Assembly: GCA_001632425.1 (NCBI GenBank)
Contig: KV425557.1
Location: 186,001-250,000 of the forward strand
From: Neolentinus lepideus HHB14362 ss-1
Lineage: Eukaryota; Basidiomycota; Agaricomycetes; Gloeophyllales; Gloeophyllaceae
Length of the DNA: 64,000 nucleotides
Direction of reading: 5' to 3'
Shown here piece by piece: positions 1-64,000 of the stretch. A model generated the notes under the pieces. It did not search any database. It was not told the origin of the DNA and saw only the letters and a list, made by a program, of their open reading frames with translations. Position 1 is the stretch's first letter. The number at the start of each line of letters is the position of its first letter. Both the position numbers and the translations under genes were made by a program.

Positions 1-75
1 GCCGCCCCATTAATATTAACCTCAGTTGAGGAGGTTATACCAAATTAATTTTCACATTGTTGAATCAGGCGCAGC

Positions 76-3000
76 CTAGGCTTGGACGGCGACGGCAGAG
101 GCGCCCTGCAGCTTGCTAGGCGGGGGTATATAGGTCTACGATATAATATGCGATTGGTTAGTCGTGGTGATAGAGACACGGCAGGAATAGACATACCCTG
201 GCCTTGAAGCCGCCAGCAACAGGCAGGCGGGTGACCCCTGACATAAGCCATGTGTCTACTTCGGCGGCAGCGCCTCGGCCCTCACTGCAAACGAAGAAGT
301 GATGAGCACCGCAGCTGAGAAAGGTAATACAGTTAACTGACTTGATACCCCATACAATCAAGGACTGGCCGCGACGGCAATCGCCAGCAGCGAAGACACC
401 CTCAATGTTGGTAGAATACTTCTGTAAAGATCGTCAGATGACTCACACTTGAACGACAGCAAGTCGACGTGCCTTAGCGGGAGTCTGAATGTTCGTCCTG
501 GGATCAGTTTGAACACCGAGGGCATGGACCAGCTCCTGCTGGGGACCCAAGAATCCAAGCGCAAGGAGGATCAACTGGGCCGGGAAGAACTTCTCCGACC
601 CATTGACCTCCTCCATTTTCCACTTCCCTCCGCTATCCTTCGTCCACTCGACGCGGATCGTGTTAACGCCCTTCAGCTTCCCGTTTTCATCGACCACGAA
701 ATCCTTCGTCGAGATCGAGTACTCTCTCGGATCGTCGCCAAAGTGTGCGGCGACTTCCGTGTGCCCATAGTCTGTGCGGAAGATGCGCGGCCACTGCGGC
801 CACGGGTTCTCGCGGCTGCGCGACGCCGGCGGTTTGGGCAACAGCTCAAAGTTCGTCACAGACTTTGCACCGTGCCGCATGGCGGTGCCAATACAATCAT
901 TACCCGTGTCACCCCCGCCGATGACGATGACGTCCTTGCCCTTAGCGGAGATGTACCTGCTATCCTCGTGCTCGCTGTCCAAGAGTGACTGGGTGTTCAA
1001 CTGCAGGTACTCCATGGCGAAGTGAATGCCGTCAGCCTCACGCCCAGGGATCTTCAAGTCGCGAGGCCATGTAGCACCAGTGCATACTACGATGGCATCG
1101 TTATTAGAGCGGATTTCATTGATATCTACGTCAACGCCAACGTGAGCATTTGCAACGAAATTGACGCCCTCAGCAGCCATCAGGTCAATGCGCCGCTGAA
1201 CAACCGCCTTGTCTAACTTCATGTTGGGGATACCATACATGAGAAGACCTCCCATGCGGTCGTTGCGGTCGTAGACGGTCACTGCGTGACCAGCCTTATT
1301 GAGCTGATCAGCGCAAGCCAGACCCGAGGGACCCGAACCAATGATTGCCACCCGCTTGCCAGTGCGGAACGTCGGGATCTTAGGACTCATCCATCCCATC
1401 TCAAAGCCCTTGTCGATAATTGCGCATTCGATGCTCTTAATGCCGACCGGTGCTTCATTGATACCAAGGACACACGCACCCTCGCAAGGAGCGGGGCACA
1501 CGCGACCAGTGAACTCAGGGAAGTTGTTGGTCAAGAGCAATCTGTTGAGAGCATCTTGCCACTGGCCCTTGAACACCAAGTCGTTCCACTTCGGAATAAC
1601 ATTTGAGACAGGGCAACCCGAGTCGGACTGGCAGAATGGCACACCACAGTCCATGCAACGCGCAGATTGGTACTTGAGTTCGTTATCTGTAAGGCGGACA
1701 GACAGTTCCTTCCAGTCCCGAACACGCTTGCGAGGAGGACGGTATGCTTCGTGGAGCCGCTTATACTTCATAAATCCTCGGGTCTTGTCGAGCTTGGAGA
1801 TCCGCTGCTTCGTCGTGTTCTCATCGACCATAGAGTCCTCGAGATCAGCAACGGTGGGCTCGTGGCTTCTGCCACGAACCGGTGTCAAGGTAGGAGTGTG
1901 CGAGGCAGTGCGAGAGAACGGTGTACGAGGCAGAAGGATGGCCTCCATGCTCTCGGAAGCCAGGTCGACCTGACTCGCCGTCCGCGAGGGGACCAAGTCG
2001 ACGACGCTGAGACGGGCCTTCTCCTCCTGCCTATGCCTCTCTTGTTCATCGAGGACCCGCTTGTAATCCAGAGGCATGACACGGACGAACATAGCGAGCA
2101 GATGATGAAAGTCACGCAGTACACGATCAGCAACTTCGGACCCAGTGTAATGGCGATGGTCTTCAATAAGACTCCTCAGTTCAGCGATTTCCTTGGGATC
2201 CGTCACCTTGCCAAGCTCAACCATCTCCATGTTGACCTTCGTCGCAAAAGTATGCGCCATGTCCAAGACGTACGCGATACCACCACTCATACCAGCTGCG
2301 AAGTTTCGGCCAGTGGCGCCCAAGACCACAACCCTTCCACCAGTCATGTATTCGCATCCATGATCGCCGGTTCCCTCCACAACAGCATGGGCGCCCGAGT
2401 TACGTACTGCGAATCGCTCAGCGGCGATACCACGAACGAACGCCTCGCCGGATGTCGCACCATACAGACATACATTGCCGATGATGATGTTCTCTTCCGC
2501 CTTAAATGTAGACTGCTTAGGGGGGTACACGACTAGGCGACCGCCGGACAGTCCCTTCCCAACGTAGTCATTGGCGTCACCCTCTAATTCCAGCGTGATA
2601 CCGGGAGCGAGGAAAGCGCCAAGAGACTGGCCAGCGGATCCTGTCATCCTGATATGTATAGTATCTTTGGGCAGTCCCTCCTCGCCGTACAACTTGGATA
2701 CGCGATAGGACAGTGATGTGCCAAGTGCACGGTCGGTGTTGGTCACATCACACTCGATGTGTACTGGCAAGCCCTTGGTCAATGCTGGCTCAGCCTCATC
2801 AACGAACTTGTTATCCAGTCGGATGTAAAGCTTGTGGTCCTGCTGCCGGACACGGTACGTGGCAGCGCCTGGACGCATCTGCCACGCGGGCTTCAAGATA
2901 GCGGAGAGATCAAGGTGTGCGGTCTTCGGCGTTCTCAGCTTCTCGTCGACCTTCAGCATATCTGCACGTCCTACCATCTCATTGATGGTACGGAAACCAA

Positions 3001-6000
3001 GCTTAGCCATGAAAGTACGGAGATCTTCCGCCATGTAGTAGAAGAAGTTGATGACCTGCTCAGGTTGTCCCGCGAACTTGGCTCGCAACTGGGGATCCTG
3101 CGTCGCAATGCCGACAGGGCAAGTGTTCACTGAGAAATTATAAATAAGGCCCCACAACGCCGGTTACGTGAGCCGTTGCGACTTACAATGACACTTCCTC
3201 ATCATGATACATCCCATAGCGATGAGAGGCGTTGTGGCGAATCCCCACTCTTCCGCGCCGAGCAGACAAGCAATAGCGATATCGCGACCAGTACGCAATT
3301 GGCCATCAGTCTGCACGGTGACACGGCCGCGCAAATCATTAAGCACAAGCGTCTGATGAGTTTCGGCCAGACCCAATTCCCATGGCAGTCCAGCGTGCTT
3401 GATACCGGTCCAGCGAGACGCACCAGTACCACCATCGTGCCCGGCGATGAGAATGTGGTCAGCCTTCGCCTTAGCGACACCACTTGCAACAATACCGACG
3501 CCAACTTCGGAGACGAGCTTCACAGACACTCTGGCACGCGGATTTGAGCACTTGAGGTCGTAGATAAGTTGTTTCAAATCCTCGATGGAATAGATATCGT
3601 GGTGGGGCGGAGGAGAGATCAGACCCACGCCAGCCGTGGAATGACGAGTACGAGCAATCAACCCAGATACTTTGTGGCCTGGCAACTCTCCGCCCTCACC
3701 AGGTTTGGCGCCTTGTGCCATCTTAATCTGCAGCTCGTCCGCATCCGAAAGATAATTAGCGGTAACACCGAATCGCCCTGAAGCAACTTGCTTGATAGCA
3801 GACCTCATAGTATCACCATTGGGCATAACATTGGAACGCTCAGCGTCTTCACCGCCCTCACCAGTATTCGACTTGCCGCCAAGTCGGTTCATGGCAACAG
3901 CCAACGCTGAGTGAGCTTCCATGGAGATTGAACCGTAAGACATGCCTCCGGTGACAAAGCGCCTGACGATCTCGTTCCATGGTTCAACTTGGTCTATGGG
4001 GATGGGCGTCGCATTCTCGTAACGGAAGTCCAGAAGACCACGGAGATGAATCTTCCTAGTCTGTTCGTTCGCATTCTTCGTGTAGGCATCAAACGCTACC
4101 TGGTTCTTCTCCCGCACAGCATCTTGGAGGTTGGCAATACCGGCAGGGTCGTTGACATGGGGTTCTCCACCGTCACGCCAATGATATTCTCCAGATTCTG
4201 GCATACCCGGGGGAATGATGGTCTCACGGGTGGGCCAACCGCGTTCATGCAGTTCGAAGGCGTCTAGGGCTAGGAGATCGAATGTGGCACCCTGAACACG
4301 GCTCGCGGTCCCTGTGAAGCAGCGATCAACAACCTCCGCATGAAGTCCGAGTGCCTCGAAGATCTGCGCTCCCTTGTACGACTGCAAGGTAGAAATACCC
4401 ATTTTGGACATGACCTTGAGAATACCATTATCAACAGACTTGCGATAATTGTCGATGAGGTCATCGACCGTCTTGTCATCCTTCGTCCTGTGTATGTAAT
4501 TAATAAACGTCTAATACAGAAAATTTTCCTTAAACTTACAATCCCTCCCGTTCAATTTTGTGGATAGCTTCCATTATCAACCATGGACAGATCGCATCTG
4601 CGCCATATCCCACGAGGACACAGAGGTGGTGGACCTCACGAGCCTCGGCAGTTTCCACCATGAGCGCGACTTTGGCACGCTTCTTCTGCGAGACGAGATA
4701 ATGATGGACACCTCCACAAGCGATGAGAGCGGACAGTGATACACGTGTCGGCCCTGTTTCGCGGTCTGACAGAATTATGACCTTAACACCGTCTTCGATG
4801 GCTTGCGCAGCCTCGCTGCAGACTCGATCGAGGGCAAGCTTGTATCCCGGAAGACCCTCCTCCTTCGGGAATGTGATATCAATGGACCGAGACTGCCACT
4901 TAGGATATGCAACTTGCAAGTTCTTCATGGCGTTCATCTCTTCAATCGAGAGGATGGGAGATGGCAACAGGATACGATGACACTGCTCCGCCTTCATCTC
5001 CAAAAGGTTACCTTCGGGACCTACATAGGACTCGAGCGACATGACGATGGCTTCACGTATGGAATCGATGGGAGGATTAGTGACTTGGGCGAAGAGTTGG
5101 CAGAAGTAGTCGTAGATGATTCGGGGCTGAGTAGCCATGCAAGCAAGGGCAGCATCGTTACCCATAGAGCCAAGCGGTTCTTTGCCGTCTGCGACCATTG
5201 GCAGCATCAGAAGGTTGAGCTGTTCCACAGTGTATCCGAACGCCTGCAACTTGGGATCCGCACTAAGGGCGGAGTCGTCTGGTTTCGCCTTGATGCTGAC
5301 GGAGCGTTCAGCACGCTTGACGATATTCGGAACTTGGAGCATGTGAGTCTCGACCCAAGATGCAAAGTTCTGCTTGTTCGCGGTCCTGTGTTTTAACTCC
5401 TTATCATCAACTATACGTCCCTCCAGAGTATCAACAAGCAACATGCGACCAGGCTTCAGACGACCCTTGGAGACAACCTTCTCCGGTGAAATGAAGACCG
5501 CCCCTACTTCCGACGCGCAAACCATGATATCCTCGTTGGTGACTACATATCGACAAGGTCTCAGACCGTTCCTGTCAAGATTAGCACCACAGTATCGTCC
5601 ATCACTGAAGGCGAACAGCGCGGGACCATCCCAAGGTTCCTGCAAGCACGCTGCCCAATTATAGAACGCGCGCTTCTCCGGGTCCATAATTTGATTACCC
5701 TGCCATGCCTCGGGAATTAGCATCATGATAGCCTCTGGCAATGTGAGAACGCCGTTGACGACGAGTAACTCGAGCACATTGTCGAACGCGGCTGAGTCAG
5801 AACCGCCAGCTTCGATGATAGGGTACAAAAGATCCAGCTGGTCCCCGAAAAGCGACGATTTAAGCACGCCTTCGCGGGCACGCATCCAATTCTTGTTGCC
5901 CCTCACGGTGTTAATCTCACCTGCGGAGATTATTGCAGTCAGTTTGAACGGAACCCAACGAAATTGAAACCCACCGTTATGTGCGGCCCACCGCATAGGT

Positions 6001-6929
6001 TGAGCACGATCCCAGCTAGGGAACGTGTTCGTGGAGAATCGGGAATGTACGAGGGTGAAATGGGATCGATATAAGACATGGTTGAGGTCATGGTAGTAAT
6101 TGTACACTTGCGGGGGCGATAACTGTCCCTTGTATACGATATTCTTAGAAGACAGAGAGCAGACGTAGAAGCCCTTAGCTAGAGTACTTCACACGAAATA
6201 GGATCAAAACGTTTGAGCTATACGATACGAACGCAAAAATGGAATGACAAACATGCTATGGCTTGCGTGCTTGCGGAGAATGTACAGTTGCCGCTCGAAA
6301 TATTTGGCGTCAAACGTCCCACCCTGGCTGAGACTGCCATCTCCGTAATGTGAACGAAGGACGATGAACGGCTGAAAGATGGCTGGTTCCTTGCTGCTAG
6401 CCGCAGGTCCAAGGATTGTCCCATCAGTCGGGACCTCTCTCCAGCCGAGAACACGAAGACCCAGATCGTTCGCGACTTTGGAGAAGATAGATTGCTCCTT
6501 CTGAAGCTCGACAGGGTCGTTGCGTTTGAAAAAAACATTGCCGACAGCATACTCGCCTAGCTCAGGGAGAGCCGCCCCAAGGTCTCTTTCGGCCTCCCGT
6601 TTGAAAAAATCGTGAGGAATGCCCGTCATGACGCCTGCACCATCTCCATCACGACTATCCGCACCCGTAGCACCTCTGTGAGTCAAAGCGCAGAGAAGTT
6701 GGCGCGCATCAGACACAATCTTGTGGCTCTGGCCGCCCTTGATATGACAGATGAATCCAACACCACAAGCATCCTTCTCGTTATCGTTCAAATACAGCCC
6801 TTGATTCGCGGGCATAGCACCCGCCCAGGACTCTGGATCGCGCTCGACAGCGTTGAAGCCATCGAAGAACTCTTTAGGAACGGCGTCTGAGACGAGGGGT
6901 AGTTCTGTTTGACCGTATGCAGGGGCCAT
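76..6929 (-). CDS. GLT1: NADH-dependent glutamate synthase (GOGAT), single-chain fungal form
   Basis: It makes two glutamates from glutamine and 2-oxoglutarate with NADH, the synthase arm of ammonium assimilation. Exons inferred (descending): 6929-6233, 6178-5975, 5920-4540, 4487-3187, 3129-473, 421-342, 284-197, 135-76; these sum to 2155 codons, the family's usual size. A class II amidotransferase domain has its catalytic Cys at about residue 55 (DACGVGF), so a short propeptide is removed. Next come the FMN/2-oxoglutarate domain with the 3Fe-4S cysteines (MMRKCHLNTCPVG), the beta-helical domain, a Ser/Thr-rich linker, and a GltD-like part with Fe-S cysteines ([10 protein letters not shown]) and two dinucleotide folds ([20 protein letters not shown]). 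The intron at 422-472 begins GC rather than GT. The one at 5921-5974 is 54 nt without a stop, so retaining it would keep frame. An upstream in-frame ATG at 6977 was not chosen because homologues begin near MAPAYG. Confidence 0.96.
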
Positions 6930-8570
6930 AGAACGGTGTATATATCCGAGATTTTCCTGCTGGCAATTGACGAGCAAGGACTGCAGACAGCGGCGTGGGC
7001 GATGGAGTGGACGAAGAAAATTTCGAACTCGACGAAAGCTTTACAGGAGTGGAGGAAAGGCTCGCCTAATCGTAGTGCTCCAATCTCGGGGATTCGGCCG
7101 AGGCTCCTGACGGAGACCTTGGCTGGACCGGCGGGGCCGGTGAACCAATCATATCTTCATCCTTTTCAATCTCAGATCCATCTCAGATACCAGGCACGTT
7201 GCGGTCGTAAATACGCGCGTCTTCGGTCCTCCGTCGGAGCATTCTACTTGAAAGGCATGTTCCCTCACTACTACCGCCGATATGTCTCAATTACGAACGC
7301 TGCCGCAGACCGAACATGTTTACTCCCTATAACTTCTTTTGCAATTTTCGGAACATACCATCGAGTCCTGTTCTTCGCTGTCGAAGTGGGAACGCACTTT
7401 GACGTCCCATTACAGCCGGCGTGTAAACAACTCTAGCCTGTGCAAAGTCTTCATGCACCTGTCGGTATGAGGAGTATTCACACCTCGAGCCGATACATTC
7501 ATATAGATAAATGTCATTGCGAACAATGTCGCATACCTGAATCCCGCAGACTTCGGCGGAACATGGGTGCTACCCGCAGAACCACAGCTACGCAGTAGCC
7601 CTTATGAAACCAGGCCTGCGAGCTATTGCTTTCGTAACTGAGCCTGTAAATCTGAGCAGTCTCGTCTTCTCCATCTACGATCCTTCCGGAAGGCTATGTG
7701 GCATCTGGAAGACCTTCACTGCTCAGAAAAGGTCCAAATGCCGTGTCCCCACTTGCGAAACGTCAAATAGCTAACCGTGGAATTATCAGCAGCTCGAGAG
7801 CGGTCGAAGTAGAACTCAAATTGTTCAAAATGCGTTCTCGTACTGGGTCTTCGGATTAGCGGAACGAGGAGCGATATGAATAGTAGCGCATTTCTGGCGG
7901 CCCGCCGGAGCTCACCTTCAGTGTCGAGCAAGTAAAGTGGTAGATCATGTTTGGTAAGGAGGACCTCAAAGGCAGGATAACAATCGTTGTACCATGCGTT
8001 GTACTCCGACAATAGCACTACGGGGAGTCGGAGTGCCCGGTCCTGGGCCGGATTTGATTCTCGCTTCTGAAGTCCGTTTTGAATGCGTAGAGCCGTCCAT
8101 CCTGCAGAACTGCAGTCCGAGTCCGGTTCCGGTTCTGACGTTACTTTTTGTAGTCTCTTGTAGTCGCATTACATGACTTTGTATAGGATTTACATACTAT
8201 ATAGTCCTATGCCTCTCGCTATTTCATCTGATGTCTATTGCGACCAAAGTCTCATTTCCGTCTCTGTAGAAGTACATATCAGTATCGATGACAAGGGGCT
8301 CCATTATAAAAGGACAGAGATTTTGGATAATGGGTCACTACTAGTAAGGTGCAGAATCAACTGCAGAATCAATTCCCAGAACTGACTTGGTCAGAATGGC
8401 TGACAGCTCACCCGGTTCTGGGTGGTAGAACCGAAGCAGAACTGGTCTCCGTACTGGTGTCGCGAAATGTAGCACCGGATAGTTCGTCGATTGTCTCGCT
8501 TCGTATGACGCCAATTTAAGCGCTGCTTTGAGGTCTTGACAAGTGGAGTAGCCCACATTTCTCGTTGGAC

Positions 8571-8605
8571 ACACTTAGTCTTGCAGAGTCTACGAGACTA
8601 AGTGT
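8571..8605. repeat. Short perfect inverted repeat
   Basis: ACACTTAGTCT at 8571-8581 is repeated in perfect inverted form at 8595-8605, with a 13-nt spacer. It lies in gene-free DNA; no function can be assigned. Confidence 0.7.
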
Positions 8606-9369
8606 ATCCGGAGCTATGCGAGCTCTATGATCCAGTAATGCATATAGCAGCTGCAGATGCGAAAAGCTCCGAGAGGGACCTGTCCATGAGCAGCGTACTA
8701 GAGATCGAGCGAAGCGACTCACTCGAGTCGCATCACAAGTTGTGAGATCTGGAGTAGGTCATCATGCCCAGTTCTGGTGATACAAAAAGGACCTGTATAC
8801 TGGTCTCGCCCTGAGGTGCTGTTGCGTGAAAACGGCAGGCGACGAACAGGTCTTGAGCAATACTACTAAGGAGGTTATGCGGAGATGGGAAGTAAATTGA
8901 ACTGGGGTTCACCGCGGCGTGAAGGGGTTGGAAATGCAAATACGATCGAGTGTGGAGAAGATACGAACCCAGGAGAATCGAACCGCTCAAACCACAAATC
9001 AAGGTTCAGTTACGCCTACGTACGGGCTTTTGACAGGGTCACTGGTGTCTAGTCCCCCTCCATCATTACGACTGGCTGCACTAGGCCATTGATAGAGTGA
9101 GTAAACAGATTATAAGGCATACTGAATGATTCATACCGGTATTAGAGGGAAAGTGCTTCTGCAAAAGATCGACTTGCCTTAAGTCCATCTGGCCACCGAT
9201 CTTAGTCGAGAGGCGGTTACGTAACACTCCGTACGCCCGTAACAGGCAAGTGTTGTAGAACCTGAAAATTGCTGGAGGTGTGCGTCTTTACGTGCACAGG
9301 ATGCGAAGGCCCACGCGACAGCCTGTGCAGCGACTAGTAAACAACAAAGGTGTTGGGAGTCGACCTGCT

Positions 9370-9445
9370 AACTTGAGGACCGCACATTCAGAAACAATTT
9401 GCAAACAGCTTTGCAAATCGTTTCTGAATGTGCGGCCCTCAAGTT
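9370..9445. repeat. Long near-perfect hairpin, 36-nt arms, 4-nt loop
   Basis: The arm at 9370-9405 is the reverse complement of 9410-9445 with only two mismatches, separated by the loop CAGC. The similarity weakly continues outward through TCGAC-containing flanks. It is not a transcription terminator of a recognised gene; LST8 ends about 400 bp away. It could be a miniature transposable element (MITE-like) or a small-RNA hairpin precursor; the sequence alone does not decide. Confidence 0.85.
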
Positions 9446-9860
9446 AGACGTCGATAGTAATATAACGCCATTGACGTTTAGTGTACAGTCCGTATCGACT
9501 TGTGAAGCTGATAAGTGGCTAGATCGGACGACGCACGAAAAGTAGCGAGCGGCCTAGATTCTCTTTGCTCTGTGCAATGAGGCACAAAGGAAGTTCGCGA
9601 ATCAGCTCGAGGACTAAATAGCGCGTTGACCCACACGTCTCCTGAACTTACAGTATCACACATTAAATCTCCATTGGTCACTGCCACTGCAATCCCCCAG
9701 ATAACTTCGATCAAAGGGGCCGAGGAAGATGGAATAATCATGCTACGCGACAGCGACACTACTAGTAATGAAGACCACAGAAGACCCGGGGATTGCGGAG
9801 TACGTCCTGATCCATAATGAGCTCCGCGACGGTCGCGGAATACGCATACCAATAGGAAAG

Positions 9861-11360
9861 TCAACTGGCCCCGTCATGCAAAGCACAGCAGACTGCAGCT
9901 GTGATAGACGTCAAAAATTGAGAAGTGAGAGAAGTGATGCAAAATACCTTTATGGTGTCCATTGTATTGCCGTACAGTCTCTCCAGACGCCATCTCCCAT
10001 AGTCGAGCGGTATGATCAGAAGAGGCTGTATAGAAATGATTCAGAGATTGTTCAGTGGGCTCGGAATCTGGCGCACCCGTGACAAGGTATGCGGAGTCTG
10101 CACTAAAAGCGCAATCCCATACCCACCGTTGATGTCCTTGCAGTACTTTCTCCAGCTTAAACTCAAAGTTGTGCGACACAGACCAGATCTTGACAGTGGT
10201 ATCTGCCGAACACGTCGCAAGGAACCTGGAGGGATCATTTAATTAACGTTTCCAGACCAGCCTAGCCAATGACGCACTTTGTGTCTGGACTCAAGAGACA
10301 CCGAGTCAAATACTTATTGTGAGCTTGGAATTTTGTGACAGCTTGGAACCGTGGCAAGTGAGAGCTCTCTTCGTTGACTCGCCAAACGTAGCACTTTCCC
10401 TGGTAGTAGAATACCAAATAATCAAGAAACAGAGCCGGCGGCATGATAGGCGTTGTCTAACCTTGTTATTCCCGGCCACTAGACAGGAGCCGTCCGAAGC
10501 GAGAGTAACTGAGCGGATAGGAATGTCCCCGGCCGGGGTCTGTTTAGTGGAGATATTTGCACAGTCCATTTAAACGTATGACATGAAAGTAATCTTCTCA
10601 CCAATTCATGAGTACAGATATTCTCAGATAAATCCCATTGTTTGATACTACCAGCTTGATCGCACGATATCAGCTCTCCCTGGTTCGGATGGACGACCAC
10701 ATCATTTACTGTGGATATTGTCAATTAATGAGGATGATGACAAGAGGTACATACATCGCACCTGGTGCGCCATTGTCATAGTTCCTATGGAGCTGGCCGC
10801 TTCTATCTTGCGAACGTCCGATAATGAGATACCGCTATTAATACGGATGCACTTACCGCAGGTCCCATATTTTGATTGTACCATCTTCACTTCCTGTGAC
10901 CAACCACTTCCCTTCGCTGTGAAAGGAGACAGATGTCACATTGTTCTTGTGTCCATTCTGACCGTCGAAGGAGACAAGCTATATTACTCTTAGTAATGCA
11001 GCGGTGTGAAGCAACTCGAGCAGAGTCTACCGGTGTAGAGGAAGCGCTTGCAATATCATAAATGTTGACCTTTTTGTGGATGGCCGCCGCTAATAGACGT
11101 TTACTGTGGTAGATCGCGGTATCAGCGGTCCGAATAGATGTGACATATCACACGTGTGCGCACTCTGGAGATATGGCAAGGCGATTAATTTGCTGATGTT
11201 ACGAAGGCACATATGTGTGGGTGAAATGTGCAGAAAAGGTAGAAGATCCTCTTACACCTGATTCTCCAGAGCGAGTGATGGTTCGAGAACATATACCGCT
11301 CCAAGCCTCCCAAAAGCGGATTTCGTGGTCGTATGAGCCCGTAACAAGGATGACGGACAT
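9861..11360 (-). CDS. LST8: TOR complex WD-repeat subunit Lst8
   Basis: Core subunit of TORC1 and TORC2 that binds the Tor kinase domain. Eleven short exons were joined by splice signals into a 317-residue protein, close to the usual 303-326. The start [19 protein letters not shown] is the family signature, and the ATG at 11360 was preferred to the one at 11408 for that reason. Seven WD repeats follow; recognisable blocks are [71 protein letters not shown] and [18 protein letters not shown]. The last exon encodes [12 protein letters not shown] and the stop at 9861-9863. Introns are about 48-62 nt. No catalytic function is expected; it is a scaffold. Confidence 0.95.
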
Positions 11361-12235
11361 GTCGTGGCGCGGTGCGGAGGATTTATGACCGAGAGTTTGG
11401 GCAGGCATGTCCAGGTCCGCTGCAGAGGAAGTCGTGTCGTAGAGGCTGGACGCAGGATGTACAACTCCAAGTCGATCGAGGTTACATCAGGCACGTGGCG
11501 GTCGGCGGCAGTAGAGAGCTTCGCCTTGAGACTCCCATCTCGTATGCCTGATCGCTAAGTCGGTCCTTCTCAAGCGGTGGATTTCATGGCCGACGTATGT
11601 CCGGATAATGCTCAAAGGTTTTCTCAGAATTTGTGGTCATTAATATCCCTGCTTGTCACTTCCATCTGCCGCTGCGAGAGTCTGCTCCCTAATCTGCGAA
11701 TTGAATCTTCTCATCTCAAGCCTGTGCAACCGCACCCCTGCCGCCTGCATGTCCATTACGTGTAGCCGACAGCGCCCGCTTCGAATTCTCATGTCAGTGC
11801 ACGACGAGATCCTCGACGCGCAGACTGACAGCATCTCCTTACCCGCGAAGATTGCCTATGGATTTTACTATCTTCTTTCATAGCCCCGGCCAGACCTCAA
11901 TGCACTCACGAACTTTATTAGATGATCTGTGTTTCGACCCACATCACCATGACACTATTGGTATACATTTTCCTCTCTCGTCCGACATGAACACTGATTT
12001 TCCGTCGCGCCCCCTTGCGTAAGCGACCTCCTGCGAGGGTAAGCAGACACCTTGTTATGAGATTCTAGTCCTAGATTCATTACTCTCCTGAGTGATTTCC
12101 ACGCTGAAGGACAGACGGATGCAAGTCGTTCGATCAACAGTTCGGACGCCGTCCTTTATCCTGGGGCTATATAAGAGTGCACAATGGCTCCCAACCTCTA
12201 CCAAATCCCACCTAGTGTGGTCTGCTATTTCGGCT
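11361..12235. other. Divergent intergenic region LST8 / small Cys-Cys protein
   Basis: Holds the start regions of two genes pointing away from each other. No long coding frame. Short frames at 11577-11765 and 11653-11883 (+) are unsupported. Confidence 0.5.
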
Positions 12236-12568
12236 ATGAACAATAACAACAATAACGACAACGCCTTCCCGGTCGGTCCAACTGTCACTTTGTTGCTTGC
12301 ATTTACTGATCATCATCCTCTCTGTTTCGTACAGAACGGTACTCGCGTGTTCTTCTGGGATGCTTCTGGCAATGTGAAGTACGGCACCGTCCTGTCTACC
12401 AGCCGCCTCGGAGATGTAAGCAGCTTTGGACTTATGTTGTGCTGCCACTGAAGAAGTTTGCAGGGAACTCAACTGGCCGTAATAAAAATAGACGGTAGTG
12501 GCGATGAAGTCCAACTGCCGTTAGTTTCCCTCTCCGTTTCATTGGATCCTTCTGATTACTGTTGTTGA
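12236..12568 (+). CDS. Small uncharacterised protein, Asn-rich start and Cys-Cys end
   Basis: Three exons, 12236-12271, 12335-12415 and 12464-12568, give 73 residues. Both introns (63 and 48 nt) have GT...AG ends and lie in phase 0. The protein starts MNNNNNNDN, continues with an aromatic and basic core (NGTRVFFWDASGNVKYGTV), then a segment that looks beta-rich (GTQLAVIKIDGSG, VQLPLVSLSV), and ends SDYCC. I do not recognise a named family. Alternating hydrophobic residues suggest a small beta-barrel or SH3-like fold binding a partner; this is inference. The terminal Cys pair could be lipid-modified as in Rab proteins, or may only be structural. The gene model rests on frame continuity across two good introns. 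Confidence 0.65.
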
Positions 12569-14319
12569 CAGAGTCTCCACTGTATCAAGAGTCCAATGAT
12601 CGTACCCTATGACCGACTTAATCGCGTGGAAAACTCACGCTCTAGAAGGCACCAGTATAGACTTGTTACTGTAGATTGCACGGACACGGACCTCTCTCAG
12701 CGCCCAGGACTATCCTCACATGTAGCACAAGTTTTTCAAGTTGTTTGATACGCATGTAGCTCAAGAACTGTAATTACAGATTGTATTCTAAATTCGTTCC
12801 CTGTAAGATATGGACCTTCTCAAGGAATTTGATGGTGGAAGGCAATGTATGTTCGATATTCGGTCCAATGGCGTTTGTTCGCTGAGTTACCAGACGCAAT
12901 GCGGTACCCCACAAAGCCTCATGTCGAAACTAACACGTATGTAAGGAGTTCGATTAAGGGTAGGATCGGAGAAGCGTCGTCCTCCGAGATCGACATTCGT
13001 GACCTTTCCATTGAGCCATTCCGGGTCTCCATCCACGCAGATTCCCTGACCTATTGGAGACAAACCCAGACCAGAGCATGGAATAGTTCTAATTCAGGCT
13101 CGGGAACTGTTACTGAGAGACACAGGATTTAATAACGGGTCATGGCGAAGACATGACAGACTCCGCCAGCGAGACAGTTCTCAGGTCGTTTTCTGACTCA
13201 GTTCAAAACCTTACGGTTCAGGCTCAGCACGCCCAGATCCGTACAGGGAACGCATACGGCTAGAGGAGCCGAGACATATATCCCTTGGCCATTGTAAAAA
13301 GGGCTCGGCTGACACATTTTGTTGAATACAACTCACGCGCGGAAGGGAATATAGATGGTTCACCGATATATCCGCGATCAATCTTCTTGTCCTTCCATGA
13401 TCAACACGCCCGCGTTGAGACAAGGTATGAAGGGTTTACAGTAGTTGGAGCTGGCGTGTTGTCTGACTTCTCACGATACATAGCACCGACTTCGGTCCTT
13501 CGCGATATGTATGAGCCTGAATGATGGTGGAACCCATTGTGACAGATGGGAGAGTCAGGTCCAACGTGCATCGCATTGGACTCTCCCGTCTCCTGTTTTC
13601 ACACCGAAACTGCGCATAAGTGGCTCCAGGCCTCTCTCAATTCAGCTGCGACTACAGAGTGATATTACTTACAAACATAGGTAGTCGGCTTGGAAGATCT
13701 TGACAGATGCAGCCGCATAAGTGGTTTAATAGTTTCATAGTCGACCCGAGGAACGGCCGCGCATTCCTAAGCTCAGGCTCAGCGAACCTTGCAGGAAGGC
13801 TCACATAGGCTGACAAAGACTCAGAGAGAGATCTTGTAAAGTCGGACGAATGTCGGATCGAGCTGGCGAGGAATGCTGGTTTATTGTATCCATCAAAAAT
13901 CTTGCGGGAAAAGCTATCGGCCTGGCGATCGACTTTACAGTGACGGTGCTTCATAACTGTTAATAGCTTCGTACCAGATGATCGTTAACAAGATCCAGGA
14001 TCTGGTGTATGCTGCAACACATACTTGCCCATTACATAACGCAGAGACGTAGCGTACGTACCATCCCGAATCATTGGTCCATGGCTATGTTTCCCTGGAT
14101 CAAAAATAGTGGTAGCGTGTGTCTCCTTGCGATCACGGCTCTCGATTGCCGTAACAAATGACGACTGATGAACAGCGGACACCCGTGTTTGACATGGGGA
14201 GCTTGTGGGTCCAACGAGGTGATAAGTGTTTTTACGGTATTCGACTGCCGTTACTGACTGGGCTGGAAGAGATCCTGCGTTCAACACAGCATCAGTACCG
14301 CTGCGGAACCTCGGTCTCA
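12569..14319. other. Gene-free region with one imperfect hairpin
   Basis: No gene could be supported. Open frames (12845-13132 +, 13652-13954 -) are short and join to nothing. An imperfect hairpin occurs near 13544-13590, where GGGAGAGTC is followed by its complement GACTCTCCC. Confidence 0.5.
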
Positions 14320-15221
14320 TTAATGAGCTAAACTGACTCGAATCATGATACTTATTCGCTGACCTCCCTGTACCTGGCGACCACGAGTACCCCTGTCCAT
14401 TAAAATGGAGTGTTGGTAGTTATAGCGCGTATCGTCTCTAAACGGAGCTCAATAGGGTACATTGCTCTCTTCGAACGCCCGAACGTGAATGACTTACCGC
14501 TGGATGTAAAGGCTTCCACTTGGCAATAGCACCTCGAAAAAGTCTGTTCCGTCTAAGGATTCTAGGCGTAGCACACGCTCCGCCCCAAGACTGACTCCTA
14601 GGATCCAAGTTCCGCTCGCGGTGACGTTGTCTACATGTGGGATAATTTCCCCATCAGTTGCAAGGTGTAGAATGTGTGTCTGCACATTCTTGGTCGGAGC
14701 CATGTCGTAAAGGCGCTTTATGACTGGAGTCAACCCTTCGATTTCGGATTCAGGCCAGGTCGTGATATGAGTCTCCCGGTAGTTTCGTATCACACCGTCA
14801 TAGTGGCCCTGATGAATGTCTCAATAACCCCGACTTACGACGTGCATATGACGATGCATACCTGTTCAAACAGATAATACTGGTCTGGAAGGAATATGTC
14901 GGCCGCCGTCGTCGGCGAGTCGCAGACAATCGGCGGTGGTAGTGACTTGCGGTGCCGGCGAGCTTGCCTGCGGTCTACGGAATCTAGCTTCATGAGCGCC
15001 GCTCTCAGCAGCAAACATTGTTCCGGTAGTGAAAAGTAGTAGGGGAGAAATGTGAACTCTGGAGGCAGTCGACCATGCACGAACGATGCAAAAGTCGAAC
15101 TCGCACAACGTTTCAAGGTGCCGATTCCGGAGCTTGTTCTTCGAGCACCAGCTCTCGTAACGACTGTTGCAGCTTTGAGACGACACAGGTTCATCTCGAC
15201 TTTTGAGTCACTTGAAAGCAC
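14320..15221 (-). CDS. ALKBH7-like Fe(II)/2-oxoglutarate dioxygenase, probably mitochondrial
   Basis: Exons 15221-14862, 14808-14498 and 14437-14320 give 262 residues. The iron site is visible as PHVDN (H178, D180) with a distal histidine in YNYQHSI (H233). The 2-oxoglutarate-binding Arg-x5-Arg pattern is RISIMIR (R251, R257). The surrounding sequence (SGTWILGVSLGAERVLRLE, LPSGSLYI) matches the ALKBH7 branch, which in animals is mitochondrial and is not a classical DNA-repair enzyme. The N-terminus is rich in Arg, Ser and Ala with few acids after residue 10, fitting a mitochondrial presequence; the second Met at residue 10 is an alternative start. It faces a mitochondrial carrier-like gene across only 120 bp. 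Confidence 0.88.
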
Positions 15222-15341
15222 CAGCTATACAGTCCAGAGCCTCGCTGTTCAAAACTACAAGCCAAGCTTAGCGTAACTGCAAAGGTTGCTCGGCTTCTGC
15301 GCCGCCTCACGTACTGAGGCCGGGCGTCTTGTTTTGCCGCA

Positions 15342-16638
15342 ATGTCGTCTGCCACGCCCAACATCAAAGATGAAAGTGGACAAGGACAACAGGGAAATTC
15401 TGTATATGCAGCCCTTGCCCGAACAACCACCAGGAGCATAGCGTTGTATTTTTCTAGACCAGTACGCTTGTTCAGACCTTCCAAAGGTGTGAGCCTCCTT
15501 CTCCAGACACATCTTCCAAGGTCAGAGTTGTTGAATCAGCAGTGCAGTTAACGGCTGGCAGATTCTCAAAGGCCTTGCTACTCGTGAAGGTGTGGCCCTT
15601 TCACCGAAGTACATTTACCGTTTGGTGCAGGAACAAGGGGTTCGTCCGTTCTAACACTGACAGTATACCTAGCCTGGTAAACGGCGTCTTCACGCCTACT
15701 ACAGCTTACGGTTATACCAAAACACTTCATTCCGCCGATGATGGTCAATGCCACCTTGGGGACCGTGCTCTGGGCTTCGTACGCTGAGTCATCGGCACTG
15801 CTTGAGCCTTACCTGCCAGGCCATCCTATGATGGTTACAGCGCTTTCTGGGGGTGTTGCTGGAGGCCTGCAAGCTGTTGTGGCGGCCCCCGTTGAGAACG
15901 TGCGCCTGGTGCTTGAAGGCGAGTCAACTGTGGCGAGCTGGAGTAATGCATGGAAAGAAGTGTTCAAAGGAGTCCACTCTGAACGCTCCCTTGCAACAAG
16001 AAGAAAGATTCAAGAGGCACGATTGTACCGCCGTTGGATGAGGGAAGTCAAAGGAATGGCAGGGCGTGGGTGGGACGGTTGGGGCTGGGGTTGTGCGAAG
16101 GATGTGTTTGGTGAGCACTGGCCATGACCGTCACCAAAATTCGAACTTATGCGCGTCGGTAGGTTTCTCTGTTTTCTTTTCGATCTTCGAAGCAACGCGG
16201 CGTATGGCCGTCCGGATCAGGTTTGCTTGTCAGTCCTCGGTGGAAACTCTTCGTTTATCGGACGAGGAAACTGTTGCTCGTCATGCCCCACGTCTTGCTC
16301 ATGCAATGACGCTGGTATCCGGAGGTATATTAGCCGGCATGTCTTATGAATTGGTCTGTAGACCCTTTGACGTGGCTAGGAGGGCCGTATATGTCGAAAA
16401 GGTAGCGGCTCTCCGAGGCGCCAGGAGGCCGACTTACGTGCATGCACTGCTTACGAAGGTCAGGGAGGAAGGTATTGTTTCTCTGTTTTGGGATCCAAGC
16501 CTTACGTCGACTCCGAAAGGAGGGGTGGCTGCGGTAACGCGTAGGCGAGTGGACACGATGCTTCGTATTCTTGCGCGAGCCGGTCCGTGGGGAATAGGGT
16601 TCTTGGTGTGGGAGGCGTTCGGTCCAGGAATTTCTTGA
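15342..16638 (+). CDS. Mitochondrial carrier-like membrane protein
   Basis: Exons 15342-15486, 15548-15639, 15705-16110 and 16163-16638 sum to 372 residues. The sequence shows carrier-style repeats: a first segment with GWQILKGLATREG, hydrophobic stretches with small residues such as MMVTALSGGVAGGLQAVVAA followed by PVENVRLVLEG, and a last repeat with LVSGGILAGMSYELVCRPFD-VARRAVYVE. The P-x-[DE]-x-x-[RK] signature is present as PVENVR and PFDVAR. These mark the mitochondrial carrier (SLC25) superfamily. The substrate cannot be read, and the divergent signatures suggest an uncharacterised fungal subgroup. The promoter lies in 120 bp shared with the ALKBH7-like gene. Confidence 0.82.
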
Positions 16639-19600
16639 TTGGCTAATGTATTTCGTATCTTTCGTGAATGCATGGATGCTGAGTATCCTGCAGCAAATTT
16701 TAAGAAAATTGCAAGCACAGGAAAATGGACTGTGAGATCGCAAAAGGGGTAATCAACGGAATGGCGAGATGCAACTAGGCACGAATGCCGTAATGAAGGG
16801 TTGTAGGTCTCCATTATCGCTAACTGAACGTTCTGAGTGCAAAGACAGAAGATTGTCAGGTATTAATTCAAGGAAAACGATATTTCAGTCTAAATTCGTG
16901 GACAGCGAATATGTGGTATTCTACTTGCGCCTCCTCTCGACCTCTCTCGCGTACGCGTATATAGAATTTGATAGGACCGAGCGAGCGGCGAGCATTGGGA
17001 TCTAAGTGCCTAATTCTGGTTAGCAAGCTAATTAAGATGGAGATCGACAGAACCAAACGTCCATACTTCCACCTCATTGGACGTGGAGCCGACTCTGTTC
17101 TATTCGTGCTCGCCTAGGACGTGTTGTAGCGATAGAGGCATCCGAGCCGCCGGTACGGCTTGCCTTGTTTCTGACGACTCCTAAAGCCATTGCGTCTTCG
17201 GGCATGCACAGTACTTGTGAGCACCATATCCAGGTCAAGTCCTAGTCACTGACTTCATGCCAGGTATCCGCGCTGGTCCCGTCGAGTCGGCGCTTTGAAC
17301 TAAAACCTGATCCTAAAGTGATACGAGTATGCGAGCATGCATACATCAATTGCGAAGAATATTAATCATTTGCCTGTGACTCAGCTTCTGGGGAGCAAGA
17401 TGCCATCGCCGAACCACATACATTCAACAAGCATACGTGGAGTTAGAGGCTTTCTGACCAAGATGTGGTGTAGAGCCGCCAAGTTAAACGATTGCCACAT
17501 ATGATGTTGATGGATAGAAAGGCTCTATTGCCTTTAAATAACAGATATGTTGGAGCAATCTCCTAAGGCAAGAAATCGGTGTAATAGCTGGCCGATCGAA
17601 AGAGGCCCCGTTGGTCGGCGGATTGAGAGGCCAACTTTGCTTGGGGTAGAACATGGCGGTTGGCCATGTCTCTGGCAGAACCGAAACAATAAAACTGATG
17701 GAGGGCTTGCCTTCCGGTGAAGAAGGGATACCCTTCCCTGTCGCGGAATGAAGCTTTTCAGCGTACTGGGTCTCCCGTGCGGGCTGGCAATACAAAGATA
17801 GAATTTACAAGATGCTGAGCCTCCTATGCAGGCACCATAGTGAGTCGCAGACAAATCTCTAGTCAGTTGAGTCTCAGCACTCATGCATCATGGTTGACTC
17901 AGCGGTGTGGGGTAGCGGCGATTTCCGTCCAGGTGTGGCGTTGCTTTGTCGGCCCAGCCTCAATACAGAATAGCCCGATGCTGTGTATGTCTTCGACGAT
18001 TCGGAATTCCAACTGTCTGGCTAGCCTCCTCATTACGCACTCCTCGCCAGGTTGGCTCGGCATTCATTCGAGGGCGGTAACAGCTCAACTTGCTAACACG
18101 GTCAATCATAACGCTAGTGGCCTGGGCCGCATGAAAATGCCAACTGTGCACTGCTGGTCGAATTTGTCCTGGTCGGATCCTGTCGCCTGCGGTTTTTACA
18201 CGCAGCATCCTCAAGGTGCTCGCCATCCCATTTCAGGACTCTCGCTTCACGCAGATCTTCCTGCTGCAGCCCTTTTCAGTAGCCTTACATATCTTGATCC
18301 CACCGACCTATTCGCCTCTCATCTGCCCCGCACCCTTCATGAACCATGACAGTGCCGTATACCTACCAGGACTGCAGTCGTCCATTTGTCCACACACTTG
18401 TTGTTCATTGGATCTGCGATGACATGAGTCTCAAATGATCCAGTATTTCACCAGAGGACACCTAGACTGCGCACGAGGTTTCCCAAAACCTCGGTGTACT
18501 GATCCCACAGCTGTGACATAAAACTTGTCAAGGGACGTCCGTGATTTTCTTTTTATTGACCTATGAATTATCCCCGGCGAGAAACAGGGCTATAAAGAGA
18601 AGATGCGTAGCCTATCTGCCACTCTTCTAAATGCTAGTACGGATTATCCGCGGGCGGGTATCGACGCACCTAGGTTGATCATTGCCATCCCTGTTCGCAG
18701 TAGTGAGTTTTCAAGTTCGTACCATGCTGCTATCTGATGCTCAATCGGTGATTGGACCACTCCTGTGTCTCTCCCGCGAAGTAGGCTTTGGTCAGTCTCT
18801 CATTCAGAAGTAGTTCGAGAATAGAGCTGATTGATGGAGCAGGTGAGGCCCACTAGACTCGCTATAAGAGTATTTTAGGTGCCTCGCGATGGCTTGCTGT
18901 CTGAGCCACGAGCTAGCGTCATACAGACGCCTTGCTTCATTGGCAATTCATGAATGTTCGCTTCACCGGTGCGAAAGTTCTTTTCTCTGCGACCGCGTAC
19001 CACCAGTTATACCCCCTTTTCTTGACTTTATGCCCGATACCTCGGCTCCGCTTCTCGACGACCGGGATGCAAGCCGGTGTCGCTTTTCATGGAGAGGACT
19101 TTCATGGTATTTACATATCTTGGTGCGCGCATGGCCACCCTTTTTCATGCCAAACCACTTTTTTATTGCTTCGTACTTGATCGCAGAGAACGAGGCTGCT
19201 ATCTATCGATAACAAACCTCGTCACACATGACATTACCTACCATACGGACCCGGCGGAGAACGGACACCCACCACGATGGGGGCGCCAAAGAACGGTACA
19301 GTGCCTTCCTATGGAAGATAGTGTATTTTGTGGTGAGTTGGAAAGTTCCTGAGCTCAGCTTCCTAGCGTTTTGTTTCGACCGGAGGACAACATGTGTACC
19401 CAAGGGTCGTCATAGAATGCGACCTCACAGTCCGTAGTGATTGGCCGCCTTATACACCTGTATTTAGAGTTGTTCAGTTGTCGTTTATCCCATATGTTGC
19501 CATATTGGTCGTCTTTCGTCCAATTCCATGTCAAATAACTGAGAAGTCTCAGTGTAGACTACAGTGCGCGAAGAGTGTTTTCGACGCCTTGGCTAGCTCC

Positions 19601-20447
19601 GATGCGGATTTTTTATACCACCTTGTATGCTAGGTTTCCGGACACGGGAAACCCATCAAATGCAATGTATTTAGGTATAGAATAACGTGACAGAGCCAGA
19701 TTTTGACCAATCCTCAAAATATTTGAGGTCCCCCAAAAATTTGAAACAAAAACAAAAACAGCTTGAACATCCCCTCTAGAGACACACAGAAAGGTCTAAA
19801 TGGTCAGAATCAATGCTTTTGAGCTTCCAGTCACTCCTCTTGGGCTTTCAAGGCCGCAAGGACTTTGGTAACTGTCCCAACCTCCGGTGGGACTTATACT
19901 GCTTCACTGTAAAAAAGTGGACTGCTGAGGGTTGAGGCCACTTTGGTAGGAACTTACTTAGAGTTGTTATACAGAAATGTAATCAAGGCTCATTAATAGG
20001 CCCCCATATAGTAACTACTGGTGACCCTAGATAGATGGAAATTTCTGACCAAAATTTGAAACAAAAAGGGGTTTTCTCCGAAATTGCACAATCACGCATA
20101 TTTTGACTGGTTTCCTTCTGAAAATCGCAGCGTGGCTCATGGCGGAGCTGCGAGGTGGCTGTGTGGAGTTGCTGTCCCCGTCCTTCCGGCACTATAGTAT
20201 TTGGCAATGAGTGCTATTTGATTTCGTCAAAAACGAGAATGAATTCGAAGACATTAATGGACACAAAATGCGGAGGGTGATTCTACGGTCAATACGTTCT
20301 ATCGACTTTGTGTTCTACAAGCGCGCCACTTTCGAGAAGCATCGATGTCGAGGATGTTCGCCTGATCTGCGGAAGATGCCGCTATGATTAGAATAAGCAC
20401 GTCCGCTACTTGTCAGACTTCAGCGTCTTCTACGTCTTACTATGACT
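16639..20447. other. Large gene-free region, possible transposon remnants
   Basis: Nearly 4 kb without a supportable gene. The longest frames (17840-18349 + and 18889-19212 +) have unnatural composition and no motif. From about 19680 to 20210 there are A-rich strings, a direct repeat of about 19 nt (AAATTTGAAACAAAAA core near 19737 and 20052) and small palindromes (CCTCAAAATATTTGAGG near 19713; GTCCCA...TGGGAC near 19877). This looks like decayed mobile-element sequence, but no ends or transposase were found. Confidence 0.4.
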
Positions 20448-21866
20448 ATGGTTCGTTGCAGCAACCAAGGATGCGGCCAGGATTTTGATCCTGCGGACAA
20501 TCCCAACGATGGCTGTACTTACCATCCGGGTGTTCCTGTGCGTACGTCTACTTGAAGCACTACCCGCGAATCAACGTTCCAAATGCTGTGCAGGTCTTTC
20601 ACGAAGGATTGAAGTCTTGGTCATGTTGTCAGGGCGTGAACAAGCCAGTTTTGGATTTCGACGAGTTTATGCATATTCCTGTACGTGCTCGGGTTCATGC
20701 AGTCTGTAGTAGCATCAAACGCGGCGGGTAGGGATGTAAAGTCGGAAATCACAGCGAGGCGCCTCCGAAGCCGCAACCAGCTCCTAAGCCAGTACAGAAC
20801 ACACCGAGCCTCAGCATGTCCACTTCTAAGGATGGCAAGGAAGTTTATACCTCCGGTTCTGCTACATCAAGCACATCCAGACCGGTGGATACTATACCGG
20901 CCGCAAAAGTACTAGCACCTGTGGAAGAGGAGGACGATCTCGAAGCTTCTGTGGCGCCTGGTACGAAGTGTCGGCACAACGGATGCTCGATAGAGTATGT
21001 GAACGACGAAGCCAATCGCAAGGAAGGAGGGGAAGCTAGTGAATGCACATACCATCCTCTTCCCGTAAGTCACATTTGAGAGCTTGCATCATGACTTCTG
21101 AAGTGACCGTCTCCCTGCCACTAGCCGATTTTCAGAGAAGGAAGCAAGGTCTGTTGCTACTCTGAACTCTCTGAAGTGGCTCGCGTGACTCATCTGTGAT
21201 TTTAGGGCTACTTATGCTGCAAGCGCAGAGTACTCGAGTTTGATGAGTTTCTCAAGATCGAGGGATGCAAGAAAGGTAGACATGTTTTCGTGCCTAAAGC
21301 ACGGCCACAAGTGGTAACAGCCTATCTCAACTCATGTTCGTTGGTTAGCGTAGTGAACTATGTCACAGGGCGAGCAATTCACAGAATGTCGGATCGACCA
21401 CTACCAAACGCCTTCTGAAGTTCACGTATATGTATTCGGCAAGCAGGCAGACAAGGAGCGAAGCAAAGTCGAATTCGAAGAGAGTCAAGTAAGTCTTATT
21501 ACTGCCATCGCTGGACTGAAGTCTGATATCTCCTAAGGTTCACATCGATATATACTTGCCTCAATCGAAACGATTCCGCAAGTCTATAGAGCTCTTTGGT
21601 TCTATCGATCCCCAAGCTTCCACATATAAGATCTATGGTACGAAAGTACGCGAGTGTTGTTTTCTCCTTCGGACACGTCTTGATGCCGTTCTCAGGTGGA
21701 AATCTTGCTAAAAAAACAAGATACAAGAAGCTGGACGATCTTGGAGAAGCCCAATGGTAACTTGGGCCCCATCAGCCTCACCTTCGGAGTTGGTGGCAGG
21801 ACCGGTACGATCGGGGGAAAAGATATTATTCTTGACGAATCTAATAAGACTAGAGCTACTGTATGA
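20448..21866 (+). CDS. CHORD- and CS-domain co-chaperone (CHORDC1/Rar1-like)
   Basis: Eight exons (20448-20537, 20594-20680, 20732-21064, 21125-21148, 21206-21313, 21369-21488, 21538-21645, 21696-21866) give 346 residues. Two zinc-binding CHORD domains are visible. The first begins [12 protein letters not shown] and ends [15 protein letters not shown]. The second begins [12 protein letters not shown] and ends [16 protein letters not shown] (p23-like) domain follows, from about VHVYVFGKQ to [10 protein letters not shown]. This order is that of Hsp90 co-chaperones CHORDC1/morgana, related to plant Rar1. The linker is Ser/Thr/Pro-rich. Exon 4 is only 24 nt (PIFREGSK) and sits inside CHORD-II. 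The 3' end converges with IFM1, leaving 79 bp between stops. Confidence 0.94.
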
Positions 21867-21945
21867 TAATCCAAGGCTGTTTGGCCCAGGGGAGTTCCAC
21901 GACATAGCACGGTCGACGCTACCATTTTCGGATTCACCACATCCT

Positions 21946-24900
21946 TCACAATTCGCCAGGTAGCTCCACTTCATGGCAAACTTGGATGACGTCGCCTTGC
22001 CGTATGTCCTCAAAGCCCTGCAAGCCCAAGCCACATTCGGAACCTTTTCGGACTTCTTGCACGTCCTTCGAGAGTACACGAAGTGTTTCGAGTGCAGCTA
22101 AGACGGAATTAGACAGTACTTTGTAAGGATGGTTGAGCGACATACATTCAGCGATAACTTCTCCGTTGCGAAGAACTCTTGCTTTCTTCCCCTTCTCAAT
22201 CACACCCTCTGCAACTCTGCAACCGGCCACTTTCTGGACCTTCTTCGACTTCACCTGGATGTCGAAAACTTGCAAGACAGTGGCTTCTCCGGTAACCTTG
22301 GTCTCGATCGTGACCGGAAGTAAAGCGACAAGTCGGTTCTTAACATCGTCGAGCAAGCGATATATAATAGTTGCTGAGTACAGAGGAACTTCATTTTGGG
22401 CTGCAATGACTTCGATGGGTCGGGGAATCTTGACAGAAAACGCAACGACCATCCCTGTTGAACAGAATTAGCTAATTTTGCTGTGGAAATCAGGGCGAAT
22501 GAGCTCTAACCTTCAACAGCTTTGGCTCTCATCACGTCTGATTCCGTCACGTCACCCACTCCACTCGCAACGACCTTGACAGAGGCCTTCTCGTTCCCAA
22601 TTCCGGATACGGCACCAACGACCGCCTCTACACTCCCGCTAACGTCGGCCTTGACAATCAATCTTAATAGCCGAAGTCCATCCTGCACCTCCGCTACATC
22701 GACTCCCGTATCCTCCAGGTCACGATGCTCCCTCTCCTGCTTTCTTTGTTCATTGATGGCTTCCAGATCTATCAGAGAAGACTCGATCTCAGCTTTCCTG
22801 ATCCTGTTAGCCAGCGCCTTCTTGACATCGTCTTCGGATCCCGACAATACGTCGTCGCCAGCGGCGGGCAATTCCTTCCATCCAGATACTACGACTGCGG
22901 TCCCGGGTGTCGCAGATTTGACAGAAGCACCAGACGGCGACTGCAGAACGCGAACCTTCGCATGAGCCTGGCCACTAATCAGATGGATACCGGGTGTAAG
23001 AGTACCCCGTAGAACCAGGACTGTAGCAATTGGACTGCAGAGAATACTGTTGAATACATTAGCAAAAAATTGATGATGTTACACACCCTAATCCTTTCTG
23101 TATTTTGGATTCAAGAACGTAGCCATGAATGTTGCTTTCGCACTCCGCTCGCAAATTCTGGAGTTCTGCCACGGCAGAAATCGTCTCCACTAGGTCGTCG
23201 AGACCCTTCCCTGTTAGACCGGAGACCGGAACGACCGGGATATCACCTCCAACAGTCTCAAGCTGCAAACCCTCCGCTACGAGCATGTTGGTAACTTTTT
23301 CCTGGTAGCAACTAGTGAGCTACACAGGAATAATCATCAGTAAAGGTGTACCCACAATGTCCACTCCAGGCTTATCGACTTTGTTGATAGCGACTACAAC
23401 ACCGATATTATCACCTTCTTTCTTGATTAACTCGATGATTTCCCTGGTCTGCGGCATCACTCCATCGTCGGCAGCAACGACCAAAACGATGATATCTGTT
23501 ACCATCACACCTCTAGCACGCATCGCAGAAAACGCAGCGTGCCCGGGAGTATCGAGAAAGGTGACGGTATTCTTTGTTGGACCAACAGGCACGGAAAAGG
23601 CGCCAATGTGCTGAGTGATTCCACCCGCTTCACCTTTGGCCACAGACGAAGAACGGAGGGTGTCTAATAGGGTAGTCTTGCCATGGTCAACGTGGCCCAT
23701 GATAGTGACCACAGGCGGTCGCAAAGGCAGTTTATCCGATTCCGCATGCGGAGGTCTAGGACATCGGCAGCGTACAGTCACTGCAATTTAATGATGGATA
23801 CGAGGCAACACCTACGAGGGGTAAATATCAAAAGCGGCTTCGTCATTGACAACAGGATTGCGTCCAAACTCCATGACCAAAAGAGAAGCATACTCAGAGG
23901 TGAGAACTTAGAAAAGTACTGAGCGGTCTGCGGCGATAAAACTGATGCAAAAAGCTTACTGTGGTCGGGTGTCGCTTCGGCTGCCATACCCGCCTCTACC
24001 ATCTTCCTCTGAAGAGTGCCTACGTGGTAATCGTACCCAAAGCCACAACTCACAAATATGTAACAGTACGTACCTAGCCGGATATTGAGCAGTCTAGCAA
24101 GAGTGCCTACAGAGACGACACTTGGAACAAAGAGGTCAACTGCCACTTTCTTAGTAGCCACCTTTGAAACGCCGTCCTTCTTCTTCTTTTTCTTTACAAG
24201 ATCTGTGCCTGGTTGATGCGTGCCATGCTTGCTATGGCTCGGAATGGCAGCGTCCTCGTCCGTCAGGTGCGCGAGTAGAGATCCTCTTGACTTGTGACTT
24301 CCTCGCACTGACCTGACCTCTCGCCTATCCCTTACATGCCCCTCTTCGACGACGCCTTCCTCTTCTATAGGCTTTAAGATCACATCGTCTTCCGTCGGAG
24401 TTCGTCGTGGTGTTTGGGAGCCGCGGGACTGCGTCTGACCTTGCTGTGGTACTAGAGAAGGGGCTCTATGGGGAGCAGGATCTCTGTCCAGATGAGGAGG
24501 CGAGGCTCTGGGACTCTGTTGCGTGGTTCCCGAGCTCTGAAAAGGATCCAGACCACCATTAGTATCCCTCGAATGCCGTATAGCTGACTGCCGAGTCAAA
24601 AGGCTTGACTTAATCGGATCCAGGGTACCTGTGCGTTCACTTGCAGGTCTGTCTAAATTTCTTTCTACTGGGGCAGTCTTCCTGTGTGTAGCATTCCTTG
24701 ACCATCCATCAGGTAAGGAGACCCCTGAACGGCTAGTGGATGGCGGAGATGCTGTACCAGGGGCTGGACGTGCCCATTTACCAAGACCTGATGCGACACC
24801 ACTTCGCCCTTCAGGCTGACTATCGCCAACAGACTGGGGACGGACCCATTTGCTGAGATTAGGCGATAGCCTGGAGGCCTTCTCATCTGGAGAGTCTCTT

Positions 24901-25107
24901 TGAACGAAGGACTGAGGGGGAGCCCATCTGGAAGTCGCGCTGCTACTCGGAGGGTCGGAAAAATCGATGAGAGGTTTGGGCTAAGAGAACCGTAAGCGCA
25001 AGAATGTACACATGAACAACAATAAGTGCCTTGGCTGCTGTCGATGCTGAGCAAGATTGTTGGCCAGAGGCAAAGCGGTAGCTAAGGACTGAAGTTGCTC
25101 GACGCAT
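21946..25107 (-). CDS. IFM1: Mitochondrial translation initiation factor IF-2
   Basis: GTPase that places initiator tRNA on the mitochondrial small ribosomal subunit. The chosen ATG at 25107 opens [18 protein letters not shown], an excellent mitochondrial presequence; the longer frame from 25196 lacks this. A long disordered Ser/Pro/Arg-rich N-terminal extension follows. The IF2-N segment is [21 protein letters not shown]-domain motifs are GHVDHGKT (G1), DTPGH (G3), NKVD (G4) and SGLTGKG (G5). Domains II to IV run from about [10 protein letters not shown] to the stop at 21946. Clear introns include 22455-22510 and those ending at GLG/PIAT and GVDI/EKVT. The first intron is uncertain: the acceptor near 24980 is clear, but the donor is either GTTGTT (43 nt) or AAG|GCACTT (49 nt, GC-AG). 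Confidence 0.95.
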
Positions 25108-25784
25108 TGGCGAAAAAGTCGGCGCGATGTCTGGCTTTCAATACGCCACCAAAAGTCAATATGGACAAAGTCTTGCCTTTGTTTCCGAAAGACCATACAT
25201 TTCGCAGTTCAAGCTCTTGCCTGCGTCACGGCCTATTAAGGCCTAAATATTAAATCCTGAGTCTTACACGCGTGCTCTCATTACTTGTTCAAATATAAAG
25301 AGAATTGGGCTGGAACTCAACGTTTCAACGCAGATAAAGATGAACCTATCAAACCGGTAACGGCGTTAGCAACTGGACTGCCATACGAGCAAGGAAAAGC
25401 ATGGATGGTGACAAAAAGACGGATGTCATTCTCGTCCCGCTTCTAGGAGAACAGCTGATGTCCACCCAATCGCCGTAACAGAACGCTATAACGGCGACTT
25501 GTTCTAGGGCCTGTAGGTTGGCTCCAATAGCCTCAAGTACTTGCATGTGCAGATGTAAGATACGTATATTGGAGGTATTGTATTCCTCCCTACTGCCGTC
25601 TAGACCCTTAAAGATCTATAACAGAGCGGTACCGTCATGTCTGCGATATCACAGGAACAAAAGAACGAGGATGCTTAAGTACCAAGAAAAGAGCTGCTGT
25701 CACTATTGATACATAATCGCTAGCGTAGCCATAATTTAATGAAAAAGATAAAACCATGCAGGAATGCTCATCGCGGAGGGGCGG
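25108..25784. other. Intergenic, IFM1 promoter side and GH55 3' side
   Basis: Contains the upstream region of IFM1 and the downstream region of the GH55 gene; both are on the minus strand. No gene or clear element seen. Confidence 0.5.
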
Positions 25785-28700
25785 TCAAGGTGCCCAGTAG
25801 GTGATGGTGGAGGCGAAGCCGTTAACATTCGCGTCTTGATTCACTATCCCCTGGCCGCCAACGCTGACCTGGTATGTCGTCCCTACAGTGGACAGACTGT
25901 AGATCGAGATGGACGAGCCGGAGTCTGTGTTTACGATCTGGGTCTGGCAGGAGTTGGTATCCAAACAGTCTTGGGAATAATTCTATCAAACCGATCAGTA
26001 TATGAAGTGGTTTGAGGCTTGCACGGCAGATACTTACATCATAGAAGCTGTAGTGACCAGCACCTGTCCTGAAGTATAAGCTTGTGATATTTCCAAATTG
26101 TATGAATTATACACACCGAAAACGAGGATGTCGCTCGAAGATTGCACGTAAAGGCCCCAAGCAGATTGTGAGTTGCTAAATGTAGGATCATTATAATCGC
26201 TGTTCGTGGTGAACGGTGTCGGTGGAGCCGGATCAGGCTGGAAGTAAGGCTAGAAATTGTGTCTGTCAATGTCCGGATTCCGTGAACAGAGGCCAAATCG
26301 CACCGTCTCCGTCTGAATAAAACCTAAGTAATGGTTCTTCGCGCCGATCAGGCCATATTGGTACATCACATGGTGTTCAGCTGCCAGATGGTCAGACTTG
26401 CTGCTTAATAGCATTATGCCGTTCAGACTTACAAGCTGCATGAAAGCTGTCAATTAATGCACAGTGGTAGTATATCACGATACTAACCAGTACCAATCAT
26501 CCAGACGGGCCCAGCGGACTCGGATAAGATACCACGCCCACTAGCTAATGACAGCTGCGTGTAACCATCTCCATCAAGGTCGTGATCCGCAAGCCAGACC
26601 CAAGTGCCCTAATAGAGAGAGATCTGTCTCAGTGAATACTCTCCAGTAAGAAATGGACTACACACTGACCTCGAGGTAGGCACTGGAGCCAGAAGTAAGA
26701 TGAAGACCCAGAAACGCGGCATAACAGCTGCTGGGATCCACGCCAGCAGCGCACGCCGGCTCTTGCAGGTTCGTGCCAGCAGCTGAACCACAGGATCAGC
26801 CAATCAGCCTAAAATTTGATAATGACAAAGTTCATACCTCCACCCAGTCTGGAGATGGCGTATGAGCGATATGGAATAGTGCACGTATCCACGACATACC
26901 TGATGTATGAGTCCCAAATGCCAGCTGAACCCTGTGATGATTCCTGGACATTCCACTCAACAACGACGGCCCCAGGAGCTACACCAGAGCTTCATGAGCT
27001 GACCGGGTGGATTCTTTCGTAAATTCACGTACCAGGTCCTTGCGTCGAGAAAATGATATCACTGATCTCGAGAACGCCAGACGAACCAGATGCTCCGACT
27101 TGCACCATGGGGGTCGGGTTAGACTGAGAGGAGAACGCACTTCCGCCACCCATGATGACAGACCATGCTTCTCCAACCATCTGCGTACCCGCAGGGATGG
27201 TCAAGGTGGACGTGATGTAGTAAGTTCCAGCGTCAAAGAAGATAATCCTGCACCCAGAGTACTGTGTACTATTCAGACTAACTAGCTTCAGTGGAATCGA
27301 CCGAGGCGGCGTACTTGGTTGAAAACAGCTTGGAGAGTGGCAGTATCGTCCGTGGTACCATCACCCTTGGCACCCTGAGACTTTACGCTGATGAACTGGG
27401 AAACAGCATAGTCGGCATACTGTGGATGGCTCTTGCCGAAGATAAACCCGGAACCGTCCAAGAGGCTAGCGGGCTTGTTGGGCGCAGGAATATCACTTTG
27501 CACGAATGTACCGGTTGAGCTTGTTCCGCTGTACGTGTTACCTTGACCCCAAGAACTGATAGTGGTGCTTCCAGAAGAACCTTGAAGGACGACAGCGCCT
27601 CCAACGACACCGACTGCGGTCGGTACATTGTTCAATTGAACATTATTGAGTACGATAGAGCCTGCAAGTTGGCCGTTGCTGGCCGTCGATGATCGGAGAA
27701 AAATAGGCGTGTTGGTAACAACGGCGTCTATGATGGCCAATGCCTCGCTGGTCTATGCGGAGGCGTGCAGTCAGTCCACGGTATCTGACATTGTCTTTAG
27801 TATTCCTACCTGGTTTGATTCGCTCAACCCCCCTGAGGCAACGTCGAATCCAACCTATTCGCAGCCCCGGCTCAACGTATGCAATAAAATACGCGAATGT
27901 TTGTACATACCTGGCAGTTGTTGATCGTGACCCTCTGGAAAGTCCAGCCTATCTCACATGCATAAGAGGGACTTCTCAGGTGAGGCTTCTCTAAGGCTCA
28001 CCCCAGTTCCATGAAGAATAGATTGCTTCGGTATTGTTAGCCTCGTTCTCAGGCTGATCCTTAGGGCGTAACTCACCAGTCGCAGCATTGTTTACGGTGA
28101 TATTGCGGACTGTGAACCTGTGATAGCGATAGTGAACGGTGAACGGAGCCCCTGATGGGTAATAATACGACTTACTGCTGGTTCCCAACCCAGACACCGT
28201 ATTTACCTACAAACGTCAACCAGTTGGTGCATACCTTATTTGAAATTGAAGGTCCGACGAACCTCCGTTGAAAATTATATCTACGATTGCAGTGAGATGC
28301 TATAATTGCGACGAAGAACTGCAAGTCACTCACCTCCCATGAAGCCGCCACTGGATTCGAAGCGCCGTGACTCAGCATCAAACAGTGACCGGAGATGTGG
28401 TATCGTACCTTCCATTCTCCATAAATATACCTGCGTGCTTCTGGTCAATCACATCAAAAGCCTCTCACGATAGAGGAGCACGAACCTTGATGATTATTCC
28501 CCGAGGCAGTTGACATGTTTACGACGACGTTAACGAGGGAAGTTGCCTGCGAGACCTGCCAGTGGAGGCCGGTTGCGGAGGCAGAGGCGGGCATTTGCGT
28601 GAGATCAATAACGAAGTTACGGACCGAGCGGAAGCTTGTTACTCCTACTTAGTGTTCGCAAGATTTCGACATGTATATCAGTCTTACAAATTGTTCTGGT

Positions 28701-29409
28701 TGGTATACCACTGCGCGCCATATCCGTTCGGGATGTACGGGTCGGCATCTTTCATGTTGTTAGTGATACTCATGTCAACGAATGACTGTTCCAGTACTCA
28801 CCAATGACAGCTTCACCAGAGAAGCCTGAACTGGCAAGCAAAGTGGGAGGGATGCGGGCATCACCAATCAATTGGGTATAGTAATAGACTTGAATAGGTG
28901 AGGAGACCAAATATTTCCTGTGGACACGAGATATCAGTTACGAGCATGAGAGTCTATCCAGAAGACTCACCCTTGCGGGAAGAAAACGACCGCGGGGGTC
29001 ACACTATACGATCCGATTAACGTGCCTCTATGTAATTTGATGGCAGGTTAACTCACGTTGTCGAATTACATCCCTGTCCACACCGAGAACCAGAGGAAAT
29101 CGCGTCACTAGGCGAGGTCAGTCATATTGTCTCCCGGCCGATGTCGGCACCTCACTTGATAGCAGCTGTATCGTCTGTAACACCATCACCCTTAGCCCCA
29201 AAGTCCATCACATTGCGGTAAACCTGGTAGGTGCTAGGGTCTGAATTGAACGCAGCCGTGCCCTGATGCTGAATGCTCTGCAACCAGTATGGATCACCAG
29301 GAGCAGCAGTACCGGGTCCCAGGGCGGAAGAGCATGCCGAACCGAGAGCGTATACTGCACTAGGAAAGCTCAAGGCCGACGCTAACAGCGTATAAAGGTA
29401 AAACTTCAT
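25785..29409 (-). CDS. Secreted GH55 exo-1,3-beta-glucanase
   Basis: The ATG at 29409 opens a signal peptide (MKFYLYTLLASALSFPSAVYA, likely cut after the last Ala). Two pectate-lyase-like beta-helix halves follow, each opening with the repeated motif seen as FGAKGDGVTDDTAAI near the start and SQGAKGDGTTDDTATLQ in the middle. This duplicated architecture is typical of fungal GH55 beta-1,3-glucanases. Other blocks that fit are MSTASGNNHQ-GIFMENG, IYSSWNWG, IPAGTQMVGEAWSVIMG and QYGLIGAKNHYLGFIQTET. The last exon ends DANVNGFASTITYWAP with the stop at 25785-25787. There are more than a dozen exons, many under 120 nt; I traced them by splice signals but give no full table. The enzyme would act outside the cell on its own or other fungal wall glucan. 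Confidence 0.9.
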
Positions 29410-31460
29410 CCTAGTCCTCGAAGAAATGGGACCGGATACGAAACGAAGGGAGGGGAAGGAGAAGGGCTGATGAGGAGGAGCCGGTTACCATGCCTTTTAA
29501 ATATTTCGCTCAGGAACCGCAGAGGTATGCAGTTGCACTGAGGCCGGACAGAGGATACTGCACAAAACGGGATATCATCGCGGATTCACTGTTTGCGCAC
29601 AACAGTCGGTATCGAGGAACCGCATGCACTCTTTGCGTCGTAGACGCGTGACTTCATTGACGCGACCCTGGGCACCCCGAGGTATCTAGAGATGCCGAGG
29701 CCCGCAATCAGGCCCAATATTTCTCGATGTATTGCCTCGGATCAACTAAGAAGTAGGTTAGGCAATCCTCGAAGTAGAAATGGCGAACTCCTCGGCAATC
29801 CTCCAACAAGGCTCACACCTCATGTACGGGTTCCGGGGTCTTTGCAAATGAAAGCCTCACTTGCGATTCACGATGTTCTATTACAGGCTTAGGCTCTTCG
29901 CGATGTCGCCTCCACCAGCTTGTAACATACTGACTTCGGTGTTCTTCGGACGGCTCCCATCCAGGAAAGCAGTAAGGTGGGCATCCGAGGGATCGACCAA
30001 GATGGTGGATCACAGCCCGAGCCACATGATCTGGCGTCGTCAAGGCATCCCGCAGTGTGTACATACGGCACAATCTGTGCATCCTCCATCAGCCATCATT
30101 GTCGCGGCTAACGCACTGAGTAAACATCTAGTCGCTTACTGAGAATATTATTTCTTGTGGCCGCAGATGACGCCGCGACGCCCAGTGTCAATACAGAGCG
30201 CAGGGTCCCCAGTTTACCTCATGATCCTCCTGTGAAATGAACGGTGGGGATCAGGAGGGGCTGCCACCTGTTCGTTTCGTGTTTCTCCGATATCGCACCT
30301 CATCCCCTATACTTTCCAATCCTGTAGCGGAAGATGGCGCGTAAGTGCGAAACAAATGATCATGCTGCTTAACCCAAGATACGGCACGTAACCTATGCTT
30401 CGCATCTTTGGAAGGAGTCATGTCGTCGTTACTCCTTAATCATAAGCACGCAGGGTTGATGTAGTCTGGACATCAAAGACATGGCTCGCACTATAATTAG
30501 CGCAGTTGCCTCGGGGGTTCCTCTGCGGGTGATCTTACCGGACAAGTTATTGACGTGCACAACAGCGTCTCTGATATTCTGTCATCATTGCGTTGGAAAG
30601 TCTCTGTGACAGCTGACCTTGAGGTTTGTAGACTGCGTGCGATCTCCTAGACTGTAGTTCCTGACGAATTAGAGAAACGCCATGGGATCCTGTGGTTGCA
30701 GCATGGCAAAGCGTCAGCTGAGTCCCGCATACTTAGGAAAAGAAGGGCCGTCAAGATAGAAGAGTGGAGTACTCAGAAAGTTTGTACTTAGAGTTACGTT
30801 TCCCAATGCATTGCGACACAGTGCAGTGTCAGGGAACATTAGCTGAACTAGTTACGCCTCATCTTGCGACAAGAGATTCCCAGGGCGTACCAAATTATCC
30901 GCCGGGAGCATATGCCAGGCATCCAAAGAAAGAGCTGTAAGAGCTACGGTGAAAGACATGGTCCGAAAGCAACATGCAAGATACTCCTGAGAGTTGTCGG
31001 GATCAGTAGACTCTGCTTCGTCGGCTGTCCTTCCCGGGCCTCGGGAGGTGGTGTGATCGAGCATTCACGTCTTGCAATGTATAAAACGTGAAGAGACAGC
31101 TTATTCATTTCTGTGCCCATTGGAATTGCTGGAGGTACTTCCTTGGGGGTGGTGCAGCCCAGGAGTAGCTTGGCTGCCTTTGGCAGCAGAGGCGACGCGT
31201 GATATAAATGATCGGCGCCGATAGCAGTCAGAGCAGAGGAATTACTTCGTCAGAACTGGCAGTATCAAGCAATGTGGCAGGTATCAGAAACTTAAATGAA
31301 CATCACAAGTCGAAAAGATAGGAGACAAAAAGTCAACGCCGCGACCGTTCGGTTCCGCGGTGGCATGTGGCGAATCGCGATGGGTTCGGTTATCAGGAGA
31401 CTACGAACGGTGTGCCCGCGCTTGCCACTACGCAACATTGTAACTGGCATATAGGCAAAG
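29410..31460. other. Divergent intergenic region, GH55 / M24 peptidase
   Basis: Two kb without a supportable gene. A minus frame at 29813-30082 has natural-looking composition (several Trp, His and Arg) but no recognised domain and no clear exon partner. A hydrophobicity-poor frame at 31292-31648 (-) overlaps the first exons of the M24 gene and is a shadow. Confidence 0.45.
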
Positions 31461-33231
31461 ATGGATCCTCGTCTGAAAGGCTCTAAAGTTGAAGATCGGG
31501 TTACTCGTTTTGCAAGTCCAACACCGCGTTTGTCCTCCGTGCCAGTAAGCATGCAGGTCATAGTGTCTATTTCTAATTGTACTTCATCTCCGTTAGGGTG
31601 CAATAGGACTCGTTGTCCTGCTGTGGATAATACACGTAACATGGTCATTTTGGATAGTGAACCCGCTTCCCATCGAGCCTAATCCATACGACTTCCGCTA
31701 CCTGGCCGACCACTGTGCTGATATTCCCCCAATCAGCTCCGCGGAGTTCACCGGTCGCCAGCTATCCCTGGTTCGCATGCTTCATTCCTTGAATGCCTCT
31801 GCATATGTCGCCGAGCCCGGTGCTAGCGCAGAGTTTTATGCCAATATCTCCAATGCACAATGGCACTTGTCAGAACGGCCTTTACTTCTCGTTATCTCTC
31901 CCTCGGTAGAGTCCACTGGCGGTGCTGATGGCGACTATGGTGTACAAGCAAAACTCTCCATTCTGACGCCCACATTCGAAGCGACACGCGCTAAGCTGTT
32001 GCACGTGCCAAGTACTTATGCTATTGAATATGCTGAATGGCCCGAGGACGCGGACCCTTATGAAGTGGCTATCGCAAATATACTACCGTCGCTGAAGAGC
32101 GGTAATGGCACAATATATGTGGACGGCAGCACTCGTAACTTCATCGTTGATGGTCTGAAGGCCGCGGCCCCCCAATCGACTGTCCTCTCGGCACCGGTAG
32201 AGGTACGGCAGCTGAGGGAGCGGAAATCCAAGGCCGAGCTTGATATTCTGAAGTGTGTGAATGAGGTCAGTTAATGTCTGTTGCATTCGACAGTATTCGA
32301 CTTCAACTGGTCTTCGCGCTTTTCACCAAAGGTTACCATTTTAGCTGTCAGGGCAGTACGGGAGAAATTGTACATAGGCATGCGCGAATCCGAAGCTCAA
32401 AGCCTTATCCGGACAGCACTTTCCTCAGCTGGCTTGACTTCGCTAGACTCCATAGTGTTGTTTGGGGGTTCGTACCGCTTCACTGCTCTATTCGTGCTGC
32501 GAGCAATCTCACGAGTCTAACTCCAGAGAATGCTGCGCTCCCTCACGGGTCGGGGTCAGATCGGGTATTGAAGAAGTCTGACTTTGTTCTTATTGATTGC
32601 GGAGGCTCGCTACATGGCTATTCCAGTGATGTGACTAGAGTAGGCCTGCCACAGTGAGAGACGTTGTTCACATGCATGTTCATAACCCTTTATTTTGCAG
32701 ACATTCGCGCTGGATGATTCGAAGATCTTGGAGGATCAATTATCTATCTGGAAGCTTGTTCAGTCAGCGCAATCAGCAGCATTGTCATCAGTTCATGATG
32801 GTGCAATAACGAGGACTATCGATGAAGCGGCTCGCACGGTGATTTCGGACGCAGGGTACGGTAGGTACTTCACACACCGCCTCGGGCATGGTTAGTTCCT
32901 CCAAGTCATTTGTAGCATTACGCGCGTCTAAATCTCCATAACCTTTGTTAGGAATAGGTTTGGAAGTGCATGAATCTCCTTACCTCCGCGGGGGAAGCGA
33001 CGATGTGATAGGGACGGGCCATACCTTCTCGGATGAACCGGGAATCTATATCGAAGGAAAGGTATGCTAACTCAGAGAGTAGGTTCTCAAGGCAGAGGTA
33101 TTCCTCATCTTGTTATGTCTGAACAGGTGGGCGTCCGTCTCGAAGACTGTTTCTATGTGACGGAAAATGGAGACGCACTGTTCCTAACAGAAGGTGCTGG
33201 GGGGCAAGCCCGGTCGCCCTGGGACATATAG
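31461..33231 (+). CDS. Membrane-anchored M24 metallopeptidase (Xaa-Pro aminopeptidase-like)
   Basis: Exons 31461-31544, 31597-32265, 32332-32467, 32527-32639, 32701-32890, 32952-33061 and 33127-33231 give 468 residues. The short first exon encodes a basic cytosolic head. The start of exon 2 encodes one hydrophobic helix (IGLVVLLWIIHVTWSFWIV), so this looks like a type II membrane protein with the enzyme on the lumenal or outer face. A creatinase-like N-domain follows, then the pita-bread catalytic domain. Likely metal ligands are the aspartates of LIDCGG and SSDVTR, His in RLGHGIGLEVHE, and glutamates in SDEPGIY and GVRLED. The family cleaves an N-terminal residue before proline, or X-Pro dipeptides. 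The anchored start is visible only after splicing. Confidence 0.9.
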
Positions 33232-34753
33232 GAGTATCAATTTCTCCAGTACGGCGGCGGAGGAAGGACTTTCTCTTCTGCAGAGCCATATTCGCCGATG
33301 TACATCTGGACACCGGTACCTACCCATATGTATGCACCTTGATTCTCATGCCAGAATCGAATCGAGGCGAGCGAGGTATGGCTGTGTCACCTGCTGTACT
33401 GATCACATGCATCTGGAATTCATACCTGTTCTCAGCGGCGTAGAGCTTGGAATCAGGCGCACTCCATCACTAGCCACAATGTGATACGTTCGCCCCTTTC
33501 AGTGAACCAGACACAGAGCCTAATCCACGGACCGATATGCCGAAGTGCAGCACGACTGAAGAACTGGAAATGTTAATCGTCAGGTGTCCCTTCCAAATTT
33601 GCTTCCGTTACTACAAGGATGCGAAAGCGCTCTGAGTGTCCTCTCCCAGAGAACTGGAACCGTTTGCTTCGAGCGGACTCACAGGACGAGTCGGAAACAG
33701 CGGCCTTTCCACTACTCCATGTGCCCGTAGAGCCTAGCGCCGGTTCCTTCGTAGACAATAGGTCAGTGCATCAGTATCTGCGGACAGGAGTCGACCTTGC
33801 GGATGTCTACAGAAGGGCACCATGGGACCTAGCTTCCGCCAGCGTCCGGGTCCCTACCTCTACTCGACTCCTTGTTTGAACGTGCGCAGAAGGCTCTGAC
33901 TCGGAACAGGATCGAATGTCGACGTGCCGAGTGAGGAGTGTTAACTCAACAAGCTCGTCCTCACCCCCTTGACTCTTGACCATGAAGGGACATGCCACGT
34001 TCATTGTGCCCGAGAGTACTAGTCGTGTTCGCCTTGAATGTTTCAAGGCGAACACGACTAGTACTACTCTCGGGCGCCATTCATTACTATCCAATTTATC
34101 CCCTTGAGACATTGATTCAACTATCTACCTGCAATTGGATGTATGCCTCAAGCTGAATCGAGTGTTGCAACCATCTCTAGTATCATACCTATGGACTTCC
34201 GACATCGAGGAGCGCCCAAGCAACGGCATGCAACAAATTCAGGTACAGAGGTGATCTGAGTGTCCATATTATTGATATTCTGACTGTACAGCTTGCCGAC
34301 GTCGAGGTCGCATCAGGGTCGTGATATGAGGTTGTGAGGAACACCGCGGCAGATGTTGAGCACATGACACAATATTATTCACAGGAACATCTACACATGC
34401 ATCCCGAAGGCAGGCTGCGATGCCTCCCGGGGGTAAGGCAGATATACAATGTTAATTTCCGATATTAAACAACATACTACAGAGTTATGTCCTCCGTGCG
34501 AGGGTATACTACTCGTCAACCAGACGCCCAAGTACGTACAGGATCCATATAAGACGACAAAGCGGGAATAGGTCACTTAAGTAAGGGAATAATAGCTGAG
34601 AGACCATAAGTTACACGGGAATAGAGGGGATAGGGGAGTACAGAAGTGGTCAACAAACCTGGACGAATTTAGTGAAGCAATAGATGGGGTAATATAGTAA
34701 TGAGCTGTGTAGGACGAATAGATGGACCTGGCATCCGGTGTTCGTCAGGCAAT
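33232..34753. other. Intergenic region with a long hairpin
   Basis: No supported gene. A plus frame at 33619-33879 has natural composition but no motif. A strong inverted repeat at 34006-34077 is described separately. Confidence 0.5.
34006..34077. repeat. Long hairpin, about 33-36-nt arms, 3-nt loop
   Basis: The arm 34006-34038 pairs with 34042-34077. The match is nearly perfect, with one 3-nt bulge (AGT) and a G/T-type difference near the base; the loop is TGT. Like the hairpin at 9370-9445 it lies in gene-free DNA, but the two share no obvious sequence. Confidence 0.85.
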
Positions 34754-35571
34754 TTATAGGTCCAGCTCCGTCGGAGTAGGAGAAGGAAGAGGGACGCGTG
34801 AAGGAGACATCGGATGATCAGCCTCAATAAGGCCAACCTCGTATGAAGGATGGCGATAGAACGGATTGCGAGTTTGGTAGCGCGAAACGGGCGACGCTGA
34901 CGCAATCGTGAGATTTTTGCTCTATCTCAATATACTGATGATACTCACAGAGGATACTCGGGTGGAAAACACCGGGCTGCAATGCCTCGTGCGATCCGTC
35001 AGCATTCTCCTTGTCCCTTAAAAGCTTATGCGGAGTTTTGCGGCCGTTGACAAGGCGGTCGAGCTCTCCCATCATGACAGGGCTGGGGGAGTTGCTGAGG
35101 TCGTGCAGGGCACGCATTTGCGGGGACCGCTCGGTGAAAGAGGGCAGCGACATGGTTGGCCCGTGACGAGCCCGAAAGAGTGGCGATGACGGCGAAAAGA
35201 GCGACGATGGCCTCAAGATAGACAAGAACTCTTCCAATGCCTCGGATGGAAGACTCGATCTGGCATGAGGAAGTGAGTCAAGCTGTGTATTCTTTTCGTC
35301 AATTTAAGCGCCGGAAGACGACTAACCGCGAAGGTGCGCGAGGCGAAACAGAGTCTCTCCCCAAGGACACGGCAGAATCAAGGAAAACATCAAGCTTGGA
35401 CTCGTCGATGATGGACCTCTCGCGGGGATCAGCTGGAGGCACGTCGTCGTTGTGATCTGGAAGGGCTGGGACGAGACGGTTGGGGCGAACGAGAGGAAAG
35501 TGAGAACCAGCAGGCAGCCGTACCGGGCGAGGTGCCACCAGCAGAGTAGTATCTTGACCGCCAAAGTTCAT
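34754..35571 (-). CDS. Uncharacterised Ser/Pro-rich protein
   Basis: Exons 35571-35327, 35259-34949 and 34896-34754 sum to 232 residues with consistent phases and good splice sites (67- and 52-nt introns). The protein has an acidic helix-prone stretch (DESKLDVFLDSAVSLGRD), an LPSEALEEFLSIL segment, a basic segment (VNGRKTPHKLLRDKEN) and a Pro-rich tail (SPSRVPLPSPTPTELDL). No known domain is recognised. Composition suggests a largely disordered regulatory or scaffold protein. In another frame 35322-35564 reads as a signal-peptide-like sequence (LLVLTFLSF), so the first exon could differ; the C-terminal two exons are the firmer part. Confidence 0.6.
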
Positions 35572-36090
35572 TACTGCGAAGGTGAAATAAAGCTAGCAAA
35601 TGTGATTAACTTGGTATACCAACGGATGTTAGCCGGGAAAGATGGGAGACTGACAGGCGTAGCCGCATGGCCTGCCGGAACTTACCGCGATATTGATGTT
35701 TATTTGTCCTTGTAGAACCCGAACACGTGCTTTTGATGCTGCCACTAGCCGGTAATTAAGGAAGCGGCTTGCCATTGGCTCGTTATTAGCCGGACCTGTT
35801 ATGACGACATAGCTTCAATCTTGTGCTGAGCCTGTGTGGCAGCGCTTGTAACGGTATTCACAGAGTCAAATATCTGCGGACAGCATGAGACCTTGTATCC
35901 GGACAGAGGACTCTCCTCGCATCCGTGTCTTCTGTCAAAAACTGGTTTCTAGATCGTTCCGATCAAATCTCGATTCGACTGGCTCCCGACTCCCGACTCC
36001 CGACTCCCGATGCTTCCGATATTATAAGGAGCCAAGTACTGCCCGGCGTGCATTCCGTCTGCTGGGCCCTCGCTTGTCCTGCATCCTGCC
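35572..36090. promoter_or_regulatory. Divergent promoter region of the unknown gene and the MFS transporter
   Basis: 519 bp between two start codons on opposite strands. It contains the heptamer array at 35983-36010. No TATA box is evident near either start. Confidence 0.5.
35983..36010. repeat. Four tandem copies of CTCCCGA
   Basis: Four perfect 7-nt units lie 80-108 bp upstream of the MFS start codon. They may be a simple microsatellite or a cluster of binding sites for a zinc-finger regulator; the core CTCCC resembles nothing I can name with certainty here. Confidence 0.85.
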
Positions 36091-37996
36091 ATGACGACCG
36101 AACAACACGGCTCTACCAGCGAATCTTCCATGATTTACGACGAGACATCTCCGCTACTTCACAACGAGCGCACACTACAGTCAAGCCCCTCTTGCCGGAA
36201 GCATCATAAACCCCTCAAAAAGTCTCAGCTAGCCACCTTATGTGCAATCAGACTGGTTGACCCTATCTCTTTCACCCAAATATTCCCTTACATCAACGAG
36301 ATGTTGCAAACTATGCACATTACAGATGATCCGTCGACGATCGGATTCTACAGCGGTTTGGTGGAGAGTGTCTTTGCGATCGCCCAGTTAGTCTCGATTT
36401 ACCAATGGGCGCGCTTGTCAGGCGAGTCACTCCGGATTCTTCTGACGCCCGTGTGCTGATTGAAGCTTCGTCCTAGATATAATCGGAAGACGTCCGGTGA
36501 TAATCCTCGGTACAGTGGGCATTGCTTTTACCACTCTCATGTTCGGTCTCTCGAGAAGCCTTGCTGGAGTTTTGGCAGCCCGTGCGCTTGGTACGTATGC
36601 GCTCGTGCCAGTGTGTGACTTTCTTTTCTGACCTGCTGTACAGCTGGAATTTTTTGCGGCAACATCGCGGTTATTCAATCTGTTTTGGCTGAAATAACCG
36701 ATTCATCCAATCAAGTGATTGCGTACCCAATATATGGGCTTATGTGGCCTCTCGGCGTTATCATTGGGTACGTCTGCCCCATTCCGTTTGCGATTATCAT
36801 TGACAGGTCTAATCTCTGTAGACCGTTACTTGGTGGTGCCCTATCCAAACCGTCAGAGTGGTCTTCTAAACTCTTCAGTACTAGATTCTTCGAATTGTAT
36901 CCCTACTTCCTACCATGCGCCACCGCTTCTTGCGTGTGCCTCTTTGGAGCATGCCTTGCACTGGTCTATCTGGAAGAGGCGAGTCCTAGCCGGTGTCAAA
37001 GCAGCAAAAACACTGATGTCTTTCTCAGACATTACCTAGGCCTACCAAAGTGTCACGACGGGATTGTTCATTCGCTTCTGATGTCACGCTCCATGAGGAC
37101 GACAAAGACATGAATTCTCTAACGGCCAAAGCAATCCTCTCGGTGCCTATAATCCGTGCAATATGCACGTCTGGGTTCGCCCTGAGCTTCGTTGAAACTG
37201 CATTCGGAGTGGTGTTCGTCCTCGTTTGCTACTCACCAATTCGCTCTGGAGGGCTTGAATTCTCAGTAAGTTGATACCGTGTTCTTGCAGGTAGTCTAAA
37301 CTTTTATATCTTCGGTATCAGCCTTCAGAGATAGGATATTCCCTTGCGACATGTGGCACCTTGGCTGCTTTCGTTCAGCTATTCCTCCTCCCGATAGTTC
37401 TGAAAAGATTCGACACCGCTAAAGTGTACACCTTTTGCATGAGTCTATGGACGTACGTTTTCATGTTGTTACCCGTGCTTAACGTCATTGCGAGAATTGG
37501 GGCCCAGCCGGCAGGTGGGGTGATAGATGCCAGGGTGAAGGCGCTGGTCTGGGCCGGCCTAGGGATCGTGCTGGCGCTCTCGCGCCTGGGCTGCCTTGCT
37601 TTCTCGTGAGTCATTGAACCCCTCGCGGTCTATCGGCGGGGTTTGACCCTGACTTCTTCTAGGCTCAATATGATATTGGTGAAAGAGTTTGCACCGAGCC
37701 CTGCCGCCCTCGGTGTCACTAATGGGATAGCAACTCTAGCCCAATGCTTCGCGCGTGCTATTAGTCCCGCCGTGGTTAGGTATGTCCAACCCGGCACCTG
37801 AAGAGGATGAAGGTACTTATCTGCCGCCTTTAGCTCTCTATTTGCGTTGTCTGTGGAGAAACACCTGCTGCACGGTTGTCTCTGGGTCGCAGTGATGGTA
37901 GCCATCTCCATCTATGGCTGTATATTGTCGCGGAAGATAGCGGTGGAGCGGAAGATCATGGACAACAGCAACAGCACCACCAAGTTGGCACCGTAG
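36091..37996 (+). CDS. MFS transporter, DHA1-type drug/H+ antiporter family
   Basis: A long hydrophilic N-terminus (about 50 residues) precedes membrane helices. The family begins with LVDPISFTQIFPYINEML. Motif A is clear only after splicing: ARLSD-IIGRRPV. Further helices include LAEITDSSNQVIAYPIYGLM, GPLLGGALSKP, CATASCVCLFGACLALVYLE and the C-terminal half from PIIRAICTSGFALSFVE to VAVMVAISIYGCIL. It ends STTKLAP at the stop 37994-37996. It likely exports small compounds using the proton gradient; the substrate is unknown. Two introns appear to start with GC: 36422-36476 (CAG|GCGAGT) and 36979-37028 (GAG|GCGAGT). No GT donor nearby gives the right frame. Confidence 0.9.
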
Positions 37997-39696
37997 ACGA
38001 AAATGGGACAATGGGCTTACTCTCACCTTGGTCTCGTAATGTAAACTTATACCCATTCATCTCGGCATTTGTCAGTCGATACCTCCAATAAATCTAGCGC
38101 TTCGTGGAAGACAAGGTGCACCGGTGTATATACTGCGCATACATATGCAGTAGCATGTCCGGAATTACGCGGCGTCTTCGTAAGTGGTCTAAGATGAAAG
38201 ATCGGCCATTGGCTCTTACACGGCAACCACATTGAATTTACGCGATGCGGTGAAATTGACCATCGTCCTTGTGGTCCTGTCGTTGATCATCTTATCGAAA
38301 TAACTTCCGGCTATACATAGGAAATAGGGCGCGCGGGAACATTGTAGTTCATCAGAAACATTGCGCTGTCGAGCTTGCGTTATGATTCATCAATGCCTTG
38401 ACCGTCGTGGCATTCAGTCGTGTCGATGATCTACTCAGGGTTGATACGAGCGAACTCACTGAGCGTCTGAAAACTTAGTTGATGTTGATGTGGTCACCGA
38501 TGCGCACGCTGAAGCGGACTCGCTTGCCATCTACGCGATAATAAGTGAAGGCAACGAAGACCGTGATAGCACCAGTACGTACTAATATGCAAGTAGAGGA
38601 ACTTAGGGATGATAGTGATGGTCTTTTGGTCTAAAGACGGACCGTCAATGAAACGGGCTCCCAGTGTACGAGTCCACCCACATGTCCAAGGCATAGTTAC
38701 GTGCTTGTACCTGCCGTCGAAGGAGGTTTCTTGTAAAGTCGGAGGTTACCACTGGTTGTCTTTCTGCTGCCTACAGGCAAATGGCTGATCAAGCCACTAG
38801 CATGACGTCAGATCGGTCCTAGCTACAAGTACTATAGCGTTCCTTGCAATATGGGACACATTAGTCCAACTTGCGATTCCACGATGGAAGAGATGCTCGG
38901 TGTGCATATGGAGCCATCACTTAGACTCGATTTCCCAGGTATACATTTTGATCGAGGTCGCATCGTGAGACGAGGCGAGAGGTACAGGGGTATCATCGAC
39001 GACACCCTCATGTCGGTGAGGAACTAGTTGCGAGGTTCTTGTAGAGATACGGAGCCGGGGATCATATACATACAGAAGAAGCTGTCAAGCTGACCTCTCT
39101 TGAATTTGTTGCTCTACTACTGCGGAACAATTGACATGGAGTTCCGGGAGGTGGAGCTGGAGACGGCGCAACTAGCAGTCCGATGATACCCATTCAAATG
39201 CGACCCACAAACGGAAAAAAAACTTCTGGGTGCCATTGTGAGTTAGGTGGCTCCTTCACTTAGTGAAGGAGACATCTGATTCACAAGTTCAAAGGGCTAC
39301 TGAATTATAATGCCCCTCTGAATTGGAGCGTGCTGCAAGAAATCCCAAAATACCTGCTGGAACTGCCGAGCAGACTGACGAGTAAATCGGCGAGTTAAAA
39401 ATCGAGTAGCCATCAAGGTATTGTAGGACCGTTGAGAAGACAAGCTGACAGATCTGGTAAAGAAAGCGACGTAGGGGTTCGGCTAGTGCGACTTGATTCC
39501 TTCTGGCAACACCTCACTTGGTTGCGAACTGTAGATTAGCGGGTCTACTGTCCCGGGGAACACGCTTCACATGCAGCACTGCATCCTGAGCTCAGTCAAA
39601 AGTCCAAGGTCATCCTCCCGGTTCAATGTCAGTGAGGTATGGTCAGGGACTCGCTCTATGGATCACATATCCACATTACTGTGATATATACATCGA
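37997..39696. other. Intergenic region, possible gene fragment on the minus strand
   Basis: No intact gene. On the minus strand about 38480-38760, adjoining frames read RNLLRRQVQARNYALDMWVD, then after a one-base shift FIDGPSLDQKTITIIPKF, then YYRVDGKRVRFSVRIGDH before a stop. This could be a decayed coding sequence, or chance; no family recognised. Confidence 0.35.
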
Positions 39697-40210
39697 TTAA
39701 AAAGGCTTGTCGGATGCGGGTGTCGTATCCTCGTAGTATCGGCCGAGCTGTTAAACTCGGTCAATTATACGAGAGCGAAAGCTATATGGTTGCACTTACG
39801 ATGGGTACCTTGATCAATAATCTATTCTTGACGATGGGGGTGACAGAAAGCAGCTAACGGTGTAAACGAATATTAGTACAGAGGTCCTTTCGGTGATCTG
39901 GAGCTCATATTATGGGGGCATCCGAGTTCGCAATAAAGGATGACCGGACGACTGGACGGATTCGAAACTCGAGATTGGAGTAAAGCGCAACTCACGTAGA
40001 TGACTGCAACGCCAGCACCGGCACCCCAAATTCCCCATGAAACCCCCCACCGTCTCGCTATCGACTGCAGACCATCGAGCGCCCCGCCGACCTCGTCTTC
40101 AGACAACCCTATTTATCCCGATGCCAGCAACCACTCACAGGCAGATGGAAGGTCCCGACGCGCTGGTAGGCGGGGACCTGGTGGACGTCGAGCTTGTGAG
40201 TGTTGGCCAT
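39697..40210 (-). CDS. QCR10: Ubiquinol-cytochrome c reductase subunit 10 (complex III)
   Basis: Four small exons, 40210-40139, 40064-39996, 39853-39800 and 39747-39697, give 81 residues, close to the 77 of yeast Qcr10. It has a short matrix-side N-terminus ending GTFHLP and a single membrane helix (WGIWGAGAGVAVIYLLS). The conserved end is VPILGRYYEDTTPASDKPF, which parallels the yeast end PLLGPTLEDHTPPEDKPN. Introns are 74, 142 and 52 nt. The subunit sits at the edge of the cytochrome bc1 dimer in the inner mitochondrial membrane. It shares a 320-bp divergent promoter with NOP16. Confidence 0.88.
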
Positions 40211-40530
40211 TTCTATAGGGTCTTAATAGGCAAAGAAAGGCTGCCTGGAGTATGAAGCGAAAGGTACTGTGGACGAGACGAACTGCTGTCGGAACTTGGC
40301 GTCGACGAAAATGGAATGTCAGCGGAGTTCGAAAAATCGCGATACTCGGCCTCTCATTGGCTCATGCGAAACTTGATCCATAACATTTGCTCGTTTACAC
40401 TAGTGTGCGTCGACCACTTTACGATCGCAGCGTCTGTAGCTTACTCCGCTTCACTCGCAACTGTCTGGGACTAGTCCTGATTCTGCTACCTGGAAGAACT
40501 ATACTCGAAGCTCTTGCCTGCTCGGAAAAC
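40211..40530. promoter_or_regulatory. Divergent promoter QCR10 / NOP16
   Basis: 320 bp between two divergent start codons. No clear TATA element; both are housekeeping genes. Confidence 0.5.
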
Positions 40531-42132
40531 ATGGCAAATCCAAGGCAGCGTCGCAAAAGTCGGTCTGGCTCTCATAAGGCTGTACATCATTCTCGCCGAG
40601 CCAAGCGGCTCTTGAAGAAACAACCACGTACGTACACAAACTAGCTATGGCTTTTCATTCTCAGTGAAAAGGGGGTCTTACGGCCGTTGCTGTGTGATCC
40701 CCTTTCCCCGTGGATTTCCATCGTCTGCCCTGTTACCTGCTTCATGTTTTAACCCGTCAATATTTAGCGATCCGGGGTCCAAAGGCTCTCCAGGACGCAT
40801 GGGATAAGACAAAGACCGTTAAACAAAAGTGCGTTCCTGCTCCCACTTGTTCCTGAAACACAGCATCCGGCGAGCCCCTGCATTCATTTATCAATTACTT
40901 GTGGCTGATCTCCGCCATCTGTCTCCTATGGAATAATAGTTATGAAGCCCTGGGCCTTGTCCACTCCCTGAATCCAACATTGTCCGGAGGTATTGAAGTG
41001 GCTCTAGGAACGAATCCTCTAGCATCCGCGTCTACGTCCGCGACATCTACAGTCTCCGCTGTTCCCACGCGTGTTGACCGGAGTACAAGTCCTTCAAGAA
41101 AGGGCAAGGAAAAAGAGGTGGCTGAGGGAGTACCGAGGGGTTACGGCCGCATTGTGAGGGACGAGAACGGCAACATTGTGGATGTTGACCTTGGCGACGA
41201 CGAAGACGACACGAACGAGGCCGAGGATGAAGATGAAGATGCGCTAATTGAGGAGAAGGCGTGGAAAGAACCGCCAGTGGCGGACGCCGGGCGTTGGATT
41301 AAGATTGGGCCAGACGACGCGCATCGGCCCACGGATGTCGTGAAAGGTGAGTGGCCTCCACGACTTTCCATGCCGTTACCCTGTTTCGTACGCGGACTTC
41401 CGCCCGTCCATGAGGTTGTTGGACATCCCCCGGTTTTCCTCCTGCATGCTACGTCACGCGCAAGAAGTCCGCAGGACGTCGCAGAAATTTTCCCAGCCTC
41501 TTGTGCATGTTTGTAACCCGACATGCCAGCACTTGCGGGGTGATATCAGTGGCGCTGGACAGGCAAATCCGTCCGGTCACTTGGAAGTGCCAAACGGGAT
41601 CTGAGGAAGCTGGACAGATTACACAGACGACGGGATTACTGATATGTAGTGTCAGCGGAGCCAGATGCGAAAAGGACGCATCAAAAGGTTCATTCTTGAT
41701 TGACATGAAGTAACGGCCGGATCGCCATGGCATGAGATCTGTGCATCTCCCGACGTCAGTTCTAGGGATTCTTCTCCAGCGGAGATTTTCGATTCTTCAG
41801 ACTTGCAGGTCACAGAATGCTTCCGTGTTTCGTTCTACGCTTGCGGGCATATTTGCTGTTGCGTCCCGCACGTGTCAGGCGCACCTATTTGTTTATAGAA
41901 ACTCATTATTTCCTATTTAGTGCTAGAAGAACTGTCAGCCAGCCAAACGCGCCCTACACGCCATAGCTCATCAGCGGAGATTGGGTACCTTCAGCGCCTA
42001 GTTCACAGGCATGGCAGGGACCTGGAAGCCATGGCGAGGGATAGGAAACTGAACGTGGATCAAAGGAGTGCTGGACAACTGGGACGCGCGATCCAGAAGG
42101 CCGGTGGATTTGAGAAAGTGGCCGGAGGGTGA
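40531..42132 (+). CDS. NOP16: Nucleolar protein 16, 60S ribosome biogenesis
   Basis: Exons 40531-40627, 40768-40828, 40940-41346 and 41921-42132 give 258 residues. The N-terminus is the basic family signature MANPRQRRKSRSGSHKAVHH followed by RRAKRLLKKQP. Next come IRGPKALQDAWDKTKTVKQN and YEALGLVHSLNP. An acidic stretch (GDDEDDTNEAEDEDEDALIE) lies mid-protein. The C-terminal domain (LQRLVHRHGRDLEAMARDRK, IQKAGGF) is typical of Nop16. It acts in pre-60S particles in the nucleolus. The last intron (41347-41920) is 574 nt, about ten times the local norm. Confidence 0.95.
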
Positions 42133-42984
42133 ACAAGTGCGACGGAGCTGTTTGGTCACAGTATTCCCCGTATTATTAGTTTCATGTGAAAGGTGGAGAG
42201 TTTGGTTATGACGAGGATATCGGCAATCGCCCCACACCGAAATAGGTGTGATTGTCAATTGTTAGCAAATGGTTCGCGCTAATGTGCAAATTACCGGCGG
42301 TTCGGCAGATGAAATACACATATTCATCCGGGGTGAGAGCTCTGATTTTACGGTGGAAAGTATGCCGAGCGACCGTGGCGTGGATTTATTGCTGGGGCAG
42401 CATATGGGTGTGAGAACGGAGTGGCAGTCGGTAAGTATGGGGCTTGCCGGAGGACCGGGAGAACGAGCCAAGGCAGAGGCTGTGCTCAAATGCGTGGGAA
42501 GAGGCGGCTTCTCTGTGTTCTTGAGCATCTGGGACCATATCGAGCTAGAAGGACTGGGATACGGCATCGCGGGGCGTCGAAGGTAACGGCGTCCGAGCAG
42601 TCGACTACGGACGAGATACGGAGGATCTGGCTAGCGATGATATGGGAGGCAGATAATATTCGAGTGCAGGGCCGCGGGGTTGGGACAGAGCCTGGGGACG
42701 GGCAGCCAATGAGGTCGCGGCGGGCCGGGATCGGGCAGATCTGGTAATTAAGGAACTTGCAGCGGATCTCGAACTGGACCGAGACAGGAAAGGGAATGGG
42801 ACTTGGGGAGGACGCAGTCACTGGACGATCAGTCACCCTGGGTCACCTCGATATGTTTCGTGACGTCGTGCTTCTTCCGATGTTTTCGTCCTCCTCTGTC
42901 TTCCCCGCCGTCTTTTCTGACTAGCCATCCCTATATAATACCCGCCCTCCTACTCCTTCTTCTCATCCGACCCCCACCCTCCCA
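42133..42984. other. Intergenic region upstream of the Zn2Cys6 gene
   Basis: Open frames exist on both strands at 42262-42586 and overlap each other; neither has a motif or splice partner. A TATA-like TATATAA is at about 42932, some 50 bp before the Zn2Cys6 start codon. Confidence 0.5.
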
Positions 42985-45900
42985 ATGTCTCCCAAGTCCG
43001 ATACCTCCTCCTCCTCCCGCCGCGCCTCCTCGCCCAGCCCGCCCTATCCCCCGCACCCTGCCCGACGCTCCAACAACAAACCCAAATCAGCCAGGCAGCA
43101 GTTCTCGGCGTGCGGCGCCTGTCGTATGCGGAGGTGGGTCCGATCACGCGTTCCTTGTCCCTCAATTTTTTTTGAACAGCCACGGAGTACTAACCACCAC
43201 TGCTTTGTTGATTTTTTTGCCGTCCGGCTCATGCGCCCAAAAACAGAGTCAGATGCGACCTGAAAGATTTACAAGCCACTGCCATCGACGGACAGCATAT
43301 CGCGTGTTCCAACTGCAGAGAACGGGGTCTCAAATGCGTGTACGTCCATAGCTCTGCCTTCCTGCTACACGCGCAAACATTTTCAAACTCCGTTTCTCCC
43401 TTCTTATCTGGACCCATCATCCCCGCTGCTCCTAATCCGTCATGTCTCATGCCTCCCATTACAGAGATGAGTTTGCGCAGGTCAAGGCTGTCAAGCTTCT
43501 CCGCAGAGGAAGGCGACTACAGCAAGTAGAGTGAGTCCGCACACAGTAATGACCCACCCAACATTCTCTCATCTTCATATTTAGGGCGGTGTACGGCAAG
43601 GTGCAGCAAGGCGACTCTCAAGCCGTGAATCTCCTTGCCGGGCCCTCGATTGCCGTTTCACAGACCCCACTCTGTTATATCCCTAGATTGAAACCAGAGT
43701 TCTTTAGTTCCCACTTCTTCAGAGCGTTCAGCGTACAGCGTGAGTAAATTTTAATTATCCCCATCTCCGAGGCGTTTCCTGTTATTACCACATGCTCTAC
43801 GTAAACTCCTCTCTGTGTCCTCGAGCCTTTAGCGGTCTGTTCCCGTTTCTCACGGCACTCGTTCCGAGTACTCGGGCCGCTGTCATTGCCTTAACTGTTA
43901 TTTGCTAAGCGTCGAACCCCGTACTGACCTTGTGCTACTCTAGGACCCATTCTAGACCCTTCAGAATTCACCTCACGTTATTTCGAGTACACCAAAGGCA
44001 ATCCAGATGCGCTGGGCGCAGCAGGCCAAATCATTGCCATGGTCCTCGTGGTCTGGGCAAACAGCTTTGCCATCGACGAAGCAGGCAATCCCATAGAATC
44101 CGAGGCTCCCTCTTTACCATCTGTAGGCCATTCTTCCACCTCCAACGCACCCTCGACGTCCGGCTATGTATCTGACCGCTCATCGGCTTCGCCTGGTGCT
44201 TCTGACCCCACCAATCGTGGTGTCTATCCTAACCTCGGCGCAGATGATAGCCCCTCTCGCAGTACGGAGCAGCGGTACGAAAGCATACGGCGGAGAAAGG
44301 AGAAGACGAACGAGATGCTCCGCGAGATTCTCAGGTTGATAGACGTCTGTGGGATACTCCGTAAACCCACATGGGATGGAGTCAGAGTGTTGTTGCTCGT
44401 CCTGCCGTTGACTGTTGGTAAGCCGTTCATCGCGCCTAGTAGTCGGGCGTTTACTTACTTCTCGGTATAATTTCACTGATGGATACAGATACGCAACCTC
44501 CTATGGAACGCCTGGTGAGTTCAATCCTGTATATGCGCCCCGATGTTACTCATGCACGTTCTTCCGCAGACGATGTATGAATCTACTCTGAGCCAAATCT
44601 ACACCCTCTGCAGTCTCACGTCGGCGACGTCAGTTCACAGCGGTCAGGGCGAATACATTGATGCTCTAGTCCGGGCTCGCATATTTTGGTACGCCTATGC
44701 CCACGAAGGTATCACGACTGGTTTGAAGGGTGGGCGATTATACTTGTACGTACAGCCTCGTACACCTCCTGGTGCCTGTCCCTCGGGGCGCTTGCCATAA
44801 TGTCTCTACCCACGCATATAGTCAATGTGCTAACACAACCTCGTGGCCGCCACAGATCTGAAGATGACCTAAATGCGTTTCAGGCGACGCTGCCACCATT
44901 GCCCCTGCCGCCTCATTCGCCGTCGTCAACGCCTCATTCACCGACCATGCCTTCACCGCCTCCACTGACTCGCACGTCCCTGACCTACACTGTGCACTAT
45001 CGCTATGGTGCTATACCTCTCCGAGTGTCTAGTGCGTGTAGGCTAGTGCACGCAGCTTTGACCGGGCCTCGATCTCGTCAACGAGGCGAGATTGACGAGG
45101 GTGTGATAAGAGAGGCGTGGGATACGCTCGACAGCGCATGGGATGAGCTCGAGAATCTCAAGTCACCCACTACCGGGGCTATGGGCGTGATGAGTAGAGA
45201 CGAGGTTCTCAGATTTGTATACGGATGGCAGGTGTGTGTATTCACAGCATTGTTGCTCGATCTACCTAACCTCATATAATAATCTACAGATATTTATCTT
45301 TGAATGTCGTACGTCTCTGTCTCCACATGCCCCAGCGCACAAAGTCGGAACTGACCGTCATCCGCAGATAACGTCATACGCGAAGCATTGAAGCAACGCC
45401 TCGTATCACTTTCTTCCTCGTCTCCCAGCAGCAGTCACGCCGGATTCCCGCCCTCATCATCCATGCAATACGAGAAGGCGATCCGTCTACATACGGTAGC
45501 GACGCAGAAGTGTCACGTCCTCGTGCGGACAGTTGTACAAATCATGAGGAACAACCTGGGGACGTCGTTCTTCGAGTACGATGCTGGGATCGCGCGCGAT
45601 GGCTGCTTCTTTACTGGGTACATCATGGCTGAGGAAGGCGTCGGATCTGATGAGGATGTAGAGGTCTGCTTACGCTCTCTGAAGGAGATGCGATGGGCGC
45701 TCTGCAAGAGCGAGGAGAACGAGCAGAATGTCAAGTTGATCTGGGAAGGCAGAGCTAGGACGGGCGGACTGCCCTCGACCCAGCAGCTGTTTGACTCATC
45801 GCGAAGTGGCTTCGGGTCTTCCTCCCATTCATCATTCGGCAGTCCACCATATACGGTGTATGGCTCAGGGATGACTGCTTTGCCCGGCATCCAGGCGGTC

Positions 45901-46422
45901 TCTTCCATTCCCCTGTCACCAGGCCATCGACTTCGGCAATCTTCCGCTACGAGCGCTGATGGGAGCTGGCCCGTTCCACCTTCCAGTCGGAGTGACACAT
46001 CTTCTCCCCGACCAGTCTCTTCGCACTCGTCGTTCTTGCCGTCATCAAGTGCGACCCTGAGTGGCCCGTCGGTCAGCTTGCAGGACGGAGTGTCCGGGAC
46101 AGCCAGCATGTCTATCCCTCGCACTACTTCGTACTATTCACGATCTAGCGACATCGCCGGCGCAGGTCAGCAAATGTATTATGCTTCTAATGACCTCAAC
46201 CAGTACAGTTATGCTGCTTCCTCGAGTTCCTCGACACTACCTTCGCGTTCTCTAACTGGGCATCAAGCTTCCATTCTCACAAGTTCTACGGGCGGCGGTG
46301 GGGCCACCTCAGGACCACTGACGACATCCGCCGGCGTGTACCAACAACCGCAAAATAGATATTTCGATCCAACTGTCACATACCCTGGCTCTGGCACAAC
46401 CTATCCAGAGGTGTGGCAATGA
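42985..46422 (+). CDS. Zn2Cys6 fungal transcription factor
   Basis: Ten exons sum to 862 residues: 42985-43133, 43247-43339, 43465-43530, 43585-43739, 43944-44417, 44489-44514, 44570-44745, 44856-45231, 45290-45308, 45368-46422. The binuclear zinc cluster is CGACRMRRVRC followed 16 residues later by CSNCRERGLKC (Cys 43, 46, 53, 70, 73, 80), split by an intron. A basic linker (AVKLLRRGRRL) follows. The fungal-specific regulatory domain spans the middle (FFSSHFFRAFSVQRPILDP, YIDALVRARIFWYAYAHEG). The last 250 residues are Ser-rich and probably disordered. It presumably binds CGG-type sites. Target genes cannot be read from sequence. Two exons are tiny (26 and 19 nt). Confidence 0.93.
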
Positions 46423-48011
46423 TGAGTATGCGCTCATCTATACCTCGTACCACAATATCTCTGTACCGATCCTCCTATGCCGCGTCCGGTATCCTTGCAT
46501 CTCGAAATCGCATCTACCAGTGCTCCCTATCATGAACTGCATGCAGCATCCAACATGACATTTATCTTGGGGTTATCTTATTATATCCGTATTTCTGGTA
46601 TTTATCTATATCTTTTGTTACTGCCCCTGCTATGTGCCAGTGCTGTTCGATCCTGCTGCGGGCCTGCTACGACGGGCTCTGTATTGTATCACAATGTACC
46701 TATCTCTCCCGTAGAACTGTCATAGTAATATGTAATCGTACGCAGAGTACATAATAGCGATGGCGTTGTCCCGCGAGACGTGATGAGGAGTGTAGAGTAC
46801 GTGGCATCGCGCGGGGCAAAGAGCGTAGGCTCGCGGTAGACATGGAAGACGTCGCAGTGAGGGCCGGCCCGATCCGCGGCGGCACTTCTTCCACAGCGAT
46901 GCATCGGAGTGATGGGAAGCGCCTGCCGAAGGCTAAGAAGCAGGTGAGCGAGGGATATTAAGCCTTTTCTGCTCAGATGAGAATTAGCTCTTCAGTTTAG
47001 GTCATGGCAGATATCGCGATACGCGTGACAATGGAAGTCCCGAGAAGGGGGCTAGAAGCATCGGGACCTCGCTGCAGACGAGTTTAATGCCTCGGCCTCG
47101 GCGCATCCAATCAGCGGTCGATTTCAGTACGAGCCCGACGTCGGTAGGCTGCGCGGCGGGCTTCGAATACAAATAAATATTGGGACGTGCTCGAGCTCCG
47201 AGCCTCCAGCGGCTTCTACGGGGCATCACGGTTTCACGCTTCATGATGACCCTAGGCCGAATACACGTCTCGCCGCTGTGTGCGTCGAGGGCACCAGAAC
47301 GTGGCGCGCCTGCGGTGAACAATTATTGCGTTATTCTCGGGTAGCACCCACGACAAGGCCGCGTGCACTACATCAAGACAGCACCACTGTGGAAGATATT
47401 CCACGCTTCTGCAAGCGGGAAGCTGGTCGTATTAGCTCGTGTTGAAAACCTGAACATCGCTATATCCGAGTTGTTGGGAGCGTGAACCGCGGCGTGGACT
47501 ATCTCCGTAATTTCGCAAACGATCCGTTGTTTTTACAAAGGCACATCTGTCCATCTACCTGTATATCATATTCCATTAGCACGACCAGCCAGGACGCTCA
47601 ACTCACTCCTGAATCAATACGATATTTGGTGACAGATGATCCGGCTGCTGACTAGGAGCAATCTGCAACTCCAAGACCTTCGTCACCGTGATCTTGGTCC
47701 GCTGCGAAAATAGTCGAGCGCGATAGCGGACTGGATCAAGAGCGTGATGTGGACCGATAGATTTTGCTCAACTGTCATCCAGAAATGGCGTAGGCATCTT
47801 CGGGATACCTGATGGCAGTGCGGGAAAATAAGTTATTCGGCAACCCGATGCATAATTGTTGGTCTAGAGCTAACTGGGACATCGTTACCGCAGTGAATAA
47901 TCATCAGCCTCAAGTCAGTCGATCAGCACCGAAAGATCGATCTTCAATCCAGTATGTAGGAAACTGCGTTCCATGTTATCCCAGCATCCTGTGTGCGGCA
48001 ATCTCCTGGGA
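46423..48011. other. Intergenic region
   Basis: Between the 3' ends of the Zn2Cys6 gene and the HAD-like gene, which converge. No supported gene; a minus frame at 47002-47322 lacks any motif. Confidence 0.5.
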
Positions 48012-49417
48012 TCACAGCTTCGGAACAGAAGCCGTGAGGTCTATGCCTAACATGACCTCAAGCTCATTTAGGGCGGACAGAGAACCGCCAATGGCCACGC
48101 CTGACGGATAGAGAGAAAGATAAGCGTCACTAATAAAGCACGAGACTAGCGGAAAGGCGCAAAATGGAAGGAAACAGAGGGGGCTATTAGTACTTACGTA
48201 TCGTCTGCATCCCGAGGCCTCGGGCAGCCTTGAGGTTTCTAGACGGGAACCACCATCAGCAAAGAGATTGCACAAAGCTACACGGGAAAACGCACGCTCC
48301 GATGTCATCCAAGAATACTGCATCTTCTGGTGCGATGCCGTTTCTTTGGCAAGCTAGAATATAGAATGCCGGGTCTGGTTTGCTATTTACGTAGAGAAAC
48401 TTGTCAGTGCTAACTTGAGCCACACGCTGCGGCCAGCGTACCGCATGCCTAACATGCTTGAATCGCAGAAGTCGTCAAATAATGCCTTCAAACTGGGTGG
48501 CACTGGCCCTCCTCGATCCCAGCCCAAGAATGCCAGCTCTGCAACGGGCAGACCAGTGGGAGAGGCCGATGACGGCGTAGCGCTAGAGCCAGAAGTTCCG
48601 GATGCTTGGGGTGCATCAAACTTGGCAAAATTGTTCGTAAGTGCAATGACACGCCATCTTCGAGCTTCTAAGGAGTATAATGTCGTTGAATGTAAGCGCT
48701 ATTGCGGTCAATAGGCAGACAGAATTTCTGGCGGACCTCTGATACGCCGGATTGCTCTGACGACGTGTTCATCGTGTTCCGCACTTTCCCGCATCATGCG
48801 GCCAAATAGCTGCATAGCATGTTGCTAGGGTGTTGGACAAGCAAGCAATGTGAACATACCTCACGTCCATCTATCGCTAGTTCATCAGGGAGTATAGGGC
48901 ATGCTACACCAGGACCGTAAATGTTCCGACTACTTTGATCTATATTAAGCTGTCACGTACATATACCTTTACTTCTGCAATATTCGGCATACCAAACGTT
49001 ACCATTCTGCGTGTCTGACAATTCCTCTCCAAAGCTCTTGTAAAAGTCGTATAGAAGTATTTCACCGCGCTCGAACTTCTGCCACGCGCCGTTGTCGTCG
49101 TGCCTCGTTCTACACAAGAGTCGTTTAGTGTGTCAGGGCACGGAGTATGACCACGGTTCCACGGTTCAACATAAGCTTTGATCCTCGCCAGTCGCAAGTA
49201 AGGGTGCCCACATGGAGACGTTAATGTAATTGACAGGAATGTTATGTTCGCGCTCATAGGCGGCAATGGCCAGGAAGGGACTCTTAAGGACAACGCCCCC
49301 GATCTATACGCGCGAAAGGAAGGATGTCAGTCTCACCATTGTGTCAATAGACACATCAAGACATATGAACTGCGAACCCACGTCGAATATGACAGCCTTG
49401 AGATTGGGACAAGTCAT
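48012..49417 (-). CDS. HAD-like hydrolase (epoxide-hydrolase N-domain / ACAD10 type)
   Basis: About 277 residues from seven or more short exons. The ATG at 49417 opens MTCPNLKAVIFD-IGGVVLKS, where the intron falls right after the nucleophile Asp. Motif I is therefore DIGG, with Gly in place of the usual second acidic residue, as in the EPHX2 N-terminal and ACAD10 HAD branch. Further blocks are GAWQKFERGEILLYDFY, FGRMMRESAEHDEHVV, VIALTNNF (motif II), SKPDPAFYILACQRNG (Lys of motif III) and VFLDDIGANLKAARGLGM (motif IV acids). It ends TASVPKL with the stop at 48012-48014. The substrate is unknown; a small phosphomonoesterase is likely. None of this is visible in a single open frame. Confidence 0.88.
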
Positions 49418-50016
49418 GTTGTCTAAGATGTCAGATTTCCAGCAGAGATGCTGTATAACCGGGCGTATATAATCAAACACCAGCAGCGTTGTCTTAACCT
49501 TAGAACACGACAATCTGGCCCAATGACCGCTCTCACTGAAGGTTAAACACAAGCCAATCGGGAAGGTAGAACCAATCGGAGCCATCTGAAATATTATTGG
49601 CCAGATTTGACCGGTTACCGCACGTGGCATCATTGGTCACCTTCTTAAGCAAGCCTCCGCAGACATTTAATTCCTGGAATGAACGTGATTGCGCTTTCAA
49701 TATACCTACTGTGCTCCCAGTTGTCGCCCGCGATATCTGAAGCCAGGACGGCACCAATGCTACCAATGCTACCTATGGATTGCGTCTTTGTTACCGGTAC
49801 CGGGAGTCTGCTTATTTCCCTATCATGGTCTCCAGTTTCCGTCGGGATAAGGCGCTTATATAGTAGGAGGTGACTCATTTCTATGTCATGAGGCTATGGG
49901 CGCACCGCCCGAACCCAGCAGAACATATAAAGACACTGATTAGGCGCTAGTTCCCACGATATCTCTTGCTTTACTCCACTAGATACCCTTGAACGATAGT
50001 TAACGACTCTCGCACT
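49418..50016. other. Divergent intergenic region HAD / PEF
   Basis: 599 bp between start codons; no gene. A TATA box lies near the PEF side (listed separately). Confidence 0.55.
49926..49931 (+). promoter_or_regulatory. TATA box of the penta-EF-hand gene
   Basis: TATAAA lies 86-91 bp before the start codon at 50017, a plausible spacing for a fungal core promoter. Confidence 0.55.
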
Positions 50017-51238
50017 ATGTCTTTGTACTCTCATTCCAGTCAATACGGCCATCATGGCCGCCATCATCACAACTCCACATCATCTCAGCACAGCTATCGT
50101 GACCCGAGATATGCTCAACCACTAGTTGGCGGCTACGGAGGATATGGACCACCTCCTAACGCGGACCCGCAGTTATGGCAGTGGTTTTCGACCGTTGACA
50201 CGGACCGTTCAGGGCAGATATCTCTGAATGAACTGCAGGCCGCCCTTGTTAATGGTGAATGGTACTCGAGACTCACTCGCTGCGACTAATTTGACATGGG
50301 CGCTTTCCCCATGTGTCGTATGGCATCTCCAGGAAATTGGACCAGTAAGTGTTACTTTATGTTCATGAAAGCCGTTGAGAGGGTCCTACTCCTGTTATAA
50401 ACTTGCGTCTTGAATTTCAACCCGATTTGTGTGTGACTTGAGGGTTCTCGTACCCGAGGTCCACGGAGGCCCCTACTTTGGCGCGTCGGAGCTATTGGCT
50501 TGATCAGGATATTCTGAATGTTACATGACAGAATTTGACCTGGACACGGTCAAGATGCTTATGAACATGTTTGTGTGTTGGCTCCCACCTTTCCATGGCC
50601 GGTTTAGCCCCTGAGATTTAATGCTAGGATGCGGATAGAAGTGGAACCATCGGCTTTAACGGTATCTTTCATTTTACTACACAACTCATTTCAGCGGACT
50701 TACATGCTGCAAAGAGTTCGCTGGCTTGTGGAAATACATCGCTGATTGGCAGAACGTATTCCGGCACTTCGACAGAGACGGTTCTGGGTCCATAGAAGGA
50801 CATGAACTCTCTGAGGCGCTTCGGAGCTTCGGGTACAACCTGTCTCCGAGGCTTTTGCAGCTGATTGAGCTGAAGTACGGTGCGGAGAATTATCACGAAT
50901 TATGCGCTGGAGGATGATTTACCTGGTTAATCTTCGGGATTTGCAGCTACCGGACCTGCTTCAGGCTATGCTCCCCCAGCAGGCATCTCTTTTGACCGAT
51001 TCGTCCGAGCATGTGTGGTTGTAAAATCTTTGACCGAAGCCTTCCAACAGTGAGTGAGCTGTGCACCTCGGTCCCGCATTCCACATATGCAAACTGAGTA
51101 AAACTTGATATCAGGCTCGATACGGATCGGGATGGATGGATCCAAGTTAGCTACCAGCAGTTTATGGAGGTGAGATCGGAGCTACCATTTTGAGAACGCA
51201 AATCTGAAGTGTTGCAGATGTTCTTGAGAGCGCCGTAA
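50017..51238 (+). CDS. PEF1: Penta-EF-hand calcium-binding protein (ALG-2/peflin type)
   Basis: Exons 50017-50254, 50333-50344, 50532-50572, 50628-50661, 50715-50879, 50947-51049, 51115-51169 and 51218-51238 sum to 222 residues. A His/Ser/Gly/Tyr-rich head precedes five EF-hands. EF1 is DTDRSGQISLNELQ, EF2 DADRSGTIGFNEF, EF3 DRDGSGSIEGHELSEAL, a fourth is degenerate, and EF5 is DTDRDGWIQVSYQQF with the dimerising end. This is the PEF family (human PDCD6/peflin, yeast Pef1), which couples calcium to membrane and budding events. Exon 2 is only 12 nt and encodes G-N-W-T between EF1 and EF2. Confidence 0.93.
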
Positions 51239-51724
51239 ATATCGACCTACAAACAAACGTCCTGCTTGTCATTGCTGCTGTCTTGTAATATGCTGTTGTA
51301 TGTATACGACTTTGTACTATACTCGGAGATTGTGTGTCTTGTTTGAACCATATTGGTAAATGTGTAGCTAGACCTAGACTTGCCGCGGGCGCGCTAGACG
51401 AGCAGAAGAATGATGGTTGTATATGGACCGAGTCTATATGATCGACGGGATGTTCTGTCATAGACGCCGCTTCCCCTCGTATGTGCGTTTTACGAGTCTC
51501 GTTTACTGGGCTCGAGGATGCAAACCCGCGTCCGCAGCCGACCGAACCCTATTTAGAGAGGTCTCTGCACGGATGCAATCACGTGTAATTACGGTGGCCC
51601 CTCTATTGCTGGGGTACCGGTAATGTTACCCCGCGGGGTGTGATATTCCTTGCATCAAACACTGCGTGCCTCTCTGCCCACTCTCTATCAACGACCTTTC
51701 TCTTGCAGGTGGTAGACCCTCACA
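51239..51724. other. Intergenic, PEF 3' side and acyl-CoA synthetase promoter
   Basis: No gene. It carries the PEF 3' end and the upstream region of the acyl-CoA synthetase; both genes are on the plus strand. Confidence 0.5.
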
Positions 51725-54642
51725 ATGTCTTTGAACAAGCAGATTCCCTTCCCCCCATTGGACTTGAAACACCAGTCTGTCGAAGTCCCAGGGACGAAGA
51801 GGGCGGGGCAAACTGGTCCGTACACCATTTCCCTGAGCGATTTGTACTTGCGTTGGCTGATGATGTTCATCGCGATCAACAGGTCATTACCGTAACGGTA
51901 TGTGATGAAACGCTATCGTGGCGCGTGGAGGATCTGACGTCGCGTAGGATGCTGGGGTCTCATCCCTATCGGTGCTGAGCCCAACCGCCTCAGCACTCTT
52001 CTCGATCTCTTCAACACTGGTTACGCGCTCTCGAAGGACCTCCCATTCCTTGGGTACCGACCAAAACTCGCGGAGAATGAGTTCGCCAAACAGTATGTCT
52101 GGCAGACGTATGCCGAGGTGGACGTGAGGAGGCGGTCAATTGGAAGTGCCCTCCACGCTCTTTTTCAGAAGGGTGTTCTGGGAGGCGGTGACATGGAGAC
52201 GGTCGGAATATGGAGTCAGAACAGACCTGGTTCGCGTGATGCGTCTCGAATGGATTGCCGTCAACTGACATTTTCATTACTCTGTCCCAAGAATGGCAAG
52301 TCATTGACCTTGCACTGCATGCATACAAGAAAGTAGGGGTCAGTTTGTACGATACGTTAGGTCGGGACTCCGTGGGTACGTGTCCTGTTACTTGTATCGG
52401 ATCACCGTCTTACCATTTCACCAGAATACATGTATGTATACGTGATTTTATCTATTGTGCGGTCTCACAACTGCGTGCAGCATTCGCCATGCGCACTTGA
52501 CCGTTATATTCGCAACATGGCAGCATATACCCACTCTTTTGAAGCTCGCACCTAGCCTCTCATCTATCTTGAAACTGATAGTCTGCATTGACGACATCCC
52601 TCCGAAGGCCAAGTTCGTACTATCTTCGTGGGCTGAACTGCAGAAAGTGCAGATCAAAGAACTCCGTGAACGTAAGTATCCCATGAGTGATGCACTCCAA
52701 TTCACATTTGTGACGTTCTTCAGTCGAGGTGGAAGGCAAATCATGCTTGATCGAGCCATTTTCGGTAACTCCAGATGTCATAGCTTCGTTATGTTACACT
52801 TCGGTAAGTCAAAGTTGGAATTCATTACATGGATTGTTGCACTGAAGATCTATGTCCAGGGCACAACAAGCACCCCAAAGGGTTAGTCCGATATGCACTA
52901 TAATTGTTCTTGAAATAATAGGTATTCTAGGTGCTGCCTTGACACATGGCAATTTGGCTAGTGCTGTCGACTCGTGTCTGCACGGAACTGGCTTTGACAC
53001 CCGCGGTGTTTTGCTATCCTATCTCCCTCTAGCTCATATATACGAGGTAATTGTGATCTAGGCTGAGTTGATTTATAATCTGACATCAGACGCAGAGGAT
53101 CGCCGAACTGCTCATAATCACCATAGGAGGATGCATTGGCTACTTCACTGGTGATCCCCTGAGACTGCTTGAAGACGCTCAGCTCCTGAAACCAAATTAC
53201 TTCCCCTCAGTACCCCGAGTACTAAACCGGGTGTACCAGTCGGCTATGGTCGCAGGCAGTGCTCCAGGGTTGAGAGGCAAGCTTTTCAGCAAAGCTGTGG
53301 AGACCAAGCTACACAGACTCAGAACAACTGGTATTAATACCCATCTGTTCTGGGACCGGCTTGTCTTCAAGAAGGTGAGACCTTGGGATGTAGGTCGTCT
53401 TTACTTCGTAGGGCTCATCTTCGTGTTTAGGTGGGTGCTGTGCTAGGCGGTAATCTGAAGATGGTTTCTTGTGGGTCCGCGCCTATATCTCCTGAGGTGA
53501 TGGACTTCTTGAAGATTGCCCTTGCCTGTGACGTTGTTGAAGGTAATCTCTATATTTTACAAATTGTTGCGATGCTGACGGATACTCTAGGGTATGATAG
53601 TTACCCGTAAATCAAGACTGAGGGTGAAGCTGATGCATGATTTACAGATACGGCATGACGGAAAACGGTGCGACATGTAGTCGTGTATGGCCGAACGACC
53701 CCACTTCGAGCGGCACCGTTGGCCCTCCTCAGCCCTGCAACGAGGTCAAGCTTGTCGATGTACCTACCATGGGATACAGCGCAGAGGATAAGCCTAATCC
53801 ACGGGGTGAACTGTGCGTGCGGGGCCCTAACTGTTTCTCGGGCTACTATAAGGGTATGTCCCGTGCTGCTGAAGCAAATCTGTGCATTGAAGCCCCACTT
53901 GCAGATGAAAAGAACACGAAAGAAGCCTTGGATGATGAAGGCTGGCTGCATACAGGCGATGTTGCCGCTATCGACGAATGTGGTCGGATCAAAATAATTG
54001 ATCGTGTCAAGGTAGGTTCTACAGACACGCCGAAGAACCCCGACTAATATCTTATATAGAACATTATGAAACTCGCCCAAGGCGAATACGTTGCTCTAGA
54101 GAAGATTGAAAATCTTTATGCCGCATGCCCTCTCGTTGCTCAAGTATATGTGCACGGGGATTCTTTACAATCATACCTGATTGGGGTTATTGTGCCCGAT
54201 CCAGTACAGCTTGCCTCGCTTGCTTCTAATGTTACCGGAAAGAAAGTTTCTCCAGAAGACCGACTAGCTCTGGACAACGCCGTTAGGGACGAAAAAGTTG
54301 CCTCTGCTCTCCTCAGCTCATTGGACGTCGAGGCGCAAAGGAATGCTCTGAAAGGGTGAGTGAACGTATTATAGACTTGGGAATCAGTCTAACCTCATTC
54401 TTATAGATTTGAATGCTTGAAGCGTATTCACGTTGCTTTGGACCCCTTCACAGTTGAGGACGGTACTTTGACACCTACGCTTAAGATTAAGCGGTCAGTT
54501 CACTTCCTAAATCGTCCTGTTCCTTGGTTCTGAATGCTAGTCTGTCATACCTAGGAAGGACGCATACAACAAGTTCAAGCGCGAGCTCGACGCCCTGTAT
54601 GCCTTGGGCGAACCTAATCCGGGACGGCCTTCAAAGCTCTAG
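51725..54642 (+). CDS. Long-chain acyl-CoA synthetase with peroxisomal SKL end
   Basis: Activates fatty acids to acyl-CoA using ATP. Exons, each length checked for phase: 51725-51815, 51883-51897, 51948-52229, 52292-52375, 52425-52431, 52481-52671, 52724-52803, 52860-52881, 52931-53046, 53096-53374, 53431-53542, 53591, 53648-53853, 53905-54011, 54060-54355, 54407-54493, 54555-54642. They total 687 residues. The AMP-binding P-loop is YTSGTTSTPKG (residues 248-258); later motifs are YLPLAHIYE, EGYGMTENG, GYYKDEKNTKEALDDEGW-LHTGD and KLAQGEYVALEKIE. The protein ends PSKL, a PTS1 signal, so beta-oxidation in peroxisomes is the likely role. Exons of 7 and 15 nt, and an apparent 1-nt exon at 53591, are needed for conserved residues. 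The 51-nt intron 53854-53904 lacks a stop and keeps frame if retained. Confidence 0.93.
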
Positions 54643-55381
54643 AGGTTCTAACATGCTCATGCATGCCTGTCAAGTCGGCGGGACGGCACAATGCGTCGTA
54701 ACTACTTTACTCGTCTTCGTCAAAACACTAGGACTGCTGTAATTTTATGTCTTTCTGAATTAGCTCGTGGAAATAGAGCTACTATTGGTCGAGATCTCGA
54801 CCTCGCCCTTACCGTTCTGAATCCGTATTGGCCTCGACGATTGTACTGTCTTCCCGCATATATTAGTTTCACTTGAGTATCGCCATGACACGCTGTCGTC
54901 TCATGAGGTGGGGCGCGATAGCACGAGATGCGCAGACACCACCGGATGAGAACGCATTTCTTCCCGTTGTTATCGCGCTTTGGGCGCATACACAGCGAGT
55001 CGTAAATGCTGCGGGCCTCGGGAATTCTGCTTGAGAGTTCCAGAATAGCTAGCTCACCGAATCCGACGTATGTAAACTAGGTGTTGCGGTGAGCTGTGGA
55101 CGGTACGTAACATCGCTGACGCCAGTGATGCCGCTCAGACCGGACTGTCTCTTTACTATAGTCAACATCAGTAACATGTATCCGCTGCTGATTTGCCTTG
55201 TTGAAAGTGGTTATCGATACAGTTTTTCTTTGTGCTACACGCATCTAGAGGGTGGACCTAACAGTCAATGTATCTTGTTATACGTTCTGAATGGATACCT
55301 ACATACTCTTTTATTCCTGTAATTTTACCATCCCCTGTTGGCCAAACGGCCACCCTTCATATCAGGCTCGCTAAACAGTTC
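54643..55381. other. Intergenic between convergent ACS and SNZ
   Basis: No gene; both neighbours end here. Confidence 0.5.
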
Positions 55382-56931
55382 TTAGTCAGTGATCGGACAT
55401 GTATAATCAATTCTCGCCACTGACATGTTCAAGCCCACCATTGCCGCTCCAAGATCTCCGGAGATCTGTCGCGAAACCATAAGCAAAAGAATTCAGTTGC
55501 AAAGAGACATCTATATACCTCCGCAAGAATTTTAGGGTTGTTGTAGTGAGTGACCTGCGGAGAATTGAATGATCGCTCTGGAAACGAATAGGACTACGCA
55601 CAGCTTGTACGATCGCCTTCGCCCGTTTCGCAGGATCGCCGGACTGTGTATGCAATGTCAGGATATTATCGTCGCAGCATGACATGGCAAGATACTTACC
55701 TTAAAAATGCCCGAGCCGACGAAGACTAGAGCACAGCATTATATATACGCACCCTACTCAAGAAATCATGACTACTTACCACCGTCACATCCTAGCTGCA
55801 TCATTAAAGCAGCGTCCGCTGTGTGTCCCTTTAGAAGTCGAGTAATAATCTGGAAATCGGGAGTTGACCTTACCAGGCGTAGCAATACCTCCGGCCGCAA
55901 AATTGACAACTGGCAGACGCTTCAGGCGTGCGGTCTCTTTGAGCAAATGATATGGTGCGCCAATCTCCTTCGCAAATACGTATAGTTCCTCCTCATTCAT
56001 CACGCTAGCCTGCCTGATGGCACTCTGGACGTCGCGTGTGTGACGGACAGCCTCGACAACGTTCCCTGTCCCCGCCTCCCCCTTGGTGCGTACGAACGCT
56101 GCGCCCTCGGAGATGCGACGCAGCGCCTCGCCCAGATTACGCGCGCCACAAACAAAGGGCACCTTAAAGGCGTGCTTGTTTATGTGGTGTTCCTCGTCCG
56201 CAGGCGTGAGCACTTCGGATTCATCAATATAATCGACTCCCACCGCTTGAAGAATCTGGACGGCAATGACGACACTTTTTCGGTTATCAGGCAGAAAGAT
56301 AAAGGGCAGACCTGAGCCTCGACAAAGTGGCCAATGCGCACTTTCGCCATGACCGGTATCGTGACCGCTTCAATGATTTCCTTAATCATGGAAGGATCAC
56401 TCTATTCAGATGAATTCTTAGCATAGGAACAAAGAAGCTGGGACCTAATGATAGCGTTACCATTCGTGCAACTCCTCCCTCGGCCCGTATATCAGCGGGC
56501 ACGCGCTCTAAAGCCATGACAGCACAAGCTCCGGCCTCTTCAGCGATCCGAGCCTTAATTCCTCCCATCCATCAAAACATGTACAGATACGAGGTTTACG
56601 CGTCACGTACTTGCTCAGGGTTGACGACATCCATGATCACTCCACCCTAGACTCAAGGTCATTAATTCGCAAGGCATCCACCGCAATTGACTCACCTTGA
56701 GCATCTGGGCAAGACCCGACTTGACCTATAGCGCGGCGGTATGGATGTGTCACGTTATGTGAGATAAATGAATGAAAGACGAACACCAAAAGTGCCCGAG
56801 GCGCTGCTTCCTCCGTCTCTCAGTTCCTTCGACCGGGACGGTGCCACGGACGACAAGGACACGTTCCCGACGCTATGCGGAACAGGGGGCGTCGAAATCG
56901 AGGGTGTGCTAGTTCCAGTCGGCGTAGTCAT
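55382..56931 (-). CDS. SNZ1: Pyridoxal 5'-phosphate synthase subunit PdxS/Snz
   Basis: Lyase subunit of the glutaminase-dependent vitamin B6 pathway, which condenses ribose 5-phosphate, glyceraldehyde 3-phosphate and ammonia into PLP. The start at 56931 gives a Ser/Thr-rich head ending GTFG, then [94 protein letters not shown] and [14 protein letters not shown]. The closing part is [22 protein letters not shown] and [14 protein letters not shown]. It ends [10 protein letters not shown] with the stop at 55382-55384. At least eight introns; the first donor is GTTCGT, as in GLT1 intron 1 and the second intron of the carrier-like gene. The glutaminase partner (Sno/PdxT) is not next to it. Confidence 0.95.
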
Positions 56932-57826
56932 CGTTGCAGTCGAAGGAGAGCGGCAAATTTTCCAGCAATTTGCTTAAGGATTTAACTGACTCGGTGAAGA
57001 TGCACTGCTCGACTTGACCAACGACGAGATCTGCTGCCCGGATCTCGGCCGAAATCGAAGTGTCACCCGTTCCGGAGAACGTGCTGATCTTCGGAGGCCC
57101 GCCTGTGGCTGATATGGGCGGCAAACACTGCAACTACAACTGCTCGTAATGAGACGCATGCTGCTGTACTGTACCCTATACAGTGTGAACCATACACCGG
57201 TAACAGAGTGCATAGCCTGGTCCCGCAGCACACAACCGTGTGCAGTAGGGTTGCTAATGTGGAGTTCTCTTCGCTAAAGTTGGATCGTGATCAGAGTCTT
57301 CTGGACACTCTGGGCAGAAGCTCAAGCTTCAAGACTCAGGAAGACGAGCTAGCCGTGGATGACTTGTCTGATAGCATATATTTGTAGAGATTCTGGTAAA
57401 GCAGCCGCACCGCGCACCCACACCCACAACTGCCACCATACTGCGTTCATACAATCTTATCCGGAGATCATGGCGCAGTCGCGACCTGGCTGTCATGCTT
57501 TTCCATTCATTCAAAAGGAGACAATGGTTCCGAGAGGCGCCCACTATGGCCGGTTCTCTATGGCCGCCCATGTCGAGAAAAGTTCAGAGACGACGTAGAG
57601 TATGTACGTCTACGTAGGGAGGTAGGTCCCAGTGGAGGGAACGAAGAGAACTTCGGCGAAACAGCCAACCGCGAATATATTACACGGATCCTAAGTCGCG
57701 CGAAGTTATCTATCGTTACAGCGATCCAATCACGCCTCATCAACATTATAAATGTCGCACCTAAAGCGCGACTGGCCGGTCCAGATGGATGTCATGCATG
57801 GGGTATTGCATGGTGCGATTTTGATG
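56932..57826. other. Intergenic, SNZ promoter and mL49 3' side
   Basis: No supported gene in about 0.9 kb. Confidence 0.5.
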
Positions 57827-58290
57827 TTAGAAGCCTCTTTCTTGAAACCATTCAGTGACCCTTTGTTTTGACCGGCAGCCGGTGATGATCAGATGCTTCG
57901 AAGCCTTAACTTCGACGTGGAGTCTCGCGCCTTCAGGCGAATTCGGTGGAAACAGTGATTTCCTGAGATCATGTGCTAGGGCCTGTACAGTCATCATGGA
58001 TAACATTAGGTGAACGCGAATGCACAGGGCAGATATCAATGCAGCACCAAACGGCAACTCACGTTCACGTTCCCCTCTATATTTCGAATCAGAATCAGGT
58101 GTCTCCCACCAGCATTGCGAATATCTGTATATACAGGAATGGATCCCCGAGAGTTCCTTGGTAAAAAGTACGGGTATTGCACTGCCACTGGGGCTTGCTG
58201 TACGGGGGGTGTTGTTTTGACGACCTGCGAGTAGCAGCGTGCCCGCACCAACGGAGAAACGAACCGCCTGAACGACGCGACGCGCAACAT
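57827..58290 (-). CDS. IMG2: Mitochondrial large-subunit ribosomal protein mL49
   Basis: Exons 58290-58063 and 57982-57827, with an 80-nt phase-0 intron, give 127 residues. The N-terminus (MLRVASFRRFVSPLVRARCY) is a mitochondrial presequence. The body YPYFLPRNSRGSIPVYTDIR, GGRHLILIRNIEGNVN, ALAHDLRKSLF and the end RVTEWFQERGF match the mL49/Img2 family, which closes with a W-x-x-x-R-G-F type tail. It is a component of the mitoribosome, sharing the mitochondrial translation theme with IFM1. Confidence 0.92.
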
Positions 58291-58999
58291 TTGGGCAGGC
58301 TTCGTGTGCGTGAGGAGTGATCTGGCAAAATTAGCCCCGAGATTTCTTGGGCAATCAGCGTTCCTGGATGATAACTCACCCCGGGCTTGGGACAGTGGAG
58401 CTGGGACCAGAATGGCGCCTTGGGTTAATGTGTAGGAGGCTATTGACTCAGGTGTGGACAGCTGACGGCAGTTGTCGCCGGAAGCAGCGCGCAGAGGTAT
58501 GATATCGAAGAGAACTGCCTTTGACGGGAGAAGGAGTGATCGGAGTATGAAAGTTTATTTGAGTGTGGCGGGTAAGCGTAGGCGGTTGCTTTCGTGTTGC
58601 GCAGGTGAGTGATTTTTCTTTCTCACTGCTCCTAATTATTTTCGTGGACGTGTCGCACTAATTACCCTGCATAGATTCCCAACGTTCCTAGGCTGATTCA
58701 GATCGTGATTCCAGTTAGTTTCTCGGCCCTCGTCTGGGGCCTGCGGATGCTGTGATATCCGGTTATGGTGGCGCTGACCCTTAGAAACCCCATATAGGGC
58801 CTGCTTCCATGCATTTCTGCCGATATCCATGCGGCGGGGAGCGCGGCGTCCTGGATGAAATACATGCAACAGCCGTTACGTAGCTAGGGCTTCATATTCA
58901 TCTTCTTATCCGATCTCGGTGCGGCCATGCCACTTCTCTTTATAAAGGGCCCTCGGTCTCTCCTTCGACTCCCTCCAACTCCCATCTGTCTTCGCTACA
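58291..58999. other. Divergent intergenic region
   Basis: Between the starts of mL49 (-) and the gene at 59000 (+). No gene seen; a TATA box is listed next. Confidence 0.5.
58941..58946 (+). promoter_or_regulatory. TATA box of the gene at 59000
   Basis: TATAAA is 54-59 bp before the start codon at 59000. Confidence 0.6.
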
Positions 59000-59719
59000 A
59001 TGAACTGCTACTCTACTGGCGCTGGCAGCCATTCGACTCTTGTTAGTCCACTGGCAGGTCTCAACCTCGACGCGTTCCACCCTGATTGCACCAGTTATGC
59101 TCTTGGGCCGTACGCCACTCGCGGCGGTGCGTACTTTTATCAGCGCCCACAATACCTCTGTAGTTCCTACCAGTATCCCTGGGTGGGACCCTCCCAGCCC
59201 AAAGCGTCAGCGAACGCTCTTGATTATACATTGAACTGGAATTGGCCATGGGCACCCGCCATGAATCCGTTCATCGATGCATTGCCGCAAATAACATACA
59301 ACCCATTTGCTCCCCAGCAGTTTAATATGTCGGACATGAGTTGTACGTCCTCATCACGTTTTTCTGCCTTCTCGTACTAATTGCCATACCTAGCTCCACC
59401 CTCGCCGATAGATACGCCCGCTTCGGATTCACCATCGCCAGCGCCTCAGCGCATACCTTTACTCGCTCCTAAGCCGCTCCTGTACCATTCGCCGAAATTC
59501 CTGCAATTCGAGTTGCCCGATGAAGATGAGGATCTATCACACCCGCCTTATATCCGGCCAGCCAAGCGAAAGCGGGATGACGACGATGAGGGATCGCCAG
59601 AGGAGGGCCAGACAAAGCGGCAAGTATCGGAAGACGCATCCGCGACGTCGACGTGTCATCTCGCGTTAAGGCGCCAGTCCATCCCAAACATAATCGTCAG
59701 CGCCCGACGTCGACGTTGA
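59000..59719 (+). CDS. Uncharacterised protein, Tyr/Pro-rich head and basic-acidic tail
   Basis: Exons 59000-59342 and 59394-59719 (51-nt intron) give 222 residues. The first half is rich in Tyr, Trp, Pro, Asn and Gln (YQRPQYLCSSYQYPW, NWNWPWAPAMNPF), a low-complexity composition seen in disordered or prion-like domains. The second half is Pro/Ser-rich, then has FLQFELPDEDEDL, a nuclear-localisation-like PAKRKRDDDDE, and ends in a run of basic residues. No known domain. A nuclear regulatory role is plausible but inferred only from composition. The gene has its own TATA box. Confidence 0.65.
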
Positions 59720-60846
59720 CCATTAGTCGGACCTCGTTTCATCCGGTGCTCCGCATTGGCTTATCTGTCATATCTGTATTGTCAGTCCCATCTCAGATGA
59801 ACCCCCGTTTAAGGTTCTAACTGTTTCGAGATCAGCAGGTGTTATCAGCCCTGCATTTCCAGTGCATTCCCGATGAGCTGTTCTGGGTCGTCCAATGTGA
59901 CAAGGCCCGGCTCTTTTGGATACTCTGGGCATCATCATGTTCCACAAAGCCACAGGCGGCCGTCAACGTGTGGCATTATAGCTCCGGAGTAAATTGGCTG
60001 TACATAGGGCGTTCGCTGTTACGTGGATAACCATTGGTAAGCTTGGGAGACAGATCAACTGTGCCTGTAGCAGCATGTATACTCGCCCTGTCCAAGTGTT
60101 CTGGTGCCTCCGGCCAAGACTGAATGGCAGGCACTCCGGAACTCTGCGTATTAGACTAGGAAGGGACTTTGGGGTTGCAGATGACCATATACTGTATTTG
60201 TAGTAATAATAGTATCATACCGAGCGCTGTTGTCTAGTTTTTCTGATTCGTACCGTGTGATGGTGAAGTTTTCCATCCGAGGTCGCCCCAAGCTCCATGG
60301 TAGAAACTGGACGTACGATCCAGACGTGTGAGGGATAGCGTCCGCCGCTAGATATCGGCAAAACATATGGCGTCTTGCGTACACCGAATTACCCCATCTC
60401 GGTCTCAAACGCCTACAGTCGTGGAGTCGGGAACTCCACGTCATTGGAAACTCATGGATGTATGCCTCGACTGAAGCCGCATGAATGAGTGGATAACATT
60501 GTGCGCATCGGTTCCTAGTGACATTTCATATGAGGTATCCACTAGACTCCAAACGCTTCATGCCGTGTCGCAGAGATTGCACCAGGGTCATTCTCACAAG
60601 GCTCCGAGCAATCCGCATACCCACTGATTAACGCTGCGAACAGCTGATCACACGAAAACACAGTATAAGATGTATTGAAAGTGGAGAAACGAGAGCAGTC
60701 CAACGAGTAGCAAGAGCTATAAGTAGAAAAAGTCAAGACGTGCGTAGAAGAGGCAGTCGTACCACGTCGTACCCTAATATACTAAGAACCGGTCCGGCGC
60801 ATGGGTGTGTAAGGAGACGTTACGCATACAGTAAACACGAGGAACT
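59720..60846. other. Intergenic between convergent genes
   Basis: Both neighbours end here. Open frames such as 60151-60444 (-) have no recognisable motif. Confidence 0.5.
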
Positions 60847-61976
60847 TTAGCAGCAGCCTCCTCCGGACTGCTGCTGCACACTCTGGCCCGGTGTAATCGT
60901 CGATGATTTGCCGGTTGCTGGTGTGGAAGTAGAACCCATGCTATAAAAACATAACTTCAGCGACAAGGATAGGGTGATAAGGAGCGCTGGATGTACCGGT
61001 CCTTGATCTGCTTAGCCATTGTCAAGAAAGCCTGCTCCACATTCGTCGCATTCTTGGCCGATGTCTCGAGGAACGGAATGGACAGTTGGTCGGCGAATTC
61101 CTAAACGGAACGAACAGTGACATATGAAAATAGCAGTGCTATGCAATCAGAATGAAACATACCTTGGCAACGCTGTATTCCACAACCTTCTTGCTCGTCA
61201 AATCGGACTTATTGCCGACCAAGAGCTTGTTCACGCCCTCCGAGGCATAACGGTCGATTTCTTGCAACCACTGCTTAACATTCGTGAACGTGTCTGACAC
61301 CCCCGCAATTGTCTCAGTGACGCTATCAACATGTCAAGTTCATGCGCTTACCGTTATCCGTAACGTCATAAACGACGATGATACCGTGGGCGCCACGATA
61401 GTATGACGAAGTGATCGTGCGGAATCGCTCCTGACCTACGCGCAGTGGTTTTCAGTTTATAAGTTGCGGATGCAGTGATTGTTACTCACCTGCTGTATCC
61501 CACTGCACAATAACAGAAAGCAAATGTCAACGAGCCATTCATTATTTCACGGGCCGACCCATGTTGCGCCAGTAGACTCGCGGGCACCTGCTACGTTTTC
61601 CGCCAGCTCGTAAAGTTCAGAAGAACACCAGAAGCCAGTACAGGCGCATCGACGAAGCTAATATCATGAATTGAATAGGATAGCACGCTCACGATTTGCA
61701 ACTTCACAGTCTTGCCCTCCAGCTCTATAGTCCGAATCTTAAAGTCAACGCCAATGGTACTGATGTAACTCTCGGTGTACGTGTCGTCAGCAAACCGCAG
61801 CAGCAGACATGACTGCGAACAGGAAGGCGCGAGAAGACAATTGGGTTAAGCCAGTCGCCAGGTCAGCTAACACGTTCAAACTGCACGCGGCGACAGGAAC
61901 AAAAGCGTACTTTGCCGACACCGGAGTCGCCAATAAGCAGGAGCTTGAAGAGATAGTCGTATTCGGAGGTGTGCAT
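60847..61976 (-). CDS. YPT1: Rab GTPase Ypt1 (Rab1), ER-Golgi transport
   Basis: Exons 61976-61911, 61812-61693, 61502-61490, 61435-61352, 61293-61163, 61100-60997 and 60940-60847 sum to 203 residues, the usual Ypt1 length. G1 is GDSGVGKSC, the effector region [20 protein letters not shown] is of Rab1 type, G3 is WDTAGQERF, G4 NKSD and G5 [14 protein letters not shown]. The end is GGGCC, the double geranylgeranylation site. Exon 3 is only 13 nt and encodes WDTA plus the first base of the G3 Gly codon. The intron before it is 190 nt, long for this window. A longer frame to 62108 was rejected because [17 protein letters not shown] is the family start. Confidence 0.97.
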
Positions 61977-62514
61977 GATGGAAGTCAGGAGGAAAGATGG
62001 TTTAAGGGGTGTGTCTGCACAGAGCTGAATGGAAGAGGACAAGCAGGCGGAGACGGTGATGTGACGCGCGGCTCTCTCCGTTGGGCCGGCCGGGCACGAG
62101 GCCGCCACTTCTCCAGGCTTGGACGTCCTCGGCCTCCTTCCCTCCGTTGCCCAAGGTACCGCCCTTCGACATGCGTTCGTCGTCGTTCGTCGTCGTGTGC
62201 TAAATCATCTTTCTTGCGTCCGATGCTCGGTATCCAGAGATGACGAGCGCCGGAATCAAGGATTTTGATTAAGCATGGTGAACACGACGTGAACCTGTCA
62301 TGTCCTGGTTATGACAATCAGATTCGGAGGACCTTCATGTACAGCTGCGATGTCCACGTCAATAAAAACTTTCAATTACGATTCTGACTGGTCCGGAAAT
62401 TTTGGGCGAGCGGGTCGTTTACTGTCAGCCATGCAGTGGCCCATCTCGCGATGAGTGCTTCGGAAAGTCGGTGCTGTTCTGAACTTCCTTGCTGGTCCTG
62501 CGGACAGACCGACC
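61977..62514. promoter_or_regulatory. Divergent promoter region YPT1 / aspartic protease
   Basis: 538 bp between start codons. Contains a doubled GTTCGTCGTC near 62174-62193 on the YPT1 side. No TATA box identified. Confidence 0.45.
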
Positions 62515-64000
62515 ATGACACCCTTTCTCTTCGTGGTACTTCTTTCCGTGCTATGCTTATCTGCTCGCTGTGAAGATGGTCTCAAGTTACCAATCCGCCG
62601 CGTACCGAGAGCAAGAACCCATCTCGGCGTCCTCGGGAACATGCTCAGCAGCGATGTCTCTGTTCATGATAGTATGGAATAGTACGAGGGGTCTCGCGTG
62701 AATAATCTTCGATGCTATATTTCTGACGATCTCGCTCTTCAAGCGCATATATCGCTGAAATTAAGTACGTGGCGATTTATGATCTTATCGCCCGGTTGCA
62801 GTAATATTGCCATGTTATACTTACACTTTCACTCAGTATCGGTGGGCAAGAATTCCCCGTTCTTGTTGACACAGGGTCATCGGATCTCGTACGTCTGTCA
62901 CGAACTCCAGCTTTACAACGATTTCAACCTCGACCAGTGGGTCATTTCCACGAACTGCACAGACACTGATTGCCTGGGTCTTTCAATGTACAGACCGACA
63001 TCCACACTCTCCATCACCGACATACCTTTCAAACTTAATTACTTGATGGGCTCAGTATCCGGCACCGTCGGTTACGAGACCGTTACCTTAGGCAATTACC
63101 AGATATGTTCTCAAGTTTTCGGTCAGTTTATTGCAGTTCGTGGCAACCTGTGCAAATTCCGAATCCTGAGCAAACGTACAGCTATTGCAGATGATGCTAC
63201 TGACCTATCTTTATCAGTGAGAGGCTACAGTGGGATCATGGGCCTTTCCCTATCCGCTGCAGCTTCGATTTCTACGACCTCCGGTATCCCACTGCTAGAA
63301 AACCTGTTCTCCGCATTTCGAAACGATTCGAACAAATTCTTCGCATATAAGCTGGGGAGAGATGACGACCCGTCCGTGGCGGATGTTTCTTCGTTCACGA
63401 TCGGCCAACTCGACCATGACGTGCTGAACACCCTAACGCCAAACGCGAGTTTTAACGAGATTCCGGTAGTCTCGCGGTCGGACGGGACATACGATTTCTG
63501 GAAGCTCCCTCTTCTCTCGATCACCATCGACAACCAGCCGCTCCAGCTCTCCCTCTCTCGCGTCGCCGGTTCCTCAAGTCCTCTAGCTGTCCTCGACACA
63601 GGCACAACGCTCGTCCTCGGACCCTCCCGTGACGTCGAAGACTTCTGGGGATCCTTCGGTGAGGGCAGTACGAGGAAGAACGTATGGGGCCAATGGGAGG
63701 TGCGCTGCGAACGGGCTGTGCGGGTCGGTTTCGTGTTCGGTAAAGAATGGAAAGAGGGAAAGGAGTATGTGGTTGATCCCTCGGATGTTAGTTGGTACGG
63801 CGGAAGGACGAGTGATGGGTGGTGCTTGGGCGGGGTCCAGGCGAATGATGGGGTGTGTTCCATTCTGGGATGATCAGAAGGTTGGCTAAGGTTTGCGGCT
63901 CATCGACTGTGTCATACTAGGTTAACTCGGCAGACTGGATTCTTGGAGATGTCTTCCTTCGGGTGCGTACTTGTTTCCATATCCTGCCTGAGTCTTCGCA
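62515..64000 (+). CDS. Secreted A1 aspartic protease, 3' end beyond window
   Basis: The ATG at 62515 opens a signal peptide (MTPFLFVVLLSVLCLSARC) and a short propeptide with basic residues. After small exons (one of about 21 nt with YIAEI-N) comes the first catalytic motif VLVDTGSSDL, then WVISTNCTDTDC. The sequence continues GYSGIMGLSLS, and the second catalytic motif is AVLDTGTTLVLGPS. The last visible exon reads VNSADWILGDVFLR before a GTGCGT donor near 63963. Both Asp-Thr-Gly triads are intact, so the enzyme should be active. The exact first two splice sites are uncertain. The terminal part lies outside the window, so possible GPI or membrane anchoring cannot be judged. Confidence 0.9.

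What the first reader, a model, noticed from the sequence alone, without database searches (positions are those of the whole stretch)
53543..53647. Apparent single-nucleotide exon in the acyl-CoA synthetase
The conserved motif E-G-Y-G-M-T-E spans this junction. The upstream exon ends GAA G (53542) and the downstream exon starts ATACGGC (53648); direct joining gives the wrong frame. The 105 nt between contain, around one G at 53591, two complete introns: 53543-53590 (48 nt, GTAATC...CTGAC...CTCTAG) and 53592-53647 (56 nt, GTATGA...CTGAT...TTTACAG). Both have the local size and signals. Keeping only that G restores GGA (Gly427), and the full 17-exon model then totals exactly 688 codons with stop. 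A one-nucleotide exon has, to my knowledge, been reported in a plant (Arabidopsis APC11); I know of no basidiomycete case. Alternatives are a non-canonical GT...CA intron or a one-base sequence error.
Basis: partly seen in the sequence, partly recalled or inferred. Interest (0 to 1): 0.9.

Follow-up and report, generated by a model that had tools for sequence, protein, structure and literature searches.

The report
One-letter exon in a mushroom gene
A fatty-acid-activating gene of the wood-rotting mushroom Neolentinus lepideus appears to contain an exon just one nucleotide long, and database proteins from many other mushrooms look mis-predicted at the same spot, as if they share it; no RNA evidence was available to prove it.

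Summary
In a long-chain acyl-CoA synthetase gene (17 exons, 688 codons with stop), exon 11 ends in phase 1 (GAA G, 53542) and exon 13 starts in phase 2 (A TAC, 53648). Of 97 in-frame one- or two-intron solutions, exactly one restores the catalytic motif EGYGMTE: introns of 48 and 56 nt around a lone G at 53591. The genome is Neolentinus lepideus HHB14362 ss-1. A sequence error is now unlikely: the annotated protein of Heliocybe sulcata (88% identical) lacks exactly CDVVEG here, as expected from the same phase clash. Of 96 genome-annotated relatives, 38 have an indel at this junction (18 of 960 at ordinary junctions), against 0 of 24 transcript-like proteins. In 23 of 25 one-residue artefacts (EG-X-YGMTE), from five orders of Agaricomycetes, the extra residue implies the same clash. 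The lone G may thus be old and widespread, though no relative's DNA could be read. The kind is known: plant APC11 and VPS55, and Fusarium CYP621A (2026), with the same AG|G|GT inside a glycine codon. I found no basidiomycete case in my searches. The main rival is intron 11 read as a 16-residue insert; RT-PCR would decide.

The parts
51725..54642 (+). Long-chain acyl-CoA synthetase gene, coding span of 17 exons, 688 codons including stop
   Evidence: Spliced model; Pfam AMP-binding PF00501 E 1.9e-72; orthologs Heliocybe sulcata 88% and Gloeophyllum trabeum 85-86%
53431..53542 (+). Exon 11 (112 nt), ends GAA G in phase 1
   Evidence: exon 11 of the C107 paralog is also 112 nt and ends in the same phase
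53543..53590 (+). Intron 11, 48 nt, GTAATC...CTCTAG; weak donor (2.5 bits; 2 of 29 reference introns are as low or lower), good acceptor
53575..53579 (+). Branch-point-like CTGAC of intron 11; the A at 53578 is 12 nt from the intron end
53591..53591 (+). Exon 12: single nucleotide G, the middle base of the glycine codon GGA in EGYGMTE
   Evidence: the only one of 9 single-intron and 88 two-intron in-frame solutions that gives VEGYGMTENG
53592..53647 (+). Intron 12, 56 nt, GTATGA...TTTACAG; donor 5.2 bits (6 of 29 references as low or lower)
53630..53634 (+). Branch-point-like CTGAT of intron 12; the A at 53633 is 14 nt from the intron end
53648..53853 (+). Exon 13 (206 nt), starts A TAC GGC in phase 2
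51883..51897 (+). Exon 2, a 15-nt microexon, also 15 nt in the paralog
52425..52431 (+). Exon 5, a 7-nt microexon (AATACAT), also 7 nt in the paralog

Best explanation
The site is a real single-nucleotide exon (G, 53591) between two canonical GT-AG introns of ordinary size in a functional acyl-CoA synthetase gene. Each intron is probably recognised across itself (intron definition), so exon length does not matter. Because the 3' splice site of intron 11 and the 5' splice site of intron 12 are one base apart, the two introns are presumably removed one after the other. Intron 12 has the better donor, so one likely order is intron 12 first, which leaves an ordinary phase-1 intron 11 (GAAG|...|GATAC); the other order gives the same mRNA, GAA-GGA-TAC. 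Shown: sequence, signals, frame, uniqueness of the solution, and the artefacts in relatives that imply the same phase clash. Inferred: that splicing takes place this way, its order, and the evolutionary age. A plausible origin is an intron gained one base from an older phase-1 intron, or loss of one exon base rescued by a cryptic AG|G|GT (the idea of PMC12940212); neither was tested.
For: Unique restoring solution among 97 in-frame alternatives. Size, acceptors and branch motifs match 29 reference introns. Chance of the whole pattern 1.5e-5 to 1.3e-3; only site of 5393 stretches in the window. Ortholog P0001 (Heliocybe) lacks exactly CDVVEG before YGMTE, which fits a cryptic donor chosen to reach a phase-2 acceptor. 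In the set, 37 of 96 genome-annotated homologs are deformed at this motif and 0 of 24 transcript-like ones. An indel lies within 8 residues of this junction in 38 of 96, against 18 of 960 for ten junctions not next to an exon of 15 nt or less (Fisher p 8e-30); next highest are the junctions at the 15-nt exon (5 and 17 of 96) and the 7-nt exon (15 and 15 of 96). Of 25 one-residue inserts EG-X-YGMTE (15, 1, 9 from the biased), 23 have an X that an ordinary phase-1 acceptor cannot give; a donor shifted 4 nt in GTNNGT plus a phase-2 acceptor allows any X, and the implied third donor base is a purine in 18 of 23. The motif is uninterrupted in 21 of 21 proteins from contigs with under 600 nt to spare. 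Precedents with transcript proof: PMC12940212, PMC4674806, PMC8831610.
Against: No RNA data for this species. No genomic DNA of any other fungus could be read, so the phase clash elsewhere is deduced from annotated proteins. The donor of intron 11 is weak. Intron 11 is open and a multiple of 3, so a model without it is also open. The C107 paralog has one ordinary 70-nt phase-1 intron at this place. In the set 59 of 96 genome-annotated relatives are clean, including the ortholog P0002 of G. trabeum, so the structure is not universal or is sometimes modelled correctly.
Confidence: 0.88

Rival explanations
1. Only intron 12 is an intron; the 48 nt of 'intron 11' are translated, giving EG-NLYILQIVAMLTDTLG-YGMTE with 16 extra residues. 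No microexon is needed.
For: It is open and in frame with canonical GT-AG splicing of one 56-nt intron. Database proteins with similar inserts exist (P0010, P0014, P0173).
Against: The paralog has an intron starting at the same GAAG|GT in phase 1. The 48 nt carry a donor, CTGAC 12 nt from the end and CTCTAG. The insert would split a motif that is uninterrupted in 44 of 44 transcript-like homologs and in the two best solved chains, 6oz1_A and 5msp_A. Inserts of other species are of different length and look unrelated (read by eye). Heliocybe needs another explanation.
Confidence: 0.06
2. A single ordinary phase-1 intron with one G lost from CAGG by sequencing or assembly error.
For: The paralog shows exactly such an arrangement, GAAG|...|GC TAT.
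Against: The sister species' annotation implies the same phase-2 acceptor, as do 23 other proteins. The intron would be 105 nt against 48-88 in 29 references and would contain a second set of signals by chance.
Confidence: 0.02
3. One non-canonical 104-nt GT...CA intron, cut before the G of the terminal AG.
For: Gives the same mRNA and would work in every species with a phase-2 AG acceptor.
Against: No such splice site is known to me (recalled). The length is about double the norm and the internal AG|G|GT with branch point would be coincidence. In Arabidopsis APC11, changing the internal lone base changed the cDNA (PMC4674806).
Confidence: 0.02
4. The gene carries a true frameshift and is decaying.
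For: A copy on C107 exists that could cover the function.
Against: The other 14 introns and the rest of the frame are intact, and the 687-aa product is 88% identical to Heliocybe.
Confidence: 0.02

Closest known systems
Single-nucleotide exon of Fusarium CYP621A (PMC12940212, 2026; parts 1 and 2 of 3 read)
   Same: Lone G as AG|G|GT, middle base of a glycine codon in a conserved motif, phase-1 donor facing a phase-2 acceptor, composite intron longer than usual, wrong in all but one of the database transcripts the authors list
   Different: Ascomycete, P450 gene, 18 RNA reads support splicing; here a basidiomycete, an acyl-CoA synthetase, no RNA data
Single-nucleotide exons of Arabidopsis APC11 (PMC4674806, part 1 of 3 read) and plant APC11 and VPS55 (PMC8831610, passages read)
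   Same: One retained base between two introns; conserved across land plants, missing from annotations
   Different: In Arabidopsis APC11 the base is A in a 422-nt composite intron; proven by cDNA and mutated constructs
Single-nucleotide exons between group II introns of fungal mitochondrial rnl (PMC12308204, passages read)
   Same: One base between two adjacent introns in fungi
   Different: Mitochondrial group II introns in an rRNA gene, not nuclear spliceosomal introns
Stwintrons (PMC12403724, PMC6616335; only the abstract openings in the listing seen)
   Same: Two fungal introns in one place that need consecutive excision
   Different: A stwintron has one intron interrupting a splice signal of another; here both introns are complete and one base is kept
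Recursive splicing ratchet points (PMC8605326; only the abstract opening in the listing seen)
   Same: Acceptor beside a donor, stepwise removal
   Different: Ratchet points lie in long introns with acceptor and donor juxtaposed; here both introns are about 50 nt and one coding base is kept

Membership tests
Single-nucleotide exon | Flanking exons clash by exactly one base in phase | tested here: met
   Phase 1 to phase 2; 9 single-intron in-frame GT/GC-AG solutions, none restores the motif
Single-nucleotide exon | One base flanked by AG and GT, with complete introns of normal size and branch points on both sides | tested here: met
   48 and 56 nt, CTGAC/CTGAT, acceptors at the 83rd percentile of references, donors at the 7th and 21st
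Single-nucleotide exon | Keeping the base restores a conserved protein motif and full frame | tested here: met
   EGYGMTE and 688 codons; the only one of 88 two-intron solutions to do so
Single-nucleotide exon | Conserved in orthologs | tested here: inconclusive
   Implied by annotation artefacts in Heliocybe and 23 other proteins; ortholog P0002 is clean; no relative's DNA available
Single-nucleotide exon | cDNA contains the base | not testable with these tools
   No reads of N. lepideus are available here
Stwintron | An internal intron interrupts donor, branch point or acceptor of an external intron and everything is removed | tested here: not met
   Both introns have intact GT, branch motif and AG; removing all 105 nt shifts the frame
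Recursive-splicing ratchet point | Acceptor and donor directly juxtaposed, no base kept | tested here: not met
   One base lies between, and it is needed for the frame

The most novel reading that the evidence does not exclude
The single-nucleotide exon is an old, shared feature of acyl-CoA synthetase genes across Agaricomycetes (Agaricales, Boletales, Russulales, Polyporales, Gloeophyllales). It predates the two gene copies of Gloeophyllales, was reduced to one intron in some lineages by loss of one flanking intron, and has been mis-modelled in dozens of published mushroom genomes.
Probability: 0.7. Interest if true: 0.75.

Novelty: new member of a known kind. Interest (0 to 1): 0.62.

Why it matters
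If true it would be the first single-nucleotide exon reported in a basidiomycete, as far as the searches show, and, by the pattern of annotation artefacts, perhaps the most widespread one in fungi. It would show that short-intron fungi can splice without help from exon length, give a natural series of species to time gain and loss of adjacent introns, and mean that the catalytic motif of this enzyme is probably wrong in 37 of the 96 genome-derived database proteins examined.

Tried and rejected
Tried without result: fungal DNA was sought in viral contigs and genome contigs. Searches confirmed no relative; one search found 582 relatives and kept 80 loci, all titled as bacterial or archaeal records, which were not used. 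No N. lepideus entry for the window gene appeared among the 120 listed hits, 24 or 26 (each a capped list), so how its depositors modelled it is unknown. Exons 13-17 alone were not used as a query in that protein database.

Rejected: tandem duplication of one intron as origin (the local similarity of introns 11 and 12 is reached by 1028 of 2000 shuffles). RNA structure bringing the sites together (z 0.68 for the region). A second AG|G|GT at 53621-53625 would leave a 24-nt intron. A 16-nt middle exon (53591-53606) is in frame but breaks the motif. GC donors as cause of the one-residue inserts in relatives: they would give NGN codons, which fit 2 of 25.

Technical failures: wrong file path; no spliced solution with GT donors only; one search solved it by also allowing a GC donor.

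Limits: the 24 and 44 'transcript-like' proteins were classed by source tags and contig length; only 12 and 21 of them sit on contigs with under 600 nt to spare. They are not free of indels elsewhere: 1 of 24 at each of three other junctions. One search used a query carrying an inserted residue, so its hits are biased towards artefacts; rates are quoted only. Of the 25 one-residue inserts, 15 come, 13 of them incompatible with a phase-1 acceptor. The tree used 145 rows (44 transcript-like rows, and 4 rows with fewer than 450 residues outside the junction, were dropped); the window row was labelled 'single' by me. On it deformed/clean needs 37 changes and one-residue/other 21, so the artefacts are scattered. 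It is a FastTree tree with long branches and cannot tell gain from loss.

Literature: of the 9 papers listed I read the microexon passages of four (PMC1184071, PMC3990503, PMC4014442, PMC8022950). The first gives 6 bp as the shortest P450 exon of Phanerochaete; the other three only mention a mapping option. The single paper likewise. The other papers in these lists, apart from those said here to be read, were seen as titles and abstract openings only.

Full report
What is there. The window lies in contig C7 of a 33.8-Mb genome. A protein named Neolentinus lepideus HHB14362 ss-1 lies on a contig of 85,596 bases, the length of contig C107 here, and splicing the C107 gene reproduces that protein exactly. 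The organism is therefore this mushroom (a wood-rotter, recalled), order Gloeophyllales. The gene at 51725-54642 is a long-chain acyl-CoA synthetase (PF00501; name from the homologs). It also contains microexons of 15 nt (exon 2) and 7 nt (exon 5), both of the same length in the paralog.

The junction. Exon 11 ends GAA G and exon 13 starts A TAC GGC. I listed all one- and two-intron solutions around it (donors GT or GC at 53490-53660, AG acceptors at 53560-53720, introns of at least 40 nt). Nine single-intron and 88 two-intron solutions stay open, and exactly one of the 97 restores VEGYGMTENG: introns 53543-53590 and 53592-53647 around G53591. Both introns fit 29 reference introns from this gene and its paralog (48-88 nt, median 54) in length, acceptor and branch motif; the donor of intron 11 is weak, 2 of 29 references being as low or lower. 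The joint pattern is rare by chance (1.5e-5 in Markov introns, 1.3e-3 in end-preserving shuffles), and no other of 5393 GT..AG stretches of 100-110 nt in the window shows it.

The paralog. The C107 copy has the same exon and intron order, microexons included, but a single 70-nt phase-1 intron here, GAAG|...|GC TAT. So the donor GAAG| is an old intron position, and the question is why the acceptor of the window gene lies one base later in the codon.

Relatives. I could read no DNA of other fungi, but annotated proteins carry traces. The closest ortholog, Heliocybe sulcata (88%), is co-linear here except for a missing CDVVEG directly before YGMTE. With GT-AG splicing, ALA|Y is reached by a cryptic donor GC|GTGT and an acceptor |N TAC in phase 2, which is the acceptor phase of the window gene (the codon GCG is inferred, the DNA was not seen). 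Trametes polyzona (P0175) shows the same kind of deletion.

In the 120 proteins (a capped list), sorted into 96 genome-annotated and 24 transcript-like, 37 of 96 are deformed at this motif (15 one-residue inserts, 15 longer inserts or deletions, 7 broken) and 59 are clean, while 24 of 24 transcript-like ones are clean. An indel within 8 residues is seen in 38 of 96 here and in 18 of 960 at ten junctions not next to an exon of 15 nt or less. The next worst junctions are those at the 15-nt and 7-nt microexons, with up to 17 and 15 of 96. Failure of annotation thus tracks exon size and is worst here.

The one-residue inserts are the most telling. Over there are 25 proteins from 25 species reading EG-X-YGMTE (15, 1 and 9; one search was biased towards them). 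If the acceptor were the ordinary AG|GN TAC, X would be coded NGN (R, S, G, C, W); only 2 of 25 fit, or 2 of 15 within. If the donor GAAG|GTNNGT is shifted by four bases to its second GT to reach AG|N TAC, any X is possible, and the implied third donor base is a purine in 18 of 23; in this gene's own model it is a purine in 12 of 16 introns. These proteins come from Agaricales, Boletales, Russulales, Polyporales and Gloeophyllales (at least one species of each looked up; the other placements are recalled). They include the second Gloeophyllum trabeum copy (P0145), whose nearest relative is the N. lepideus C107 copy. So the phase clash appears on both paralogous branches, which fits an origin before their split, though two origins are not excluded. 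Longer inserts ending in G before YGMTE (P0010, P0014, P0173) look like a retained first intron plus the lone G, just as retention of intron 11 would look here (EGNLYILQIVAMLTDTLGYGMTE); they can also be read as retained ordinary phase-1 introns. Results against: 59 of 96 relatives are clean, among them the G. trabeum ortholog P0002, so the structure is not shown to be universal, and the remaining longer artefacts were not decoded one by one.

Mechanism. With introns this short, recognition across the intron is expected (established knowledge of fungal splicing, recalled). An acceptor and the next donor one base apart cannot serve both complexes at once, so the introns should leave in turn. 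Intron 12 has the stronger donor (5.2 against 2.5 bits); I favour its removal first, which leaves a conventional phase-1 intron. G suits both positions (first exon base after AG, last exon base before GT), as Nelson and Syed argue for Fusarium.

Comparison with the literature. Single-nucleotide exons are known in Arabidopsis APC11 (PMC4674806, part 1 of 3 read), plant APC11 and VPS55 (PMC8831610, passages), Fusarium CYP621A (PMC12940212, parts 1 and 2 of 3 read), and between group II introns of fungal mitochondria (PMC12308204, passages). The Fusarium case has the same AG|G|GT in a glycine codon, the same phases and RNA support. Nothing listed names a basidiomycete case; most of those papers were seen as titles and abstract openings only, and the library holds open-licence PMC papers only. 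The shortest exon in the Phanerochaete P450 survey is 6 bp (PMC1184071, passages). The present site is not a stwintron, because no splice signal is interrupted, nor a ratchet point, because one base is kept.

Verdict. A probable single-nucleotide exon (0.88), a new member of a known and very rare kind. What is more than one extra case is the indication that it is old and widespread in mushroom-forming fungi, which public genomes and RNA-seq can test at once.

Noticed in passing
53543-53590: Intron 11 is a multiple of 3 and open, so its retention together with splicing of intron 12 would give an in-frame isoform with 16 extra residues in the catalytic motif.
   Followed up: partly
51883-51897 and 52425-52431: Microexons of 15 and 7 nt, same lengths in the C107 paralog; their junctions are the next most often mis-annotated in relatives (up to 17 and 15 of 96).
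   Followed up: partly
L003 (minus strand), intron after exon 12 of the paralog: A GC-AG intron (GCACGC...GTCTAG, 58 nt) where the window gene has GTATGT.
   Followed up: no
P0121, P0123, P0132: Database proteins of Lyophyllum shimeji, Blastosporella zonata and Mycena chlorophos end exactly at ...EG of this motif, as if the gene model stopped at the donor.
   Followed up: partly
53621-53625: A second AGGGT in intron 12; using it would leave a 24-nt intron.
   Followed up: yes
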